DNA from: Sphingomonas sp. LC-1
Lineage (GTDB): Bacteria; Pseudomonadota; Alphaproteobacteria; Sphingomonadales; Sphingomonadaceae
Length of the DNA stretch: 64,000 nucleotides
Direction of reading: 5' to 3'
Assembly (NCBI RefSeq): GCF_025371035.1
Contig: NZ_JANZXB010000001.1
Span: 1-64,000 of the forward strand
The notes beneath the pieces are model-generated. The model worked only from the letters and a program-made list of their open reading frames with translations, was not told the DNA's origin and did no database searches. The position numbers were made by a program, and so were the translations under genes. Positions 1 to 64,000 of this stretch are shown piece by piece; position 1 is the first letter of the stretch; the number at the start of each line of letters is the position of its first letter.

Positions 1-1
1 C

Positions 2-229
2 GCCGATCGTTATCCGGGATCGCGGCTGCTCTACATTTATGTGAAAAAGGCGCATCTGGACGCCATTCCCGGCCTCAGGCGCTTTCTGGCGCTCTATGCG
101 CAGAATTGGGGTGCAGGCGGGCCGCTGACCCGGCGCGGGCTGATTGCATCACCCGCTCCCGTCCAGGCCCGTGCGCAAGCGATCATTGCGAACGAAATTG
201 CGCTCGACCCGGCCGGGCTGCCGTCGTGA
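2..229 (+). CDS. pstS: Phosphate ABC transporter substrate-binding protein PstS, C-terminal end (partial)
   Basis: This is the last 75 residues of the periplasmic phosphate-binding protein that feeds PstCA. The stretch RYPGSRLLYIYVKKAH followed by IPGLRRFL is the typical C-terminal end of PstS. The gene enters from outside the window, so its start and signal peptide are not visible. It ends at TGA 227-229, overlapping by four bases a GTG that would start the first-copy pstC. The same tail is repeated at 442-669 by the duplication. If the duplication is an artefact, only one tail exists in the genome. Confidence 0.8.
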   Translation, partial: ADRYPGSRLLYIYVKKAHLDAIPGLRRFLALYAQNWGAGGPLTRRGLIASPAPVQARAQAIIANEIALDPAGLPS

Positions 230-669
230 ACGGCATCATTCTCCTGATCCTGATTCTGGGGCTGGGCATCATCGCCTGGGCCTCGACACGGATGCGCGCG
301 CTCGGCTTTCGGCGACGGTCGAGCGTGCGGGTCAGTTCGCTGCCCCATCATCATGGCTGGTATGTCGCATTGTGGACGGCGGTGCCGCCGCTGATCTTTC
401 TCATCATCTGGTCCGCCACCTCGCCCGCGCTCGTGACCGACGCCGATCGTTATCCGGGATCGCGGCTGCTCTACATTTATGTGAAAAAGGCGCATCTGGA
501 CGCCATTCCCGGCCTCAGGCGCTTTCTGGCGCTCTATGCGCAGAATTGGGGTGCAGGCGGGCCGCTGACCCGGCGCGGGCTGATTGCATCACCCGCTCCC
601 GTCCAGGCCCGTGCGCAAGCGATCATTGCGAACGAAATTGCGCTCGACCCGGCCGGGCTGCCGTCGTGA
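226..669 (+). pseudogene. Chimeric reading frame: PstC N-terminus joined to PstS C-terminus
   Basis: A frame of 147 codons opens at GTG 226, the position equivalent to the true pstC start at 666. It encodes about 72 residues of the PstC N-terminus, including its hydrophobic segments, then crosses the duplication junction at 440/441 into the last 75 residues of PstS. It is a by-product of the 440-bp duplication and has no expected function. It would place a PstS tail behind a membrane anchor if translated. It disappears if the duplication is an assembly error. Confidence 0.7.
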
Positions 670-2042
670 ACGGCATCATTCTCCTGATCCTGATTCTGGG
701 GCTGGGCATCATCGCCTGGGCCTCGACACGGATGCGCGCGCTCGGCTTTCGGCGACGGTCGAGCGTGCGGGTCAGTTCGCTGCCCCATCATCATGGCTGG
801 TATGTCGCATTGTGGACGGCGGTGCCGCCGCTGATCTTTCTCATCATCTGGTCCGCCACCTCGCCCGCGCTCGTGACCGACATGGTCCTGCGCGTACCCG
901 CCGCCGCGCAACTACCCCCGCCCGGTTTCGAGCGGGCGGCGATCCTGTCCGAAGCGCGAGCGCTGGCGGCCGGGCGCGCGCAGGGCGCGTTCCATGCTCT
1001 GTCCCGCACGCTGGCCCCGGCCTACGATCGAGCGCAGACCCGGTTCGACTGGATCGCGACCGCCATCGTCCTGCTCCTCGCGCTGGCGGGAGGCGCCTAT
1101 GCCTATCTGCGTGTGAAGCCCAACTTCTCCGCGCGAACCCGGATCGAGCGGGTGGTGCTGGGATTGCTGCTTGCGGCATCATTGATCGCGATCCTGACCA
1201 CCGCCGGCATCGTGGCGTCCCTACTATACGAGGCGGGGCGCTTTTTTTCGGTGGTGCCCGTCACCGACTTCCTGTTCGGAACGCATTGGAGCCCGCAGGT
1301 CATCGACCCGCGCGATCCGGGCGCGTCGCTGGGCGCGGTGCCGCTATTCTGGGGCACCTTCTTCATCGGCGCGGTGATCGCCATGGCGGTCGCCATTCCC
1401 TTCGGCCTGATGAGCGCCATCTACCTGACGCAATATGCCCAGCCGCGCGCGCGCCGGATCATGAAGCCGGTGCTGGAGGTGCTCGCGGGTATTCCGACCG
1501 TGGTCTATGGCTATTTCGCCGCGCTGACCGTCGCGCCAGCCGTCCGCCAGTTCGCGGTTGCCATTGGCATCGACTGGGCATCCTCCGAAAGTGCACTGGC
1601 GGCGGGGCTCGTCATGGGTGTGATGATCATCCCCTTTGTCTCCTCCATGGCTGATGACAGCTTGGCCGCGGTGCCCAGCGCGATGCGCGACGGCAGTCTG
1701 GCGATGGGCGCGACGCCGTCCGAGACGATCACCCGCGTCATGCTGCCTGCCGCATTACCCGGCGTCGTGGGCGGCGTATTGCTGGCCGTCAGCCGCGCGA
1801 TCGGCGAGACGATGATCGTCGTCATGGCGGCGAGCGGCGTCGCGACCCTGACCGCCAATCCCTTTGCGAGCACGACGACGGTGACGCGCCAGATCGTCGA
1901 TCTGCTGACCGGAGAAGCCGAGTTCGACAGCCCCAAGACGCTGGCGGCCTTCGCGCTGGGCCTGACGCTGTTCGTCATCACGCTGTTGCTCAACATCGTC
2001 GCGCTGAGCGTGGTGAAGCGCTATCGGGAATCCTATGAATAG
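666..2042 (+). CDS. pstC: Phosphate ABC transporter permease PstC
   Basis: This is an inner-membrane permease subunit of the high-affinity phosphate importer PstSCAB, 458 residues. The C-terminal 270 residues form the binding-protein-dependent permease domain, with the EAA-type segment around GVMIIPFVSSM, GATPSETI and RAIGETM. The N-terminal half is extended relative to enterobacterial PstC and carries two hydrophobic stretches and a polar loop, as in other alphaproteobacteria. The start chosen is GTG 666, which overlaps the pstS stop by four bases (GTGA). The gene overlaps pstA by eight bases. Expression is normally PhoB-dependent, but the operon promoter lies outside the window. Confidence 0.93.
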   Translation: MNGIILLILILGLGIIAWASTRMRALGFRRRSSVRVSSLPHHHGWYVALWTAVPPLIFLIIWSATSPALVTDMVLRVPAAAQLPPPGFERAAILSEARALAAGRAQGAFHALSRTLAPAYDRAQTRFDWIATAIVLLLALAGGAYAYLRVKPNFSARTRIERVVLGLLLAASLIAILTTAGIVASLLYEAGRFFSVVPVTDFLFGTHWSPQVIDPRDPGASLGAVPLFWGTFFIGAVIAMAVAIPFGLMSAIYLTQYAQPRARRIMKPVLEVLAGIPTVVYGYFAALTVAPAVRQFAVAIGIDWASSESALAAGLVMGVMIIPFVSSMADDSLAAVPSAMRDGSLAMGATPSETITRVMLPAALPGVVGGVLLAVSRAIGETMIVVMAASGVATLTANPFASTTTVTRQIVDLLTGEAEFDSPKTLAAFALGLTLFVITLLLNIVALSVVKRYRESYE

Positions 2043-3291
2043 GCCGTCCTCCCCCAAAGGTTGGGACAGCCCGGCGATGGAGCGCCGGTTGCGCCGTCGT
2101 CATGCCGCAGAGCGTCGCTTTCGTCGGATCGGCGCGGCCGCCGTCGCGCTGTCGGCTGCTTTTCTGGCCTTTCTGTTGGTCACGATGATCGCACAGGGTT
2201 ACCGCGGTTTCACCGAGACGCGGGTGACCGTGCCGATCGACCTGGCGAAAGCCCGACTGCCGATCGAGCCCGCCCGGCTGAAGGGGCGCGGGGCGGATCT
2301 GGCGCTGGCGGGCGCAGGGCTGGAGGATGCGGTCGACCGGGCGGCGACGAGCGCCTTCGGGCCGGACGGGGTCGACCTGTTGTCGCCGGGCGCGTGGATC
2401 GTAGTGCGCGATGCCGTCAAGGCCGATCCCTCGCTGCTTCATCGCACGACCAGCTTCGCCCTGCCCGTCGCAAGCCCCTATGACGTCGCCGCCAAGGGCG
2501 AAGGCACGCCGGAGGCCGAGCGCGTCATAGTGCGGTTGCAGGCGCGCGGATCGGTGTCGAGCGGCTGGAATAGCGGCTTTCTGCGCAATGCCGACGCCAC
2601 CGATCCGACCCGGGTGGGCATTTGGGGCGCGGCCAAGGGCTCGCTGCTGACCATGCTGGTCACGCTGGCGCTCGCCTTTCCCATCGGCGTGCTCGCGGCG
2701 CTCTATCTCGAGGAATATGCGCCCAAGAATCGGTGGACCGACATGATCGAGGTGTCGATCAACAATCTGGCGGCGGTCCCCTCGATCATCTTCGGCTTGC
2801 TGGGGCTGGCGGTGTTCCTCGGCAGCTTCGGCCTGCCGCGCTCGGCGCCTTTGGTCGGCGGGCTGACGCTGGCGCTGATGACCATGCCGGTGATCGTCAT
2901 CGCGGGGCGCAACGCGATCAAGGGCGTGCCGCCGTCGATCCGCGACGCCGCGCTGGCGGTCGGCGCGTCGCGGGTGCAGGTGATCTTTCACCATGTCCTT
3001 CCCCTCGCCCTGCCCGGCATCCTGACGGGCACGATCATCGGCATGGCACGCGCATTGGGAGAGACCGCTCCGCTGCTGATGATCGGGATGCGCGCCTTCA
3101 TCGCCGCCCCGCCGCAGGGGCTGGCCGACCCCGCGACCGTCTTGCCGGTCCAGATCTTCCTCTGGTCGGATCAGGTCGATCGCGGCTTCATCGAAAAGAC
3201 CTCTGCCGCGATCATCGTTCTTCTCATTTTCCTGCTCGCGATGAACGGGCTGGCCATCTATCTTCGCAATCGGTTCGAGACACGCTGGTGA
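2035..3291 (+). CDS. pstA: Phosphate ABC transporter permease PstA
   Basis: This is the second membrane subunit of the phosphate importer, 418 residues. It has one N-terminal membrane segment ([15 protein letters not shown] region), a long periplasmic insertion of about 150 residues, then a permease core with the signature [20 protein letters not shown] and [10 protein letters not shown]. The N-terminal extension is typical of alphaproteobacterial PstA. The start ATG lies inside the last codons of pstC (8-bp overlap) and the stop overlaps the GTG of pstB, indicating tight translational coupling. Confidence 0.93.
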
Positions 3292-4049
3292 CCACCCCCA
3301 AGATTAGCGCGCGCAACGTCAGCGTCTCCTATGGCGCCAAGCAGGCGATCCACGGCATCTCGATCGATGTCGATATGGATCACGTCATCGCCTTTATCGG
3401 CCCCTCGGGCTGCGGCAAGTCGACCTTCCTGCGCACGCTGAACCGGATGAACGACACCATCGCATCGGCGCGGGTGACGGGCGACGTCCTGCTCGACGGC
3501 CAGGACATCTACGCGCCCGAGATGGACGTGGTGCAGTTGCGCGCCCGTGTCGGCATGGTGTTCCAGAAGCCCAATCCTTTCCCGAAGTCGATCTTCGAGA
3601 ATGTCGCTTATGGTCCGCGAATCCACGGCTTGGCCTCATCCCGGGCCGAGCTGGACATGATCGTCGAGCGTTCGCTGACCCGTGCCGGCCTGTGGAACGA
3701 GGTCAAGGACCGGCTGTGGGAAAGCGGCACCGCCTTGTCGGGCGGCCAGCAGCAGCGGCTTTGCATCGCGCGCGCCATCGCGGTCGACCCGGAAGTCATC
3801 CTGATGGACGAGCCGTGCAGCGCGCTGGACCCCATTGCGACCGCGCGGATCGAGGAACTGATCCACGATCTTCGTGGCCGCTACGCCATCGCGATCGTCA
3901 CCCATAACATGCAACAGGCCGCCCGCGTCTCCCAGCGGACAGCCTTTTTCCACCTCGGCACCTTGGTCGAGTACGGAAAGACGTCCGACATCTTCACGAA
4001 CCCGAAGGAAGAGCGGACGAAGGACTATATTACCGGCCGTTACGGCTGA
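3288..4049 (+). CDS. pstB: Phosphate ABC transporter ATP-binding protein PstB
   Basis: This is the cytoplasmic ATPase of the PstSCAB importer, 253 residues, the usual family length. Walker A is GPSGCGKST (residues 38-46), the ABC signature LSGGQQQR (about 150-157), and Walker B VILMDEP (about 170-176) followed by CSALDP. The family-typical [10 protein letters not shown] is also present. The start is GTG 3288, overlapping the pstA stop (GTGA). Eleven bases separate it from phoU. Confidence 0.97.
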
Positions 4050-4060
4050 GGACGAGGATC

Positions 4061-4744
4061 ATGGACCACACCGTAAAGGCATTCGACAACGATATCGGCC
4101 GCTTGCGCGGGCTGATCAGCCAGATGGGCGGATTGGCCGAGGAAGCGATCGCCAATGCGATCCGCGCGCTGCAACGCTCCGACCTGGAACTGGCGCGCAA
4201 GGTTCGCGAGGACGACAAGGCGATCGACCTGATCGAGGCGGAGGTCGAGCGGCTGGCGGTGCGCACCATCGCGCTGCGGGCGCCGATGGCCAACGACCTG
4301 CGCGAGGTCGTCGCCGCACTGAAGATCGCCAGCGTCGTCGAGCGGATCGGCGACTATGCCAAGAACATCGCCAAGCGCGTGCCGATGATCGAGAGCGAGG
4401 ACCGGATCGAGCCCGTCTCGATCCTGCCCGCCATGGCGCGGATCGCCTCGGCGATGGTGCATGACGTGCTCGACGCCTTCGCCGCGCGCGATGCCGAGGC
4501 GGCGGTCCGGGTCCGCGACAGCGACAGCGCACTCGACGATTTCTACGATTCCATCTTCCGCACGCTCGTCACCCATATGGTCGAGAATCCCAAGACGATC
4601 GGCCAGGTCGCGCACCTGCTGTTCATCGCCAAGAATCTCGAACGGATCGGTGACCATGCGACCAACGTCGCGGAAATGGTCTATTTTGCCGCCACCGGCA
4701 CCCAGATGGGTGAGCGGGACCGCGGCGGCACTTGGCCTTCTTGA
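4061..4744 (+). CDS. phoU: Phosphate signalling regulator PhoU
   Basis: This is a 227-residue cytoplasmic all-helical protein with two tandem PhoU repeats, including conserved E(R)IGDYAKNIAKR in the first and ERIGDHATNVAE in the second. PhoU links the Pst transporter to the PhoR/PhoB system and restrains phosphate uptake when phosphate is plentiful. It sits between pstB and phoB in the canonical pst operon order. The start ATG 4061 is preceded by GAGGA. Confidence 0.95.
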   Translation: MDHTVKAFDNDIGRLRGLISQMGGLAEEAIANAIRALQRSDLELARKVREDDKAIDLIEAEVERLAVRTIALRAPMANDLREVVAALKIASVVERIGDYAKNIAKRVPMIESEDRIEPVSILPAMARIASAMVHDVLDAFAARDAEAAVRVRDSDSALDDFYDSIFRTLVTHMVENPKTIGQVAHLLFIAKNLERIGDHATNVAEMVYFAATGTQMGERDRGGTWPS

Positions 4745-4757
4745 GGGAACAGGCACG

Positions 4758-5450
4758 ATGGCACGGGTAAAGATGTTGCTGGTCGAGGACGACGCCGCGC
4801 TCGCGGAGCTGCTCGTCTTCCATTTCAAGCGCGAGGATTTCGAGGTTGCCCACACGCCCGACGGCGAGGAGGCGTTGCTGCTGGCGCGCGAAAGCACGCC
4901 CGACATCGTCCTGCTCGACTGGATGGTCGAGGGGATTTCGGGGATCGAGGTGTGCCGCCGCCTGCGTCGCTCGCCGGAAACCGCGAACGTGCCGATCATC
5001 ATGCTGACCGCGCGCGGCGAGGAAGAGGACCGGGTGCGTGGGCTGGAGACGGGCGCGGACGATTATGTCACCAAGCCCTTCTCCCCGCGCGAACTGGTCG
5101 CCCGCGTCGGCGCGGTGCTGCGCCGGGTGCGCCCGGCCCTGGCGGGCGAGGCGCTGACCTATGCCGATATCGAGATGGACACGGTCGGCCACAAGGTGCG
5201 CCGCGCGGGCGAGGTCGTCTCGCTCGGGCCCACCGAATTCCGGCTGCTCAAGCATTTCCTGGAGCATCCGGGCTGGGTCTTCTCGCGCGAACGGTTGCTC
5301 GACGCCGTTTGGGGGCATGACTCCGACATCGAGAGCCGGACCGTCGACGTGCATATCCGCCGCCTGCGCAAGGCGATCAATATCGGCGATCGTCCCGACA
5401 TCATCCGCACGGTCCGCTCGGCAGGTTACTCGCTCGACGCGGGCGGCTGA
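4758..5450 (+). CDS. phoB: Phosphate regulon response regulator PhoB
   Basis: This is an OmpR-type response regulator of 230 residues. The receiver domain has acidic pair D11/D12, phospho-acceptor D54 and the conserved lysine in YVTKPFS. The C-terminal winged helix has the OmpR/PhoB pattern (GPTEFRLLKHFL, SRERLLDAVWG, TVDVHIRRLRK). It activates pst and other Pho genes when phosphorylated by PhoR. The start ATG 4758 has GAGGGAA upstream. No phoR is in view, and it may lie upstream of pstS outside the window. Confidence 0.96.
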   Translation: MARVKMLLVEDDAALAELLVFHFKREDFEVAHTPDGEEALLLARESTPDIVLLDWMVEGISGIEVCRRLRRSPETANVPIIMLTARGEEEDRVRGLETGADDYVTKPFSPRELVARVGAVLRRVRPALAGEALTYADIEMDTVGHKVRRAGEVVSLGPTEFRLLKHFLEHPGWVFSRERLLDAVWGHDSDIESRTVDVHIRRLRKAINIGDRPDIIRTVRSAGYSLDAGG

Positions 5451-5556
5451 AAAAAGTGTCAGGATCGGGTCGCAAGCGAAACGAGGGAGCCAAGTGGGGT
5501 ATGAGGCGTTCTGCCCCACGCGCTAACGCACTTGCGCTTCCGAACAGGAGATACGC

Positions 5557-5904
5557 ATGAAGCTCGTTTTTCTGGCCGCCACCGCGCTGATGGCCATGCC
5601 CGCCGTGGCTCAGACCACGCCCCAGACCGACACCACCACGCAGGCCGGGGTGCAGGCCGGAGCCTCGACCGACACCTCGGGTTCGATGCAGGCGAACGCC
5701 GCCGCGTCCGCCGCGACGATGACCGCCGGTGGCTATCAACCCGCGCAGCCGCCCATGGCCTCGCCGCCGGCCCCGGGTGCGCCGGTCGTGTTCCAGCAGG
5801 CGCCGAGCCCGTCGCAGGCCTATCCGGCCCCGGCTCCGCTCAAAAGCTATCCGATCTGTAAAAAGGGTCAGTTTGACCAATGTCGCCAGCGCGGCGGCAA
5901 GTAA
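5557..5904 (+). CDS. Small secreted Ala/Pro-rich protein of unknown function
   Basis: This 115-residue protein has a clear Sec signal peptide (MKLVFLAATALMAMPAVAQ, cleavage after AVAQ). The mature part is low complexity: Thr/Gln/Ala-rich, then Pro/Ala-rich, ending in a basic Cys-containing tail (SYPICKKGQFDQCRQRGGK). A good ribosome site (CAGGAG) precedes the ATG. It lies alone between phoB and a strong terminator. I do not recognise a functional domain. The two cysteines at the end could form a disulphide in the periplasm. Confidence 0.7.
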   Translation: MKLVFLAATALMAMPAVAQTTPQTDTTTQAGVQAGASTDTSGSMQANAAASAATMTAGGYQPAQPPMASPPAPGAPVVFQQAPSPSQAYPAPAPLKSYPICKKGQFDQCRQRGGK

Positions 5905-5930
5905 CCGCCCCGCACTGTCGCGACAAAGCA

Positions 5931-5960
5931 ACGCCGGTCCCTCGCGGGGCCGGCGTTTTC
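5931..5960 (+). terminator. Rho-independent terminator after the small secreted protein
   Basis: An 11-bp stem (ACGCCGG pairing CCGGCGT at 5931-5937/5950-5956, extended by one G-T and three G-C pairs) closes a TCGC tetraloop and is followed by TTTTC. It lies 27 bases after the stop codon of the secreted protein gene. Confidence 0.85.
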
Positions 5961-6292
5961 TATTCCTCGACCAGTTTCATCAGTCGCCGCTCGACCGGGG
6001 CCAAGACCGGCCCGAGTTCGTGCCCGCGCTTTAGCACCGCCCCGCCCTCGCCGATCAAGGCCCACATGCCCTGGCGATTGCGAAGCGCCGGCCGCTTCTC
6101 GATCCGATATTCGGGACGCTCGGCGGTTCGGCGAAATGCGGAAAATATGGCGGCGTCGCGGCCCAGGTCCATGGCGTAATCGCGCCAGTGTCCGGCGGCC
6201 ACCATCCGGCCGTACAGGTCCAATATGCGGTTCAGTTCGCCGCGGTCGAACCCGACCTGACCGGGCGACTTGGGGAAGGGAACAACTCCCAT
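5960..6292 (-). CDS. DUF2794 domain-containing protein
   Basis: This 110-residue soluble protein matches the alphaproteobacterial DUF2794 family in length and in segments such as GQVGFDRGELNRIL, YAMDLGRDAAIFSAF and the basic EKRPALRNRQGMWAL. Its function is unknown. The ATG overlaps the stop of the upstream serine acetyltransferase gene by one base (TGATG), so the two are translationally coupled. The stop lies at the foot of the terminator that serves the convergent gene. Confidence 0.7.
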   Translation of the reverse strand: MGVVPFPKSPGQVGFDRGELNRILDLYGRMVAAGHWRDYAMDLGRDAAIFSAFRRTAERPEYRIEKRPALRNRQGMWALIGEGGAVLKRGHELGPVLAPVERRLMKLVEE

Positions 6293-6975
6293 CAGGCGCG
6301 GTCGCGCTCCTCTTCCCGCTCGGCCAGTACCGCATCTAGCCGCCGCCGCATGGTATCCAGTTCGCAGCGCAGCATCTCGATCTTCTGCGTCTGCGGGTCG
6401 AACATCTCGGAGCATGGCGTGCCATAGGGGACGAAGCGCCGCTCCGGCGCAACCCCGCCCTCGACGACGGTCGGACGCGCGGGGATGCCGACCATCACCG
6501 CGCCTTCGGGCACATCGCGAGTGACGACCGCATTGGCCCCGACACGCGCTCGCGGTCCGACGGTGATCGGGCCCAAGACCTGCGCGCCGGAGCCGACAAT
6601 GGCTCCGTCCATCAATGTCGGGTGACGCTTGCCCGCCACGCCATTGTCGGGGCTGGTCCCGCCCAGCGTGACACATTGATAGATGGTGACGTCGTCACCG
6701 ATCTCCGCCGTTTCCCCGATCACGACGAAGCCATGGTCGATGAAGAAATTGCGACCGATCTTGGCACCGGGGTGGATGTCGATCGCGGTCAGGAAGCGGG
6801 TGAAGTGGTTGACCAGCCGCGCGAGAAAGAAGGCGCGGGCGCGGTACAGCCGATGCGCGACCCGGTGACCCGCCAAGGCCCATACGCCCGGATAAAGCAG
6901 GATTTCCGCACGCGAATGCGGTGCAGGGTCCCGGGCCCGGATCGAATCGAGATAGGCGGCCAAACGGCTCGGCAT
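6292..6975 (-). CDS. cysE: Serine O-acetyltransferase
   Basis: This enzyme transfers acetyl from acetyl-CoA to L-serine, the first step of cysteine synthesis. The 227-residue protein has a helical N-terminus and a left-handed beta-helix of hexapeptide repeats, with HPGAKIG, IDHGFVVIGETA and VTLGGTS being diagnostic of CysE/EpsC. The tail (about 45 residues, ending in a charged coiled-coil-like helix) is longer than the minimum. Start 6975 is preferred because GGGGA lies seven bases upstream. An in-frame ATG at 6981 is almost on top of that site. It is divergent from a TauE/SafE permease, which may also handle sulfur compounds. Confidence 0.9.
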   Translation of the reverse strand: MPSRLAAYLDSIRARDPAPHSRAEILLYPGVWALAGHRVAHRLYRARAFFLARLVNHFTRFLTAIDIHPGAKIGRNFFIDHGFVVIGETAEIGDDVTIYQCVTLGGTSPDNGVAGKRHPTLMDGAIVGSGAQVLGPITVGPRARVGANAVVTRDVPEGAVMVGIPARPTVVEGGVAPERRFVPYGTPCSEMFDPQTQKIEMLRCELDTMRRRLDAVLAEREEERDRA

Positions 6976-7132
6976 GAGCATGTCCCCAGATGCGATAGGT
7001 GCATTTAAGCACAGCGTTCCCTGAAATCCAGATAGCCGGTCGAGACATGGCTTCGCGACAAACTCTATCTTTGTTGCAGCGTTGGTTTCGACACGGCATG
7101 GCCTCCCGGCCGCAAACCCCCTAGGAGACATG

Positions 7133-7897
7133 ATGGACCCGACCAGTAGCGAACTGATCCACATCCTGCCGTTCGTGGCTGTCGGCTTTGCCGCGCAGGT
7201 GGTCGACGGTGCATTGGGCATGGCGTTCGGCGTGATCTCCAACACGCTGCTCATCAGCCTGGGCGTGCCGCCCGCCGCCGCCTCGGCCGGAGTCCACAGT
7301 GTCGAGACCTTTACCACCGCTGTGTCGGGGATCAGCCATGCGGTCCAGCGCAACGTCAACTGGCGGCTGTTTCTGCGCCTGATGATCCCGGGCGTGATCG
7401 GCGGGGCGCTGGGTGCCTATGTCCTGTCCAATGTCGACGCGGCGGTCGTAAAGCCCTTCATCCTCGCCTATCTGACCGGCATTGGCCTTTATCTGCTGAT
7501 CCGCGCCTGGCGGCACAAGACGCATGTCCGAGAGCCCAAGGTGGTCGAGCCGCTGGGCTTTCTCGGCGGTTTTCTCGATGCGGCGGGCGGTGGCGGCTGG
7601 GGGCCGGTGGTGACCTCCAACCTGCTGGCGCAGGGCGCCGCGCCCCGAACGACGATCGGGACGGTCAACACCGCCGAATTCTTTCTGACGACCACGATTT
7701 CGGCGACGTTCATCAGCCAGTTGGGATGGGGAGCCTTCACCATGGCGACGGTCGGGCTGCTGATCGGGGGCATTTTCGCCGCGCCGTTCGGGGCGATGCT
7801 GGCCAAGCGCGTCCCGCCGCGTGTGCTGCTGGCGTTGGTCGGGATCATCCTGACGCTGACCAGCTTTTGGGGATTGTATCAGGCGGTCAGCGGCTGA
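7133..7897 (+). CDS. Sulfite exporter TauE/SafE family permease
   Basis: This integral membrane protein of 254 residues has about eight hydrophobic segments. The two TauE/SafE repeats are visible: AAQVVDGALGMAFGV near the N-terminus and GFLDAAGGGGWGPVV mid-protein, followed by the conserved GTVNTAEFF. Family members move sulfite, sulfonates or other organosulfur anions, and the substrate here is unknown. Two ATGs are adjacent (7130 and 7133). AGGAG spacing favours 7133. Its divergent neighbour cysE makes a link to sulfur metabolism plausible but unproven. Confidence 0.85.
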   Translation: MDPTSSELIHILPFVAVGFAAQVVDGALGMAFGVISNTLLISLGVPPAAASAGVHSVETFTTAVSGISHAVQRNVNWRLFLRLMIPGVIGGALGAYVLSNVDAAVVKPFILAYLTGIGLYLLIRAWRHKTHVREPKVVEPLGFLGGFLDAAGGGGWGPVVTSNLLAQGAAPRTTIGTVNTAEFFLTTTISATFISQLGWGAFTMATVGLLIGGIFAAPFGAMLAKRVPPRVLLALVGIILTLTSFWGLYQAVSG

Positions 7898-7901
7898 ACC
7901 G

Positions 7902-8006
7902 TTCATCCTGTCTCGCCGCAGACAGGACGAAGGGGCGGACCGATCGCGGAGCCGCCCCTCCAACCACCGCTTTGCGGAATCCGCGCCCCCCAAGCACCGC
8001 TTGGGG
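7902..8006. other. Three consecutive stem-loops between convergent genes
   Basis: The 119-bp gap between tauE and ahpD holds three perfect hairpins: TCCTGTCT/AGACAGGA (7906-7913/7920-7927), AGGGGCGG/CCGCCCCT (7931-7938/7952-7959) and CCCCAAGC/GCTTGGGG with a 3-nt loop (7988-7995/7999-8006). None has a long T tract. They probably act as transcription barriers for the convergent genes or as RNA 3'-end stabilisers. Confidence 0.6.
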
Positions 8007-8016
8007 AGGATCGGGT

Positions 8017-8538
8017 TCAGGCGATGGCCGAATGGACTGTCGCCACGGCCTGCATCACCGCCGCAATGCGCACCGCGGTCTGGATGATCTCCGCCGAGGC
8101 GCCCGCCTTCTTAAGCACCGCCTCATGCGCGTCGATGCACATGCCGCAGCCATTGATCGCCGACACGGCCAGGCTGAACAGTTCGAAGTCGATCTTGTCG
8201 ATGCCCGGTGCGCCGATCACGTTCATGCGCAGCTTGGCGGGCATGTTGCGATATTCCTGGTTTCCGGCCAGGTGGGTGAAGCGATAATAGACGTTGTTCA
8301 TCGCCATCACGGCCGCCGCCGCCCGCGCGGCGTTCGCCGCCTCGGGCGACAGCTTCGGCGCGCATTCGGCTTCGGCGGCCTCGACCAGCGGCTTGTGACC
8401 CGTGCCGTGCGCACAGGCGAGCAGCAGGCCGTATTTGCGCTGATCGTTGAGCACCGGCTCATTCAGCAGCGAGCCGACATTCAGGCGAATGTCCTTGGCG
8501 AAATCGGGCAACTGCCCGGCGAATTCCTTGAGAGACAT
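8017..8538 (-). CDS. ahpD: Alkyl hydroperoxide reductase AhpD (carboxymuconolactone-decarboxylase fold)
   Basis: AhpD is a 173-residue thiol-disulphide protein that recycles oxidised AhpC and has weak peroxidase activity itself. The catalytic CxxC is C131/C134 in INGCGMCIDAHE, with H138 in the proton relay and an upstream conserved glutamate. It lies 118 bp downstream of ahpC in the same direction, the same pairing as in mycobacteria and many alphaproteobacteria that lack AhpF. Confidence 0.95.
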   Translation of the reverse strand: MSLKEFAGQLPDFAKDIRLNVGSLLNEPVLNDQRKYGLLLACAHGTGHKPLVEAAEAECAPKLSPEAANAARAAAAVMAMNNVYYRFTHLAGNQEYRNMPAKLRMNVIGAPGIDKIDFELFSLAVSAINGCGMCIDAHEAVLKKAGASAEIIQTAVRIAAVMQAVATVHSAIA

Positions 8539-8656
8539 GGGATTGCTCCAGATACACGACGCCCCAGTCCGGGCCGCCGATCGCAATGGATCGGCAACCC
8601 TCGCCGGGGCGTCGGAGATAAGGGCCGGACGGCGATCGCGCCCCCGGCCCTGGTGA

Positions 8657-9202
8657 TTACTCGGCGGCCAGCTGGAGGACGTCGTCGCCCTTGTTCCAGT
8701 TGCACGGGCAGAGTTCGTCGGTCTGCAGCGCGTCGAGGACACGCAGCGTCTCGGCCGGGTTGCGACCGACGTTCAGGCCGTTGATCGTCACGTGCTGGAT
8801 GACATTGTCGGGGTCGATGATGAAGGTCGCGCGATAGGCGACATGCTCATTCTTGTCGACGATGCCCAGCGCGTCGGCCAGGACGCGGCCATTGTCCGCG
8901 ATCCAGGGGAAATCGGCCGCGGCCAGATCCGGGTCCGACTTGCGCCATGCCAGGTGGACGTGCGCGGTGTCGGTCGACGCGCCGATCAGCACGGCGTCGC
9001 GATCCTCGAAATCGCCCTTCAGCTCGGAATAGCCGACGATCTCGGTCGGGCAGACGAAGGTGAAGTCCTTCGGCCAGTAGAAGAGAACCTTCCACTTGCC
9101 CTCATACGAGGTGTCGCTGATCGTCTCGCCGGCGGGGAGCGCGTTGGTCCCCTGCTGGACGGGGACGGTGAATGCGGGGAGCTTGTCTCCAACGGTCAAC
9201 AT
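8657..9202 (-). CDS. ahpC: Peroxiredoxin AhpC
   Basis: This 181-residue typical 2-Cys peroxiredoxin reduces hydrogen peroxide, organic peroxides and peroxynitrite. The peroxidatic cysteine is C51 (FTFVCPTE). The C-terminal CPC (C165/C167, in ELCPCNW) matches the AhpD-dependent mycobacterial type rather than the AhpF-dependent type. A strong ribosome site (AAAGGAGG) precedes the ATG. It is divergent from oxyR with a 157-bp control region between them. Confidence 0.97.
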   Translation of the reverse strand: MLTVGDKLPAFTVPVQQGTNALPAGETISDTSYEGKWKVLFYWPKDFTFVCPTEIVGYSELKGDFEDRDAVLIGASTDTAHVHLAWRKSDPDLAAADFPWIADNGRVLADALGIVDKNEHVAYRATFIIDPDNVIQHVTINGLNVGRNPAETLRVLDALQTDELCPCNWNKGDDVLQLAAE

Positions 9203-9314
9203 GGCAATATGCCTCCTTTTATTCCCAAAAGTTCGGCTTCAGCCATCCTCTCACGCGATCGGCGGTAACCCGCCTGTATTCGTTGCACCGACGGATATGG
9301 GGACTGGCGCGTTC

Positions 9315-9351
9315 GATCCAACAAGCTATTTGTCAAAACGCAATCGACTGA
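9315..9351. promoter_or_regulatory. Possible OxyR site in the ahpC-oxyR control region
   Basis: Four tetranucleotides GATC, CTAT, AACG and CTGA are each separated by seven bases, the spacing of the OxyR consensus ATAG-N7-CTAT-N7-ATAG-N7-CTAT. Only the second matches fully. The location, between the divergent ahpC and oxyR genes, is the main support. Confidence 0.3.
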
Positions 9352-9359
9352 GACGATCA

Positions 9360-10262
9360 ATGGCCGCGACCTACCTACCGACGCTAAAACAACTTCAATA
9401 TCTCGTGGCCTTACAGGACCATGGGCATTTCGGCCGGGCGGCCGACGCTTGCTTCGTGACGCAATCCACTTTGTCGGCGGGCCTGCGCGAGTTGGAGACG
9501 CTGATCGGCGTGACGCTGGTCGAGCGGACCCGGCGCGTGGTGCGCTTCACGCCGCTGGGTGAACGCATCGCCGACAAGGCACGGCGCGTGCTGCGCGAGG
9601 CGGACGAACTGGGCGACATGGCGCGCGCCGCCGGGCGCCCCTTGTCGGGGGAGATGCGCATGTCGGTCATCCCGACCATCGCCCCCTTCATGCTGCCGCG
9701 TATCCTGCCCCGCCTGCGCCGCGACTATCCGGACCTCAAGCTGTTCCTGCGCGAAGAGCCGAGCGGCCCGGCCTGCGAGCGGCTGCATAATGGTCGCACC
9801 GATTGCGTCCTGCTCGCCCTGCCCTTCGCCTGTGGCGAGGTAACCGCCGAGCCTTTGTTCGACGACCGGCTATTCGTCGCCTTCCCCACCGAGGACGATC
9901 TCACGCCACCACCCGCCATCGCGGCGGCCGCGATCGATGAGAATCGCCTGCTGTTGCTGGAAGACGGCCATTGCCTGAAGGATCATGCGCTGGCCGCGTG
10001 CAACCGCCCCGAATTACGGGCGGAGGCGACGATGCTCGGCACCTCGCTCCACACGATCGTCCAGATGGTCGATAACGGCCTGGGCATGACGATGCTGCCC
10101 GAGATGGCGTTGAAATCCGGCATATTGGACAACACCCATATCACCGCGCGTCCGCTGGATGCCGAGAATGCGATGCGAAAGATCGCGCTCGTCTGGCGCC
10201 GCGCGAGCCCTCGCGAAAAGGATTTCCGCCTGCTTGCGCAGGTTCTGGCCGAGGCCGGCTAA
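9360..10262 (+). CDS. oxyR: Hydrogen peroxide-sensing LysR-type regulator OxyR
   Basis: This 300-residue LysR-family activator has an N-terminal winged HTH (ACFVTQSTLSAGLRELE) and a C-terminal effector domain. The redox cysteines are at C205 and C214 (GHCLKDHALAAC), nine residues apart as in E. coli OxyR (C199/C208), which makes the assignment firm. Divergent transcription from ahpC-ahpD fits direct control of that pair. The ATG at 9360 is at the expected start of the LysR fold, although no strong ribosome site is visible. Confidence 0.93.
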   Translation: MAATYLPTLKQLQYLVALQDHGHFGRAADACFVTQSTLSAGLRELETLIGVTLVERTRRVVRFTPLGERIADKARRVLREADELGDMARAAGRPLSGEMRMSVIPTIAPFMLPRILPRLRRDYPDLKLFLREEPSGPACERLHNGRTDCVLLALPFACGEVTAEPLFDDRLFVAFPTEDDLTPPPAIAAAAIDENRLLLLEDGHCLKDHALAACNRPELRAEATMLGTSLHTIVQMVDNGLGMTMLPEMALKSGILDNTHITARPLDAENAMRKIALVWRRASPREKDFRLLAQVLAEAG

Positions 10263-10336
10263 ACCCCGGTCGTCCATGGAGCGCCCAACCTGAGCTTTGC
10301 GTTCCGCCCCCATTCCACCGTTCGAGGAGATATTCC

Positions 10337-10960
10337 ATGACCCTGACCGCACGACGCCTGCTGGCCGCACTGCCGCTCGTCGCCCTGATCGGGTTGGGTG
10401 CCTGCGGGCGCGGCGGGGACCAGCGGGAGGCGCCGGCGACGCCATCGACCGCCGCGGCACCCGCTCCCGCCGAGCCGCCGGTCACCCCGGACCAGGCCAT
10501 GGCCCCCACCCGGACGATCCTGGACAATGCCGCCGCGACGCCGTCGCTTTCCTCGCTGGTCGCGGCGGTGCGCGCGTCGGGGCTGGCCACTACCTTGGCG
10601 GGTCCCGGCCCCTATACGCTGTTCGCCCCCTCGAACGAGGCGTTCGGACGGCTGGCGCCCGGCGTGCTGGAGCAATTGCTGCAACCCGCCAACCGCGACT
10701 CGCTCGTGCGGTTGCTGCGCTTTCACATGGTGCCGGGAACGCTCGGTGTCGCCGAGTTGCAACGGCGGATGGCGGCGGGCGGCGGCACCGCGCGGATCAT
10801 GACCGTGCAGGGTGAACCGCTGACCGTCACCATGACGCAGTCGGTGATCACCCTGACCGATGGGGGCGGCAACAAAAGCTATATCGAGGCGGGCGACCTC
10901 GCCCAGGCCAATGGCGTCATCCACATCGTGAACGGCGTCTTGGTGCCAAAACTGGATTAA
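10337..10960 (+). CDS. Fasciclin-domain lipoprotein
   Basis: This 207-residue protein has a lipoprotein signal (LIGLGAC, Cys23) and a Pro/Ala linker, then one FAS1 domain: H1 motif (YTLFAPSNEAF), the YH-type motif (RFHMVPGTL) and H2 (VIHIVNGVLVPK). FAS1 domains mediate adhesion or matrix contacts at the cell surface. GAGGAG precedes the ATG. A second FAS1 gene follows 114 bp downstream, and the two probably form an operon. Confidence 0.85.
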   Translation: MTLTARRLLAALPLVALIGLGACGRGGDQREAPATPSTAAAPAPAEPPVTPDQAMAPTRTILDNAAATPSLSSLVAAVRASGLATTLAGPGPYTLFAPSNEAFGRLAPGVLEQLLQPANRDSLVRLLRFHMVPGTLGVAELQRRMAAGGGTARIMTVQGEPLTVTMTQSVITLTDGGGNKSYIEAGDLAQANGVIHIVNGVLVPKLD

Positions 10961-11074
10961 GTGCGTTACTCCCGACAGACCAGCCGTTTCGCCTGCGCAT
11001 CGGCCGGTCTGCCCTTCACCATGCGGCGCGACGCGAACCCGCTCCGCCGCCAGAAGAACGGGAGTTACTATTCC

Positions 11075-11689
11075 ATGCTGAAGACCTTCGCGATTCTCGC
11101 CACCGCCACCGCTTTGACCGGCGCCGGGATGGCGATGGCGCAAACGACGCCGGCCCCGGCGCAGAGTGCGCCCGCCCAGACCATGACCGCACCGGCAACG
11201 CTTGCCGCCCCGGCGCAGGCGACACCGGCTGCCAGCGGCACGATCCTTCAGGTGCTTGCCGCGACACCGGACCGCAGCACGCTGGCGCGGCTGGTCACGA
11301 CGGCGGGCCTCAACACCGATCTGGCGAGCCCCGGCCCCTTCACCGTCTTTGCTCCCAGCGACGAGGCGTTCAGCCGTATGCCCGCCGGTGCACTGGACAC
11401 GCTAAGCCAGCCGGCGAACAAGCCGACGCTCGCCACGATCCTGAAATACCATGTCGTTTCGGGCAAGCTGACCGCCGATCAGTTGAAGGCTCAGATCACC
11501 GCCGGAAACGGCACCGCGACGCTGACCACGCTGGCGGGACAGCCGCTGACCGCACAGATCGGCCCTAACGGGAATATCATGCTGACCGACGTCAACGGTC
11601 AGAAGGCCTATGTCGACAAGGCCGACGTGAACGCCACCAATGGCGTCGTCCACCTGACCAACGGCATCAACGTGCCGAAGATCGGCTGA
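11075..11689 (+). CDS. Secreted fasciclin-domain protein
   Basis: This 204-residue protein has a Sec signal (cleavage after MAMAQ), a long Ala/Pro/Thr linker and one FAS1 domain (FTVFAPSDEAF, YHVVSGKL, VVHLTNGINVPK). It has no lipobox, so it should be periplasmic or extracellular, unlike its upstream paralogue. ATG 11075 is preceded by GGGAG. A terminator follows the stop. The substrate or partner is unknown. Confidence 0.85.
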   Translation: MLKTFAILATATALTGAGMAMAQTTPAPAQSAPAQTMTAPATLAAPAQATPAASGTILQVLAATPDRSTLARLVTTAGLNTDLASPGPFTVFAPSDEAFSRMPAGALDTLSQPANKPTLATILKYHVVSGKLTADQLKAQITAGNGTATLTTLAGQPLTAQIGPNGNIMLTDVNGQKAYVDKADVNATNGVVHLTNGINVPKIG

Positions 11690-11711
11690 CCTCTCGTCGA
11701 TCGATAGAAGG

Positions 11712-11740
11712 AAGGCGGGGCTCTCCGGCTCCGCCTTTTC
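11712..11740. terminator. Bidirectional terminator between the fasciclin gene and moaE
   Basis: AAGGCGG (11712-11718) pairs with CCGCCTT (11731-11737), extended by two inner pairs, followed by TTTTC on the plus strand. The convergent moaE ends at 11740, directly on the stem, so the hairpin likely serves both directions. Confidence 0.75.
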
Positions 11741-12192
11741 TATAACGCTTCGCCGTCCTGCCAGCGCTCGGATGCGGCATGATCGCTGTCACGCGCTTCG
11801 ACCCATCGGGCTTGGTCGCCGCGTGTCTCCCGCTTCCAGAAGGGGGCATCGGTCTTGAGCCGGTCGATCAGATAGGCACAGCCATCGAGCGCGTCCCGGC
11901 GATGGGGCGCGGCGGTGACGACCAGGACGATCCGCTCGCCCGGTCGCATCGGACCGACGCGGTGAACGATGGCCGCGGCCTGCAACGACCAGCGCCGTGT
12001 CGCGGTCTGTGCGATCCGTTCGAGCGCAGCCTCGGTCGCGCCCGGATAATGCTCCAGTTCCAGCACGTCGACGCCATCGTCCGCGCGAACGAGGCCGCAG
12101 AAGCTGGCGACCGCGCCGACATGGCTTCCTTCGACCCGCGCCATTTCCTCGGCCAGATCGATCGGATCGGTCGAGACGCAAATCCGGATCAT
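11740..12192 (-). CDS. moaE: Molybdopterin synthase catalytic subunit MoaE
   Basis: MoaE is the large subunit of molybdopterin synthase, which inserts two sulfurs into precursor Z (cPMP). The 150-residue protein has the family motifs SFCGLVR, ELEHYPG, IVHRVGPMRPGE and the active-site lysine region LKTDAPFWKRE. Its ATG overlaps the moaD stop by four bases, so MoaD and MoaE are made together as their complex requires. Confidence 0.95.
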   Translation of the reverse strand: MIRICVSTDPIDLAEEMARVEGSHVGAVASFCGLVRADDGVDVLELEHYPGATEAALERIAQTATRRWSLQAAAIVHRVGPMRPGERIVLVVTAAPHRRDALDGCAYLIDRLKTDAPFWKRETRGDQARWVEARDSDHAASERWQDGEAL

Positions 12193-12440
12193 CCGCCGGT
12201 CACCGGCGGAAAGATCGCGACTTCGCGGGCACCATGAACCGAGGCGTCGAGACCGACGAACGTCTGGTCCACCGCCGCGCGCAGCCGTTCGGGTTCGGCC
12301 AGCGCCTCGGCATAGCCGCCGCCGCGCGCCGCCAGCCAGCGGATCAACTCGGCTACGCTCGTCACGCCATCGGGCAGGGTCAGCGCTTCCTCGGCCAGTC
12401 CGATCCGCTCCCGGACCCAGGCGAAATAGAGAATGGTCAT
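12189..12440 (-). CDS. moaD: Molybdopterin synthase sulfur carrier subunit MoaD
   Basis: This 83-residue ubiquitin-fold sulfur carrier ends in the obligatory Gly-Gly (VTGG), which is adenylated and thiocarboxylated before delivering sulfur to cPMP with MoaE. It starts FAWVRERIG and contains AVDQTFV, typical of MoaD. The ATG shares one base with the stop of pgsA (TGATG). Confidence 0.93.
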   Translation of the reverse strand: MTILYFAWVRERIGLAEEALTLPDGVTSVAELIRWLAARGGGYAEALAEPERLRAAVDQTFVGLDASVHGAREVAIFPPVTGG

Positions 12441-12994
12441 CAGCTATCCATATGCTTGAGGCCGACGCGCAGATAATCCCAGCCGGTGATCAGCGTCAGC
12501 ACCGCCGCGCCCCAGAGCGCCGCAAGCGAGGCGATGTGCACCCAGGCCCAGCCCGGCAGCGCGCCACCGAGGATCAGCCCGCCCAGCGCGATCAGTTGCA
12601 GCGTGGTCTTCCATTTGGCGAGCCGCGAAACCGGCACCGACACCTGCAACTGCGCCAGAAACTCGCGCAGGCCCGACACCGCGATTTCGCGCAACAGGAT
12701 GATAAGCCCCGCCACCACGCTAAGCCCGCTGATGACCTGCACCGCGACGAGGACGAGGATGACCGAGGCGACCATGATCTTGTCCGCGATGGGATCTAGG
12801 AAGACGCCCAGTTTCGACACCGCCCCCTGCGCACGTGCGAGATAGCCATCGAAGTAATCGGTGATGCCCATCAGGCAGTATAGCGCGAAGGCCACGCCGT
12901 AACCCCATTCCCAATGGGGTTGCCACAGTAGCCCCGCGAGCAGGGGTACGGCCACAATTCGCGAGAGCGTCAACAGGTTGGGCAGCGTCAGCAT
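12440..12994 (-). CDS. pgsA: CDP-diacylglycerol--glycerol-3-phosphate 3-phosphatidyltransferase
   Basis: This inner-membrane enzyme makes phosphatidylglycerophosphate, the precursor of phosphatidylglycerol and cardiolipin. The 184-residue protein has about five hydrophobic segments and the CDP-alcohol phosphotransferase motif DGYLARAQGAVSKLGVFLDP (D-G-x2-A-R-x8-G-x3-D-x3-D) with the final Asp just after it. The start at 12994 has AGAAGG four bases upstream. It heads an unusual but commonly seen three-gene run pgsA-moaD-moaE. Confidence 0.93.
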   Translation of the reverse strand: MLTLPNLLTLSRIVAVPLLAGLLWQPHWEWGYGVAFALYCLMGITDYFDGYLARAQGAVSKLGVFLDPIADKIMVASVILVLVAVQVISGLSVVAGLIILLREIAVSGLREFLAQLQVSVPVSRLAKWKTTLQLIALGGLILGGALPGWAWVHIASLAALWGAAVLTLITGWDYLRVGLKHMDS

Positions 12995-13108
12995 GACGCC
13001 TTCTAACCGCTCGCCCGTCCATGACAAACCGCTTTAAGCGGTTGGCGATGCGGACGGGGGTGGCTATGTTGTCGTCATCCTATTGCCACGATCGGGCCAT
13101 TTTTCGTT

Positions 13109-14419
13109 ATGCTCAACGCCCTCGGGCTCCTCAAGCGGCGGCGGTTCCTGCCGTTGTTCACCACCCAGTTCCTCGGCGCGTTCAACGACAATCTGTTCAA
13201 GACGTCGATGGTGCTGTTCGCCACCTATGCGATCTTCAACGACGCCCATGCCGAAGCGAACTTCAACGCGCTGGCGACCGGCCTGTCGATCGTGCCCTTC
13301 GTCCTGCTGTCCGCGCTGTCGGGGCAATTGGCGGACAGTCATGACAAGGCGCGGATCATCCGCATCGTCAAGACGGCGGAGATCGGGATCATGATCGTCG
13401 GCGCGCTAGGCCTGATGGTCGCAAAGGCGGGCTATACCAATATCGGGCTGGGCATGATGCTGGGCACCGTCCTGGCGCTGGGCGTCCATTCTACCTTTTT
13501 CGGACCGATCAAATACGCGATCCTGCCACAGCATCTGGAGCCCGACGATATTCTGGGCGGGACCGGGCTGGTCGAGGCGGGGACGTATCTCGCCATCTTG
13601 CTGGGCACGGTCACGGCGGGATGGGTGCCGATCGAGGCCGCCGCCGCCGGTGTCCTGATCGTCGCGGGTCTGGGTTGGTTCACCGCGCGTCAGGTTCCCC
13701 CCGCCCCGCGCGAGGGGCCGCCGCTGAAGCTGAACTTCAATCCCTTCACCGCCTCCTGGCGATTGATCGCCGCCACGCTGCATATCCGGCGGTTGTTCCT
13801 GGCGATCGTCGCGATCAGTTTCTTCTGGACGATCGGATCGGTGCTGATCATCGTCTTCCCGCCTCTCGTGAAGAACGTGCTGACCGCCGACAAGGAGGTC
13901 GCCAGCCTTGCCATCGCGATCTTCTCGATCGGCGTCGCGATCGGATCGGTGGTCATCAATACCATGTTGAAGGGTGAGATTTCGGCGCGCTATTCGCCCG
14001 TCTCGGTCATCTCGATGGGCGCATTCGTGGTCCTGTTCTCGATCCTGTGCCGCAACTGGGCCCCTGCCCCCGATGGCGGCCTGTATAGCTGGCAGGCCTT
14101 TCTCGCCGAACCGCGCGCGATCGGCATTTTAGCGACGCTGCTCGCCATCGCGACGACCGGCGGGATGTTCGTGGTGCCGCTCTATGCCTTCCTAACGACC
14201 ACGGTCGGCAAGGATCAGACGGCACGGACGGTGGCGGCCAACAACATCGTCAACTGCTTCGCCATGACGATAGGATCGGCGGCGGTCCTGGCCATCAGTG
14301 CGGCGGGTGTGACGCCGGAGGACATGCTGTTCCTCGTCGCCGCCATGTGCCTGGTCTCCGCCTGGCTGGCGCTCAGGTTGCACCGGGCCTGCGACGACGG
14401 ATGCGTCGACCCGGCCTGA
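13109..14419 (+). CDS. MFS transporter resembling lysophospholipid flippase LplT
   Basis: This 436-residue protein has about 12 membrane segments. The N-terminus (FLPLFTTQFLGAFNDNLFKTS) and the GPIKYAILPQHL segment are the hallmarks of the LplT/Aas-type MFS branch, which flips lysophospholipids across the inner membrane for re-acylation. No acyltransferase domain is fused to it here. Divergent from pgsA, it could share a phospholipid theme. No strong ribosome site is seen before ATG 13109. Confidence 0.75.
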   Translation: MLNALGLLKRRRFLPLFTTQFLGAFNDNLFKTSMVLFATYAIFNDAHAEANFNALATGLSIVPFVLLSALSGQLADSHDKARIIRIVKTAEIGIMIVGALGLMVAKAGYTNIGLGMMLGTVLALGVHSTFFGPIKYAILPQHLEPDDILGGTGLVEAGTYLAILLGTVTAGWVPIEAAAAGVLIVAGLGWFTARQVPPAPREGPPLKLNFNPFTASWRLIAATLHIRRLFLAIVAISFFWTIGSVLIIVFPPLVKNVLTADKEVASLAIAIFSIGVAIGSVVINTMLKGEISARYSPVSVISMGAFVVLFSILCRNWAPAPDGGLYSWQAFLAEPRAIGILATLLAIATTGGMFVVPLYAFLTTTVGKDQTARTVAANNIVNCFAMTIGSAAVLAISAAGVTPEDMLFLVAAMCLVSAWLALRLHRACDDGCVDPA

Positions 14420-14587
14420 TCAGAGCAGGAAGCTGTAGATACAGATGAAGAAGGCGGTGAAGCTGAGGACGAACAGGCGAAGATCCTGATCGTCCCGACG
14501 CCGCTTCGGCATGATGGCGGGGGGCGGAAGCGAACGCCGAAAGGGGTGACGGGCGGCTTCGTTGGTGAGGATGAGGCGGCGTCTCAT
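14420..14587 (-). CDS. Possible 55-residue small membrane protein
   Basis: A short frame of 55 residues lies between lplT-like and actP. It is basic in the first 35 residues (MRRRLIL, PKRRRDD) and ends in one hydrophobic helix (LRLFVLSFTAFFICIYSFLL), giving a single-span tail-anchored layout. No good ribosome site is visible, and the actual start may be at an internal ATG giving about 30 residues. No function is recognised. Confidence 0.4.
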   Translation of the reverse strand: MRRRLILTNEAARHPFRRSLPPPAIMPKRRRDDQDLRLFVLSFTAFFICIYSFLL

Positions 14588-14685
14588 GATGAGAATGTTA
14601 ACGCCGCGTTCACCATTTCGGCATCCATCGATATTGCCGCTGGAACCGCCTCGCTGCCCCGTTCCGAGACAGCGAGGACAGTTGG

Positions 14686-16389
14686 TCAGTGCTGGTGCGC
14701 CGACGCGGCACCGATTCCGGTTTCGGACCGGATGCGCTGGGCTGGATAACCCGCCTTGTCGATCGCGGCGCGCCCGGTGCGATCTGTGATCGACACGATC
14801 CATATCGTCAGGAAGGCCAGCGGCATCGAGAAGATGGTCGGCGATCCATAAGGGAAGATCGGCACGTCATAGCCCAGTACCTTCACCCAGATGGCGGGCG
14901 ACAGGATCGTCAGGACCAGAGCGGTCAGCAGACCGACCAGTCCCCCCGCGACCACGCCCCGCGTCGTGCATCCCGACCAGAGCAGCGATAGCAGCAGCAC
15001 CGGAAAATTGGCCGACGCCGCCAGTGCGAAGGCAAGGCTGACCATGAAGGCGACATTCTGCTTCTCGAAGACGATGCCCAGCAGGATCGCCACCACCGCC
15101 AGTACCAGCACGGTGATCCGGGAAACGCGCAATTCGGACGCCGAGTCCGCCTGCCCCCGCTTGATGACCGTCGCATAAAGGTCATGGCTGACCGCCGACG
15201 CGCCCGACAGGGTCAGGCCCGCCACGACGGCCAGGATGGTCGCGAAGGCCACCGCCGAGATGAAGCCCAGGAACAGATTGCCGCCGACCGCCTGCGCCAG
15301 ATGGATCGCGGCCATGTTGCTGCCCCCACGCAACGCCCCATCGGCGTCGAGAAAGCCCGGATCGGTGGCAACCAGAACGATCGCGCCGAAACCGATGACG
15401 AAGGTCAGGATATAGAAATAGCCGATCCAGCCCGTCGCCCACAGCACCGAACTGCGTGCTGCCTTCGCATTGGGCACGGTGAAAAAACGCATCAGGATAT
15501 GCGGCAATCCCGCCGTCCCGAACATCAACGCCGCCCCGATCGAAATGGCCGAGATGGGGTCCTTGATAAATCCGCCGGGGCCCATGATCGCGCTGCCCTT
15601 GGCGGCGGCCTCCTCCGGCCCCGCGCCGGCCAGCGCGGCGAGGGCGGTCTTGACGTCGACCGCGCGCGCGAACAGCGCCTCCGGACTAAAATGGAAACGG
15701 GCGAGCACGGCGATCGCCATGAAGCTGGCCGCGCCGAGCAGCATCATCGCCTTGACGATCTGCACCCAGGTCGTGGCCGTCATGCCCCCGAACAGCACGT
15801 ACAGCGTCATCAGCACGCCGACGATCACCACCGCATAGCCATAGGGCAGGCCGAAGAGCAGCCGGATCAACTGCCCCGCCCCTACCATCTGCGCGATCAG
15901 ATAGAAGAGGACGACGAGCAGGGTCGAGCACGCCGCGACCATCCGAACCGGCGTCTGGGCAAAGCGGAATGAGGCGACATCGGCAAAGGTGAAACGCCCC
16001 AGATTGCGCAGCCGCTCCGCCATCAGGAACAACAGGATCGGCCAACCGACCAGAAAACCGATCGAATAGATCAGCCCGTCATAGCCGTCGGCATAGATCT
16101 GTGCCGAGATACCCAGGAACGACGCCGCCGACATGAAGTCGCCCGCGATCGCCAATCCGTTCTGGAAGCCCGTAATCCCACCGCCCGCGGTGTAGAAGTC
16201 GGACGCCGTCCGCGTGCGCCGCGCCGCCCATCGGGTGATTGCCAGGGTCAGCGCAACAAAGGCCGCGAACATGCCGATCGCGGTCCAGTTGGTCGCCTGC
16301 TGCACAGCCGGGCCGATCGCATGGGCGTTCGCCCCCGAGACGGGAAGCATGGCCATGGGCAGGGCGAGCGCCAGAATAGCGCGCCTCAT
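14686..16389 (-). CDS. actP: Cation/acetate symporter ActP (sodium:solute symporter family)
   Basis: This inner-membrane symporter of 567 residues has an N-terminal signal-like helix then about 13 membrane spans. SSS-family segments include [22 protein letters not shown], the [10 protein letters not shown] motif and the [17 protein letters not shown] region, typical of ActP, which takes up acetate and other short monocarboxylates. Its ATG overlaps the stop of the upstream DUF485 gene by four bases, the usual yjcH-actP order. Confidence 0.88.
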
Positions 16390-16691
16390 GCCTGTTCCTC
16401 CGAGCGCAATTGGTCGATGACGGGATCGAAGTCCCGGTTGGCGCGCCAGACGTACAAACCGGTCAGAAAAATGGCGAGCGCGATGACGCCCAGTCCGATC
16501 GGAATACCCCAGCTTGTCGCGCCACCGCTGATCGACCGGGCGAGCAGCGCCTTGTCGAAGGCGATGGTCAGGATGAACCCAAAATAGGCGATCAGCATGA
16601 TCACCGTTAAGATGACGGTAAATCGTCCTCGCCTGCGCACCAGCGCCAAATAGCGCGGATCGCGAGCCAGCCGGGCGGCGGCATCCTCCAT
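16386..16691 (-). CDS. DUF485 membrane protein (YjcH family), ActP partner
   Basis: This 101-residue protein has two hydrophobic helices ([15 protein letters not shown] and [18 protein letters not shown]) and the conserved YLALVRRR segment after a short cytoplasmic N-terminus. DUF485 proteins are encoded directly before actP-type symporters and are thought to assist them. It is four-base coupled to actP here. Confidence 0.88.
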
Positions 16692-16764
16692 GGCATTCTC
16701 CTAAACCCCGTCGCGCCGGTTGTCGGCGTCGTCCGGGCCATGCTCCCCCGCCCCCGGCGCGGCG

Positions 16765-18081
16765 TCAAGCGCGATTGGGGCGATAGGCGTTCAGGTCGAT
16801 GCCGTGGCGGGCCACCTTGTCGTAAAAGGTCTTGCGCGGAATGCCCAGAATGGCGAGCGCGGCGCGGACGTCACCCGCCACCTCCTCCAGAACGCTGCGG
16901 ATCGTCGCGCCTTCGAACTGTTCGACCCGCTCGGGCAATGGCAGGGGGTCACCCGTCTCCGCCACCTCGCCGCTCAGGCCCAGGGCGACGCGATTGGCAT
17001 AGTTGCGCACCTCGCGGACATTGCCCGGCCAGTCATGCGACAACAATCTGGCCTGGATACCGCCATCGATCATCGGCACCGGCCGCCCGAACCGCTCGGC
17101 CGCTTCGCGCAGGAAATGGGCAAAGAGCAGCGGCACATCCGCGCGTCGCTCGCGCAAGGGCGGGACGCGCAGACGCACGGCGTCGAGCCGGTACAGGAGG
17201 TCGGCGCGGAACCGCCCCTCCTCCACCGCGCGCGCCAGATCGGACTTGGCCGCCGCGACGATGCGCAGATCGAGCATTTGCGGGTCCTCTGCACCGATCG
17301 CCCGCACCTCGCGCTCCTCGACGACGCGCAGCATCCGCCCCTGAAGGGCCGGGGCCATGCTGTCGACCTCATCCAGGAACAGGGTGCCGCGATGCGACGC
17401 GGCGATCCGGCCCGGCGTGCGGCCATGCGCCTGTCCGAACAGCTCGTCCTCGGCGATCGCCTCGGGCAAGGCGGCGCAATCGACCGCGACGAAGGGCCGC
17501 GTCCGCCGCGCGCTCCAGCGGTGGAGCAACAGCGCGACCAGTTCCTTGCCGGTCCCCGTCTCCCCCTCGACCAGCACATCAACATCCGCCTGCGCCACCT
17601 GTCGCACCGTATCGCGCAGCCGCATCATCACCGGCGTTTCGCCGATCAGCGGATAGGCCCCCTGTGCCTCTTCCGCCGCCAGGCGCAGCCGGCGATTGTC
17701 GAGGATCAGCCGCCGCATTTCCAGCGCCCGCTCGGCACTGGCGATCAGATGGTCGGCGGCAAAGGGCTTGGCGACGAAATCGAAGACCCCCTGCTTCAAC
17801 GCGGCGACCGCCATCGGTACGTCGCCATGGCCGGTCATCAGGATGACCGGAATCTCCGCGTCGATCGCTGCGATCCGCTTGGCGAGTTCGATCCCGTCGA
17901 TCCCCGGCATCCGGATGTCCGAGACGACCATGCCGGGAAATTCGGGCGAGATCGTAGCCAGTGCCGCCAGCGGATCGCCATGTGCCTCGACATCGATGCC
18001 GGCGAGTTCGAACGACTGCGCCAGCGCCTGACGAAGCACGGTATCGTCATCGACCAGGAGGACGCGCTGCCCCTCGCTCAT
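16765..18081 (-). CDS. DctD-like response regulator with AAA+ domain lacking the GAFTGA motif
   Basis: This is a 438-residue NtrC/DctD-class regulator. The receiver domain has D11/D12, phospho-acceptor D55 and K105 (FVAKPF). The AAA+ domain has Walker A GETGTGKE (173-180), Walker B GTLFLDEV (232-239) and DLLYRLDAV, plus a Fis-type C-terminal HTH (ILGIPRKTFYDKV). The expected sigma-54 contact loop GAFTGA is absent: between ELFGQ and GTLFLDE there is only AHGRTPGRIAASHR, about seven residues short. It is four-base coupled to the sensor kinase and likely governs organic-acid transport nearby. It may not use sigma-54. Confidence 0.85.
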   Translation of the reverse strand: MSEGQRVLLVDDDTVLRQALAQSFELAGIDVEAHGDPLAALATISPEFPGMVVSDIRMPGIDGIELAKRIAAIDAEIPVILMTGHGDVPMAVAALKQGVFDFVAKPFAADHLIASAERALEMRRLILDNRRLRLAAEEAQGAYPLIGETPVMMRLRDTVRQVAQADVDVLVEGETGTGKELVALLLHRWSARRTRPFVAVDCAALPEAIAEDELFGQAHGRTPGRIAASHRGTLFLDEVDSMAPALQGRMLRVVEEREVRAIGAEDPQMLDLRIVAAAKSDLARAVEEGRFRADLLYRLDAVRLRVPPLRERRADVPLLFAHFLREAAERFGRPVPMIDGGIQARLLSHDWPGNVREVRNYANRVALGLSGEVAETGDPLPLPERVEQFEGATIRSVLEEVAGDVRAALAILGIPRKTFYDKVARHGIDLNAYRPNRA

Positions 18082-19868
18082 GCCCGGCGCATCCCGATCC
18101 GGAAGCCTGCGCCGCCCAGCGAAGACGCTGTGGTTTCCAACATGCCCCCAAACTCCGTCATGATGTCCCTCGCAATCCCCAGCCCGAGCCCCAGCCCATC
18201 GGGCTTGCCGGTCACGAAGGGGGTGAAGATGTCCGATGCGATCGCGGGGTCCAGCCCCGGCCCATTGTCCTCGACCGTCAGTTCGACCCGGTCCGCATGT
18301 TCGGTGACGGTCAGGCGGACCCGCGGGTCCGGCCGCCCCGCCACCGCATCCAGCGCGTTCTGCAAGAGATTGACCAGCACCTGCTCCAACCGTACCCGCC
18401 CCGCCAGCACGATGGGCAGCGCGCCGCCCATGGGTCGCTCCAGCGCGACGCCCGCGCTACGGAAGCGGTCGCCGATCAACAGCATCGTGCCGTCCAGCAC
18501 CTCGTCCAGCGACACCTGCCCCAGCCCCTGCGTGCCCCGCCTCGCAAAACGTCGCATTTCCTGAACGATCGAGCCGATCCGCTCGGTCAGCGAGACGATG
18601 GTGGTCAGGTTGCCGTCGGCCTTGTCCGGCTGGCTGCGCAACAGGAAGGTTCGCGCATTGTCGGCCAGCGTCCGGATCGCCGCGACAGGCTGGTTGATCT
18701 CGTGCGCGACGCCAGCGGTGATCGAACCCAGCGAGCCCAGCCGATTGGCCTGAGCCAGCTCCTCGCGCGCGGCGCGGAAGCGCTGGTCCGCGCGGATGCG
18801 CTCGGCGAATCCGACCGTCAGGCGGTCATTGGTGGCGCGCAATTCGGCGGTACGCCGGGCCACCTCGGCCTCGAGCGACTCTCGTGCCAGCGCCGCGCGC
18901 TCGGCCCGCGTGCGTCGCCAGATGGCGAGCAGCGTCAAGCCGATCAGTCCGACCGCGATCAGCGCCGTGGCGGACCGGACCCAGCTATCGGCCTCGCGAA
19001 GCGCTTGGGCGGAGGGCAGGATATGGACCAGCTGCCAACGCGGCAGCGGCGCCGCGATCGCGCCGACCACATAGCGGGTGCCGTCACGATCGACCGCGCG
19101 CTCGCCGGTGATACGGAATGGGCTGGGCCGAAGCCTGCGCTCCCCGAATTGCTGGCTTTCCGCGATCTCGCCTCGCGCGGTCGGAGTGAGCGGGCGCATA
19201 ATGGTGAATTGCGCCTGGGGATCGGTCGCCACCACGACGACGCCGTGATCGTCCAGCAACAGGGTCTGCCCCGGATCGCTGGTCCAGGCCTGGACGATCC
19301 GCGCGAACTCGACCTTCACCACCACCACGCCGTCCGGCGCTTCGGCGGGCCCGATGCGCCGCGCAAGGAACAGGCCCGGCCTGTGGCTGGTGTTCCCCAG
19401 CGCGAAATATTCGGATGTCCCGGCACGCAAAGCCTGGCGGAAATAGGGGCGAAAACTATAGTCGCGGCCGACGAAACTCTCGCGTTCGCCCGCATTCGAG
19501 GCCGCGATGGTGCGCCCCTGGCGATCGATGGCGTAGATCACCGGCGCGCCGGTCCGCTCTGCCAGGCCTCTCAACTTTTCGTTCAGCCGCTCGACCGCCC
19601 TGCTCGACCCGTTGCGCAGAGCGGCGCCCACATCGGGATATTCGGCCAGCACGATGGGCAGGAGCCGAAAGCGTTGCAGCTCGCTGTTCAGCAGCCGCTC
19701 CTGTTGCCGGGCGATACGCGCCGCTTCGGAGCGAAGCCCCGTCATCGCCTGTCGATGGGCATAGACGCGCAGCGCCAGCGACGCCGCCAGGGCAAGCAGC
19801 AGCACTGCCAGCATCGGCATCGCATAGCGCCGCACATAGCGACGGGTCAGGGAAGGCGTGTCGGCCAT
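18078..19868 (-). CDS. DctB-like sensor histidine kinase
   Basis: This 596-residue membrane kinase has TM1 near residues 15-35, a periplasmic double-PDC (Cache-like) domain of about 250 residues, TM2 (SATALIAVGLIGLTLLAIW), a coiled linker, an H-box (ITAGVAHEINQPVAAIRT), and ATP-binding N, G1 and G2 boxes (NLLQNALDAV, DNGPGL, GLGLGLGIA). This is the DctB architecture for sensing C4-dicarboxylates. The start at 19868 places one signal anchor at the N-terminus. Longer frames reaching 19970 lack a ribosome site. Divergent dctA is a probable target. Confidence 0.83.
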   Translation of the reverse strand: MADTPSLTRRYVRRYAMPMLAVLLLALAASLALRVYAHRQAMTGLRSEAARIARQQERLLNSELQRFRLLPIVLAEYPDVGAALRNGSSRAVERLNEKLRGLAERTGAPVIYAIDRQGRTIAASNAGERESFVGRDYSFRPYFRQALRAGTSEYFALGNTSHRPGLFLARRIGPAEAPDGVVVVKVEFARIVQAWTSDPGQTLLLDDHGVVVVATDPQAQFTIMRPLTPTARGEIAESQQFGERRLRPSPFRITGERAVDRDGTRYVVGAIAAPLPRWQLVHILPSAQALREADSWVRSATALIAVGLIGLTLLAIWRRTRAERAALARESLEAEVARRTAELRATNDRLTVGFAERIRADQRFRAAREELAQANRLGSLGSITAGVAHEINQPVAAIRTLADNARTFLLRSQPDKADGNLTTIVSLTERIGSIVQEMRRFARRGTQGLGQVSLDEVLDGTMLLIGDRFRSAGVALERPMGGALPIVLAGRVRLEQVLVNLLQNALDAVAGRPDPRVRLTVTEHADRVELTVEDNGPGLDPAIASDIFTPFVTGKPDGLGLGLGIARDIMTEFGGMLETTASSLGGAGFRIGMRRA

Positions 19869-20064
19869 ATGTGCGGAATATCGCAACAGGCCATGCGACG
19901 CCATGCGGAATTTCGCGCGCAATCCATGGCTTTCAGATTCTTTATCGCCTATTATCAATGTCTTATGCATGCTCTAAGGAGATTTGGATTCCCGGGCGCT
20001 TGCCCGCACACTGTTGCCAACTCGGAGCGTGGCCCACCGCGCCCGGAGCCCATTTTTGCAGAGG

Positions 20065-21399
20065 ATGACGAAAGCGATGATCGCTCAGGATTATGCCGTC
20101 GCGGAGGCCCCCAAGCGGGCCCGCGTCTGGTCCCATCTCTACGTACAGGTTCTGTTCGCCATCGCGCTGGGTGCGATCATCGGACATTTCTGGCCCAGCT
20201 TCGGCGAGGCGCTGAAACCGCTGGGTGACGGCTTCATCAAGCTGGTGAAGATGATCATCGCCCCCGTCATCTTCCTGACGGTGGTCACCGGCATTGCCGG
20301 GATGCGCGAGCTCGGCTCGGTCGGTCGGGTCGCGGGCAAGGCTTTCTTCTACTTCATCAGCGTCTCCACCCTGGCGCTGATCGTCGGCCTGATCGTCGCC
20401 AATGTCGTTCAGCCGGGTGCGGGCATGAATGTCGACCCCGCCACGCTAAACGCCGGGTCGGTCACCGAATATGCCGCCAAGGCGCATGACACGACCATCA
20501 CCGGCTTCCTGCTGGGCATCATTCCCGACACCTTGGTCAGCGCCTTCACCCAGGGTAACATCCTGCAGGTGCTGATGGTGGCGATCCTGTTCGGCATCGC
20601 CATGGCGCTGGTCGGCGAACCCGCCAAGCCGCTGCTGAACAGCCTGGAGCGGCTGAGCATCGTCGTTTTCCGTCTCGTCGGCATCCTGATGCGCGCCGCG
20701 CCCATCGGTGCGTTCGGTGCCATCGCCTTCACCATCGGTAAGTATGGCGTAGGCAGCCTGGTCAGCCTCGGCGCGCTGGTGGCAACCTTCTACCTCACCT
20801 CGATCCTGTTCGTCGTGGTCGTGCTGGGCACCATCGCCCGCCTCAACGGCTTTTCGGTCCTGAAGCTGATCCGTTATCTCAAGGCCGAGCTGCTGCTCGT
20901 CCTCGGCACCTCGTCCTCAGAGGCGGCGCTGCCCAGCCTGCTGCAGAAGATGGAGAAGGCCGGTTGCGAAAAGTCGGTGGTCGGCCTGGTCGTGCCGACG
21001 GGCTATTCGTTCAACCTGGACGGTACCAACATCTATATGACGCTGGCGGCGCTGTTCATCGCGCAGGCGTGCGGCGTAGACCTGACGCTGGGTCAGCAGT
21101 TGATGCTGCTGCTGGTCGCGATGCTCAGCTCGAAGGGCGCGGCGGGCGTCACCGGTGCGGGCTTCATCACGCTGGCCGCCACCCTGTCGATCGTGCCGAC
21201 CGTGCCGCTGGCGGGCATGGCGCTGATCCTGGGCATCGACCGGTTCATGTCGGAATGTCGCAGCCTGACCAACTTCATCGGCAACGCGGTCGCCACCGTC
21301 GTCGTCGCTCGCTGGGAAGGCGCGCTGGACAAGGACGCACTGGACGCGGCACTGGAGAAGAAGCCCGCCCTTCCGGCGGCTCAGGCGGTACTGGCCTGA
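20065..21399 (+). CDS. dctA: C4-dicarboxylate transporter DctA (DAACS family)
   Basis: This inner-membrane sodium or proton symporter takes up succinate, fumarate and malate, 444 residues. Signature segments are [55 protein letters not shown] (the serine-rich re-entrant loop) and [16 protein letters not shown]. Starts at 20065 or 20077 are both in frame and neither has ideal Shine-Dalgarno spacing. A TTG at 19984 sits too close to AAGGAG. Divergent from the DctB/DctD-like pair. Confidence 0.92.
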
Positions 21400-21409
21400 C
21401 ACGCATCCT

Positions 21410-21437
21410 GATCCAGCCGATCCCGGTCGGCTGGATC
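21410..21437 (+). other. 11-bp perfect hairpin between dctA and the porin gene
   Basis: GATCCAGCCGA (21410-21420) pairs with TCGGCTGGATC (21427-21437) around a six-base loop, ten bases after the dctA stop. There is no T tract, so it may be a weak terminator, a processing site or a 3'-end stabiliser. Confidence 0.6.
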
Positions 21438-21503
21438 GGCCGTCTACACGGATGCGAAAGAAGACCGACTGTATGACAGATCGGTCCGATTGAGGGGATT
21501 GTT

Positions 21504-22994
21504 ATGAAGAAGTTTTTTGGGCTCGCTGGAACGGCCGTCATAGCCGTGATGGCGCCGCTCGCCGCGCCAGCCCAGGCCCAAACCGCCACGCCAAAGGCCG
21601 CCGCCGAACCTGCAAGCCCGGCCAGCACCGCCTATCCCAGCACGGCGGCGGGCGATGGCAATACGGTCGGTGGCTATAACCAGTCTCGCTGGGCGGAGGA
21701 CTGGCGCAAATTATGCGATCCGGCCAAGCGCGACGATCCCATCGACGCGCTCAAATGCGTGAAGCTGACCCAGGATGGCAAATCCTATATCACCTTCTCG
21801 GGCGAGTTGCGGACGCGGGTGAACCTGACCACCAACCCCAATCTGCGCGAGGTCGAGCAGCAGCGGCAGGATATTGCCCGCATCGTCGGTGGCGCCGACG
21901 TCCATCTGGGCGATCATTTCCGCGTCTTCGGCGAACTGGGCCGGGCCGAACTGCAGGGCATCAACCTGGGCTCACCGGCCGGCAATCTGCGCAACCAACT
22001 GACCGTGCAGCAGCTTTTTGCAGAGGTGAAGGGCAAGGCCCTGGGGTTGGACGTGGGCGTTCGTGCGGGACGCCAGGAATTTTTCGACGGGCCGCAGCTT
22101 CTGACGGTCGGTCGTGACAACAATACGCTTTATTTCGTGCTCGACGGGGTGCGCGCCTATGCGCGGGGCAAGAATGCCCGCGTCGACCTGTTCGACCTGA
22201 ATTACGTCAATTACGGCTTCGGCGGCATCAGCGACGACAAGACCAATCCCGATGTCCGGTTCACCGGCGCCACCTTCGGCTTTCGCCTGTCGCCCAAATT
22301 GTTCGGCGGCTCGAAGCTGTTTCTCGATCCCTTCATCTGGCGGCTGCGCAATCGCCGCGCGACTTGGGGCGGCGTGATCGCGCCGGAGGAACGGTATTTC
22401 CTCGGCCTGCACGCCTATGGCGATGCCGGGCCGGTCAATATCGACTGGACCCTCAACAATCAGCGCGGGACGTTCGGCAATCGCGACATCTCCGCCTGGC
22501 AGGCTTTCATCGCGCAGACCTATCGCCTGGGCAAGAAGCCGGACGCGCCGCGTGTGGGCTTCCATGTCGACTATGGGTCGGGCGGGGGCACCTATGACCG
22601 CAGCGGTGACCTGAACACCACCAGCGGCCTGTTCGGCAACAATATCTATTACAGCTATGGCCTCTTCCTGACGCCGACCAACCTGCTGTACGCCGCGCCA
22701 AATTTCACCTTTACCCCGTTGAAGGGCGTGCGGCTCGCGACCGAATATGGCTTTGCCTGGCGGCCCGACGAGTTCGACGCGGTCTACCGTGCCAGCGGCG
22801 CGGCGTGGCCGGGTACGCAGAATGTGCGCGGGAAGAAAATCGGCGAGGTCGCGCGTTTGCAGGCGGTATGGACCATCACACCGCGCCTGTCCTTCACCGG
22901 ACGCTACGAGCATTTCCGGGCGGGCGAGGTGCTGGACCGCGCCAATCTGAAGAGTTCCGACTTCTGGGCGGGCTGGCTCAGCTTCCGCTTCTAA
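21504..22994 (+). CDS. Alginate-export family outer-membrane protein
   Basis: This 496-residue protein has a Sec signal (cleavage near APAQA) and a long beta-rich region that matches the alginate-export porin family (AlgE-like), ending in an aromatic beta-strand (WLSFRF) as outer-membrane barrels do. Recognisable parts are GELRTRVNL, RIVGGADVHLG and GVRAGRQEFFDGPQ. In sphingomonads such porins often serve general uptake rather than alginate secretion. Position between dctA and a KgtP-like carrier suggests an outer-membrane route for organic acids. GGGGATTGTT precedes the ATG. Confidence 0.75.
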   Translation: MKKFFGLAGTAVIAVMAPLAAPAQAQTATPKAAAEPASPASTAYPSTAAGDGNTVGGYNQSRWAEDWRKLCDPAKRDDPIDALKCVKLTQDGKSYITFSGELRTRVNLTTNPNLREVEQQRQDIARIVGGADVHLGDHFRVFGELGRAELQGINLGSPAGNLRNQLTVQQLFAEVKGKALGLDVGVRAGRQEFFDGPQLLTVGRDNNTLYFVLDGVRAYARGKNARVDLFDLNYVNYGFGGISDDKTNPDVRFTGATFGFRLSPKLFGGSKLFLDPFIWRLRNRRATWGGVIAPEERYFLGLHAYGDAGPVNIDWTLNNQRGTFGNRDISAWQAFIAQTYRLGKKPDAPRVGFHVDYGSGGGTYDRSGDLNTTSGLFGNNIYYSYGLFLTPTNLLYAAPNFTFTPLKGVRLATEYGFAWRPDEFDAVYRASGAAWPGTQNVRGKKIGEVARLQAVWTITPRLSFTGRYEHFRAGEVLDRANLKSSDFWAGWLSFRF

Positions 22995-23031
22995 GTCCTT
23001 CACCATCGACACGAACATAAGGGAGAGCATC

Positions 23032-24324
23032 ATGTCGAACAGCACGACCGATCCGGGACGGCAGAGGCTGAAGTCCATCATCGGCGGATCGACCGGCAAT
23101 CTGGTCGAGTGGTTCGACTGGTATGTCTACTCGGCCTTCACCCTCTATTTCGCGCCGCACTTCTTTCCGTCCGAGAACCGCACGGCGCAGTTGTTGAGCG
23201 CCGCGGCGGTGTTCGCGGTCGGCTTCGTCATGCGACCGGTGGGCGCATGGGTGATGGGCATCTATGCCGATCGCAAGGGGCGTAAGGCGGGTCTCAGCCT
23301 GTCGGTCACGCTGATGTGCATGGGATCGCTGATCATCGCGGTCACGCCTGGCTATGGCAGCATCGGCATTGCCGCGCCCGCGCTGCTGGTCATCGCGCGT
23401 CTGATGCAGGGTCTGTCGGTCGGCGGCGAATATGGCGCCAGCGCGACCTATCTATCGGAGATGGCTGGCAAGGATCGACGCGGTTTCTTCTCGTCCTTTC
23501 AATATGTCACGCTGATCTCCGGCCAGTTGCTGGCGATCTGCGTGCTGCTGATCCTGCAATCGACGTTGAGCGAGGCGGCGCTCGACGAATGGGGCTGGCG
23601 CATCCCCTTCGCACTAGGCGCGGTGCTGGCGGTCGTCGTCTTCTACATTCGGCGCGGCCTGTCGGAGACCAAGAGCTTCGAGAACGTCAAGAAGGAGGGG
23701 CAGCCGCAATCGGGGCTGATCCAGCTCTTCACCAAGCATCCCAGGGAAACGATGACGGTCATGCTGCTGACCGCCGGGGGTACGCTCGCCTTCTATGCCT
23801 ATTCGATCTACATGCAGAAGTTCCTGGTCAACACCAGCGGCTTCAGCCGCGAGGTGGCGAGCCAGATCAACGCCGTCACCCTGTTCGTCTTCATGCTCCT
23901 GCAGCCGGTGGCGGGCGGCCTGTCGGACCGGATCGGTCGCAAGCCGTTGATGGTCGCGTTCGGCATTGCGGGCGTGCTGTTCACCTATCCGATCTTCTCG
24001 ACGCTGGAGACGACGCGTGATCCGATGGTGGCGGGCGCGCTGGTGATGGCGGCGCTGATCATCGTGACCGGCTACACCTCGATCAACGCGGTGGTGAAGG
24101 CGGAACTGTTCCCGGCCCATATCCGGGCGCTGGGCGTCGCCCTGCCCTATGCGCTGGCCAACACCATCTTCGGCGGCACGGCGGAGTCGGTCGCCCTGCT
24201 GTTCAAGAAATGGGGCTTCGAACAGGGCTTCTACTGGTACGTCACCGCGATGATCGGCATCTCGCTCATCGTCTATCTGCGGATGCGCGATACCGGCAAG
24301 AACAGCCAGATCGTCGAGGACTGA
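23032..24324 (+). CDS. MFS metabolite:H+ symporter, KgtP-like (alpha-ketoglutarate permease type)
   Basis: This 430-residue carrier has 12 membrane spans. The metabolite:proton symporter signatures are GNLVEWFDWYVYS at the first span, PVGAWVMGIYADRKGRKAGL between spans 2 and 3, and MQGLSVGGEYGASATYLSEMA in span 4. The closest well-known relative is KgtP. It follows the porin by 37 bp with GGGAGAG before the ATG, so the two are probably cotranscribed for dicarboxylate or oxoacid uptake. Confidence 0.83.
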   Translation: MSNSTTDPGRQRLKSIIGGSTGNLVEWFDWYVYSAFTLYFAPHFFPSENRTAQLLSAAAVFAVGFVMRPVGAWVMGIYADRKGRKAGLSLSVTLMCMGSLIIAVTPGYGSIGIAAPALLVIARLMQGLSVGGEYGASATYLSEMAGKDRRGFFSSFQYVTLISGQLLAICVLLILQSTLSEAALDEWGWRIPFALGAVLAVVVFYIRRGLSETKSFENVKKEGQPQSGLIQLFTKHPRETMTVMLLTAGGTLAFYAYSIYMQKFLVNTSGFSREVASQINAVTLFVFMLLQPVAGGLSDRIGRKPLMVAFGIAGVLFTYPIFSTLETTRDPMVAGALVMAALIIVTGYTSINAVVKAELFPAHIRALGVALPYALANTIFGGTAESVALLFKKWGFEQGFYWYVTAMIGISLIVYLRMRDTGKNSQIVED

Positions 24325-24327
24325 TCC

Positions 24328-25206
24328 TCACCCACCCCGCGCGGCCAGGACCCGCGATACGATCGGGCCAAGGCTTTCCACCTTGGCCCGATCCATATGG
24401 GAGACATGGGTGATCAGCGCCTGATCGAGCACGGTGTCGATCGGCGACGGCGTCCGCCCCTCGGGCAGCAGGCGCGCGAGTTCCACCACCAGCGCGCGGG
24501 CGGTCGCAGCATTGGCCGATAGTTGCGCCAGCACCGCATCCACCTCGACATGCGCCTCGCCCTCGCGCCAGCAATCATAGTCGGTCACCATGCCGATCAG
24601 GGCGTAGGGCAGCTCCGCCTCGCGTGCGAGTTTGGCCTCGGGCATGGCGGTCATGCCGATCACGTCCGCGCCCCATTGACGATAGAGATGGCTTTCCGCC
24701 CGCGTCGAGAATTGCGGCCCCTCCATCGCCAGATAGGTGCCGCCATGCGCGACCGACGCCCCTGCCCGCTCCGCCGCAGTGGCCGCAAGGCCGGACAGGC
24801 GCGGGCAGACCGGGTCCGCCATAGAGACATGAGCGACCAGCCCCGCTCCGAAGAAGCTGGTATCCCGGTGCACCGTCCGGTCGATGAACTGGTCCACCGC
24901 GACGAAATGGCCCGGCGGCAGTTCTTCGCGCAACGATCCGATAGCGGAGATCGCCAGCACATCGGTACAGCCCGCCAGCTTCAACGCATGGATATTGGCG
25001 CGCGCATTGACCTCGGTCGGCGACAGCCGGTGTCCGCGACCATGGCGTGGTAGGAAGACGAACCGCACCGCCCCGATCCGCCCCCGGACCAGCGTGTCGG
25101 ACGGCGCGCCCCAAGGCGTGTCGACGACCAAAGGCTCGACATCCTCCATCATGTCGATCGCATAAAAGCCTGAGCCGCCGATGATCCCGATCGTCCAGCC
25201 CGTCAT
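24328..25206 (-). CDS. mtnP: S-methyl-5'-thioadenosine phosphorylase
   Basis: This enzyme splits methylthioadenosine with phosphate into adenine and methylthioribose-1-phosphate, part of methionine salvage. The 292-residue protein has the purine-phosphorylase family-2 pattern: IGIIGGSGFY, LPRHGRGHRLSPTEVN, ISAIGSLREE, GGTYLAMEGPQFSTRAES and GMTAMPEAKLARE. The RBS AGGAG precedes ATG 25206. Its 3' end carries a perfect 13-bp inverted repeat at 24361-24393 and faces the MFS gene with a 3-bp gap. Confidence 0.92.
   Translation of the reverse strand: MTGWTIGIIGGSGFYAIDMMEDVEPLVVDTPWGAPSDTLVRGRIGAVRFVFLPRHGRGHRLSPTEVNARANIHALKLAGCTDVLAISAIGSLREELPPGHFVAVDQFIDRTVHRDTSFFGAGLVAHVSMADPVCPRLSGLAATAAERAGASVAHGGTYLAMEGPQFSTRAESHLYRQWGADVIGMTAMPEAKLAREAELPYALIGMVTDYDCWREGEAHVEVDAVLAQLSANAATARALVVELARLLPEGRTPSPIDTVLDQALITHVSHMDRAKVESLGPIVSRVLAARGG
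24361..24393. repeat. Perfect 13-bp inverted repeat inside the mtnP 3' end
   Basis: GATCGGGCCAAGG (24361-24373) and CCTTGGCCCGATC (24381-24393) flank a seven-base loop. It lies within the last 25 codons of mtnP and just beyond the stop of the convergent MFS gene. It could terminate or stabilise the MFS transcript while still coding for protein. Confidence 0.75.
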
Positions 25207-25258
25207 ATCGTGCTCCTGTTCCACCGGGCGTCGGTTAGGCCCTTCGCCCCGCAAAGCA

Positions 25259-25291
25259 AAGGGGCGTGAACGGTTGCCCGCCACGCCCCTT
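25259..25291 (-). terminator. Likely terminator of the RND efflux operon
   Basis: AAGGGGCGTG (25259-25268) pairs perfectly with CACGCCCCTT (25282-25291) around a 13-base loop, 30 bases after the NodT-type gene stop. The U-tract is poor (TTTGCTTTG), so termination may be partial before mtnP. Confidence 0.6.
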
Positions 25292-25321
25292 CTCCAACAG
25301 GCCGACCAGGGAGGGGGGGAT

Positions 25322-26791
25322 TTAGCCGGCCGTCGGAACCGTGGTTGCCGAACCCGTTTCGCGAAGGCCGCCGCCCAGCGCGACATAGAGCGTCACGTCG
25401 TTCTGGAGCGCGGCGCTGCGCAGGGTCAGCAATTGCTGTTCGGCGGAGAACAGATTGCGCTCCGCGTCCAGCACTTCGAGATAGATGGCGATGCCATTGG
25501 TGTAGCGAAGCCGCGCCGTGCGGGCCAGGCGGCGCTGAGCCTCGACGGCGCGGGTCTGGGCCTCGATCTGCTCGGCATAGCGACGACGGGCGACCAGGGC
25601 GTCCGCCACCTCGCGGAAAGCGCCCTGAACGGTTCGCTGATAGGCGGCGGTCAGTTCCTCGGCCTGCGCGCGGCTCAACCGCAACTGGGCGTTGCGGCGG
25701 CCCCAGTCGAAGATGGGCAGCAGCGCGGCCCCCTGAACCTGATATTGCTGCGAATTGCCGTCGATCAGGCTGCTCAGCGCGGGCGATACGAAGCCCGCCA
25801 GACCGGTCAGCGAAATGCTGGGCAGGAATGCCGCGCGCGCCGCGCCGATATTGGCATTGGCGGCGAGCAATTGCTGCTCGGCCTGAAGCACATCGGGCCG
25901 GTTGACCAAAAGCGCCGAAGGGAGACCGGGTTCGATCGCGGCAAACTGGTTCTGATCGCCCAGGCGCCGTCCGGCAGGAAGCGCGTTCGTGATCGGGCCG
26001 CCGACCAGCACCGTCAGCAGATTCTGCGATTGCGCCACCGTCCGGCGAAGCTCGGCCAGTTGCGTTTCGGCCTGGGTCAGCAGAGCCGCCGCCTGATCGT
26101 AATCGACGCTGGAGGTCACGCCCGCATCCATGCGCCGCTTGGCGATGCCCAGCCCTTCGCGGCGGCTGGCCACGGTGCGTTCGGCCAGCGCAATCTGTTC
26201 TTCGGCAGCGCGAATTTGAAGATAGGTCGCGGCGACCTGGCCGACCAGAGACAGGCGGAAGGCGCGCTCGGCCTCCACCGTCGCCAGAAACTGCCGCCGC
26301 TGCACCTCCGCGAGATTGCGGACCCGACCCCAGAAATCCAGTTCGAAGCTGGAGACGCGGGCCCCCAGCGAGAACTGGTTGTAGGTGATCGAGGTCGGGC
26401 TCTCGGAATCGCCCGCACCCGGAATCGCATTGCCGAGGCCCAGCGAATTGAGGGGAACCCGTGTCCGCGACGCCCCGGCCTGCGCATCGAGCGCCGGCAG
26501 GCGTTGCGCGTCCTGAATGCGATATTGCGCGCGCGCCTGCTCCACCCGGGCCACCGCCTGGGCGAGATCGCGGTTATTGGTCAGCGCGGCGGCGATATAG
26601 GCCTTGAGTTGTTCGTCGGCGAAGAACTCGCGCCAACCGATCTCCGCCGCCGTGCGGCTGCCGGTCCCGGCATCGGGATAGGTGGCGGAGACGGGTGCGA
26701 TAGGCTGACGATATTGCGGTGCCAGGTTACAACCCGACAGCGCGCTCGTCAGCGCCAGGGCGGCAGCGACGCGGGGGAACGACTTACGCAT
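25322..26791 (-). CDS. RND efflux outer-membrane lipoprotein (NodT/OprM family)
   Basis: This TolC-like outer-membrane channel of the tripartite pump has 489 residues. The lipobox is ALSGC. Two outer-membrane-efflux domains follow with typical segments PDAGTGS...WREFFADEQL, RVSSFELDFWGRVRNL, LVNRPDVLQAEQQLLAANANIGAARAAF and LPIFDWGRRNA in order. Its ATG overlaps the RND pump stop by eight bases. Last gene of the MFP-RND-NodT operon. Confidence 0.93.
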   Translation of the reverse strand: MRKSFPRVAAALALTSALSGCNLAPQYRQPIAPVSATYPDAGTGSRTAAEIGWREFFADEQLKAYIAAALTNNRDLAQAVARVEQARAQYRIQDAQRLPALDAQAGASRTRVPLNSLGLGNAIPGAGDSESPTSITYNQFSLGARVSSFELDFWGRVRNLAEVQRRQFLATVEAERAFRLSLVGQVAATYLQIRAAEEQIALAERTVASRREGLGIAKRRMDAGVTSSVDYDQAAALLTQAETQLAELRRTVAQSQNLLTVLVGGPITNALPAGRRLGDQNQFAAIEPGLPSALLVNRPDVLQAEQQLLAANANIGAARAAFLPSISLTGLAGFVSPALSSLIDGNSQQYQVQGAALLPIFDWGRRNAQLRLSRAQAEELTAAYQRTVQGAFREVADALVARRRYAEQIEAQTRAVEAQRRLARTARLRYTNGIAIYLEVLDAERNLFSAEQQLLTLRSAALQNDVTLYVALGGGLRETGSATTVPTAG

Positions 26792-29700
26792 GGGCCGGGC
26801 CCTCCTCGTCGCCCCTTCGTTCATTCGCCTCGCGCTGCCGCGCTTCTTCCTCTGCATCTTCGGCCTCATGGTCGTTTTCGCGCGCCAGCCACTTCTTGGC
26901 GGCAATGTAGAAGACCGGAGTGAAGAAGATGCCGAATGCGGTGGCCGCGATCATGCCGCCCATCACGCCAGTGCCCACAGCACGGCGGCTGGCCGCACCG
27001 GCACCCGTCGCGATGAACAGCGGCACCATGCCCAGGATGAAGGCAAGGCTGGTCATCAGGATGGGGCGCAGTCGCTGGCGTGCGGCCTCGACCGTCGCCT
27101 CGAAGGGGGTGCGGCCCGCCTCCTGATCCTCGATCGCGAATTCGACGATCAGGATGGCGTTCTTGGCGGCCAGACCGATGATCGTGATGAGACCGACGTT
27201 GAAATACACGTCCGCCGAGAAGCCCCGGAAGATGGTCATCAGCACCGCACCCAGCACGCCGAACGGCACCACCAGCAACACCGCGAGCGGGATCGCCCAG
27301 CTTTCGTACAGCGCCGCGAGCAGCAGGAACACGACGACCAGCGACAGGCCGAGCAAGAGGCCGATCTGGCCGCCCGCCTGTTGCTCTTCATAGGCGGTGC
27401 CGGTCCATTCGAAGCTCATGCCCGCCGGCATCACCTCCCGCGCGATCTTTTCCATTTCCTTCAGGGCCGTGCCGGTCGACTGGCCCTGTGCCGCCATGCC
27501 CGAGACGGTAAGCGACGGATAACCGTTATACCGCTCCAACTGCTGCGGGCCGTTCTGCCAGCGAACCTTCGTGAAGGCCGAGAAGGGCACCATGTTGCCC
27601 TGCGCATTGCGGACACGAAGCGCCAGCACGTCCTCGGGTGACATGCGCTGCGGCGCATCGGCCTGAAGATAGACGCGCAAGACATTGCCTTCGCCGACGA
27701 AGTCGTTAGCATAGGCCGAACCGAACGCGATCGATAGCGTCTGGTTTACGTCCGCGATCTGGAGGCCCAGCGCGCGGGCCTGAATGCGATCGATGTCGAC
27801 ATAGAGCTGCGGCGCGGGGCCCAGCCCTTCGGGACGAACGCCCATCAGCGCCTTGTTCTGCGACGCCTTGGCCAGGATCGCCCCCTGCGCCTGTTGCAGC
27901 GCGGCTTCGCCCAGACCGGAGCGATCCTCGATCTTCATCGAAAAGCCGGTCGCATTGCCCAGCGCCTGGATCGGCGGCGGGTCGAGCGCGAAGATGGTCG
28001 CTTCGGGGATCGACTGGACGAAGCCCATCGTCTTGCCGACCAAGGTAGTGGAATTATTCTCCGTCCCCTTGCGATCGTGCCAGGGCTTGAGATTGACGAA
28101 CGAGATGCCCGCCGCCTGGCCCTGACCGAAGAAATTGAACCCGGCGACCGACACGATGTCCGACACCTGCGGCTGGGCATGGAGGAACTTCTCGACCTTG
28201 GTGATCGCCTCGCCGGTCCGTTCCAGCGTCGCGCCGGGCGCAGCGTCATAGGACACGAAGATATAGCCTTGGTCCTCGGTCGGCAGGAAGCCACCGGGAA
28301 TACGGGTGAACATCAGGCCGGTGATGACGACGACCACCGCGAACACCGCCAGCCAACGGACCGGGCGCGCCATCATCCGCTTGACGCCGCCGCTATATTT
28401 ATCCGTTCCCCGGCGGAAACGGTCGTTGAACCCGTTGAAGAAGCGTTGCGGCAGGCCCCGAATGCCGGGCTTCGGCTCGGGGCGATCCTCCAGATGCGCA
28501 TCTTCCTGCTTCAGCAAGGTCGCGCACAAGGCGGGCGTCAGGGTCAGCGCGAGGACCGCCGAGAAGAAGATCGACACCGCCAGCGTCACCGAGAATTGGC
28601 GATAGATGCCCCCCGTCGATCCGGGAAAGAACGCCATGGGGATGAACACGGCGACCAGCACCAGCGTGATGCCGATGATCGCACCGGTGATCTGCCCCAT
28701 CGCCTTCACGGTCGCGCGGCGGGGACTCAGCCCCTCCTCGGACATGATACGCTCGACATTTTCGACGACCACGATCGCGTCGTCGACCAGGATGCCGATC
28801 GCCACGACCATGCCGAACAGCGACAGGGTATTGATCGAGAAGCCGAAGGCCAGCAGTCCGATACAGGCACCGCCCAGCGCGATCGGCACGACGATCGCGG
28901 GGATCAGCGTTGCGCGCCAGTTCTGAAGGAACAGGAACATCACCAGGAAGACGAGGATCATCGCCTCGACCAGCGTATGGATCACACTATCGACCGAGGC
29001 GGTGATGAACGGGGTGGTGGTGAAGGGCACGCTCCACGTCACATCGGCGGGGAAGCTGGATTGCAGTTCCTTCATCCGCGCCGCGACCGCGTCCGCCGTT
29101 GCCAGCGCGTTGGCGCCGCTCGCGAGCTGGACCGCCAGACCGACCGTCTCCTTGCCGTTCAGGGTCAGGCGGAAACCATAATTGTCCTTGCCCAGTTCGA
29201 CCCGCGCGACATCGCCCAGCCGGATCGCCGACCCATCAGGATTGGCGCGGATGATGATCTGGCGGAACTGCTCCGGCGTGGCGAAGCGGTTCTGGGTAAT
29301 GATCTGCGCGGTGAACTCGGCGGTGCGGGTGATCGGCTGCGCGCCGATCGAGCCGCCTGCCGTCTGGCTGTTCTGCTCCTGCACCGCCGCGAGCGCTTCC
29401 GACGCGGACAGGCTGTAGCCCGCCAGCTTCTGCGGATCGAGCCAGATCCGCATCGCATAGGGCGAACCGAATAGCTGCACGTCGCCGACGCCGTCGATAC
29501 GCCGCAGTTCGTTGCGGATATTATTCTCGGCGAAATTGCCCATTTCGACCGGGCTCGTCTTGCCCGACTTCGAACTGAGCGTGATAACCTCCAAGAAGCC
29601 CGCCGAGCCCTCGGTCACCTGGATGCCCAGCGCGCGAACCTCCTGGGGCAAGCGCGGCTCGGCGCGGCTTAGCCGATCCTGAACCTGCGTGCGCGCAACG

Positions 29701-30002
29701 TCCAGGTCGGTGCCGGGCTTGAAGGTAACGGTAATCTGCGCAGTGCCGTTCGATCGGCTGGTCGACGCCATGTAGAGGAAGTTGTCGACGCCGTTCAGTT
29801 CCTTTTCGATGACGGCGGTCACCGACCGGTCCATCACCTCGGCATCGGCGCCGTTATAGCTGATCGCCAGGTTGAGCGCGGGCGGCGCGACCGACGGGTA
29901 ATTCTCGATCGGCAATAGACGCAGCGCGATCACGCCGAACAGCGCGATGAAGAGCGCGATCACCCAGGCGAAAACCGGGTGATAGACGAAAAAGCGGTTC
30001 AT
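26784..30002 (-). CDS. HAE1-family RND multidrug efflux pump, inner-membrane subunit
   Basis: This is an AcrB/AdeB-type proton-driven pump, 1072 residues, the usual family length. It has 12 membrane helices and two large periplasmic loops. Typical segments are FAWVIALFIALFGVIAL, the duplicated hydrophobic blocks, and the proton-relay region AIGILVDDAIVVVENVERIM. The C-terminal cytoplasmic tail is highly charged. It starts MNRFFVYHP at 30002, 19 bases after the membrane fusion protein stop. The substrate range cannot be told from sequence. Confidence 0.95.
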   Translation of the reverse strand: MNRFFVYHPVFAWVIALFIALFGVIALRLLPIENYPSVAPPALNLAISYNGADAEVMDRSVTAVIEKELNGVDNFLYMASTSRSNGTAQITVTFKPGTDLDVARTQVQDRLSRAEPRLPQEVRALGIQVTEGSAGFLEVITLSSKSGKTSPVEMGNFAENNIRNELRRIDGVGDVQLFGSPYAMRIWLDPQKLAGYSLSASEALAAVQEQNSQTAGGSIGAQPITRTAEFTAQIITQNRFATPEQFRQIIIRANPDGSAIRLGDVARVELGKDNYGFRLTLNGKETVGLAVQLASGANALATADAVAARMKELQSSFPADVTWSVPFTTTPFITASVDSVIHTLVEAMILVFLVMFLFLQNWRATLIPAIVVPIALGGACIGLLAFGFSINTLSLFGMVVAIGILVDDAIVVVENVERIMSEEGLSPRRATVKAMGQITGAIIGITLVLVAVFIPMAFFPGSTGGIYRQFSVTLAVSIFFSAVLALTLTPALCATLLKQEDAHLEDRPEPKPGIRGLPQRFFNGFNDRFRRGTDKYSGGVKRMMARPVRWLAVFAVVVVITGLMFTRIPGGFLPTEDQGYIFVSYDAAPGATLERTGEAITKVEKFLHAQPQVSDIVSVAGFNFFGQGQAAGISFVNLKPWHDRKGTENNSTTLVGKTMGFVQSIPEATIFALDPPPIQALGNATGFSMKIEDRSGLGEAALQQAQGAILAKASQNKALMGVRPEGLGPAPQLYVDIDRIQARALGLQIADVNQTLSIAFGSAYANDFVGEGNVLRVYLQADAPQRMSPEDVLALRVRNAQGNMVPFSAFTKVRWQNGPQQLERYNGYPSLTVSGMAAQGQSTGTALKEMEKIAREVMPAGMSFEWTGTAYEEQQAGGQIGLLLGLSLVVVFLLLAALYESWAIPLAVLLVVPFGVLGAVLMTIFRGFSADVYFNVGLITIIGLAAKNAILIVEFAIEDQEAGRTPFEATVEAARQRLRPILMTSLAFILGMVPLFIATGAGAASRRAVGTGVMGGMIAATAFGIFFTPVFYIAAKKWLARENDHEAEDAEEEARQREANERRGDEEGPAHA

Positions 30003-30021
30003 GATGATGTGACTCCGGCGA

Positions 30022-31212
30022 TCAGCGGGCCGTGACGGGCTGACCGCCCGGTTGCCCCTGTCCCTGCGCCTGTTGACCGGCCTGTGGCTCGGGTGGCTGG
30101 ATGCGGACCTTCTGGCCCGGCTGCACCTTCTGCCACCCCTCGGTCACGACCTTTTCGCCGGGCTTCAGACCCGACAGGATCACCCAATTGCTGCCGACCT
30201 GTCCGCCCAGCGTCACCGGGCGGGACTGAACCGTACCCGATCCGTCGACCACCATCACCGACGCGGCTTGGTTGCTCAGCTGGACCGCCCGCTGCGGCAC
30301 CGAGATGCCGTTGCGGATCGTCCCGGCATTGACATGCGCGCGCACGAACTGCCCCGGCAACAACATGCGGTTCTGATTGGGGAAGCGCGCACGCAGCTGC
30401 TGGCTGCCCGTCGTCGGATCGACCGTCTGTCCGGCAAAGTCGAGCTGCCCCGTCGGCCCATATTCGCGACCGTCCTCCAGCGTCAGGCGCACGGTGATAT
30501 GCGACAGGTCGGGCAGCGCCAGCCCGCCCGAGCGCGCCTGCTGGATCAACGCGCTCAACGCCGCGCTCGACTGGGTGAAGACGGCGTAGATAGGCGACAT
30601 CTGGTCGACCTGCGTCAGCGGCGTCGCCTGGGTCGCGCTGACCAGCGCACCTTCGGTCACCTGCGCACGGCCCACCCGGCCCGCAATGGGTGCGCGGACG
30701 ATGGTATAGCTCAACTGCAACTGTGCCCGCGACAAGGCTGCGCGGGCATCGGCGACGCTGGCGTCAGCCTGTCGCAGCTCCGACTGGGCGGCATCGAATT
30801 CCTGCGCGCTGACCGCCCGTTCGGCGACCAGCGGCTGATAGCGACGCACGATCGACGCGGCATTGGCGCGCGCGGCCTGGGCGCGGGCCAGCGTCGCCTG
30901 CGCCTGGACGACTTGCGCGCGATAGTCGCGCTGGTCGATGCGGAACAGCGGCTGCCCCTCGGCGACGTCGGAGCCTTCGCGATACAGTCGCGCCTCGACG
31001 ATGCCATCGGTCCGCGCGCGCACCTCGGCGGTGCGAATCGCCTCGATCCGGCCGGGTAGTTCGATGACATTGGGGACGGCGCCCGCATGAACCGTGATGG
31101 CGGCGACGACCGGTGGCGGGGGCGCGGCCGGTTGCTGCTGATCCCCTTGCCCGCACGCCGCGAGCGCAAAAGCCATCGCCAAAGACGACCCGAAGCCGGA
31201 AAATTTGAACAC
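30022..31212 (-). CDS. RND efflux membrane fusion lipoprotein (AcrA family)
   Basis: This periplasmic adaptor linking the RND pump to the NodT channel has 396 residues. A lipobox (ALAAC) is followed by the lipoyl half (GIVEARLYREGSDVAEGQPLF), a coiled-coil hairpin (about residues 95-160), the second lipoyl half (IVRAPIAGRVGRAQVTEGALV) and beta-barrel domains. I choose GTG 31212 as start: an in-frame ATG at 31254 falls inside the predicted -10 box, and the mRNA should begin downstream of it. AGGGGG lies nine bases before the GTG. The tail is Gln/Gly/Pro-rich. Confidence 0.88.
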   Translation of the reverse strand: MFKFSGFGSSLAMAFALAACGQGDQQQPAAPPPPVVAAITVHAGAVPNVIELPGRIEAIRTAEVRARTDGIVEARLYREGSDVAEGQPLFRIDQRDYRAQVVQAQATLARAQAARANAASIVRRYQPLVAERAVSAQEFDAAQSELRQADASVADARAALSRAQLQLSYTIVRAPIAGRVGRAQVTEGALVSATQATPLTQVDQMSPIYAVFTQSSAALSALIQQARSGGLALPDLSHITVRLTLEDGREYGPTGQLDFAGQTVDPTTGSQQLRARFPNQNRMLLPGQFVRAHVNAGTIRNGISVPQRAVQLSNQAASVMVVDGSGTVQSRPVTLGGQVGSNWVILSGLKPGEKVVTEGWQKVQPGQKVRIQPPEPQAGQQAQGQGQPGGQPVTAR

Positions 31213-31234
31213 CCGGTAAAACCCCCTGAACCTG

Positions 31235-31278
31235 ATGACGTTTAAGTCATTCATATTCCCTGTACCTCGCACCTGCAA
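31235..31278 (-). promoter_or_regulatory. Predicted promoter and TetR operator of the RND operon
   Basis: On the minus strand TTGCAG (31278-31273) and TATGAA (31255-31250) are separated by exactly 17 bases, a good -35/-10 pair. Just downstream, at the expected transcription start, is the palindrome ATGAC-N6-GTCAT (31235-31250). A repressor bound there would block initiation. The divergent tetR gene starts 92 bases away. Confidence 0.6.
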
Positions 31279-31341
31279 AAAAGCAACGATAGGGTGCAAT
31301 AAAATTTGACCTATGCCGCGACTGGTCGCAGAGAGGGGATC

Positions 31342-31974
31342 ATGGCCACGATCAAACGGACCGCTGGACGCCCGACGCGAGAGCAGGCCCAGCATATTGA
31401 CGATATTATCCTGACCGGCGCGCGGGCGGCGTTTTGCTGTCGCGGGATCGAGGGCACCTCGATGGAGGAGATCGCCCTGTCCGTCGGGGTCAGCAAGCAC
31501 ACCATCTATCGTCGCTATGCCGGCAAGATGGCGTTGCTGGATGCGGTGGTCAGTCGAGATCTGGAACGGTTGAGCCGTGCCGTACTGGATGTCGCCAGCG
31601 ATCCCGATCCGCTGGAGCGGCTGCATACCGCGGCCCGGCGATTTTTCTTTTTCTGTGTCGAGCCGGAATCGATTCGGTTCATGGCATTTCTGACATCCGA
31701 GGCGGTCTTCTCGGACGAGTTGCGCGAGCGCTTCGCCACCTGGGACCGGATCATTTCCGACCCGTTGATCGCCTGCATGCGCGACGCGCAACAGGCTGGC
31801 GCGTTGCGACAGGATGAAACCCCGCTCAGCCTGTTCAACCTGCTGACCGACATGCTCGACGGCCCCAGCCGCCGCATGCAGTTCTCCCTGCCCGATCCGT
31901 TCGGCGGATTGGATCCCGCCGCCTTCTTCGAGCATCGCTGGTCGGTGTTCCTCAAGGTCGCCACGGCGGCTTGA
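31342..31974 (+). CDS. TetR-family transcriptional repressor of the RND operon
   Basis: This 210-residue regulator has an N-terminal TetR HTH (GTSMEEIALSVGVSKHTIYRRYAGK, residues about 38-62) and a helical ligand-binding C-terminal domain. It is divergent from the RND operon with a palindromic operator between them, the classic AcrR arrangement. ATG 31342 follows GAGGGGATC. The GH130 gene begins 38 bases after its stop on the same strand, so readthrough into the sugar operon is possible. Confidence 0.88.
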   Translation: MATIKRTAGRPTREQAQHIDDIILTGARAAFCCRGIEGTSMEEIALSVGVSKHTIYRRYAGKMALLDAVVSRDLERLSRAVLDVASDPDPLERLHTAARRFFFFCVEPESIRFMAFLTSEAVFSDELRERFATWDRIISDPLIACMRDAQQAGALRQDETPLSLFNLLTDMLDGPSRRMQFSLPDPFGGLDPAAFFEHRWSVFLKVATAA

Positions 31975-32012
31975 GCGGGAACGCGACAGGCGGCGCGGAC
32001 GTTGGCGGGCCC

Positions 32013-33128
32013 ATGGCCGACGACTTGCTGATCTTTCGCCCCGATGATGTCGATCTTTCGCGATCCCCGCTGCGGCGCGGGATAGCCGAGCCCACCTATG
32101 TGCTGGGCGCGTTCAATCCGGGGATGACCCGGCTGGCCAATGGCAATTTGTTGCTGATGGTCCGTGTCGCGGAGGCATTGAGCCAGCCCGTCGATGGCGC
32201 CCATGTCCGCGCGATCCGCTGGACAGCGGCGGGTTATGTGCTCGACCGTTACCCGCTGGACGCCGTCGATATGACCGATCCCCGGCAATTCGCCATCCGG
32301 GGCAGCGCGCATCGTATCCTGGCGCTCACCTCGCTATCCTGGCTGTTGCCGGTCGAACTCACCCCGGCCGGAATGCGGATCGTCGCGGTCCATTACGACA
32401 AGGCGATCGAACCCGCCGCCACCTATCAGGATTACGGGGTCGAGGACGCCCGGATCAGTTGCGTCGGGGACCGCTGGTACATGACCAGTTGTTCGGTATC
32501 GGCGGAGCGGCATTCGACCACGCTTCACATCTCCGACAATGGTCTGGACTATCGGCTGGCAGGAATCATCCTCGACCATCAGAACAAGGACATGCTGTTC
32601 TTCGAAGGGCTGATCGATGGGCGGTTCATGGCGCTGACCCGGCCGCTGGGCGAAGTCTATTTCGCCTATCCGGATGACAGCCCCTTTGTCGGCGGCCCGT
32701 CGATCAATTTCGCGACCTCGCCCGATGCCCTGCATTGGAAGCCGGTCGAGGCGCCCGGCATCCGTGCCCGCAAGACATCGACCTCCGCTATGAAGGTCGG
32801 CGGGGGCACGCCGCCGATCCTGACCGAGCAGGGCTGGCTCACCTTGTATCACGGCGTCGAGCGGCGCGAGTCGGTCGGTATCTATCGCAGCTTTTGGGCC
32901 TTGTTCGACAGGGACGATCCCACCCGTATCTTGCGGCTGGAAGATGATCGCCCGGTTCTGGAGGCCGACCCCGGCCTGACCGCCTCGATCGCGCATCAAA
33001 TGTATCTGCCGACTCCGGTCGTCTTCTCGACGGGCATCGTCGACATGGGCGACCATTATCTGGTCGCCAGCGGGGAAGCCGACCTGGCCTGTCGCATGAC
33101 CCGCCTGCCCAAGAGCGTCTTCGCATGA
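32013..33128 (+). CDS. GH130-family glycoside phosphorylase/hydrolase
   Basis: This 371-residue five-bladed beta-propeller protein of the GH130 type carries FNPGMTRLANGNLLLMVRV near the N-terminus and VEDARISCVGDRWYMT in the middle, both characteristic. Family members phosphorolyse or hydrolyse beta-mannosides such as mannosyl-glucose or mannobiose. The exact substrate is unknown. There is no signal peptide, so it acts in the cytoplasm. The ATG at 32013 is preferred over an upstream TTG. The stop overlaps the next ATG (ATGA), coupling it to the GH13 gene. Confidence 0.8.
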   Translation: MADDLLIFRPDDVDLSRSPLRRGIAEPTYVLGAFNPGMTRLANGNLLLMVRVAEALSQPVDGAHVRAIRWTAAGYVLDRYPLDAVDMTDPRQFAIRGSAHRILALTSLSWLLPVELTPAGMRIVAVHYDKAIEPAATYQDYGVEDARISCVGDRWYMTSCSVSAERHSTTLHISDNGLDYRLAGIILDHQNKDMLFFEGLIDGRFMALTRPLGEVYFAYPDDSPFVGGPSINFATSPDALHWKPVEAPGIRARKTSTSAMKVGGGTPPILTEQGWLTLYHGVERRESVGIYRSFWALFDRDDPTRILRLEDDRPVLEADPGLTASIAHQMYLPTPVVFSTGIVDMGDHYLVASGEADLACRMTRLPKSVFA

Positions 33129-34720
33129 CGGCGCGCCCCTGGTGGCAGTCCGCCGTCCTCTACCAGATTTACCCCTGGTCCTTTCAGGATAGCGATGGCG
33201 ACGGGATTGGCGACCTGCGCGGGATCGAGGCGCGGCTCGACTATCTGGTCGAACTGGGCATCGACGCGATCTGGCTTTCGCCTATTTTTCCTTCACCTAT
33301 GGCCGATTTTGGATACGATGTCGCAGGTTATTGTGGGGTCGATCCGCGGTTCGGAAGCCTTGCGGACTTCGACTCCCTGCTCGCATCGGCGCATGCCCGC
33401 GGATTGAAGCTGCTGCTGGATTTCGTGCCCAATCACAGCTCCGACCAGCACCCCTGGTTCGTCGAGAGCCGATCCTCGCGCGATAACCCCAAGCGGGACT
33501 GGTATATATGGCGCGATCCCGCTCCCGATGGTGGGCCACCTAACAACTGGATCAGCGATTTCGGGGGCCCCGCCTGGACTTGGGACGCCGAGACCGGCCA
33601 ATATTATTACCACGCCTTTCTAAAGCAGCAGCCCGATCTCAATTGGCGCAACCCGGAGGTGCGCACGGCGATGCTCGACGTGCTCCGCTTCTGGTTCGCG
33701 CGCGGGGTCGACGGGTTCCGGATCGACGTGCTGTGGCATATCGTCAAACACGCCGACTTTCCCGACAATCCGCTCAACCCAGACTGGGACCCGGCGACCG
33801 GCGAGATGAACCGGGTGTTCCAGCTCCACTCCACCGACCAGCCCGAAGTGCACGACATTGCCGCCGACATGCGCGCCATTGCGGACGCGTTCAGCCGCGA
33901 GGGGGATGACCGCGTCCTGATCGGCGAAATCTACCTGCCTGTCGAACGGCTGATGCGCTATTATGGGCAGGCGGGCGAAGGGGTGCATCTGCCCTTCAAC
34001 TTCCAGTTGATCGACGCGCCCTGGGATGCACGCCATCTGGCGCGCATGATCGCCGAATATGAAGCCGCCCTGCCCCCCGGCGGCTGGCCCAATTGGGTGC
34101 TGGGCAACCATGACCGCCCCCGTAGCGCCACCAAGCGCGGCGCGGGCCAGGCGCGGGTCGCGGCGATGCTGCTCATGACGCTGCGGGGCACGCCGACGCT
34201 TTATTATGGCGACGAACTCGGCATGGAAAATGGCGACATTCCTGCCGACCGGGTCCGTGATCCCCGCGAACTGCGCGAACCGGGACTGGGGCTTGGCCGC
34301 GATCCGGTTCGCACGCCGATGCCGTGGGACGACAGCGCGAATGGCGGGTTTACCAATGGCGAACCCTGGCTTCCGCTGGGGCAGGACTGGCAGCATCGCA
34401 ACGTGGCGACCGAGTTGGCGGAGCCTGGCTCGATGCTCGCGCTGCACCGCGAACTACTTGCGCTGCGCCGCGTTACTCCCTCGCTGGCTACGGGTTCGAT
34501 CCGGCTGATCGAGGCGACAGGCCCTGTCCTGGCCTATGAGCGTGAGCAGGATGGCGCGCGCTTCGTAATCGCACTCAATCTCGGTCACGAGCCTGCTGCC
34601 GTCGATCTGCCGCATGGGCGTCCCCTGCTTTCCACCCTGCCCGGCCCGCTGCCGGATACCAGCCCTGCCCTGCTTCGCCCCGATGAGGGGCTGATCCTGA
34701 AAGTCGACAATCCCGCATGA
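33125..34720 (+). CDS. GH13 alpha-glucosidase-type amylase
   Basis: This 531-residue cytoplasmic enzyme has a TIM-barrel and C-terminal beta-sandwich. The catalytic residues are nucleophile D201 (GFRIDVLW), acid/base E268 (LIGEIYL) and D330 (LGNHDRPR). The N-terminus WWQSAVLYQIYPWSFQDSDGDGIGDL is typical of alpha-glucosidase/oligo-1,6-glucosidase subfamilies that act on short alpha-glucosides or sucrose-like sugars. It overlaps the GH130 and GT4 genes by four bases each. Confidence 0.92.
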   Translation: MTARPWWQSAVLYQIYPWSFQDSDGDGIGDLRGIEARLDYLVELGIDAIWLSPIFPSPMADFGYDVAGYCGVDPRFGSLADFDSLLASAHARGLKLLLDFVPNHSSDQHPWFVESRSSRDNPKRDWYIWRDPAPDGGPPNNWISDFGGPAWTWDAETGQYYYHAFLKQQPDLNWRNPEVRTAMLDVLRFWFARGVDGFRIDVLWHIVKHADFPDNPLNPDWDPATGEMNRVFQLHSTDQPEVHDIAADMRAIADAFSREGDDRVLIGEIYLPVERLMRYYGQAGEGVHLPFNFQLIDAPWDARHLARMIAEYEAALPPGGWPNWVLGNHDRPRSATKRGAGQARVAAMLLMTLRGTPTLYYGDELGMENGDIPADRVRDPRELREPGLGLGRDPVRTPMPWDDSANGGFTNGEPWLPLGQDWQHRNVATELAEPGSMLALHRELLALRRVTPSLATGSIRLIEATGPVLAYEREQDGARFVIALNLGHEPAAVDLPHGRPLLSTLPGPLPDTSPALLRPDEGLILKVDNPA

Positions 34721-35727
34721 AAATCGCGATGATCGCCCCGATCGCGTGGCGCACCCCGCCGCGCGCCTATGGTCCCTGGGAGTTGGTGACGAGCCTGTTG
34801 ACCGAGGCATTGGTCGAACGTGGTGTCGATGTGACGCTGTTCGCAACGCAGGACAGCGTGACCCGCGCGACGCTCGCCGGGCCAGTGCCCGCGCCCTATT
34901 CGGAAGATCCGAGCATCGATGCGAAGGTCTGGGAAATGCGCCACCTCGCGGCCGTGTTCGAGCGGGCGGATGAGTTCGACCTAATCCACAACCAGGCGGA
35001 TTTTCCTGCCCACGCCTTTGCCGGGCTGATCGATACGCCGATGGTCACGACGATCCACGGCTTTTCGTCCGAGCGGATCGTCCCGATGTACGAACCCTAT
35101 CAGGATCGGGTTCACTATGTCGCCATATCCGACGCCGATCGCCATCCGCGCCTTCGCTATGCCGAGACCATCCATCACGGCATTCCGATCGAGGATTTCC
35201 CGTTCGACCCGGCGGGCAGCGACGACCTGCTCTTCTTCGGGCGCATCCACCCAGACAAGGGTGCTGCGGAGGCAATCGCGGTGGCGCAGGCCACCGGCCG
35301 GAGGCTGGTCATGGCCGGGATCGTCCAGGATCAAGGCTATTGGGAGCGAGAGGTCGCGCCGCATGTCGATGGCGATCGGATCGTCTATCGCGGGCCCGTC
35401 GGTGGCGCGGACCGTGTCGCCGCGCTGGGCCAGGCCAGGGCCTTGCTCCATCTCATCAATTTCGACGAGCCGTTCGGCCTGTCGGTGGTGGAGGCCATGG
35501 CCTGCGGCACGCCGGTGATCGCGATCCGGCGCGGATCGATGCCGGAGCTGATCGAAGACGGGGTGAACGGCTTTCTGGTCGACACCGTGGACGAGGCCGT
35601 CGCGGCGCTGGCACGGATCGACACGATCGACCGCGCCGCATGCCGAAATATCGCCGCGACCCGCTTCTCGGTCGATCGAATGGCCGATCGCTATCTGGCG
35701 CTGTATCGCTCCATTCTAGGCCGATAG
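34717..35727 (+). CDS. GT4-family glycosyltransferase
   Basis: This 336-residue GT-B fold enzyme lacks a signal or membrane helices. The N-terminal motif MKIAMIAPIAWRTPPRAYGPWE is the GT4 acceptor-side loop. The C-terminal half has the E-x7-E nucleotide-sugar motif (DEPFGLSVVEAMACGTPVIA) and RIHPDKGAAEA. Acceptor and donor cannot be assigned. Four-base coupling to GH13 indicates a shared metabolic task. It meets marR tail to tail with no gap. Confidence 0.85.
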   Translation: MKIAMIAPIAWRTPPRAYGPWELVTSLLTEALVERGVDVTLFATQDSVTRATLAGPVPAPYSEDPSIDAKVWEMRHLAAVFERADEFDLIHNQADFPAHAFAGLIDTPMVTTIHGFSSERIVPMYEPYQDRVHYVAISDADRHPRLRYAETIHHGIPIEDFPFDPAGSDDLLFFGRIHPDKGAAEAIAVAQATGRRLVMAGIVQDQGYWEREVAPHVDGDRIVYRGPVGGADRVAALGQARALLHLINFDEPFGLSVVEAMACGTPVIAIRRGSMPELIEDGVNGFLVDTVDEAVAALARIDTIDRAACRNIAATRFSVDRMADRYLALYRSILGR

Positions 35728-36180
35728 TCAGCCGCGCAGCGACAGCGCGATCGCGTCGATCCGCTGGAGCATCGTGACGAAACGGTCCAGTTCCTCGGGT
35801 TCGAATCCGGCGAAGAGTTGCGCCTCCAGTTCCAATGCCTTGGGCGCGACATCGGCGTAGAGCGTGCGTCCGGCGTCGGTCAGGACCAGCAAATGCGATC
35901 GCCGGTCGCCGTCATGCGCCGTGCGCTCCAGCAACCCGCGCCCGACCATGGCGATGGCGGCGCGTGAAACCGTGACCTTGTCCATCCGGCTCCGCTCGCA
36001 CACCCTCGACTGGGCGACCCCGCCCTCCTCCGCCACGATGGCGATCAGCCGCCACTCAGGGATCGTCAGCCCGAAAAGCTGTTGATAGGCGCTGGCGATA
36101 TGGTCGCTGACGAGGTTCGAGGTGATCGACAGGCGATAGGGGAGAAAGGCGTCCAGCCGCAATTCGCGAGATCGTAACAT
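35728..36180 (-). CDS. MarR-family regulator of the homogentisate operon
   Basis: This 150-residue winged-helix regulator contains LTIPEWRLIAIVAEEGGVAQSRV, MDKVTVSRAAIAMVGRGLLER and HDGDRRSHLLVLTDAG, the MarR wing. It is transcribed divergently from hppD across a 63-bp gap, which points to local control of 4-hydroxyphenylpyruvate and homogentisate breakdown, as HpaR/HmgR-type regulators do. A TTGACA sequence at 36181-36186 adjoins its start codon. Confidence 0.85.
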   Translation of the reverse strand: MLRSRELRLDAFLPYRLSITSNLVSDHIASAYQQLFGLTIPEWRLIAIVAEEGGVAQSRVCERSRMDKVTVSRAAIAMVGRGLLERTAHDGDRRSHLLVLTDAGRTLYADVAPKALELEAQLFAGFEPEELDRFVTMLQRIDAIALSLRG

Positions 36181-36243
36181 TTGACACCAATTCTCCGTTC
36201 TGCGATCTAGTTTCTCACGATACTGGATCAGGAGTTGGACGTC

Positions 36244-37308
36244 ATGGCAACCACCCCGAACAATCCGCTGGGGCTGGACGGCTTCGCTTTCTGCGAATTC
36301 ACCACCCCAGAGCCCGATATGCTGGCGCGCCAATTCGACATGATGGGCTTCGTGCCCACCCATCGTCATCCGACCAAGGCGATCACCCGCTACAAGCAGG
36401 GGCGGATCACGCTGTTGCTGAACACGCAGGGGGGTGGACAGGCCGCCGATTTCCGTGCGGAGCATGGCCCCTCGGCCAGCGGCATGGGCTTTTACGTGGC
36501 CGATCCCGCCAAAGCCTTCGACCATGCGGTGCGCGGCGGTGCGGTGCCGGTCGATGCGTCGCGCGGATGCCTGACCCCCGACGCCAAGGCGATCGAGGGG
36601 ATTGGCGGCAGCTATCTCTACCTCGTCGAGGCAGGCAGCGACCTGTTCGCCGATTGGAACGAGATCAGCGGATGGCAGCAGGCGGAAGCCGAGAAGAATG
36701 TCGGGCTCGATCTGCTCGATCACCTGACCCACAATGTCCGGCGCGGCGAAATGCGGACCTGGTCGGGCTTCTACTCCAAACTGTTCGGGTTCGAGGAGCA
36801 GAAGTATTTCGATATCAAGGGCAAGGCGACGGGCCTGTTCAGCCAGGCCATGATCGCCCCCGACAAGGCGATCCGTATTCCCCTGAACGAAAGCCAGGAC
36901 GAGAAGAGCCAGATCGAGGAGTTCATTCGCGAATATAATGGCGAAGGCATCCAGCATCTCGCGCTGACCACCGACAATATCTACGAAACGGTCGAAAAGC
37001 TGCGCGCCAACGGCGTCCGGCTTCAGGACACGATTGAGACCTATTATGAACTGGTCGACAAGCGGGTGCCCAACCATGGCGAGGACCTGGACCGGCTGAA
37101 GCGCAATCGTATCCTGATCGACGGGTCGGTGGAGAATGACGAGGGCATTCTGCTCCAGATTTTTACCGAAAATATGGTCGGCCCGATCTTTTTCGAGATC
37201 ATTCAGCGCAAGGGCAATGAGGGCTTCGGCAACGGCAATTTCCAGGCGTTGTTCGAAAGCATCGAGCTGGACCAGATCCGGCGCGGCGTGATCCAGGTCG
37301 ACGCATAG
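36244..37308 (+). CDS. hppD: 4-hydroxyphenylpyruvate dioxygenase
   Basis: This iron(II) enzyme converts 4-hydroxyphenylpyruvate to homogentisate in tyrosine breakdown. The 354-residue protein has two vicinal-oxygen-chelate domains. The metal ligands are H160 (LLDHLTHN), the His of [11 protein letters not shown] and the Glu of ILLQIFTEN, followed by the conserved [24 protein letters not shown] lies nine bases before ATG 36244. An upstream TTG at 36235 is unlikely to be the start. Confidence 0.96.
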
Positions 37309-37414
37309 GCGTCGACCGATGCGCACGCGACGATGCGCAAGCCCGCCCGGCCGGTGCGCAGGACAGGGGCGATCCCGTCCGACGCGCCGGCCTGTCGTGG
37401 AGAGGAGAGACATG

Positions 37415-38689
37415 ATGACGTCCTACATCCCCGGCTTCGGCAACCATGTCGCGACCGAAGCAGTCCCCGGCGCCCTCCCCATCGGTCGCAACGCGCCGCA
37501 GCGCCCGGCCTATGGCCTTTACGCCGAACAGCTATCCGGCACCGCCTTCACCGCGCCGCGCCACGAGAATCGCCGATCCTGGCTCTATCGCCTGCGCCCC
37601 ACCGCCGAGCACCCGCCCTATCGCCCCTATGACGGTGCCCCGCGCTTCGCCCCCGGAACCAGTGGCGCGCCCCTGCCCCCCAACCGCTTGCGCTGGGACC
37701 CGATGGCGATGCCGCAGGTGGGGACGGACTGGATCGACGGGATGACGACGATGCTCGCCAATCGCGATCCGGCCGATCTGGAAGGCGTGGCGGTGCATGT
37801 CTATGCCTGCAACCGCGACATGGATCGGGTGTTCGTCGACGCGGACGGCGAACTGGTGTTCCTGCCCCAGGCGGGTCGGCTGACCATCCTGACCGAATTG
37901 GGTCGCCTCGACATCGCGCCGGGCCAGATCGCGCTGGTGCCCCGCGGCGTTCGCTTCCGGGTGGAATTGCCCGATGGCGAAGCGGCGGGCTATGTCGCCG
38001 AAAATCATGGCAGCCTGTTTCGCCTGCCCGATCTGGGGCCGATCGGCGCGAACGGGCTGGGCAATTCCCGCGACTTCGAGACGCCGGTCGCGTGGTTCGA
38101 GGATCGTGACGAGCCCACGCCCGTCGTGCAGAAGTTCCTCGGCTCGCTCTGGACGATGACGCTCGACCACAGCCCGCTCGACGTGGTGGCGTGGCACGGC
38201 AATCTGGCACCGTGGCGTTACGACCTGTCGCGTTTCAACACGATCAACACGGTCAGCTTCGATCATCCCGATCCGTCGATCTTCACCCTGTTGACCTCGC
38301 CCAGCGACGTGCCCGGCCGCGCCAATGCCGACCTGGTCCTGTTCCCGCCCCGCTGGATGGTGGCGGAGGATACGTTCCGCCCGCCCTGGTTCCACCGCAA
38401 CGTCATGTCGGAAGCCATGGGGCTGATCACCGGCGCCTATGACGCCAAGGCCGAAGGCTTTCGACCCGGCGGCCTGTCGCTCCACAATCTAATGGCGGGC
38501 CACGGCCCCGATCATGCCAGTTGGCAGGCGGCGAGCGCCGCCGAGTTGAAACCGCACCGGATCGAGGGGACCATGGCCTTCATGGTCGAAAGCTGCTGGC
38601 CCTATCGCCCGACCACGCACGCGCTGGCCCATGCGCAACTCGACTATGACGCGGTGTGGAAGGACTTCCCCAAGGCGCGATTGCCATGA
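37415..38689 (+). CDS. hmgA: Homogentisate 1,2-dioxygenase
   Basis: This iron enzyme opens the homogentisate ring to maleylacetoacetate, 424 residues. Family segments are [36 protein letters not shown] and the iron-site region [24 protein letters not shown]. Two ATGs are adjacent (37412, 37415). AGGAG is seven bases from the second. Its stop overlaps the maiA ATG by four bases. Confidence 0.96.
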
Positions 38690-39318
38690 GCCTGACGCTC
38701 CATGGTTATTGGCGGTCGAGCGCCGCCTATCGCGTGCGCCTGGCGCTGGCGCTGAAGGGGCTGCCCTATGCCGGTATCGCGCACGACCTCCGGACGGGTG
38801 AGCAGCGGACGGATGCGTTTCGCGCGCTGCAACCCCAGGGCCTCGTCCCCGTGCTCGAAGGCCCCGATGGCGTCCTGATCCAGAGCCCCGCCATCCTCGA
38901 ATGGCTCGAGGAACGCTATCCGGATCCGCGACTGCTCCCCGGCGATGCCGCCGGGCGGGCCATGGTTCGGGCCATGATGGCGATCATCGCCTGCGACATT
39001 CATCCGATCAACAATCTGCGCGTGCTGACGATGTTGCGGACGGAAATGGGCGCGGACGAAGACGCCATCCGCCGCTGGATGGCGCATTGGGTGGAGCAGG
39101 GCTTCGCGGCACTGGAGACGCTGATCGCGCGTCACGGCGCAGGCTATGCCTATGGCGATACGCCGACCCTGGCGGACTGCATCCTTCTGCCGCAAATCTA
39201 TAATGCCGAGCGTTTCGCGATGGACCTGTCCCCCTATCCCCGCCTGACCGCCGTTGCGGCACAATTGCGCCGACTTGTGCCCGAAGCGGCGCCCGAGGCG
39301 CAGGGAGACGCGGGGTGA
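38686..39318 (+). CDS. maiA: Maleylacetoacetate isomerase (zeta-class glutathione transferase)
   Basis: This 210-residue cytoplasmic glutathione transferase isomerises maleylacetoacetate to fumarylacetoacetate. The N-terminal thioredoxin fold has the zeta signature [19 protein letters not shown], then PQGLVPVL and [15 protein letters not shown]. The helical domain has NLRVL and [14 protein letters not shown]. The final enzyme, fumarylacetoacetase, is not in the operon. It is coupled by four-base overlaps to hmgA and to the Rieske gene. Confidence 0.94.
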
Positions 39319-39674
39319 GCGACCAAAGGCTGACCGTGACCCCGCCCGGCATCACGCTGGGCCCGCTTGAGACCATCGCCGATGGGGCGGCGCGCAACTT
39401 CGTTCTGTTAATGCGGGCGGGGCGTTTTCATGGGTTCGTCGTGCGGCGTGGTGATGACGTGTATGGCTATGTCGACCGGTGCCCGCATATGGGATTGCCC
39501 CTCGCGCAGGTGCTCGACGGCTATCTGACCCCCGATGGCAAACGGATCACCTGCTCCTGGCACGGCGCAATCTTCGCGGTGGAAGACGGCGCGTGCCTGG
39601 GGGGCCCCTGCATGGGTCAGCTTCTTACCCCATGGCCCGTCACCATATGCGACGGGGCCGTCGTCACGGCGTGA
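39315..39674 (+). CDS. Small Rieske [2Fe-2S] protein
   Basis: This 119-residue soluble protein has both Rieske cluster motifs: CPHMG (C-x-H) and CSWHGAIF (C-x2-H). There is no signal or membrane anchor, so it is a ferredoxin-like cytoplasmic electron carrier or a nitrite-reductase-small-subunit-type protein. GTG 39315 overlaps the maiA stop (GTGA), tying it to homogentisate catabolism, which has no known need for it. It overlaps the convergent SGNH gene by 11 bp. Confidence 0.82.
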   Translation: MSDQRLTVTPPGITLGPLETIADGAARNFVLLMRAGRFHGFVVRRGDDVYGYVDRCPHMGLPLAQVLDGYLTPDGKRITCSWHGAIFAVEDGACLGGPCMGQLLTPWPVTICDGAVVTA

Positions 39675-40527
39675 CGTTCGTCACCTCGGCATGCGCGATC
39701 GCCTGCAATCGCCGAACGAGCTGGGGGTCCAGCCCCAGGTCGCGTGCCGCCCGCTCCTGTTCGCCCAGCCGCCGCACGTCGAAGCCGGTCACCTTCCCGA
39801 AGATCACCAGCGCCTCCAGATAATATCCCGCCGCGCTGGCGTGATACTGGTCCCAGGTCCACAGATCGACCTGACCGAAGGCGATGCCGTCATAGGGATT
39901 GGGATCGGCGACCCGCTCCGCCCAGGCGCGGTTCCATGCCTGCCCCACCGGGATAGTGCCCGAAATCTCGGGAAAGCGGCGCACCGCCCCGACATTCGCC
40001 GCCGCCAGATCCTCGGCCATGGCGGCGATCGGCTTGCCCCGCCACGGGCTGGGCGACCGATAGGTCAGGTCGGCGCGGCTCCAGGTCGACACCAGCTCTA
40101 CCCGGACATTCGGATTAGCCCGGCGCAGCATGGCCGCGATCAGCCCGGCCGCCTCGGCGTGACGGGCCGGGTCGCCAGGGCGCTGCGCGTCCAGGGTGCT
40201 ATACCCCTGAAGGATGACCACATCCCACCGCGCATCGATCTCGCGCCGCTTCTGCTCGTAATGATAGGCCAGGTCGCGACCGCCAGCGGTCTCGAGGCTG
40301 ACGGTCCAGTCCTGCCCCGCTTCCTCGGCGAAAGTCTTGAACAAGGCGGGCACGCCGCCAATCCCCTCACGATTGAGATCGCGGACCAGATCGGGGCGAT
40401 AGCGCATGACCGGCGAATTCGCGCCGAAGGTGAAGCTGTTCCCCACGAACAGGATCGACTCGGCGCTGGCGGGCGCCGCCATCGTCAGCGCCAAACCCAT
40501 TCCGATCCAGCTTAGTGCCGTCCGCAT
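39664..40527 (-). CDS. Secreted SGNH/GDSL-like hydrolase
   Basis: This 287-residue protein has a signal peptide (cleavage near APASA). Block I is ILFVGNSFTFG, a GNS variant of the GDS nucleophile motif. Block V is near DQYHAS, giving the Asp-x2-His pair. The middle WDVVILQGYS is also typical. It probably acts as a periplasmic esterase or deacetylase on an unknown substrate. Its relation to the neighbouring genes is unclear. Confidence 0.7.
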   Translation of the reverse strand: MRTALSWIGMGLALTMAAPASAESILFVGNSFTFGANSPVMRYRPDLVRDLNREGIGGVPALFKTFAEEAGQDWTVSLETAGGRDLAYHYEQKRREIDARWDVVILQGYSTLDAQRPGDPARHAEAAGLIAAMLRRANPNVRVELVSTWSRADLTYRSPSPWRGKPIAAMAEDLAAANVGAVRRFPEISGTIPVGQAWNRAWAERVADPNPYDGIAFGQVDLWTWDQYHASAAGYYLEALVIFGKVTGFDVRRLGEQERAARDLGLDPQLVRRLQAIAHAEVTNVTP

Positions 40528-40610
40528 CCCATCTTTCCCCTAATCGCCTTGTGGCCGCCATGTGCCCCAAGCGAACCGGGGCAGGCAAGCCGCCTCTTGT
40601 CGGCCATAGG

Positions 40611-40635
40611 AATATACCCTATACCCCTATCCATT
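40611..40635 (+). promoter_or_regulatory. C-tract operator candidate for the RcnR-like repressor
   Basis: Just before the repressor ATG lies AATATACCCTATACCCCTAT, with repeated TATACCC units. RcnR/FrmR-type repressors bind AT-flanked G/C-tract sites of this kind, and autoregulation from a site beside the start codon is usual. Confidence 0.55.
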
Positions 40636-40911
40636 ATGGCGCACGTCACCACCAGCAAGGAAAAGATCATCGCGCGGGTCCGGCGTATCGCGGGGCAGGT
40701 CGCCGCGATCGAGCGTTCGGTCGGCGCGAATGCCGATTGCGCCGAGACGCTGCACCTTGTTGCGGCGGTGCGCGGTGCGGTGGCCGGCCTGATGGACGAA
40801 CTGGTCGAGGATCACCTCCACGCCCATGTCGCCGCGCCTGGCCAAAGCGATGCGGAACGCAATGCCGCGGCGACCGAACTCGCCAAGCTGCTCCGCCGCC
40901 ATTTCCGTTGA
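40636..40911 (+). CDS. Metal-sensing repressor, RcnR/DmeR type (CsoR family)
   Basis: This 91-residue all-helical regulator has H3, C35, H60 and H64, the exact ligand set of the nickel/cobalt sensor RcnR, rather than the copper set of CsoR. It ends with a basic helix. With the CDF exporter directly downstream it should derepress export when cobalt or nickel is high. A C-tract operator candidate overlaps its promoter region. Confidence 0.87.
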   Translation: MAHVTTSKEKIIARVRRIAGQVAAIERSVGANADCAETLHLVAAVRGAVAGLMDELVEDHLHAHVAAPGQSDAERNAAATELAKLLRRHFR

Positions 40912-40929
40912 TCCCCGAAGGACGAATTC

Positions 40930-41871
40930 GTGATCACCCATAGCCATGATTATCTGGGCCATGCCCATGACGAAAATGCGCGCCGCACTCGGTTGGTGGT
41001 CTGGCTCTCCGCCGGAATGATGGTGGGCGAGATCATCGCCGGATATCTGACCGGATCGATGGCGCTCCTCGCCGACGGCTTCCACATGGCGACCCATGTC
41101 GGGGCGCTGGGGATTGCGGCCATCGCCTATTCCTATGCCAAGCGGCACGTCGCCAATCCGCGCTATAGCTGGGGCACCGGCAAGGTCGGGGAACTGGCCG
41201 GGTTCGGGTCGGCGATGGTGCTGGGGCTGGTGTCGCTCGGCATCGCCTATGAGTCGATCGTTCGGCTCGGCGATCCGCATCCTGTGGCGTTCGGCGATGC
41301 GATCTTGGTTGCCGTGCTGGGCCTGCTCATCAACCTGATCAGTGCCTGGATGCTGGGCGGTGGACACGGGCATAGCCATGCGCATGACCATGGTCATCAT
41401 CATGGTCATGCGCACGACCATCATCACGGCCACGACCATAGGCATGATCGCCATGGCGGTGATACCAATATGCGCGCCGCCTATATTCATGTGCTGGCCG
41501 ATGCGCTGACCTCCGTGATGGCGATCCTCGCGCTGGTGGCGGGACGCTATCTGGGCTGGCTTTGGCTCGATCCTGCCGTGGGGCTGCTTGGTGCGGTCGT
41601 CATCGCCAACTGGTCGGTGGGGCTGATGCGGCAGGCTTCGTCGGTGCTGCTCGACGCCGCCGACCCCGTGCTGGCAAGCGAGGTCCGAAACCGCGTCGAG
41701 GGACCGGGCGACCTGCGCATCCATGACTTCCACATCTGGCGGATCGGGCCGACGGCGCATGCCGTGGTCCTGGCGGTCGAGGGCCTGGGCCATGTTCCCA
41801 GCAGCGCCAGCGTCCACCAGCGGCTCGACGGGATGAGCGCGCTTGGCCATGTCACGATCGAAGTGCGCTAA
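40930..41871 (+). CDS. dmeF: Cation diffusion facilitator, DmeF-like cobalt/nickel exporter
   Basis: This 313-residue inner-membrane CDF protein has six spans. Metal-site segments are LLADGFHMATHV in span 2 and HVLADALTS in span 5. Between spans 4 and 5 lies a long His/Asp/Gly loop (about residues 140-175) typical of DmeF and related Co/Ni/Zn exporters. GTG 40930 has GAAGGAC six bases upstream. It follows the RcnR-like gene by 18 bp. Confidence 0.88.
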   Translation: MITHSHDYLGHAHDENARRTRLVVWLSAGMMVGEIIAGYLTGSMALLADGFHMATHVGALGIAAIAYSYAKRHVANPRYSWGTGKVGELAGFGSAMVLGLVSLGIAYESIVRLGDPHPVAFGDAILVAVLGLLINLISAWMLGGGHGHSHAHDHGHHHGHAHDHHHGHDHRHDRHGGDTNMRAAYIHVLADALTSVMAILALVAGRYLGWLWLDPAVGLLGAVVIANWSVGLMRQASSVLLDAADPVLASEVRNRVEGPGDLRIHDFHIWRIGPTAHAVVLAVEGLGHVPSSASVHQRLDGMSALGHVTIEVR

Positions 41872-41906
41872 CCCTTCGTTCAGCGCGGAACGTTAAGAGG
41901 CTGGTC

Positions 41907-42542
41907 ATGCGAGCCTTGCAACTTCTGGCGGGCGCCATCCTTATCGGCGCAGTGGGAGGCGGCGTGATGTTGTCGCGCCATGCCGGGCGACAGGACACGG
42001 CCATTGACCGCGCACAACCGCCAAGGGCCGCACCCTCGCCGACGCCACCCGCGCCCTCCCCCGCGCCCACCCCGATCCCGACGCCCTTCGTCGTCCGGCA
42101 CATCCTGCCGCTGACCAAGCCGCTGCATCATGGCGATTATGTCTGGGACGAAAGCGGCGCACCGCAGGGGCCAATCGTCATCACCGTCGATCTGGCGGCC
42201 CAGGTCGTGTCGATCTTCCGCGACGGGTATGAGATCGGGACGGCGGCGATGATCTATGGCGCGGACAATATGCCGACGCCGCTGGGCGTCTTTCCGATCC
42301 TTCAGAAAGATGCCGATCACGTCTCCAACCTCTATGACGCGGCGATGCCCTATATGTTGCGGCTGACCAACGACGGGGTCGCCATCCATGCCAGCGACGT
42401 CCGCTATGGCAACGCCACCCATGGATGTATCGGCGTACCGCTGGGCTTCGCGCGCAAGCTATTCGCCGCGACCCGCCTGGGCGACCGGGTCATCGTCACC
42501 AACGGCAAACGGCTGGAAATGGGACAGAGCATCGTCGGCTGA
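41907..42542 (+). CDS. L,D-transpeptidase (YkuD domain) with N-terminal anchor
   Basis: This 211-residue periplasmic enzyme has an N-terminal membrane anchor, a Pro/Ala/Ser-rich spacer to about residue 60, then a YkuD domain. The active-site cysteine is C174 in THGCIGVP, with the upstream conserved His in VAIHASD. The usual Arg after SHGC-x is not present. It forms or edits 3-3 peptidoglycan cross-links or similar bonds. It stands alone between dmeF and a TonB receptor gene. Confidence 0.82.
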   Translation: MRALQLLAGAILIGAVGGGVMLSRHAGRQDTAIDRAQPPRAAPSPTPPAPSPAPTPIPTPFVVRHILPLTKPLHHGDYVWDESGAPQGPIVITVDLAAQVVSIFRDGYEIGTAAMIYGADNMPTPLGVFPILQKDADHVSNLYDAAMPYMLRLTNDGVAIHASDVRYGNATHGCIGVPLGFARKLFAATRLGDRVIVTNGKRLEMGQSIVG

Positions 42543-42582
42543 CGATGGCGAGGCGGCCGGGTTGCCCCGACCGCCCCAATTC

Positions 42583-45471
42583 TTAGAACTTGAAGCCGAT
42601 ACGGGCATAACCAAACTGGCCCGGCAGATCGTAGGTCGTCGGATCGAACCCGCCACAGCTCAGGCAATCCGGCGCACGTTGACCCAGCAGATTGTTGACG
42701 CCGGCGGTCAGCGTCAGGCGCCGGTCCATCCACGGCAAGGTCCACCCGACCTGCGCGTCGAGATACAGGATCGGTTTCATCTCGCGATTGTCATAGGCGG
42801 GCTCGGTTACCTTGCCGATATAGCGACCAGTAAGCGACGCCAGGAAGGTCTCGCTCGACCAGTCGATCGTCGCCACGCTCTTGAAACGCGGATAGGCCTG
42901 ATCGCCGCGCTCCGTGCCCTGGCGTTCCAGCTTCTCACTGCCCGTCGCGGTCGGCAGCGTCGTGGAATATTCCAGCAGGACATTGCTCGCCCAGGTCAGC
43001 CCGATCGTCCCGGCCCCCATACGTGGACTGCGGTAGGTCAGGGTTACATCGATACCCTCGCTTTTGAGCGATGCGATATTCTGCAGCAGGCCACGGATTT
43101 GCGTGATCTGTCCGCTGCCCGTGGCCGACCGGGTGATCGCACCGCAACTCGCGGCGTCGTTCTGATTGATGCAATTGGCGAGCAGCACGTCGGCGCCGAT
43201 CGACGAGATCGCGTCATCGACCCGGATGGTGTAATAATCGGCCTCCAGACTCAACTGGCTGGCCAAGCCGGCCTCTCGCGCCCAGCTTGGGCTGTACACG
43301 CCGCCCAGTACCCAGCTTTCCGACCGCTCGGGCTTCAGCGCGCGGTTGCCGCCGGTCAGGATCGGCAGTTGCAGGCCGTTCTGGACATAGTTCAGCGGTA
43401 CCCCCTGGGCGAGGCAGTTCTGACGAACCGTGCTGTTCGCCGGCAGGCTGGCCAGGCCCGAACAGGGATCGATCACGCCGCCGTCGAAGCGCGACGGCGT
43501 GCCGAACAACTCGCCGATGCTGGGCGCACGGAAGCCTTGCGCCCATGTGCCACGCAGACGCAGATCCTCGAAAGGCTTCCAGCTCAATCCGCCCTTCATC
43601 ACCGTCCGGTTGCCGCTGGTCGAATAGTCCGAATAGCGGGCGGCGAAGCTGCCCTCCAGCAGGCGGAAGAAGGGAACGTCCTTCAATACCGGGATGCTGA
43701 GTTCGCCATAGACCTCGTTGACGTTGAACGCGCCGGAGGTCGGCTGCGCCGGAATGTCGGAGCCCAGACCGGCCGCGACGATGGCGTCGGGTGTGAAGGA
43801 GCCTGTCTGGCGGCGGAACTCATAGCCCGCCGCAAGCCCCAACGGCCCCGCGGGAAGCTGCAAAAGCGTGCCGGTCAGGTTCAGCGTCGCGTCGGTCATC
43901 GTCTGCTCCGACCGGTCGCGCTGGGTGAAGGTGACGTAATCGATCATCGCCTGCGTGATCGAGCCTGCCCCGCCGAAGATGTTGAACGGAACGCAGGCAC
44001 CGGTGCAATTGGCGGCCGGACCCAACGCCAGCGCGAGATTGGCCGCGTTCACATTGCCGTGCGCCACCTGCTTGGCCTGGTTCTCGGCATAGATGAGATT
44101 GGCGTCCCAATACCAGGTCCCCTCGCCGATCCCGAACTGCCCGTCGAGGGTGCTCGACATGTACATGGTGTCGACGCGCTGGCTATAGTGGCGCGGTCCG
44201 TTCTCGACGAAGCGGCGGCCGATGAAACCGTAATTGGCAGGCGTACCGTTATTGCCAGCGCTCAACGTCACCCCGAACGGGTTGAACGGATTGGTCCGGT
44301 CGATCGAGATGGTATCGAGCAAATTGCCGTTGCCCGCATCCGGCCCGACGAACAGCGGCAGCGGTGCCGCCTGATTGTCCGACGTCCGACGGTTGTAGAT
44401 CAGTTTGGTGCTGAGGCGGACACGATCCGACAATTGCCCGGTGAAGTTGACGAACGCGCCGACGCGTTCCTGCGGCGTGAGAAGATAGTTATAGGGTCGG
44501 AAGTTGAACCGGTCCGCCACCGTGAAGGATTTGAAATCGCTGTTCGCACCCGTGGGATCGCTGGGGTCGAAACGGGGACGGGTCAGGGGATTGCTCTTCA
44601 GCGTCAGGTTCATCGACTCCCCCGTCACCGGGTTGTTGATGATGAACCGGCCATTGGGCGTGCCCGAGCTACAGCTGCTGGTGCAGGCTGTCGCGCCCGG
44701 ATCGGGGAAGGCGTAATAGGGGCGATCCCCGGCGAGGACCGAGCCTTGCTTGATGTAATTGGCCCCCACGACCAGTGATACCCGCTGATCCTCGGAACGA
44801 TGACCCCAGCTCAACTGATAGTTCTGGGTGACGCCGTCGCCCTCATCATAGGCACCGAGTTGCGCGGTCGCCAGAAAGCCGTTCTGCCGCTTCTTGGTGA
44901 TGATGTTGACCACGCCTGCGATCGCGTCCGAGCCATAGATGGTGGATGCGCCGTCACGCAGCACGTCGACGCGATCGATCATGCCATCGGGAATGGCATT
45001 GAGGTCGACCGCGCCCGGCACGCCGCTGGCCGCGCTGCCGTTGATGAAGCGCAGGCCGTCGACCAGTACCAGGGTCCGGCGGCTGCCCAGATAGCGCAAG
45101 TCGATTTCGGCCGAACCGGCGCCCACGCCGCCGCCATCGGGGGGATTGCCATTGTTGCCGGACCGATTGAAGCGGGAATTGAGGCCGCCCGCCGCACCAG
45201 GCAACCTTTGCAGCACGTCGCCGATCGACGACAGGCCGGTACGAGCGATGTCCGCGCTGTCGATCGCGGTCAGGGGTGCAGTCTGGTCCAACGGATCGCG
45301 ACGGATACGCGATCCCGTCACCACGATCGTCTCGTCGCCGGTCGCGGCCGTGGTCGCGCCGCTTCCCTCCGTCGGCGCGGTCTGCGCCTGCGCCTGCGCA
45401 CCCACGATCAGCGCACCGATCGCCACGCTCGCCAGCCGCCAGTGTCGCATACGACCCGTTCCATTAGCCAT
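42583..45471 (-). CDS. TonB-dependent receptor
   Basis: This outer-membrane active-transport receptor of 962 residues has a Sec signal (AQAQA), a likely TonB-box region DETIVVTGSRI, a plug domain (VLVDGLRF, VDVLRDGASTIYGSDAIAGVVNIITKK) and a large beta-barrel ending GYARIGFKF with terminal Phe. Plug type resembles the receptors for large or unknown ligands common in sphingomonads. AAGGGGA precedes the ATG. No neighbouring enzyme reveals the substrate. Confidence 0.92.
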   Translation of the reverse strand: MANGTGRMRHWRLASVAIGALIVGAQAQAQTAPTEGSGATTAATGDETIVVTGSRIRRDPLDQTAPLTAIDSADIARTGLSSIGDVLQRLPGAAGGLNSRFNRSGNNGNPPDGGGVGAGSAEIDLRYLGSRRTLVLVDGLRFINGSAASGVPGAVDLNAIPDGMIDRVDVLRDGASTIYGSDAIAGVVNIITKKRQNGFLATAQLGAYDEGDGVTQNYQLSWGHRSEDQRVSLVVGANYIKQGSVLAGDRPYYAFPDPGATACTSSCSSGTPNGRFIINNPVTGESMNLTLKSNPLTRPRFDPSDPTGANSDFKSFTVADRFNFRPYNYLLTPQERVGAFVNFTGQLSDRVRLSTKLIYNRRTSDNQAAPLPLFVGPDAGNGNLLDTISIDRTNPFNPFGVTLSAGNNGTPANYGFIGRRFVENGPRHYSQRVDTMYMSSTLDGQFGIGEGTWYWDANLIYAENQAKQVAHGNVNAANLALALGPAANCTGACVPFNIFGGAGSITQAMIDYVTFTQRDRSEQTMTDATLNLTGTLLQLPAGPLGLAAGYEFRRQTGSFTPDAIVAAGLGSDIPAQPTSGAFNVNEVYGELSIPVLKDVPFFRLLEGSFAARYSDYSTSGNRTVMKGGLSWKPFEDLRLRGTWAQGFRAPSIGELFGTPSRFDGGVIDPCSGLASLPANSTVRQNCLAQGVPLNYVQNGLQLPILTGGNRALKPERSESWVLGGVYSPSWAREAGLASQLSLEADYYTIRVDDAISSIGADVLLANCINQNDAASCGAITRSATGSGQITQIRGLLQNIASLKSEGIDVTLTYRSPRMGAGTIGLTWASNVLLEYSTTLPTATGSEKLERQGTERGDQAYPRFKSVATIDWSSETFLASLTGRYIGKVTEPAYDNREMKPILYLDAQVGWTLPWMDRRLTLTAGVNNLLGQRAPDCLSCGGFDPTTYDLPGQFGYARIGFKF

Positions 45472-45794
45472 GATCTGTCCCCTTCTTATCTTTCCTGATC
45501 TGCCTCCGTTCCTGCTGCGGATTTTCGACGGTCTGTTTATGCCGCCTTGAAATGGCTTAAGTTCGTCGTTGAGGTAGGTGGGTCACGCCCAAGCCGATTT
45601 CAGGCCAGGCCCCATCGACATTCCCCAAATTCCCCGGTGAGATGCAAAGTCGCGTCCCGTGCGCGCCGATCCGGCCTAGCACCCCCACCCGTCCGTCACG
45701 CCGCGATTTCCGGCCCAATGCAACGAATCGATCGCTGACATCCAAGGGCCCCCCCACTACGGCGAAGTAACAGGTTCGATGCGCCATGCGTCCC
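45472..45794. other. Intergenic stretch without a recognised gene
   Basis: This 323-bp region between the TonB receptor start and a small candidate frame is less GC-rich than the genes. It should carry the promoter of the TonB receptor at 45471. I see no convincing gene, repeat or operator in it. Confidence 0.5.
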
Positions 45795-45941
45795 TCATAG
45801 CCCCTGACGATTTGTATACGATATTATGCCGTGATTCTTGTCAATCGGGATGATGTCTGTTCGCAAAAATGCCCGGCGCGTGTTGCTCATATACGCCACC
45901 TGATCGGCAGAGAGAGCAGGAGCGGTAGCGTTGAGCCCCAT
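45795..45941 (-). CDS. Candidate 48-residue small protein with strong ribosome site
   Basis: A frame of 48 codons (starting MGLNATAPALSADQVAYM) follows a near-perfect AGGAGG seven bases before its ATG. Codon use is less GC-biased than the neighbours. It contains GTATAC near its end, close to the stop. I recognise no family. It could be a leader peptide, a small protein or the surviving 5' end of a lost gene. Confidence 0.35.
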   Translation of the reverse strand: MGLNATAPALSADQVAYMSNTRRAFLRTDIIPIDKNHGIISYTNRQGL

Positions 45942-46019
45942 ACCCTCGCCTCCTCACATCCTTGCCCTTTAGGTAATGCGAGTCATTTGCATATTTATGA
46001 CTGCAGTACTAAAGGGCGT

Positions 46020-46037
46020 TGCGAATGATTATCGATA
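46020..46037 (+). promoter_or_regulatory. Possible Fur-type operator before the iron/haem TonB receptor
   Basis: TGCGAATGATTATCGATA resembles the Fur-box array (GATAAT GATAAT C ATTATC) in its central hexamers, 18 bases before the receptor ATG. The match is partial. The type of receptor downstream adds support. Confidence 0.35.
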
Positions 46038-46054
46038 GCTGAAAGGGGTATGAG

Positions 46055-48229
46055 ATGCTTTTGACGCTTGCCATGGTGGCAGCGCTCGGAGAGCCTGTCC
46101 GCGAGCCTAAGGATGCGGGGGATCAGAAAGAGGTCGTAGTGACCGCCACCCGCGCGCCGATCCAGGCACAGGACGCGCCGGTCACCATCTCGATCAAGAA
46201 CGCCGATCAGATTGCGGACGAGCTGGCGACCGACATCAAGGACTTGGTTCGCTTCGAACCGGGGATCAGCGTGCGCCGGGCGCCCACCCGCTTCGGCGCG
46301 GCGGCGGGGTCGACCGGTCGCGCGGGCAATGAAGGCTTCGTCATCCGGGGGATCGGCGGCAATCGGGTGCTGATCCAAGTCGACGGCGTCCGCATACCCT
46401 ATGGCTTCAGCTTCGGCGCACAGGATGTGGGGCGTGGCGACTATGTCGATCTCGGGCTCATCAAGTCGGTCGAGTTTCTGCGTGGCCCCGCCTCAGCGCT
46501 TTATGGCAGCGACGGTCTGGCGGGCGCGGTCAGCTTCACGACGAGCGACCCTGGCGACATATTGGGCGACGCGTCCGTCGGCGGATCGCTTCGCACCCAG
46601 TATAATTCGGCGGATGACGAGTTCACCCAGTCGGGCATCGTCGCCGCGCGTTCGGGGACTGTCTCGGCGATGCTCGCCTATACGCGGCGCGACTTTTCCG
46701 AGCTGAAAAACCGGGGCGATGTCGAGGGCACCGGCGTCACCCGCACCGCACCCAATCCGCAGGACGGCCAGTCCAACGCGCTGCTCGGCAAGTTGGTGTG
46801 GAACGTCGCACCTGGGCATCGTCTTCGCGCAACCGGCGAGTATCTCGACAACCGGGTCGAGACCGACGTGCTGACCGGCATCAACACCAGCGTCGCGGGG
46901 TTGCAGGCACGCGATACCGGCAAGCGCTGGCGCGGTGCGCTCGACTGGACCTATGACGGTGCAGGCCTCGTCCAGTTCGCACGCGCGGCCGCCTATATTC
47001 AGGATGCCGACGATCGCCAGTTCAGCGCGGAGGATCGCCGGACGCTGGCCGACCGCACCCGGCTGAACACGCTGGAGAACCGGGTCTATGGCGGATCGGG
47101 CGAGATACGGCTGGGCTTTGCGACAGGCGCGGTCACCCATCGGCTGGTGACCGGTGCCGATGTCAGCGTCCTGCGCCAGCGCGGCGTCCGCGACGGCACC
47201 GTGCCGCCCTCTGGCGAAACCTTTCCGACCCGCGCCTTCCCGACCACCAACTTCACGCTGGCCGGGGCCTTTGTCGGGGACGAGATCGGGATCGGTCCGC
47301 TGACCCTGCACCCGGCACTCCGCTACGACTGGTATCGCCTGTCGCCCGAACGCGATCCGCTGCTGCCCCAATTCGTGGGCGCCGGTCAGTCTGCCGACCG
47401 GGTGAGCCCGCGCATCGGCGCGGTGGTCACACTCGCCCCGACGATACGCCTGTTCGCCAGCTATGCCCGCGGGTTCCGCGCGCCCGAGCCGGGGCAGATC
47501 AACCAGTTCTTCTCGAACCTCGCTTTCGGCTATACCTCCATTCCCAACCCGAACCTCCGCCCCGAGACGAGCGAAGCGGTCGAGGCCGGGCTGCGCCTCA
47601 ACAGCGAAACGGTCGATCTGTCGGCCAGCGTCTTTCGCGCCGATTATCGCGACTTCATCAGCCAGGAGGTGGTGGGCGGCGCCTTCACCCCGACCAATCC
47701 CGCCCAGTATCAGTTCGTCAATCTCGACCGCGCAAAGGTGAAAGGCGCCGAGGCGCGGTTCGAAGGGCGGGCGGACAATGGCGTGACGGGCCAGCTCGCC
47801 ATCTCCTATTCGGAGGGGGAGCAGAGCACGCCGGACGGGACGCGCAAGCCGCTGGCGACGATCGACCCGCTCAAGCTGGTGATGGGGATCGGCTGGCGCG
47901 AACCGGGATCGGGGCGCTTCGGTGGCCAGATCATCATGACCCACAGCGCGCGCAAGGCGACGCAGGACACGACCGGGCTGTGCAGCACCGAATGTTTCCG
48001 CCCGGCCGCCTTCACCATCCTCGACGCGACGCTGTTCGCGCGACTGAGCGACGCGCTGACGTTCCGGGCGGGCGTCTTCAACCTGACCAACGCCACCTAT
48101 GCCTGGTAGTCAGACGTGCGCGGGCTGAGCGCACCCCGCCCTCTCCCCGCCGGCGCCGCCGACGTGCCGCCCGTCGCCTTCACCCAGCCGGGGCGCAATG
48201 CCAGCGCTTCGCTCACCTTCCGCTTTTGA
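46055..48229 (+). pseudogene. TonB-dependent haemoglobin/transferrin-family receptor interrupted by an in-frame TAG
   Basis: This iron or haem receptor has a short signal, TonB-box region KEVVVTATRAP, a plug (LIQVDGVRIPY, FLRGPASALYGSDGLAGAVSF) and a barrel with SPRIGAVVTLAPTIRLFASYARGFRAPEP. Translation from ATG 46055 ends at TAG 48107-48109 after 684 residues (TYAW). The same frame then continues for 39 codons, SDVRGLSA then AFTQPGRNASASLTFRF, to TGA 48227-48229, exactly the conserved end of this family. So the TAG replaces what should be a codon, probably Trp TGG. Either a nonsense mutation removing the last strand or a base-call error. Confidence 0.85.
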
Positions 48230-48240
48230 GGAGCCCATCG

Positions 48241-49215
48241 ATGACCTATCGTCCGATGCTGATGATCGCCGCGCTTGCGCTGCTGCCCGTGCCCGCCCAT
48301 GCCGATGGCCCGGTCAAGCAGACCGCTGCCGAGGCCCAAGCTGCCAAGACCGCCGATCGCGCCGAAATCCTGGCGATGGCGGGCAATTACAAGGTTCGCT
48401 TCGACATGCAGGAAACGACCCCCTGGATGGCAGGCTATACGCCGCTGGAGCGCAAGATTTCCGGCGGCAACGAAGTCGTGCGGGTGATCGAGGACACGCC
48501 CGACCATATCGCGCTCCAGCATCTGTTGGTCGTCGAGCATGACGGCAAGTCCCATGTCATCAAGCATTGGCGCCAGGACTGGGATTATCAGCCGTCTCGT
48601 ATGCTGGTCTATGCAGGTCAGGGCAAATGGACATGGGAAGAGGTACCGGAGCGGATGCGCGCCGGTCGCTGGTCGCAAACCGTCTATCAGGTCGACGACA
48701 GCCCGCGTTACGCCGGATGGGGCCAGTTCGAGACGCAGGGCGGAGTCCGGCGCTGGCGCTCGAACTGGACCTGGCGCCCGCTCGCTCGCCGCGATGCCGT
48801 GCGCCATCCGGTCTATGACCGCTATTACGCCATCAACCGCCACCAGCCGACGCCCACCGGCTGGATCCACTGGCAGGACAATATGAAGATGGGGCTGAAG
48901 GACGGCAAACTCGTCCCCATCGTCCAGGAATCGGTACTCAACACCTATGAGCGGTTCGACGGCTATGACGTGAAGGCCGCCCAGGACTATTGGTCGAAGA
49001 CCAAGGATTACTGGGCCGCGGTAAGGACGGCCTGGGCGCGCATCGCCGACACAAAGGGCGGCATCGCCATCCCCGAGGAAGCCGAGACCGGCACCGTGAT
49101 CAGTGGCCGCCTGCTGGCGATCGCCGACGACATCCAGTCGGGCAAGATCACCACCGCCGCCGGATCGGCCGAGGCGAAGGCCTTGATCGACGGACGCACC
49201 ACGCCGATCGGTTGA
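48241..49215 (+). CDS. DUF6607 family secreted protein
   Basis: This 324-residue protein has a Sec signal (cleavage near PAHA) and a mature part rich in Trp, Tyr and Arg (KHWRQDWDYQPSRML, WGQFETQGGVRRWRSNWTWRPL, TGWIHWQDNMK). It resembles the DUF6607 family, which is found next to haem or iron TonB receptors. It starts 11 bases after the true end of the receptor frame with GAGGAG upstream, so both belong to one operon. The function is unknown. Confidence 0.72.
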   Translation: MTYRPMLMIAALALLPVPAHADGPVKQTAAEAQAAKTADRAEILAMAGNYKVRFDMQETTPWMAGYTPLERKISGGNEVVRVIEDTPDHIALQHLLVVEHDGKSHVIKHWRQDWDYQPSRMLVYAGQGKWTWEEVPERMRAGRWSQTVYQVDDSPRYAGWGQFETQGGVRRWRSNWTWRPLARRDAVRHPVYDRYYAINRHQPTPTGWIHWQDNMKMGLKDGKLVPIVQESVLNTYERFDGYDVKAAQDYWSKTKDYWAAVRTAWARIADTKGGIAIPEEAETGTVISGRLLAIADDIQSGKITTAAGSAEAKALIDGRTTPIG

Positions 49216-49360
49216 TGGATAGGCGCGTTTGACAGGCCGGCATCGCTCCGATGCGGCTTGGCCTTGTGATCGTGCGGATCGGCGCCCATTGACCTGAAGG
49301 CCACCGACGCTGGCGTAGGGCTGGCGTCGGTGACGACGAGACGCATTGGGGCAAGCCCGC

Positions 49361-49630
49361 CTCGATCGCGACCGCGCGCGCGAAGAACTAAGCGCGGCCC
49401 ATGCTCTACCAGCCGTCGCACTGCACCCGACCGAGGCAGCGGATTACCGACGCGAAGTCGAAAACCTCCACAAGCGGTGACGGCCCCGTACGCCAAGGAA
49501 GCGACCATCCCGGCGCTCCGCAACCTGATAGATCGAATCATCCTGACGCCCGCTAAGAGCGTGCGCGGCGTCGAGACTGAGGTGCAGGACCGCCTTGCAG
49601 CGATCATCTGTCTAGCGATGGGGAAGCCTG
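49361..49630 (+). pseudogene. Decayed C-terminal part of a large serine recombinase
   Basis: In one frame 49361-49480 encodes ELSAAHALPAVALHPTEAADYRREVENLHK, and after a one-base deletion near 49476 the next frame gives ALTAPYAKEATIPALRNLIDRIILTPAK then GVETEVQDRLAAIICLA. Joined, these match the C-terminal coil and last domain of resolvase/invertase-type recombinases (LIDRIxLTP). The catalytic domain is missing. It sits 25 bases from the 3' end of a tRNA gene, a common integration site, so it is a fossil of an integrated element. Confidence 0.7.
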
Positions 49631-49654
49631 TCGAGCAGGAACGTACTTTTCAGA

Positions 49655-49728
49655 TGGAGCGGGTGAAGGGAATCGAACCCTCGTCGTAAGCTTGGGAAGC
49701 TTCTGCTCTACCATTGAGCTACACCCGC
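49655..49728 (-). tRNA. tRNA-Gly (anticodon CCC)
   Basis: The minus strand folds as a cloverleaf: acceptor GCGGGTG with CACCCGC, D-arm GCTC/GAGC, anticodon loop TTCCCAA (anticodon CCC, reading GGG), T-arm with TTCGATT, and encoded CCA at the 3' end. Length is 74 bases with CCA. Relics of a recombinase and of a transposase flank it on both sides. Confidence 0.93.
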
Positions 49729-49917
49729 GAAACAACGACTTATCGTTGCTCTCATCGCTCGCGACGCCCCGGGCCAGAATCCCGGTTTGCAGACCCGCTT
49801 GCGATCTGACGGCCGAGTGCCACATTCCTGGCGTGGTCGTCAACGCAGTTCGTCCCAATTCACCGGATTTCCTCGAATGACCAGATCAGCGCCGCATCGA
49901 TGCCTCCCACAGGCAAT

Positions 49918-49995
49918 ATTGCAGAGGTGCGAACCGCTGGAGGCAAGCTCTACCTGTTCGTCGCCATCGACCGCAGCGGCAAATTCTCCATGAGG
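49918..49995 (+). pseudogene. Fragment of an IS481-type DDE transposase
   Basis: About 25 codons encode IAEVRTAGGKLYLFVAIDRSGKFS, which matches the core preceding the second catalytic region of IS481-family transposases (typically EVRTAEGKLYLFVAIDRTSKFA). No ends, terminal repeats or other parts of the insertion sequence are visible. It abuts the 3' end of the GH144 gene. Confidence 0.7.
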
Positions 49996-50004
49996 GCCAG
50001 CCAG

Positions 50005-51480
50005 CTATGCCGATGAAAGCCAGCCGCCCGTAAACCCGGCACGCGTAAGCCCGGCGCGGATATAGGAATTCTTCTGCATCGTCTTCCAGATCAGCCCGCT
50101 GCGCCAGTTTTCGATCATGCACGCGATCGGTCCCTGGTCGATGCCGAGATAGTCATCCGCGACCCAACCGATATAGGGCACGACCTTGCCGTGTTGCAGC
50201 TTGACGTCTCTCAGCGTCATCGTGGGATTGAAGCTATCGCGAAAGCCGTATCGGTCGTAGATCGCGGTGCCATAGGTGGAATACATCGCACGCGCCGCAG
50301 GCAGCACGATTTCCGGCGCGAACGCCACCGAACCGAGCGCGGCGGTGGGTGCAATCGTCCCGTCGTCGCGGTCGCCGGGGCCGCGTCCCGAATAGGAAAA
50401 GAACTCCCGGTTCCGGCCGTCGATCTTCCGGACGAAATCTCCCGGCCCGTCGCACGCGGTGAGTCCCCAGACATTCTCGCCATAGCCGCGCCAGCCCGCC
50501 GGATTGTTGATCGCATAGCGGCGCTGCGCATAGGTCGCCCGGCGGCTATTCTCGAAATAATCGAACCCGCGCCGCTTGGAATAGCTATCCATCAGACCAC
50601 GAAAATCGAGCCACACCTGGCTGTACTGATGCCCGAACAGGGGCGGGAAAGCCGTGAACGGATTGTCGTATTTCTCGTCCCAGGACGGGTCGAATGTGGC
50701 GGTCCACTCGTCCCATGTCGTGGGCGGCAGTGCATGCGTCGGCGAGCCGAGCGCCAGGACGTACAGGATCAGACTTTCGTTATAGATATTCCAGTCCGAA
50801 CCGATGAACCCGCTTTCGGGATGCCAGCCCATCGAGACGAACGGCTTGCGCGGCGTGATCCAGTCCCATTCGACCGCACGGTAGAGTTGGTCGGCCAGCG
50901 CTCGGATTTCCCGCTCCGCAGGGTCGGTCTCGTCGTCGAACCATGTCTGCGCGAAAAGGACGCCGCCCAGCAGCAGCGCGGTGTCGATCGTCGACAACTC
51001 GGTCCTGGCGAAGCGATGCCCCTTGGTGACGCCCAGGAAATGGTAGAAAAAGCCCTTATAGCCGCTCGTGCCGTCCTTCGCCGGGCCTTGCGGCGCATTC
51101 GCGAAGAAGCGCAGTGTCGCCAAAGTGCGTTGCGCGGCGGCGGCCCGCGTGATCCAGCCACGCGCCGCCGCGATCGGATACGTCGTAAGCGCAAAGCCGA
51201 CCGCGGCGATCGATGCGAAACTCGGCGTCGGCCACCGATCGGGCGCGAGCCCCGTGACCTGATCGGTGGTATTCCAGAAATAGCTGACGGTGCGCTGCTG
51301 AATGTCGTCCATCAACGGGTCGCTGGCACTTGCCGGGGTGGTGCCCACCTTCGGCAGCACGCCAGGAAACGCCATTGGCGGCGCTCGTTTGGGCGCAAGC
51401 GGCCCGGCGGTACACCCCGCCAGCCACCCCGCCCCGCCAAGCGCGGCGGCGCGCACGATATCGCGTCGGTCGAACGTCAT
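50005..51480 (-). CDS. GH144-type glucoamylase-like lipoprotein (probable endo-beta-1,2-glucanase)
   Basis: This 491-residue exported enzyme has a twin-arginine-like and lipobox N-terminus (DRRDIVR, GWLAGC). The rest is an (alpha/alpha)6-barrel of the glycoamylase family: QQRTVSYFW, MGWHPESGFIGSDWNIYNESLILYVLALGSP, NVWGLTACDGP and YIGWVADDYLGIDQGPI. This family includes the GH144 endo-beta-1,2-glucanases that cut linear beta-1,2-glucan into sophoro-oligosaccharides. It is the last gene of the island, 91 bp downstream of a TonB receptor gene. Confidence 0.82.
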   Translation of the reverse strand: MTFDRRDIVRAAALGGAGWLAGCTAGPLAPKRAPPMAFPGVLPKVGTTPASASDPLMDDIQQRTVSYFWNTTDQVTGLAPDRWPTPSFASIAAVGFALTTYPIAAARGWITRAAAAQRTLATLRFFANAPQGPAKDGTSGYKGFFYHFLGVTKGHRFARTELSTIDTALLLGGVLFAQTWFDDETDPAEREIRALADQLYRAVEWDWITPRKPFVSMGWHPESGFIGSDWNIYNESLILYVLALGSPTHALPPTTWDEWTATFDPSWDEKYDNPFTAFPPLFGHQYSQVWLDFRGLMDSYSKRRGFDYFENSRRATYAQRRYAINNPAGWRGYGENVWGLTACDGPGDFVRKIDGRNREFFSYSGRGPGDRDDGTIAPTAALGSVAFAPEIVLPAARAMYSTYGTAIYDRYGFRDSFNPTMTLRDVKLQHGKVVPYIGWVADDYLGIDQGPIACMIENWRSGLIWKTMQKNSYIRAGLTRAGFTGGWLSSA

Positions 51481-51534
51481 GCGGTCAGCCGTCCTCTCCT
51501 GTCATTCTCGACCGTCTCTGCGGCCTGTCAGGGC

Positions 51535-51563
51535 CGTCACCCCGGCCCGAGGCCGGGATGACG
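51535..51563. repeat. REP-like palindrome between TonB receptor and GH144 genes
   Basis: CGTCACCCCGGCC (51535-51547) pairs with GGCCGGGATGACG (51551-51563) with one mismatch and a CGA loop. It has the look of a dispersed palindromic element and carries no U-tract. It may also act as a partial terminator for the receptor transcript. Confidence 0.55.
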
Positions 51564-51571
51564 ACGGATCA

Positions 51572-54500
51572 TCAGAAGTTGAAGCCGGCCGACAGCTTCA
51601 CCGTGCGCGGCGGATTGCCGCCGATGCTGTAGGTCGACACTTCACGGTAGATGCTCGGCGAGCCCGACGTGCGCGTCGTATCGCTGGGGTCGTTGTTATA
51701 GTCGACATAGTTCCGGTCGTTCATCGCGTTGATGATGTCGACGCGGAAGCGGATGCGCGTCGCATCGCTGATGAACTTCAGCGGCACATATTTGGTGAAT
51801 GCCAGGTCGAGCTGGCGACGGCCCCAGCGATCGCCCAGCCCGAACACTTCCGAGCCGACCAGCGTCCGCTGATACGGCGTCGACGTATCGAGCAGGGCGC
51901 GCTGGAAGGTCGGGCTCTCGATCTGGAACTTCGCGGACATCGTCACGCCCAGCGGCGTGTCCACGCTGCCCGCGACCACGAAGCGGTGACGCGGGACCAC
52001 GCCCGAACGCAGCATCGGATAATCCGAGGCCTTGGGGAAATCGAGCAGGAAGTAGGACGACTGGTCGTTGTTCGGCCGGTTATCGACCGCCGCCGTGAAG
52101 GTATAGGTGGCGTCGATGCTCCACGGCGAGGCCGCAGAATAGGCCTTGGTCAGCTTGGCATAGGCCGAGTCCGCGCGCGTCTCGAGCCCGTTGTCGCCCA
52201 GGATGATCGCGCCATAACCCGAAGGCGCGAAGCTGGTGTTCGGCCCCTGCGGCGCGCCCGTGGTCGGTGACGGCGCGAAGAACGACCCGTCGGGGCGACG
52301 CGTACCGAGCAGATAGACGAACCCGTCCTTGCTGACGATCCGGGTATAGCCGACTTCCAACTCGACCGGGTTGAACCGCCCGCGTACCCCCAGGCTGAAC
52401 TGGTCCGAATAAGGAACCTTGAGGTCGTTCTTGATGAAGCGGAACTCGCGCCCGCCAGGACCGCCATTGCCGATCAGCTGCTGACGGCCCGCATCGGTCA
52501 GATAGATCGGATTCCAGGGAATGCAGTTCGGTCCGGGCGTGCACGGATTGATCGTGTCGGCGCCCTGGAAAAGGAACTCGCGACGCTGGAAACGGCCATT
52601 GGCCAGTTCCTGCTGCAGGAAGTCGAACTGGTTGCGATCGTACGACCGGCCATAGCCGCCGAACACCGCGAACCGGCCCTGTTCGTCCAGGCGATAGGTG
52701 AAGCCGACGCGCGGCTGCCACGCCCCCTTGAACGCCTTCCGATTGCTGCCGGTCGAGATATAGTCGCCGATCTTGTAGTCGGCATTCACAAGGTTTGGAT
52801 AGTTTGCGGGCGACACCGCGTTGACGTTCTCGGCGGAAGTTACATAGTTCAGGAACGCCGGGGTCCGCTCATAATCCCAGCGCAGGCCGAGGTTCAGCGT
52901 CAGCCGATCGGTCACGTCCCAGTCGTCCTGCGCATACAGGCCGAGCTGGAAGTTCTTCGAACGGATGCGCGGATCGCCCAGGCTGCCATTCGCGCCGAAT
53001 TGCAGGCTGTACGGGATCTGGTCGTTGAAACCGCTCGCCGACGGCAAGGTGGTGTCATAGAGATAGAGCGGGTTGATCAGGTTCTGCTCGAGCGAGTTGA
53101 GCGTCACCCATTTCGCCTTCGCGCCGACCTTGAACGTGTGGTTCTCGACGCCGGTCCAGGTGAAATCGTCCTGGACGGTCCAGCCCTTCTGCCCCTTGTC
53201 CTGGAACCCAAGCCCGGCGCCGGTGCGGAACAGGTCGAAGGTCGACACGCTGTTGCCGTTACGGGTGGTGGTCCGGAACTGCTGCCCGATGCCGTTCTCG
53301 GCGGGCTGCGGCGACCAGGCGACATCCTCATAGGAGACGCGCACGTCGTTGATCCACTTGTCATCGGTATGCTGCCAGCGCAGCATGCCCCGCTTCTCGT
53401 TGACCTTGCTCAACGTGCGGGTCGAGAAGGCGGCATTGCCGTTGCCGATCTGCACGCCGGTCTCGTTGCGGTACTTGCCGGTGAGCTCGATCAAGTCCTT
53501 GTCGGTCGGCTCGAGGTCGATCTTGCCGAAATACAGGTCCTGGCGGAAGCTCGAGTTGTACGACCCGAAGATGTCGCGATACTGCGCGGGCAGGCTGGAC
53601 ACCGCCACGCCGTTGGTCGGCAGGATGTCGATCGGGACCTGCCGCCGCTTGCCCTCGTAGCTGACGAAGAAATGCGCGACGTCCTTGACGATCGGTCCGC
53701 CCAGCGCGACGCCGAACTGCTTGTCTTCCGAGGGGATCTTGGTGATCTTGGTGGGGAAGATCTCGGTCGGGCGACGGTCGCGAAGATTCTGGTTGGTGAA
53801 GTCGAAAAAGCCTTCACCGTGGAATTCGTTGGTACCCGACTTCGTGCCCGCGATGATCGCGACCGAGCTGACCTGGTCCAGCTCCGCCTTGTAGTTCGAC
53901 GACAGCACCTGATATTCGCCGATCGCGAGCTGCGGGAACGGGTTGCCCGGCGAGCTGTCCTGCCCGGTCAGGCCGCCGCGCAGCACGTAATCCTTCTGGC
54001 TGACGCCATCGATAAAGACGTTGACGGAATTCGACCCCTGCGCGCCGCCCTGGATGCGCGAGCTGCCGTCCGAGCTTTCGATGAAGCGGACGCCGGGCGC
54101 GAGATCGGCAAAGGCCAGGAAGTTGCGGCTGTTCTGCGGCAACTGCTCGATCAGCCTGGGGGTGATGTTGACCCCAACCTGCCCGCCGGACAGCGAGCGG
54201 ATGCGGCTGCCGGTGACGATGATGTCGCCGGCCTGCGCTTCGGCCGGGGGCGGCGTGGTCTCGCCTGCGGTGTTGTCGCCGGGCGCGGGTTGCGCGGGTG
54301 CCGGGCGGTGGTCAGGTCGAGGTCGAGCCCGGCATTCTGCCCGACCCGCAGCGTGAACTCGTCCGAATTGCGCGTGCCCTTCTGAAGGCGGATTTCCAGC
54401 CGATATGCACCGGCCCGCAGCGACGGGAAATTATAGCTGCCGTCCGCGCCGGGCACGACGGTACGACGAAAGCCGGTGTCGACCTCGACCAGGGTCACAT

Positions 54501-54654
54501 CCTGCAAGGGGTTGTCGGGCGCGGTACGGATCACGCCGCGCAGCGCCGCCTGCCCGGCCTGCGCCGATGCAGGCGCGCTCCACATCGCCCCGGCGCCCAG
54601 CCCCGCCAGCATCGTCGCCCCGGCAAGTGCCAGCCTGAATGCGTTCCTTTTCAT
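51572..54654 (-). pseudogene. Oar-like TonB-dependent receptor split by a one-base frameshift
   Basis: From ATG 54654 the frame gives a signal (ending APASAQA) and a carboxypeptidase-regulatory-like domain (GVIRTAPDNPLQDVTLVEVDTG) up to LDLDLTT, then runs into nonsense near 54304 (ARHPRNPRP). The next frame restores sense: APAQPAPGDNTAGE, AGDIIVTGSRIRSLSGG, then plug (NVFIDGVSQKDYVLRGG) and barrel to KLSAGFNF at 51572. One extra C in a GCCC run near 54304 would restore a single protein of about 1,027 residues. It lies four bases downstream of lacI on the same strand. Decay or sequencing error cannot be told apart here. Confidence 0.82.
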
Positions 54655-54658
54655 AATC

Positions 54659-55723
54659 CTATCCCCTGTCTGCTTCTCTTGTTGTTTCACGCACCATCAG
54701 ATGCGGGACGATCACCTCGTCCGCTTCGGTCGTTGCGTCTTCCGAAGATCCTTCGCGGAAACCTTCGATCTGCCTTGCCAGCCGGGCCACCGCGCGGGCG
54801 CCCATCGCCGCGATATCGACCGCGACGCTGGTCAGCGCCGGGCTCACCAACCTAGCCAGCGGAATGTCGTCGAAACCGGCGACCGCGACCTGCCCCGGCA
54901 CCGCGACGCCGTGGCGCTTCAACGCCGTCAGCGCGCCGATCGCCATCATGTCGTTGGCCGCGAAGATCGCATCCGCCTCCAGCGTCCCCGCCCCGACGCG
55001 CTCGCCGACCGCAACGCCGCTCGCCTCCAGGAAATCGCCCTCGATCACACTGAGCGCGACGCCCGCTGCGGCGGCGGCGTCCTGCGCGCCCGCACAGCGC
55101 TCCTGCGCGTCGAGATTGCCCAGGGGGCCGGAGATGTGGACGATCCGCTTCGCCCCGCCCGCCGCCAGATGCGCGACCGCCGCAGCGGCCCCGGCGCGAT
55201 TGTCGATACGCAGGTTCGGACTGCCCTTCTGCGGCACGCAGGCGAGAAACACAGCGGCCAGCCCGCGCGGCATATTCTGTGCAAGCACATCGGGATCGAG
55301 TTCGGGCGCCATCACCAGCAGCCCGTCGACCTGCCCCCGCAGCGCTGCCAGCGTATCGAGCCCGCGCCCGTCATGGAGCACGGTCAGCAACAGCCCCAAT
55401 CGACGCATGCTCGCCTCCCTGTCCATGCCTCTTAGCAATTCGGAGAAGAACTCGCCGTGCAGATCGGGCAGCACCACCCCGATCGCCCCGGTCCGCGCCA
55501 TGCTGAGACTGCGCGCACCGGCATGGGGGACATAGCCGAGCTGCGCCGCCGCCTCCTCGACCCGGGCCCGCATTTCGGCGCGCACATGATCCCGCCCGTT
55601 GAACACACGCGACACCGATGCGACGGAGACACCCGCCACCCGCGCGACGTCGTGGATCGTCGCATGCGCACCCCGCGCCGCCGGGGCGGCAACGGGCGCA
55701 GAATCGGGTTTGTCGGGCAACAT
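54659..55723 (-). CDS. LacI-family transcriptional repressor
   Basis: This 354-residue sugar-responsive repressor has a short Pro/Ala leader, HTH TIHDVARVAGVSVASVSRVFNG, hinge ARSLSMARTGAIGVV, then a periplasmic-binding-protein-like effector domain (GFDDIPLARLVSPALTSV). It is in one transcription unit with the Oar-like receptor (4-bp gap) and divergent from the GH3 gene. Palindromic operators upstream of its start fit autoregulation and control of GH3. Confidence 0.9.
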   Translation of the reverse strand: MLPDKPDSAPVAAPAARGAHATIHDVARVAGVSVASVSRVFNGRDHVRAEMRARVEEAAAQLGYVPHAGARSLSMARTGAIGVVLPDLHGEFFSELLRGMDREASMRRLGLLLTVLHDGRGLDTLAALRGQVDGLLVMAPELDPDVLAQNMPRGLAAVFLACVPQKGSPNLRIDNRAGAAAAVAHLAAGGAKRIVHISGPLGNLDAQERCAGAQDAAAAAGVALSVIEGDFLEASGVAVGERVGAGTLEADAIFAANDMMAIGALTALKRHGVAVPGQVAVAGFDDIPLARLVSPALTSVAVDIAAMGARAVARLARQIEGFREGSSEDATTEADEVIVPHLMVRETTREADRG

Positions 55724-55756
55724 GGCCGTCGAAGCATCCTCTCTCGATCGCGGGCT

Positions 55757-55783
55757 TGTAACCGCTTACAGAAACCGCTTACA
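55757..55783. promoter_or_regulatory. LacI operators between lacI and the GH3 gene
   Basis: TGTAACCGCTTACA (55757-55770) is a palindrome of the LacI-family type TGTAA-N4-TTACA. A second, weaker copy with AACCGCTTACA follows at 55773-55783. The pair sits 33 bases before the lacI start codon in the divergent control region. Confidence 0.75.
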
Positions 55784-55969
55784 TGAACTAGGAATGACAA
55801 TCAATCGGTCGATTGTTCGGCTGGGCGCCATTCCGATCGGCGGCTGGAAAGTGATCCAACGCCCTGTTCTTGCTGACCGCATCGATCGCGGTGGAGACAG
55901 GGCAGAAAGTCGGATCGCCTTCCCGGTCACGACGTGAATGACGTATAAATGAGAACGAAAGGGAGCAGG

Positions 55970-58225
55970 ATGAACGGTCAGGATCGACGGATATCGCGGC
56001 GTGCATTGCTAGCAGGAGCTGGTGCGGCACTGGCATGGTCGGCTAGTCCGGCACGGGCTCTGCTCGCCATCGTCGGCGAACGCCCACTTCCTGCGGCGGT
56101 CGAGGCGCTGATCTCCCGAATGACGCTCGTCGAGAAGGCCGGGCAACTCAATCTCCTCGCAGCCGCCTGGGCCGGGGGCGCGGCGATTTCGCTCAACCCG
56201 GCGGGCGCGGCGTCGAGCTTCGATGCGCAGTTGCGCATGGTCCGTCGGGGCGAGCTGACCGGCGTGTTCAACGGCAATGGCGCGGAGATGGCGCGGCGAA
56301 TGCAGACCGAGGCGGTGCGCCGTTCGCGGCTTAAAATTCCGCTGCTATTTGCCGCCGACGTCATCCACGGCCTGCGCACCGTCTTCCCGGTGCCGCTTGC
56401 CGAAGCGGCGAGCTTTGATCCCGATCTGGCGCGTCGGACCGCTCGTGCCGCAGCGGTCGAGGCGTCGGCCTCGGGGATCGACTGGACCTTTGCGCCGATG
56501 GTCGACATCGCCCGCGATGCGCGCTGGGGCCGAGGCGTCGAGGGATCGGGGGAGGATGTGCTGCTCGGTCGGTTGATGGCCGCAGCGCGCGTCGAGGGTT
56601 TTCAGGGCAGCGGCCTTGCCGCGCCGGATGCCGTTGCGGCCTGTGCCAAGCATTTCGTCGCCTATGGCGCGGGCGAGTCCGGGCTTGATTACAACAGCGT
56701 CGACGTATCGGAACGTACGCTGCGCGACGTCTATTTCCCGCCCTTCCAGGCGGCCTTCGCGGCGGGTGCGCCGACCGTGATGGCATCGTTCAACGATCTG
56801 TCGGGGGTGCCCGCGACGGCGAACCCGTGGCTACTCGACACGATCCTGCGCAAGGAGTGGGGCTTTGGTGGGCTGGTCGTCTCCGATTATACGGGTGACG
56901 AGGAACTGATCGCACATGGCTTCGCCAAGGATGGCCGTGATGCCGCGCGCCTTGCCTTCCTCGCGGGCGTCGACATGTCGATGCAAAGCGGGCTGTATCT
57001 CCAACACCTCCCCGATCTGGTCGAGAAAGGCGAGGTGCCAATGGCACGGCTCGACCAGGCGGTGCGTCGCGTGCTTGCGCTCAAGGTCGCGCTCGGGCTG
57101 TTCGACGATCCCTTCCGCCGCATCGATCCGGCGCGCGAGAAAGCCCGGCTGCGCACCCCCGAGACGCTGGCGCTTGCGCGCGAGGCGGGCGGGCGCAGCA
57201 TCGTCATGCTTCGCAACGAAGGCGACGTGCTCCCCCTGCCCCGCTCGGGAAAGAAGATCGCGCTGATCGGGCCGTTCGCGGGCGGCGGCCATGATCTGAT
57301 CGGGCCATGGAATGTCTATGGCACCGATCGCGAGGCGGTGGACCTCGTCACCGCGGTGCGTGAGACCGTTCCCGGCGCGACCATGGACGATGGCAGCGAT
57401 TTGGCGCGCGCGGTCGCCGCAGCGCGTGCCGCCGACATCGTCGTGCTGGCGATCGGCGAAACGCAGAACATGTCGGGCGAGGCGCAGTCGCGTACCGAGA
57501 TCGTCGTGCCCGCCGAGCAACAGGCACTGGCCGAGGCGATCGCCGCGACCGGGAAACCCTATGTCGTGCTGTTGCGCACCGGGCGGGCGCTCGCGCTGAC
57601 CGGTGCGGTGGCGAAGGCACCCGCCTTGTTGGTGACGTGGTTCCTGGGCTCGCAGGACGGCCCGGCCATCGCCGACATCCTGTTCGGCGCGGTTTCCCCC
57701 TCCGCGCGGCTGCCGGTATCCTTCCCCCGCGCCAGTGGGCAGGTGCCCTATTATTATGCGCATCGCAGCACCGGCCGCCCCAACCCGCCTGGAGCGCTAC
57801 AGCCCTATAAGGCGCACTTTCGCGACTATCCGAACAGTGCTTTGTTCGCGTTCGGTCACGGCCTGACCTACGGCAAGATGGACTATTCGGACCTTCGGCT
57901 GAGCACTGCCACGCTGGGCGACACGCCGCTGACGATCCGCGCGACCATCGCCAATACGGGCCGCATGACGGCGACGGAAGTCGTCCAGCTCTATGTCCAC
58001 GATGTCGTCGCCAGCGTGACCCAACCGGTGCGTGTGCTGAAAGCGTTCACCCGCGTCACCCTTGCCCCGGGGGCGCGGCAGGATGTGACCTTCACCCTCA
58101 CCCGCGCCGACCTGTCCTTTATCGGCCGCGACCTGACGCCGACGACCGAACCCGGCACTTTCTGCTTATGGGTCGCACCATCCGCCGAAGCCGAAGGGCT
58201 GGCGGGCACATTCACGCTGACGTGA
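55970..58225 (+). CDS. GH3 beta-glucosidase (BglX type)
   Basis: This 751-residue exported enzyme has an RR-containing signal (ISRRALLAGAG, cleavage near ARA). The GH3 N domain has KHFVAYG and catalytic nucleophile D306 in GLVVSDYTGD. The C domain and a fibronectin-III-like end are present (NTGRMTATEVVQLYVHD). It releases glucose from the ends of beta-gluco-oligosaccharides in the periplasm. Start 55970 follows GGGAG. An in-frame ATG at 55949 has no ribosome site. Divergent from lacI across the operators. Confidence 0.93.
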   Translation: MNGQDRRISRRALLAGAGAALAWSASPARALLAIVGERPLPAAVEALISRMTLVEKAGQLNLLAAAWAGGAAISLNPAGAASSFDAQLRMVRRGELTGVFNGNGAEMARRMQTEAVRRSRLKIPLLFAADVIHGLRTVFPVPLAEAASFDPDLARRTARAAAVEASASGIDWTFAPMVDIARDARWGRGVEGSGEDVLLGRLMAAARVEGFQGSGLAAPDAVAACAKHFVAYGAGESGLDYNSVDVSERTLRDVYFPPFQAAFAAGAPTVMASFNDLSGVPATANPWLLDTILRKEWGFGGLVVSDYTGDEELIAHGFAKDGRDAARLAFLAGVDMSMQSGLYLQHLPDLVEKGEVPMARLDQAVRRVLALKVALGLFDDPFRRIDPAREKARLRTPETLALAREAGGRSIVMLRNEGDVLPLPRSGKKIALIGPFAGGGHDLIGPWNVYGTDREAVDLVTAVRETVPGATMDDGSDLARAVAAARAADIVVLAIGETQNMSGEAQSRTEIVVPAEQQALAEAIAATGKPYVVLLRTGRALALTGAVAKAPALLVTWFLGSQDGPAIADILFGAVSPSARLPVSFPRASGQVPYYYAHRSTGRPNPPGALQPYKAHFRDYPNSALFAFGHGLTYGKMDYSDLRLSTATLGDTPLTIRATIANTGRMTATEVVQLYVHDVVASVTQPVRVLKAFTRVTLAPGARQDVTFTLTRADLSFIGRDLTPTTEPGTFCLWVAPSAEAEGLAGTFTLT

Positions 58226-58242
58226 ACTCCAGCGACGTCAGG

Positions 58243-59775
58243 TCAGAGGGCTGTGTTCGCCGGCTCCGTCCTGACGTCCGCCCGGACCGGCGCGGCACAA
58301 TAGTCCTTGATGAACGCCAGATGGTCCGGAATCTGCTGCAATTGCCGCGAAAGCTGTTGGTCGAGGCCGTAGAAGGAATCCTGCAAGGCGGGCGGACCGA
58401 TCATTCCCGGAATGCGGTGATGGGCCTTGGGAACAAGTCCCTGCCCCAGCATGACCGAAACCCACGAATCGATCTTGAACAGATCATCCTGCCCCTGCCA
58501 GGCCCCCGCGCTTTCGACGAACAGTGCAATGCGTTGCGCGAGCGCCTCGGGCACGTTCATCGTTGAACGGCGTTGCCAGAATGCCGAGTCCGTCCGCCCG
58601 GTCTGCGCGTAGTGCAGGATGATGAAGTCTCGGATATGCTCCCATTCGTGACGCGACTGGGCGTTGAACCGTGTCCGCAGCGCCGCGCTGTCCTGTCCCT
58701 GAAACGGAAAGCCTTGGATCAGGCGCATAACCGCGATCATGACCAGATGGATGCTGGTCGACTCCAGCGGCTCGATAAACCCGGCGGCAAGTCCAAGCGC
58801 CACGCAATTGCGGCTCCAGGCCTGCCGACGCATTCCGGCGCGGAATTGCAGAGCACGCGGCTCGAATAGCGGCGCGCCCTCTATCCCGGCGAGTAGCGTG
58901 GCGGTCGCCTCGTCCTCGCTCATGTCGGCCGAGGAATAGACCAGCCCGTTGCCCACCCGCGTCTGAAGCGGGATGCACCAGCGCCAGCCCGCCCGGTGCG
59001 CGATGGCGCGGGTATAGGGAACCGGCGCAGAGACGGCTTCGGTCTGAACCGCCAACGCGCGGTCGCAGGCCAGCCATTCGCTCCAGTCCTCGAAGCCCGT
59101 CTCCAGCGCACCCTCGACCAGCAGCGCACGAAAGCCGGTGCAATCGAGGAAGAGGTCCCCCTCCACACGGTCGCCCGATACCAGATGCAGCGCGGCGATG
59201 TCGCCGCCCTCGCCATGACGCTCGATGCTGGCGATACGGCCCTCGACCCGGCGCACCCCCGCCGGTTCGGCGACGCCGCGCAGGAAGCGGGCATAGGCCG
59301 TCGCGTCGAGATGATAGGCATAGGCCAGGGTCCCTGCCTCGTCCCGTCCAAACCGGCTCGCCTCCGCTGCCCGCGCCTCGAGCGAATAGTCGGTATACGC
59401 ACCGCCGAACCCGTGACGCTTGGCCTCCAACCAGAAATGCTGGAAATCGGCGATCGCCACCGACCGACCGACCGTTCCGAACGGATGGAAATAGCGCGCG
59501 CCGTCCGGTCCCCAATTCTCGAACGCGATGCCGAGCTTGAAGGTCGCCTGGGTCGCTTTCATGAATTCGGCTTCGTCGATGCCGAGAAAGGCATGGAAGC
59601 TGCGCGCCGTCGGGATGGTGGACTCGCCGACGCCGACCGTGCCGATCTCGTCCGATTCGACGAGCGTGACGTCGACCAGCGGTCCCAACTGCCGAACCAG
59701 CGCCGTTGCCGCGAGCCACCCGGCCGTCCCACCCCCGGCAATGACGACACGGGTCGGCGGATAGGGCACGCTCAT
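58243..59775 (-). CDS. Flavin-dependent tryptophan-halogenase family protein
   Basis: This 510-residue FAD enzyme of the PrnA-like family has the FAD site VIAGGGTAGW (10-20), proposed chloramine lysine K80 in TFKLGI (PrnA K79), motif GWRWCIP (W264/W266, the halogenase WxWxIP) and the substrate/halide loop GFIEPLESTSIH. All key residues are kept, so halogenase chemistry is plausible, but the real substrate need not be tryptophan. It overlaps the JmjC gene by four bases, in a receptor-SapC-JmjC-halogenase operon. Confidence 0.88.
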   Translation of the reverse strand: MSVPYPPTRVVIAGGGTAGWLAATALVRQLGPLVDVTLVESDEIGTVGVGESTIPTARSFHAFLGIDEAEFMKATQATFKLGIAFENWGPDGARYFHPFGTVGRSVAIADFQHFWLEAKRHGFGGAYTDYSLEARAAEASRFGRDEAGTLAYAYHLDATAYARFLRGVAEPAGVRRVEGRIASIERHGEGGDIAALHLVSGDRVEGDLFLDCTGFRALLVEGALETGFEDWSEWLACDRALAVQTEAVSAPVPYTRAIAHRAGWRWCIPLQTRVGNGLVYSSADMSEDEATATLLAGIEGAPLFEPRALQFRAGMRRQAWSRNCVALGLAAGFIEPLESTSIHLVMIAVMRLIQGFPFQGQDSAALRTRFNAQSRHEWEHIRDFIILHYAQTGRTDSAFWQRRSTMNVPEALAQRIALFVESAGAWQGQDDLFKIDSWVSVMLGQGLVPKAHHRIPGMIGPPALQDSFYGLDQQLSRQLQQIPDHLAFIKDYCAAPVRADVRTEPANTAL

Positions 59776-60809
59776 CGGTTCAGCCTTTGCAGGAGATAGG
59801 CACGAAGCCGCCGCGCCATGGCCTCGTCGAGCGGCGCGAGCGGGCCGTGCGACGCCGGCGGCAAATGGGCGGTGACCGCGTCGCTCTCGCCGAAGATATA
59901 ATGGTCGAAGATCGCCCGCCAGGCCTGTTTCTCCGCCGCCGGGCGGTCGCGCAGCGACAGCATGGCATGCATCACACTATCCATCGGCGTGTCGAGATAG
60001 TCCGGCGCGGCGTTCCACCAATAATTGACGAGGATGTTGAACGCTTCCAGCGCCTCGACATGGTGCCACCACAGCGCCGGATAGATCAGCAGGTCACCGG
60101 GCTCGAGGTCGGCCACCACGGCCTGGCCCATGGCATCGGCAAATCGGGGATAGCGGTCGAGATCGGGCCGGGCGAAGTCGACCATGCTGACCACCTGCCC
60201 GCCCGGCGTCGGGGCAAGCGGACCGGGATAGAGATTGCCGATCTGGTTGGGCGGAAACAGCGTGAAACGACGTCGACCAACGGCGCAGATCGCCGCATTG
60301 TTCGCCATGTCGTAATGCGCCGAGGCGATGGTCCGGTTGCCGATCCAGATACTGGCCAGTGGCGGGTGTCGGTCGAACAGCCCGTCGGAGAGAACCAGAT
60401 CATTCTCGACGCGAAAGCCCGGCAGATAGGCGTCGAGATCGGTCGAACCCATGTAGAGCGCGGGCATATCCTCCGACCCGTCGCCTCCATCCAGCAGCCG
60501 CGCCATGAAGTCGCGCAGGGACAGAGTCTGTGTCTGGAAATTCAGTCCCGTGACGCTTTCGTCATAGTGAAAACGTCCGCGTATCGCCGCGTCACCCACA
60601 TAGCCGGTCACCGGTCGCCCACGGTCGAAGCGCAGGAGATAGTCGGCTGCCGCACGGGAGGAAACCCGCCCTGCCTGGACCAGCGGCCAATGCGCCGCAT
60701 AGCCTCGCAGGATGACCGGTTCGTTGCCTTCGACGAGCGAAGCCAGGTCGGGCGCCCCCGTTTCCGCCAGTTCACGGGCATGACGCCCAGTGGGCAGCTG
60801 GTCAGCCAT
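59772..60809 (-). CDS. JmjC-type cupin-like protein
   Basis: This 345-residue soluble protein has the cupin_8/JmjC fold. The iron-site residues are H and D in SAHYDMANN and the distal H in YPALWWHHVEAL. The oxoglutarate side is likely near FTLFPPNQIGNLYPG. It could hydroxylate a protein or small molecule. The N-terminus has EPVILRGYAAHWP, usual in this family. It overlaps SapC by eight bases and the halogenase by four, so the three are translated together. Confidence 0.85.
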   Translation of the reverse strand: MADQLPTGRHARELAETGAPDLASLVEGNEPVILRGYAAHWPLVQAGRVSSRAAADYLLRFDRGRPVTGYVGDAAIRGRFHYDESVTGLNFQTQTLSLRDFMARLLDGGDGSEDMPALYMGSTDLDAYLPGFRVENDLVLSDGLFDRHPPLASIWIGNRTIASAHYDMANNAAICAVGRRRFTLFPPNQIGNLYPGPLAPTPGGQVVSMVDFARPDLDRYPRFADAMGQAVVADLEPGDLLIYPALWWHHVEALEAFNILVNYWWNAAPDYLDTPMDSVMHAMLSLRDRPAAEKQAWRAIFDHYIFGESDAVTAHLPPASHGPLAPLDEAMARRLRAYLLQRLNR

Positions 60810-61506
60810 GGGGGTCCAGGCTCAGCTTGCGGTCGATCAGATGGCGAAGATTGCCCAGCGAGGAGGCGATCCAGAATGCCGGTCGCAGATAGTCCCGCGC
60901 ATGGAGATCGCCCAGGGCCCCGGCCTCCAGTGCCGCCAGCCGCGCGGTGTCGATCGTCAGGCAATCCGGCACATTGTACCGCCGCCCCTCGTCCAGATCG
61001 AGTTGCAGGACGGCGGGCGTCAGTAGATCGAGCGCGGCCCAACTCTCGTACATGGCCTGCTCGGTCTGCACGCCTGCATAAATGCGTTGCAGCATGACCG
61101 AGACATGATCGAGCAGCGGCGCGTTGCCGCCATGCTCGCGAAACACGGGAATGCCTTCGGTGGACAGTCGCGGATGCTCGGGATCGATGAAGACCATGGG
61201 CTCCCCGGTCGGGTCGTGGCCGATCGAAAACGGCCCGCGCGAACGGGTTGCCGGAACGTAGCGGGCCTCCCAGCGATCGCCCTTCAGGAACAGGTTTTCG
61301 TCCGGGTCGAGGCCGAGGAGAACGGTAGCGTAAAGCGCTCCACCTTCGTCGCGCCGCAACACGATGGCGTATTCGCGCTGAAGCTCCTCGAACTCGGTTG
61401 GAAACACCCGCGTCTGGTTGATGGCATCGCCGAAGCGGGCGTGATGACCGATCGCGACACGAAGGTCGCGATGGTCGACATTGTTGAGCAGTACAGGTGC
61501 GGCCAT
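60802..61506 (-). CDS. SapC family protein
   Basis: This 234-residue soluble protein of the SapC family contains FPTEFEELQREYAIVLRRDE, GPFSIGH and a metal-free beta-rich core. SapC is repeatedly encoded beside TonB receptors and tryptophan-halogenase-like genes in Alphaproteobacteria and Xanthomonas, but its role is not settled. It begins 59 bp after the stop of a TonB receptor gene and overlaps the JmjC gene. Confidence 0.85.
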   Translation of the reverse strand: MAAPVLLNNVDHRDLRVAIGHHARFGDAINQTRVFPTEFEELQREYAIVLRRDEGGALYATVLLGLDPDENLFLKGDRWEARYVPATRSRGPFSIGHDPTGEPMVFIDPEHPRLSTEGIPVFREHGGNAPLLDHVSVMLQRIYAGVQTEQAMYESWAALDLLTPAVLQLDLDEGRRYNVPDCLTIDTARLAALEAGALGDLHARDYLRPAFWIASSLGNLRHLIDRKLSLDPHG

Positions 61507-61565
61507 GATCGCCCCATGTACCCGGAAGACCGCAGGGGGGACAGCGGCCTTCCGAGTTTCAGAAA

Positions 61566-64000
61566 TCAGAAGCGATAGCGTGCGCCGACCAGATAGCGGG
61601 CGGAACCTTCGGCAAGATACCAGGTGTTCATGCGATCGCGGCCATAGGTCTGGACACCCTCCTCGGTCAGGTTGATCGCCTCGAAGCCGAGCGCGAAGCG
61701 TGGCGTCAGGTCGAAGCTCATCGACACGTCGAACTGGCCATAGGGCGCGGTGAAGACCGGATTGCGATCGCCGCCGCGGTTAATATCGCTCAGGAACTTG
61801 TCGCGCCAATTGTATGACAGGCGGACCGAAATGCCGCTCTTGTCATAGATCAGCGTGGCATTGGCGGTGTCCGACAGGCCGACCAGCGCAAAGGTGTTCA
61901 CGCTGGGATCGGCCGCGATGTCGATGCCGATATTGCCGCGAACCAGCGTATAGCTGGCCGCGACGCCGAAGCCCGTCTCGCCCAGGAAATACTGCCCTGC
62001 CAGCTCGACGCCATAGATATGCGCGTCGCGGTTATTGATCGGCGTGTTCACCGCAAAGTTGAACAGCGGATCGCTGGCATTCGGACTGATGTCGACCTGG
62101 CTGAGGATCGAGTCGACGAAGCCCTGGTTCAGGGCACGGCTCTGCGTGTTGTAATTGGCCGCGAACTGCGCGTTCGCCGCCGCAACATTGCCGTTATTCT
62201 GCTGAAGCAGCGCGGTATAGGTGAACAGATTGACGTCGGTGATGTCGGCGCCGAACGTGTTGGTCAGTTGCTCGCGCGCTGTGCCCGACCGCGTGCCGGC
62301 CTGACCCGATGTGGCGTCGCGCAGGCCGAACAGGTTGCGGTTCACAACGGTGTTGCCGATGAAGTTGTGCACCCGCTTGTCGAAGAAGCCCGCCGACAGG
62401 AAGACGTCCTTGCGCGGATACCATTCGACCGACAGGTCGATATTGTCCGACGACAGCGGCAAGAGGCCGGTATTGTTGGACGAGCCCGTCGCGATGCCAC
62501 CGATCGCGGTCGGCCGCCCGGGCGCACCGACGCCGGTCGAGGCGAACAGGTTGCCGTAAGGGGCACGCGAGATCGTCTTGCTGTACGAGGCGCGGGCGAA
62601 CAGATTGTCCAGCACCTCGATCTTGGCGTCCACCGCTGGCAACCAGTTGCTATAGGATCCGCGCGCGGAGATCGCCTGCTGATCGGTGCTGTTCTGGACG
62701 ACGAAGTCGTTGTCCGCCGTCCACACGATCGCCAGCGGCACGGGTTGCAGCGACACCGCTCGCACCTTGGTATTCTCGTAACGCAGGCCGGCGACGATCT
62801 GCACGTTGCGGCCGAAAACTTGCCCGTTCCAGCTGCCCTGGAGGTATCCGGACCAGATATTCTCGCGCACCGAATTGTCGCTGTTCGCATCGATATTGTT
62901 GCGGTGATCGACGCCGTCGTTCGTCACGCCGGAATAATAGTCGAACAGCGTGTTGTAGAGCTTGGTCGCATCCTCCGTGCGGAAGGCGATTTGCGTGTTC
63001 GGATCGGCGTTCGGATTGTTATGCTCGAACTTGCAGGTGTTGCAGAACTGGAAGACCTGCCCCGGTGCCAGCCGCGCGATGTCGGGCGGCAGCGAGTTGC
63101 CCCAGTCGCCCAGCACCTGACGCGTGTTGAACTGGGTCTGGCGGGTGGTGGTGGTGCGGTAATCGGCGCCCGCGTCAAAGCGAATCTGGTCGGTGACTTC
63201 CCAGGCGGCATCGGCGCGCAGCTCGCGGATCCGCTGCGTCTGGTTCGAAGCGAATTGGCGCTGCACCGCGCTCGCCAGATCGCCGACGTCCAGTATACCG
63301 TTGTTGTTGCCCTTGATGAAGGACTGGCCGGTCGGGGTCGTGCTTTGCGTACCATCGTTGATCGTCAGCGTCTGCTGAGGGAAGCCCTTATCGGTCCAGC
63401 GCAGCGTATGCCCGGTGACGACCGGCGCGTTGATCGCGACGGTGGTCGAGGTTTGGCCATTGGGATTGTCGGGCAGGCTCTGCGCCTCGCCGATATGACC
63501 GTCGATCGACAGGGTGAAGCGGTCGCTCGGCTTCCATTCGATATTGCCGCCGACATCATACAGCCTGTTCTTCTGCGCGCGATAGGCCTGTTCGAAGGCC
63601 GCATCCTTCACGCCGTTGATCGTCTCGGCCAGGAATTGGGTGGTGGCAATGCCGTTGCTGGCATCGTCGAACGTCACCTCGCTGAACGGCCGGTTGAACC
63701 AGTTGGACTGGCTCGAGCGTCGCTCGGACTGGCGCAACTGGGCATAGAGACCATCGGCGGTGAAGGTCAGCGTGTCAGTCGGGCGGAATTGCAGGATCGC
63801 CTGGCCGTTGATCCGCTCGCGGCTGGCCTCGGAGAAGTGATAGCGGAAGTCGTTGGGCACCGAAACCAGCGGGTTGCCCGTCGGACGGTTGTTGATCTTG
63901 GTCGCGCCGTTCACGAAGCCGTTGGACGGGTTCAGGAAATCGTTGAGCGAGCGAATATTCCAATTGTCGGGCGCAACGCTCGCAAAGCTGAAATTGCGTT
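61566..64000 (-). CDS. TonB-dependent receptor (partial, N-terminus beyond window)
   Basis: This covers the last 811 codons of an outer-membrane receptor. The visible part is beta-barrel with alternating aromatic strands (YENTKVRAVSLQ, FARASYSKTISRAPYGNLF, SVEWYPRKDVFLSAGFF, FGVAASYTLVRGN) ending LVGARYRF. The pattern matches the sphingomonad/xanthomonad receptors that head SapC-JmjC-halogenase operons. The plug and signal are outside the window. Confidence 0.9.
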   Translation of the reverse strand, partial: RNFSFASVAPDNWNIRSLNDFLNPSNGFVNGATKINNRPTGNPLVSVPNDFRYHFSEASRERINGQAILQFRPTDTLTFTADGLYAQLRQSERRSSQSNWFNRPFSEVTFDDASNGIATTQFLAETINGVKDAAFEQAYRAQKNRLYDVGGNIEWKPSDRFTLSIDGHIGEAQSLPDNPNGQTSTTVAINAPVVTGHTLRWTDKGFPQQTLTINDGTQSTTPTGQSFIKGNNNGILDVGDLASAVQRQFASNQTQRIRELRADAAWEVTDQIRFDAGADYRTTTTRQTQFNTRQVLGDWGNSLPPDIARLAPGQVFQFCNTCKFEHNNPNADPNTQIAFRTEDATKLYNTLFDYYSGVTNDGVDHRNNIDANSDNSVRENIWSGYLQGSWNGQVFGRNVQIVAGLRYENTKVRAVSLQPVPLAIVWTADNDFVVQNSTDQQAISARGSYSNWLPAVDAKIEVLDNLFARASYSKTISRAPYGNLFASTGVGAPGRPTAIGGIATGSSNNTGLLPLSSDNIDLSVEWYPRKDVFLSAGFFDKRVHNFIGNTVVNRNLFGLRDATSGQAGTRSGTAREQLTNTFGADITDVNLFTYTALLQQNNGNVAAANAQFAANYNTQSRALNQGFVDSILSQVDISPNASDPLFNFAVNTPINNRDAHIYGVELAGQYFLGETGFGVAASYTLVRGNIGIDIAADPSVNTFALVGLSDTANATLIYDKSGISVRLSYNWRDKFLSDINRGGDRNPVFTAPYGQFDVSMSFDLTPRFALGFEAINLTEEGVQTYGRDRMNTWYLAEGSARYLVGARYRF

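Follow-up and report, generated by a model that had tools for sequence, protein, structure and literature searches.

In the window, the 64,000-nucleotide stretch of Sphingomonas sp. LC-1 DNA that we analyzed, a flavin-dependent halogenase gene closes an operon that is opened by a TonB-dependent receptor gene, with genes for a SapC family protein and a Cupin_8/JmjC protein in between. Why would a receptor be made together with a halogenase and a putative hydroxylase, and what would these enzymes act on?

A conserved four-gene operon

All four genes are on the minus strand. The first encodes a TonB-dependent receptor of the TIGR01782 type, of which the window holds the 3' part (61566-64000; TonB barrel 73 bits, Pfam). 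The window edge cuts the gene, and its full frame (C1:61566-64817, 1083 aa) scored 608.5 bits against TIGR01782 (cut-off 310) and has a hydrophobic, signal-peptide-like N-terminus. It is followed by the SapC family protein (60802-61506, 234 aa), the Cupin_8/JmjC Fe(II)-2OG hydroxylase-like protein (59772-60809, 345 aa) and the halogenase (PF04820; 58243-59775, 510 aa; Trp_halogenase profile 599.5 bits, Pfam). The coordinates agree with the tight spacing described in the initial annotation, i.e. a 59-bp gap between receptor and SapC and overlaps of 8 bp (SapC/cupin) and 4 bp (cupin/halogenase). SapC, cupin and halogenase probably stay in the cytoplasm, since by a crude hydropathy measure a strongly hydrophobic N-terminal stretch is absent from all three. 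Across the loci that we compared, the successive gaps had medians of 100, -4 and -4 bp, and the largest receptor-SapC gap was 275 bp. A RiPP-type cluster with a precursor peptide inside the operon was ruled out because the cassette genes overlap or nearly do so, a test that covered the gaps within the operon only. No flavin reductase gene was found among the four cassette genes with Pfam profiles; the Flavin_Reduct profile, the one reductase family searched for genome-wide, gave a single match, on contig C48.

The genome-neighborhood comparison called for in the initial annotation showed none of the random variation in neighbors that would speak against a functional unit. The order receptor-SapC-cupin-halogenase was found on one strand in 70 of 80 GTDB loci from Alpha- and Gammaproteobacteria, a set that favors this type of cassette because only the top 80 were taken from the 591 matches to the window's cupin that had been confirmed. 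Profiles detected SapC and the cupin in all 80 loci, the receptor in 79, the halogenase in 75, a LacI regulator in 24 and a GH3 enzyme in 22, and when neighbors were clustered nothing beyond the four cassette genes and LacI (22 loci) formed a cluster of more than 8 loci. In the genome of LC-1 and 60 relatives all 45 SapC-cupin pairs were on the same strand with SapC upstream, as counted from 98 of 100 SapC rows (two 22-bit fragments left out) and 72 of 97 cupin rows (25 rows below 106 bits left out). In a 200-genome sample of the phylum, searched with Pfam profiles and judged by eye, SapC was directly upstream of 11 of the 21 cupins scoring above 180 bits, and the other 10 did not adjoin SapC.

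The unit is not invariant. Cupin or halogenase is absent from some cassette loci, in one locus (L080) no receptor frame was found beside the other three genes, and another (L203) has receptor and cupin without an adjacent SapC. On a plasmid of Sphingomonas parapaucimobilis the four-gene set adjoins type VI secretion genes, and in the 25 kb covered, where annotation is incomplete, neither a glycoside hydrolase nor LacI is annotated. Matches to the halogenase, cupin and SapC families were also obtained in Caulobacter vibrioides, which served as a control. Taken together, the conservation of the arrangement excludes chance as its origin and shows that the cassette is a real unit, as had been proposed; because the four genes are kept together in this way, the objection of randomly varying neighbors fails. 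We found no mention of the set among the best-ranked literature matches and in term searches of selected papers, which does not imply that it is unpublished.

The halogenase, the cupin and SapC

The halogenase residues reported as intact (K80, WRWCIP and GGGTAG) were all found in the sequence, with GGGTAGW at residue 14, WRWCIP at 264 and, in addition, EPLEST at 335. Profile match, FAD motif, WxWxIP and the catalytic Lys and Glu place the protein among the flavin-dependent halogenases, and K80 and E335 were kept in every one of the 86 terminal halogenases that we measured in cassettes (90 loci, 4 of them outside the length filter). The best match in the PDB was 6y1w, which we take to be Xcc4156, with 551 bits over the full length as compared to 421 bits for 6frl (BrvH). 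These two structures are 46% identical, in agreement with the 45.5% published for Xcc4156 and BrvH. Among the matches listed, 12 of 12 for 6y1w were halogenases of SapC cassettes and 10 of 12 for BrvH belonged to halogenase arrays without SapC. The genome of LC-1 encodes nine halogenases of this kind, eight of them beside TonB receptors. In Xanthomonas and Shewanella, GlcNAc loci reportedly include halogenase and SapC genes. There is also a distant sequence similarity to QhpG and LodB, which act as maturases of residues within proteins, but the scores of 32.7 bits (QhpG, cut-off 240) and 23.3 bits (LodB, cut-off 400) are too low for membership in either group.

Xcc4156 and BrvH belong to the same family as the window's halogenase, with Lys/Glu and WxWxIP kept, but the published passages on them make no mention of a receptor, SapC or cupin partner (PMC5945002, PMC7336383). 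The initial annotation held that similar halogenases are known beside TonB receptors in Brevundimonas and Xanthomonas; we could not trace this to the main text of either paper, where the word TonB does not occur. According to the same passages both structures are solved and the native substrates unknown, free tryptophan is halogenated by neither enzyme, and free indole is accepted by both, with low activity in the case of BrvH. For BrvH an open active site was reported and taken to suggest that its substrates are larger molecules or peptides; the Xcc4156 study carries the peptide idea further (PMC5945002, PMC7336383).

A 238.2-bit Pfam match together with an HxD...H triad places the cupin among the Cupin_8/JmjC 2OG hydroxylases, and the iron triad (H165, D167 and H249) was kept in all 141 cupins with a length of 310-400 aa. 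Its best PDB matches were the protein hydroxylases FIH and JMJD5, with which it has the Cupin_8 domain and the triad in common; unlike these, the cassette protein is a bacterial, receptor-linked and so far predicted hydroxylase. SapC matched PF07277 with 195.2 bits (Pfam, cut-off 28.9). The family is named after a Campylobacter surface-layer gene, whereas here it is tied to a sugar-type receptor, and a profile search gave no credible relative in the PDB (best E 0.49). SapC also occurs as a stand-alone gene, mostly behind a FAD-linked oxidase. That neighbor prompted the idea that SapC may be a flavin partner; the persistence of SapC in cassettes that have no halogenase speaks against it. We also looked at 20 distant SapC regions, which were hand-picked from the phylum-sample rows, mostly high-scoring and away from cupins, and thus not random. 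Five of them had HlyD-type export genes, in 3 cases together with a protein of more than 1700 aa, whereas in the other 15 a single weak match was the only sign of such an export gene. Profiles found no receptor or cupin in the 20 regions, and one halogenase-like frame.

Predicted sugar-type regulation and the glucan locus next door

The initial annotation placed the operon next to a glucan-degradation locus. Such a locus does exist in the window, with a convergent GH3 gene (55949-58225, plus strand), a LacI regulator (54659-55723, minus strand) and a PF10091 gene (50005-51480) identified with Pfam, but we judge its GH3 gene to be outside the cassette. A LacI-type operator pattern gave 3 predicted sites in 4.15 Mb (0 for the reversed-pattern control), two of which were upstream of the receptor and at a second GH3 gene beyond it (C1:64956-67364), outside the window. 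One predicted site lies at C1:64907-64922. The window's own glucan locus has no such site, and the palindrome TGTAACCGCTTACA at 55757-55770, before the window's LacI, differs from the cassette operator pattern. Because the predicted operator is common to the receptor and the outside GH3, the cassette is putatively tied to this gene and to a second LacI, likewise beyond the receptor (C1:67534-68544). The earlier interpretation is supported as to the conserved unit, and not supported as to its membership in the window's glucan locus.

At other loci different glycoside hydrolases adjoin the cassette, or none is annotated. The TIGR01782 receptor, LacI, GH3 and the common operator-like site are reminiscent of TonB-receptor carbohydrate utilization loci; the difference is the addition of SapC, cupin and halogenase, words for which a term search of that work gave no occurrence (PMC1790865).

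Receptor or ligand as the substrate

The persistence of the whole cassette across distantly related bacteria suggests that the three accessory proteins have as their target either the receptor or the ligand that it imports. Our tentative preference is for a sugar-controlled cassette dedicated to oxidative modification of the receptor, which would take place before export. In the presence of the sugar the LacI repressor would leave, and all four genes would be made together. The accessory proteins would then act in the cytoplasm on the receptor precursor while it is still unfolded and has yet to be exported by Sec: SapC may hold or present the precursor, the cupin would hydroxylate one or more of its residues and the halogenase would halogenate an aromatic one, which might change how the mature receptor binds its ligand, how durable it is or how far it is exposed. 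Two observations make us lean to the receptor rather than the ligand: it is the partner that stays constant, and the gaps are too small to hold a precursor peptide gene. Besides the conserved unit, this reading is favored by the protein hydroxylases among the cupin's PDB matches, the larger or peptide-type substrates suggested for BrvH and Xcc4156, the SapC cassettes behind the listed 6y1w matches and the five SapC regions with export genes. Against it count the cassettes that lack a member, the 10 cupins away from SapC, the stand-alone SapC genes and the distant SapC regions in which profiles found no receptor or cupin.

Receptors linked to SapC group in a single clade (45 of 74 rows; FastTree local support 99) that spans co-directional and divergent gene-order types. 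The underlying tree carries a long-branch warning; it samples 21 of the 106 receptors of type A and omits all 12 U0 rows. Receptor residues were compared among 106 type-A, 13 B, 10 C, 7 D, 12 H and 11 unlinked receptors, group D including L167, a neighboring receptor of another kind, and L209, whose cassette was misread into this group because its SapC frame is overlong. Nine of the 106 type-A receptors come from loci without any halogenase, and no Trp, Tyr or His column that was at least 90% conserved in the other 97 type-A receptors differed in at least 40% of these nine. No Trp was diagnostic of a link to a halogenase either: of the 10 type-C receptors that have the enzyme, 5 carry Arg in place of W1004. 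As modification sites W373, W1004, R149 and D439 were rejected, being clade markers, present in unlinked receptors or missing in linked ones. The two sister loci L116 and L117, both without a cupin, have A106, H326 and F754 in common, which represents one event and was not used. In a mirror-tree analysis the cupin was the strongest divergence partner of the receptor in 162 of 200 subsamples, a result that is confounded by shared ancestry. A correlation of receptor residues 555-625 with the cupin (partial r 0.59) was set aside because the sign of the blocks follows their variability, with variable blocks tending positive and slow ones negative, so that distance saturation explains it equally well.

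Alternatively, the receptor could import an aromatic glycoconjugate or phenolic glycoside from which GH3 frees the aglycone, to be oxidized in the cytoplasm by halogenase and cupin. The operator-like site common to receptor and GH3 is consistent with this route, as are LacI in 24 and GH3 in 22 of the 80 loci, the free indole taken by both solved relatives in the published passages, and the conserved receptor aromatics that are not lost in halogenase-less loci. However, the adjoining hydrolases vary or are not annotated, all further neighbor clusters stay at or below 8 of 80 loci, the indole activity of BrvH is low in those passages, and halogenation would be an odd catabolic step; we regard this route as rather unlikely. 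An improbable alternative is that the roles are split, with SapC as export or assembly partner of the receptor, and cupin and halogenase as sensors of oxygen, halide or redox state or directed at another target. Within the SapC-linked receptor clade SapC does persist in halogenase-less and cupin-less loci, and it recurs in some export loci, but the enzyme residues are kept, the gene order is tight, and in the 162 of 200 subsamples the cupin tracks the receptor more closely than SapC does. We consider it quite improbable that the cassette converts a metabolite of the host, e.g. an indole, into a small halogenated compound that serves as a signal or antimicrobial and is recaptured by the receptor. 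The kept halogenase residues and the indoles halogenated by the solved relatives, as described in the published passages, agree with such a function, but no scaffold-building gene is conserved with the cassette, the sugar-type regulator fits poorly, and the genome has nine such halogenases, eight of them next to TonB receptors.

Modification of the receptor before export can be extended to a more general and doubtful proposal: Proteobacteria may hydroxylate and halogenate residues of a sugar-receptor clade before export, with SapC as substrate adaptor, and this may be what orphan halogenases of the Xcc4156 type do natively. The conserved place beside a receptor, a relative of protein hydroxylases and SapC narrows the native-substrate candidates for halogenases of the Xcc4156/BrvH kind. 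If the receptor is the substrate, a large group of environmental bacteria would modify outer-membrane transporters post-translationally by halogenation, and halogenation of the receptor before export, if true, would be to our knowledge the first dedicated system for halogenating a membrane transporter.

Conservation of the receptor–SapC–cupin–halogenase cassette

All four genes of the cassette were found where the initial annotation had placed them, on the minus strand of the window, and profile matches to Trp_halogenase (58243-59775), Cupin_8 (59772-60809), SapC (60802-61506) and a TonB receptor bore out the families it had named. The receptor frame, which the window edge cuts, spans C1:61566-64817 in full (1083 aa; C1 being the contig that holds the window). 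Beyond the window edge, the region upstream of it contains a second GH3 gene, whose longest frame is C1:64956-67364, and a LacI regulator in divergent orientation (C1:67534-68544). Another complete set is present at C1:215-222 kb in divergent form, with halogenase and receptor on one strand and SapC and cupin on the opposite one.

The genome of Sphingomonas sp. LC-1 holds nine PF04820 halogenases, three SapC, two Cupin_8 and 17 TIGR01782 receptors over cut-off. Seven of the nine halogenases have a TIGR01782 receptor no more than 5 kb away, where random placement would predict about 6%, although three of the seven belong to one array and the independent loci are therefore fewer. The eighth adjoins a TonB receptor of another kind, and around the ninth, on contig C2, the receptor profile gave no match in 19.5 kb.

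When this genome and 60 relatives were searched, 45 of 98 SapC matches had one of the 72 cupin matches no more than 3 kb away, and SapC was upstream of the cupin on the same strand in all 45 close pairs. Four recurring arrangements were read from 88 regions of own and related genomes: receptor-SapC-cupin-halogenase, sometimes with an extra halogenase following the receptor or lacking the final halogenase (type A); SapC-cupin divergent from receptor-halogenase (type B); receptor, halogenase and SapC without cupin (type C); and receptor, several halogenases and cupin without SapC (type D).

A search with the cupin alignment confirmed 591 loci, and the distant set comprised the best 80 of these, under names such as Sphingomonas, Caulobacter, Asticcacaulis, Hyphomonas, Microbulbifer, Gilvimarinus, Pseudoxanthomonas, Stenotrophomonas, Povalibacter and Pseudoduganella. 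The full order on one strand was present in 70 of these best 80. In loci L152, L154, L160 and L166 the gene after receptor-SapC-cupin is not a halogenase (L160 has one elsewhere), and in L156 and the betaproteobacterial L208 a halogenase sits between receptor and SapC, the last halogenase being present as well in L208. L168 is truncated where its contig ends, L202 is fragmented into separate frames, in L209 the SapC frame is too long, and L203 is without adjacent SapC. By profile search each cassette family was found in 75-80 of the best 80 loci, LacI in 24 and GH3 in 22, and clustering of all their neighbours gave no additional cluster of more than eight loci. Pfam profiles applied to a phylum sample of 200 genomes gave 21 cupins above 180 bits; read by eye, 11 of these had SapC directly upstream and 10 did not. 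FastTree, run on 74 rows, placed the SapC-linked receptors in a single clade of 45 rows with local support 99. Taken together, these four genes make up a genuine unit that is widely conserved and tied to one receptor clade.

Sugar genes and predicted operators

The region upstream of the receptor holds a sequence conserved in close relatives. With at most one mismatch, the pattern TTGACAYCGRTGTCRG occurs three times in the 4.15 Mb genome, where the reversed-pattern control gave zero matches. One predicted LacI operator, an exact match, lies 90 bp before the receptor frame; another (C1:67349-67364, one mismatch) overlaps the 5'-terminal part of the longest frame of GH3, next to LacI, and GH3 itself probably starts further on; the third is at C44:249401-249416. 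Inside the window the core of the pattern has a single chance-level match, far off, and the LacI encoded there has a different perfect palindrome between itself and its GH3. The exact core is found in only 15 of 243 loci; it precedes both GH3 and receptor in L133, L136, L139 and L169, and L066 and L075 carry two copies between LacI and receptor. These patterns suggest that LacI, GH3 and the cassette may form a sugar regulon in this species group, and the cassette is probably under sugar control.

All four genes (cupin 85%, SapC 91% identical) are retained on a plasmid of Sphingomonas parapaucimobilis (NZ_CP155750.1), as is an operator-like sequence before the receptor. Sulfur/arsenic-type genes lie on one side and a type VI secretion cluster on the other, with no glycoside hydrolase or LacI in the incomplete annotation of a 25-kb stretch. 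In Sphingobium RAC03, genes for GH16, LacI, MFS, GH3 and GH43 come after the cassette. From these two contexts, the hydrolases vary and the four cassette genes are constant.

In the glucan locus of the window, the outer-membrane receptor at 51572-54690 (minus strand), which we take to be Oar-type, is split into a CarboxypepD_reg part and a barrel part in separate frames meeting near 54142-54151, by either a frameshift or a sequencing error.

Enzymes and SapC contexts

The halogenase aligned nearly full-length to 6y1w (taken as Xcc4156), 9luq and 6frl (BrvH). All 12 matches listed for 6y1w were cassette halogenases (best 65% identity), and 10 of the 12 listed for BrvH lie in SapC-less loci. From 90 loci, 86 terminal cassette halogenases were measured, and all 86 carry the catalytic residues K80 and E335; K80 is present in 168 of 182 halogenases of all kinds, and the cupin iron triad was intact in 141 of 141. 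By a crude measure, N-terminal hydrophobicity was 1.4 for the halogenase, 0.75 for the cupin and 0.5 for SapC, as compared to 2.0 for the receptor.

Among 17 SapC-less loci with at least two halogenase frames (470-620 aa counted), 14 have one halogenase without the catalytic lysine, replaced by Arg in 11 and Ala in 3 (L017, L095, L096, L098, L099, L101, L102, L103, L105, L108, L109, L112, L113, L115; none listed for L100, L104 and L114). Possibly, this is a non-catalytic partner subunit. The LC-1 example among these SapC-less arrays is at C47:132937-134265. Flavin_Reduct (PF01613) has only one match in this genome (C48:53700-54158), and with nine halogenases a shared reductase is possible.

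Stand-alone SapC directly follows an FAD-linked oxidase (PF01565/PF02913) in 26 of 29 short SapC loci, and one of the remaining three (L050) is a cassette. This is a second conserved SapC context, again with a flavoenzyme. In LC-1 such a pair is found at C7:38843-41660 (L009/L016), and cytochrome b561 often comes next. Twenty SapC regions were picked from distant genomes. Five of them contain export genes of the HlyD or M50-HlyD type, in three cases together with a protein above 1700 aa, and one further region adjoins a 972-aa DUF4214 protein; the remaining regions had no such export or surface-protein context, and the receptor and cupin profiles matched in none of the 20. Distant SapC near HlyD, M50-HlyD or outer-membrane export genes, giant or DUF4214 proteins was seen in L246, L250, L251, L253, L254, L118 and L263. 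Judged from these neighbourhoods, a SapC that handles exported surface proteins would fit.

The receptor as candidate substrate

The sole other constant product of the cassette is the receptor. Its distances track those of the cupin most closely (partial r 0.53, conditioned on the other two genes), and with column numbers equalised the cupin was the strongest receptor partner in 162 of 200 subsamples (mean 0.45), a correlation whose reading is limited by shared descent. For BrvH, its authors report that the active site is open and propose that the substrates are larger molecules or peptides; the Xcc4156 authors take the peptide proposal further. According to PMC9775415, peptides and tagged proteins can be modified at a C-terminal tryptophan by some tryptophan halogenases, and better so by engineered ones.

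Against the receptor as substrate, its conserved aromatic residues are retained in nine type-A loci without halogenase, and no single Trp distinguishes the linked receptors. That a ligand is modified instead is the main rival and seems somewhat less likely to us. Modification of the receptor before export is the best explanation, although we hold it tentatively. What was observed are the gene families, their order and conservation, the operator-like sites and the intact catalytic residues; the cassette enzymes would act on the receptor ahead of its export, with a protein location, a SapC role, a chemistry and a target that are all predicted.
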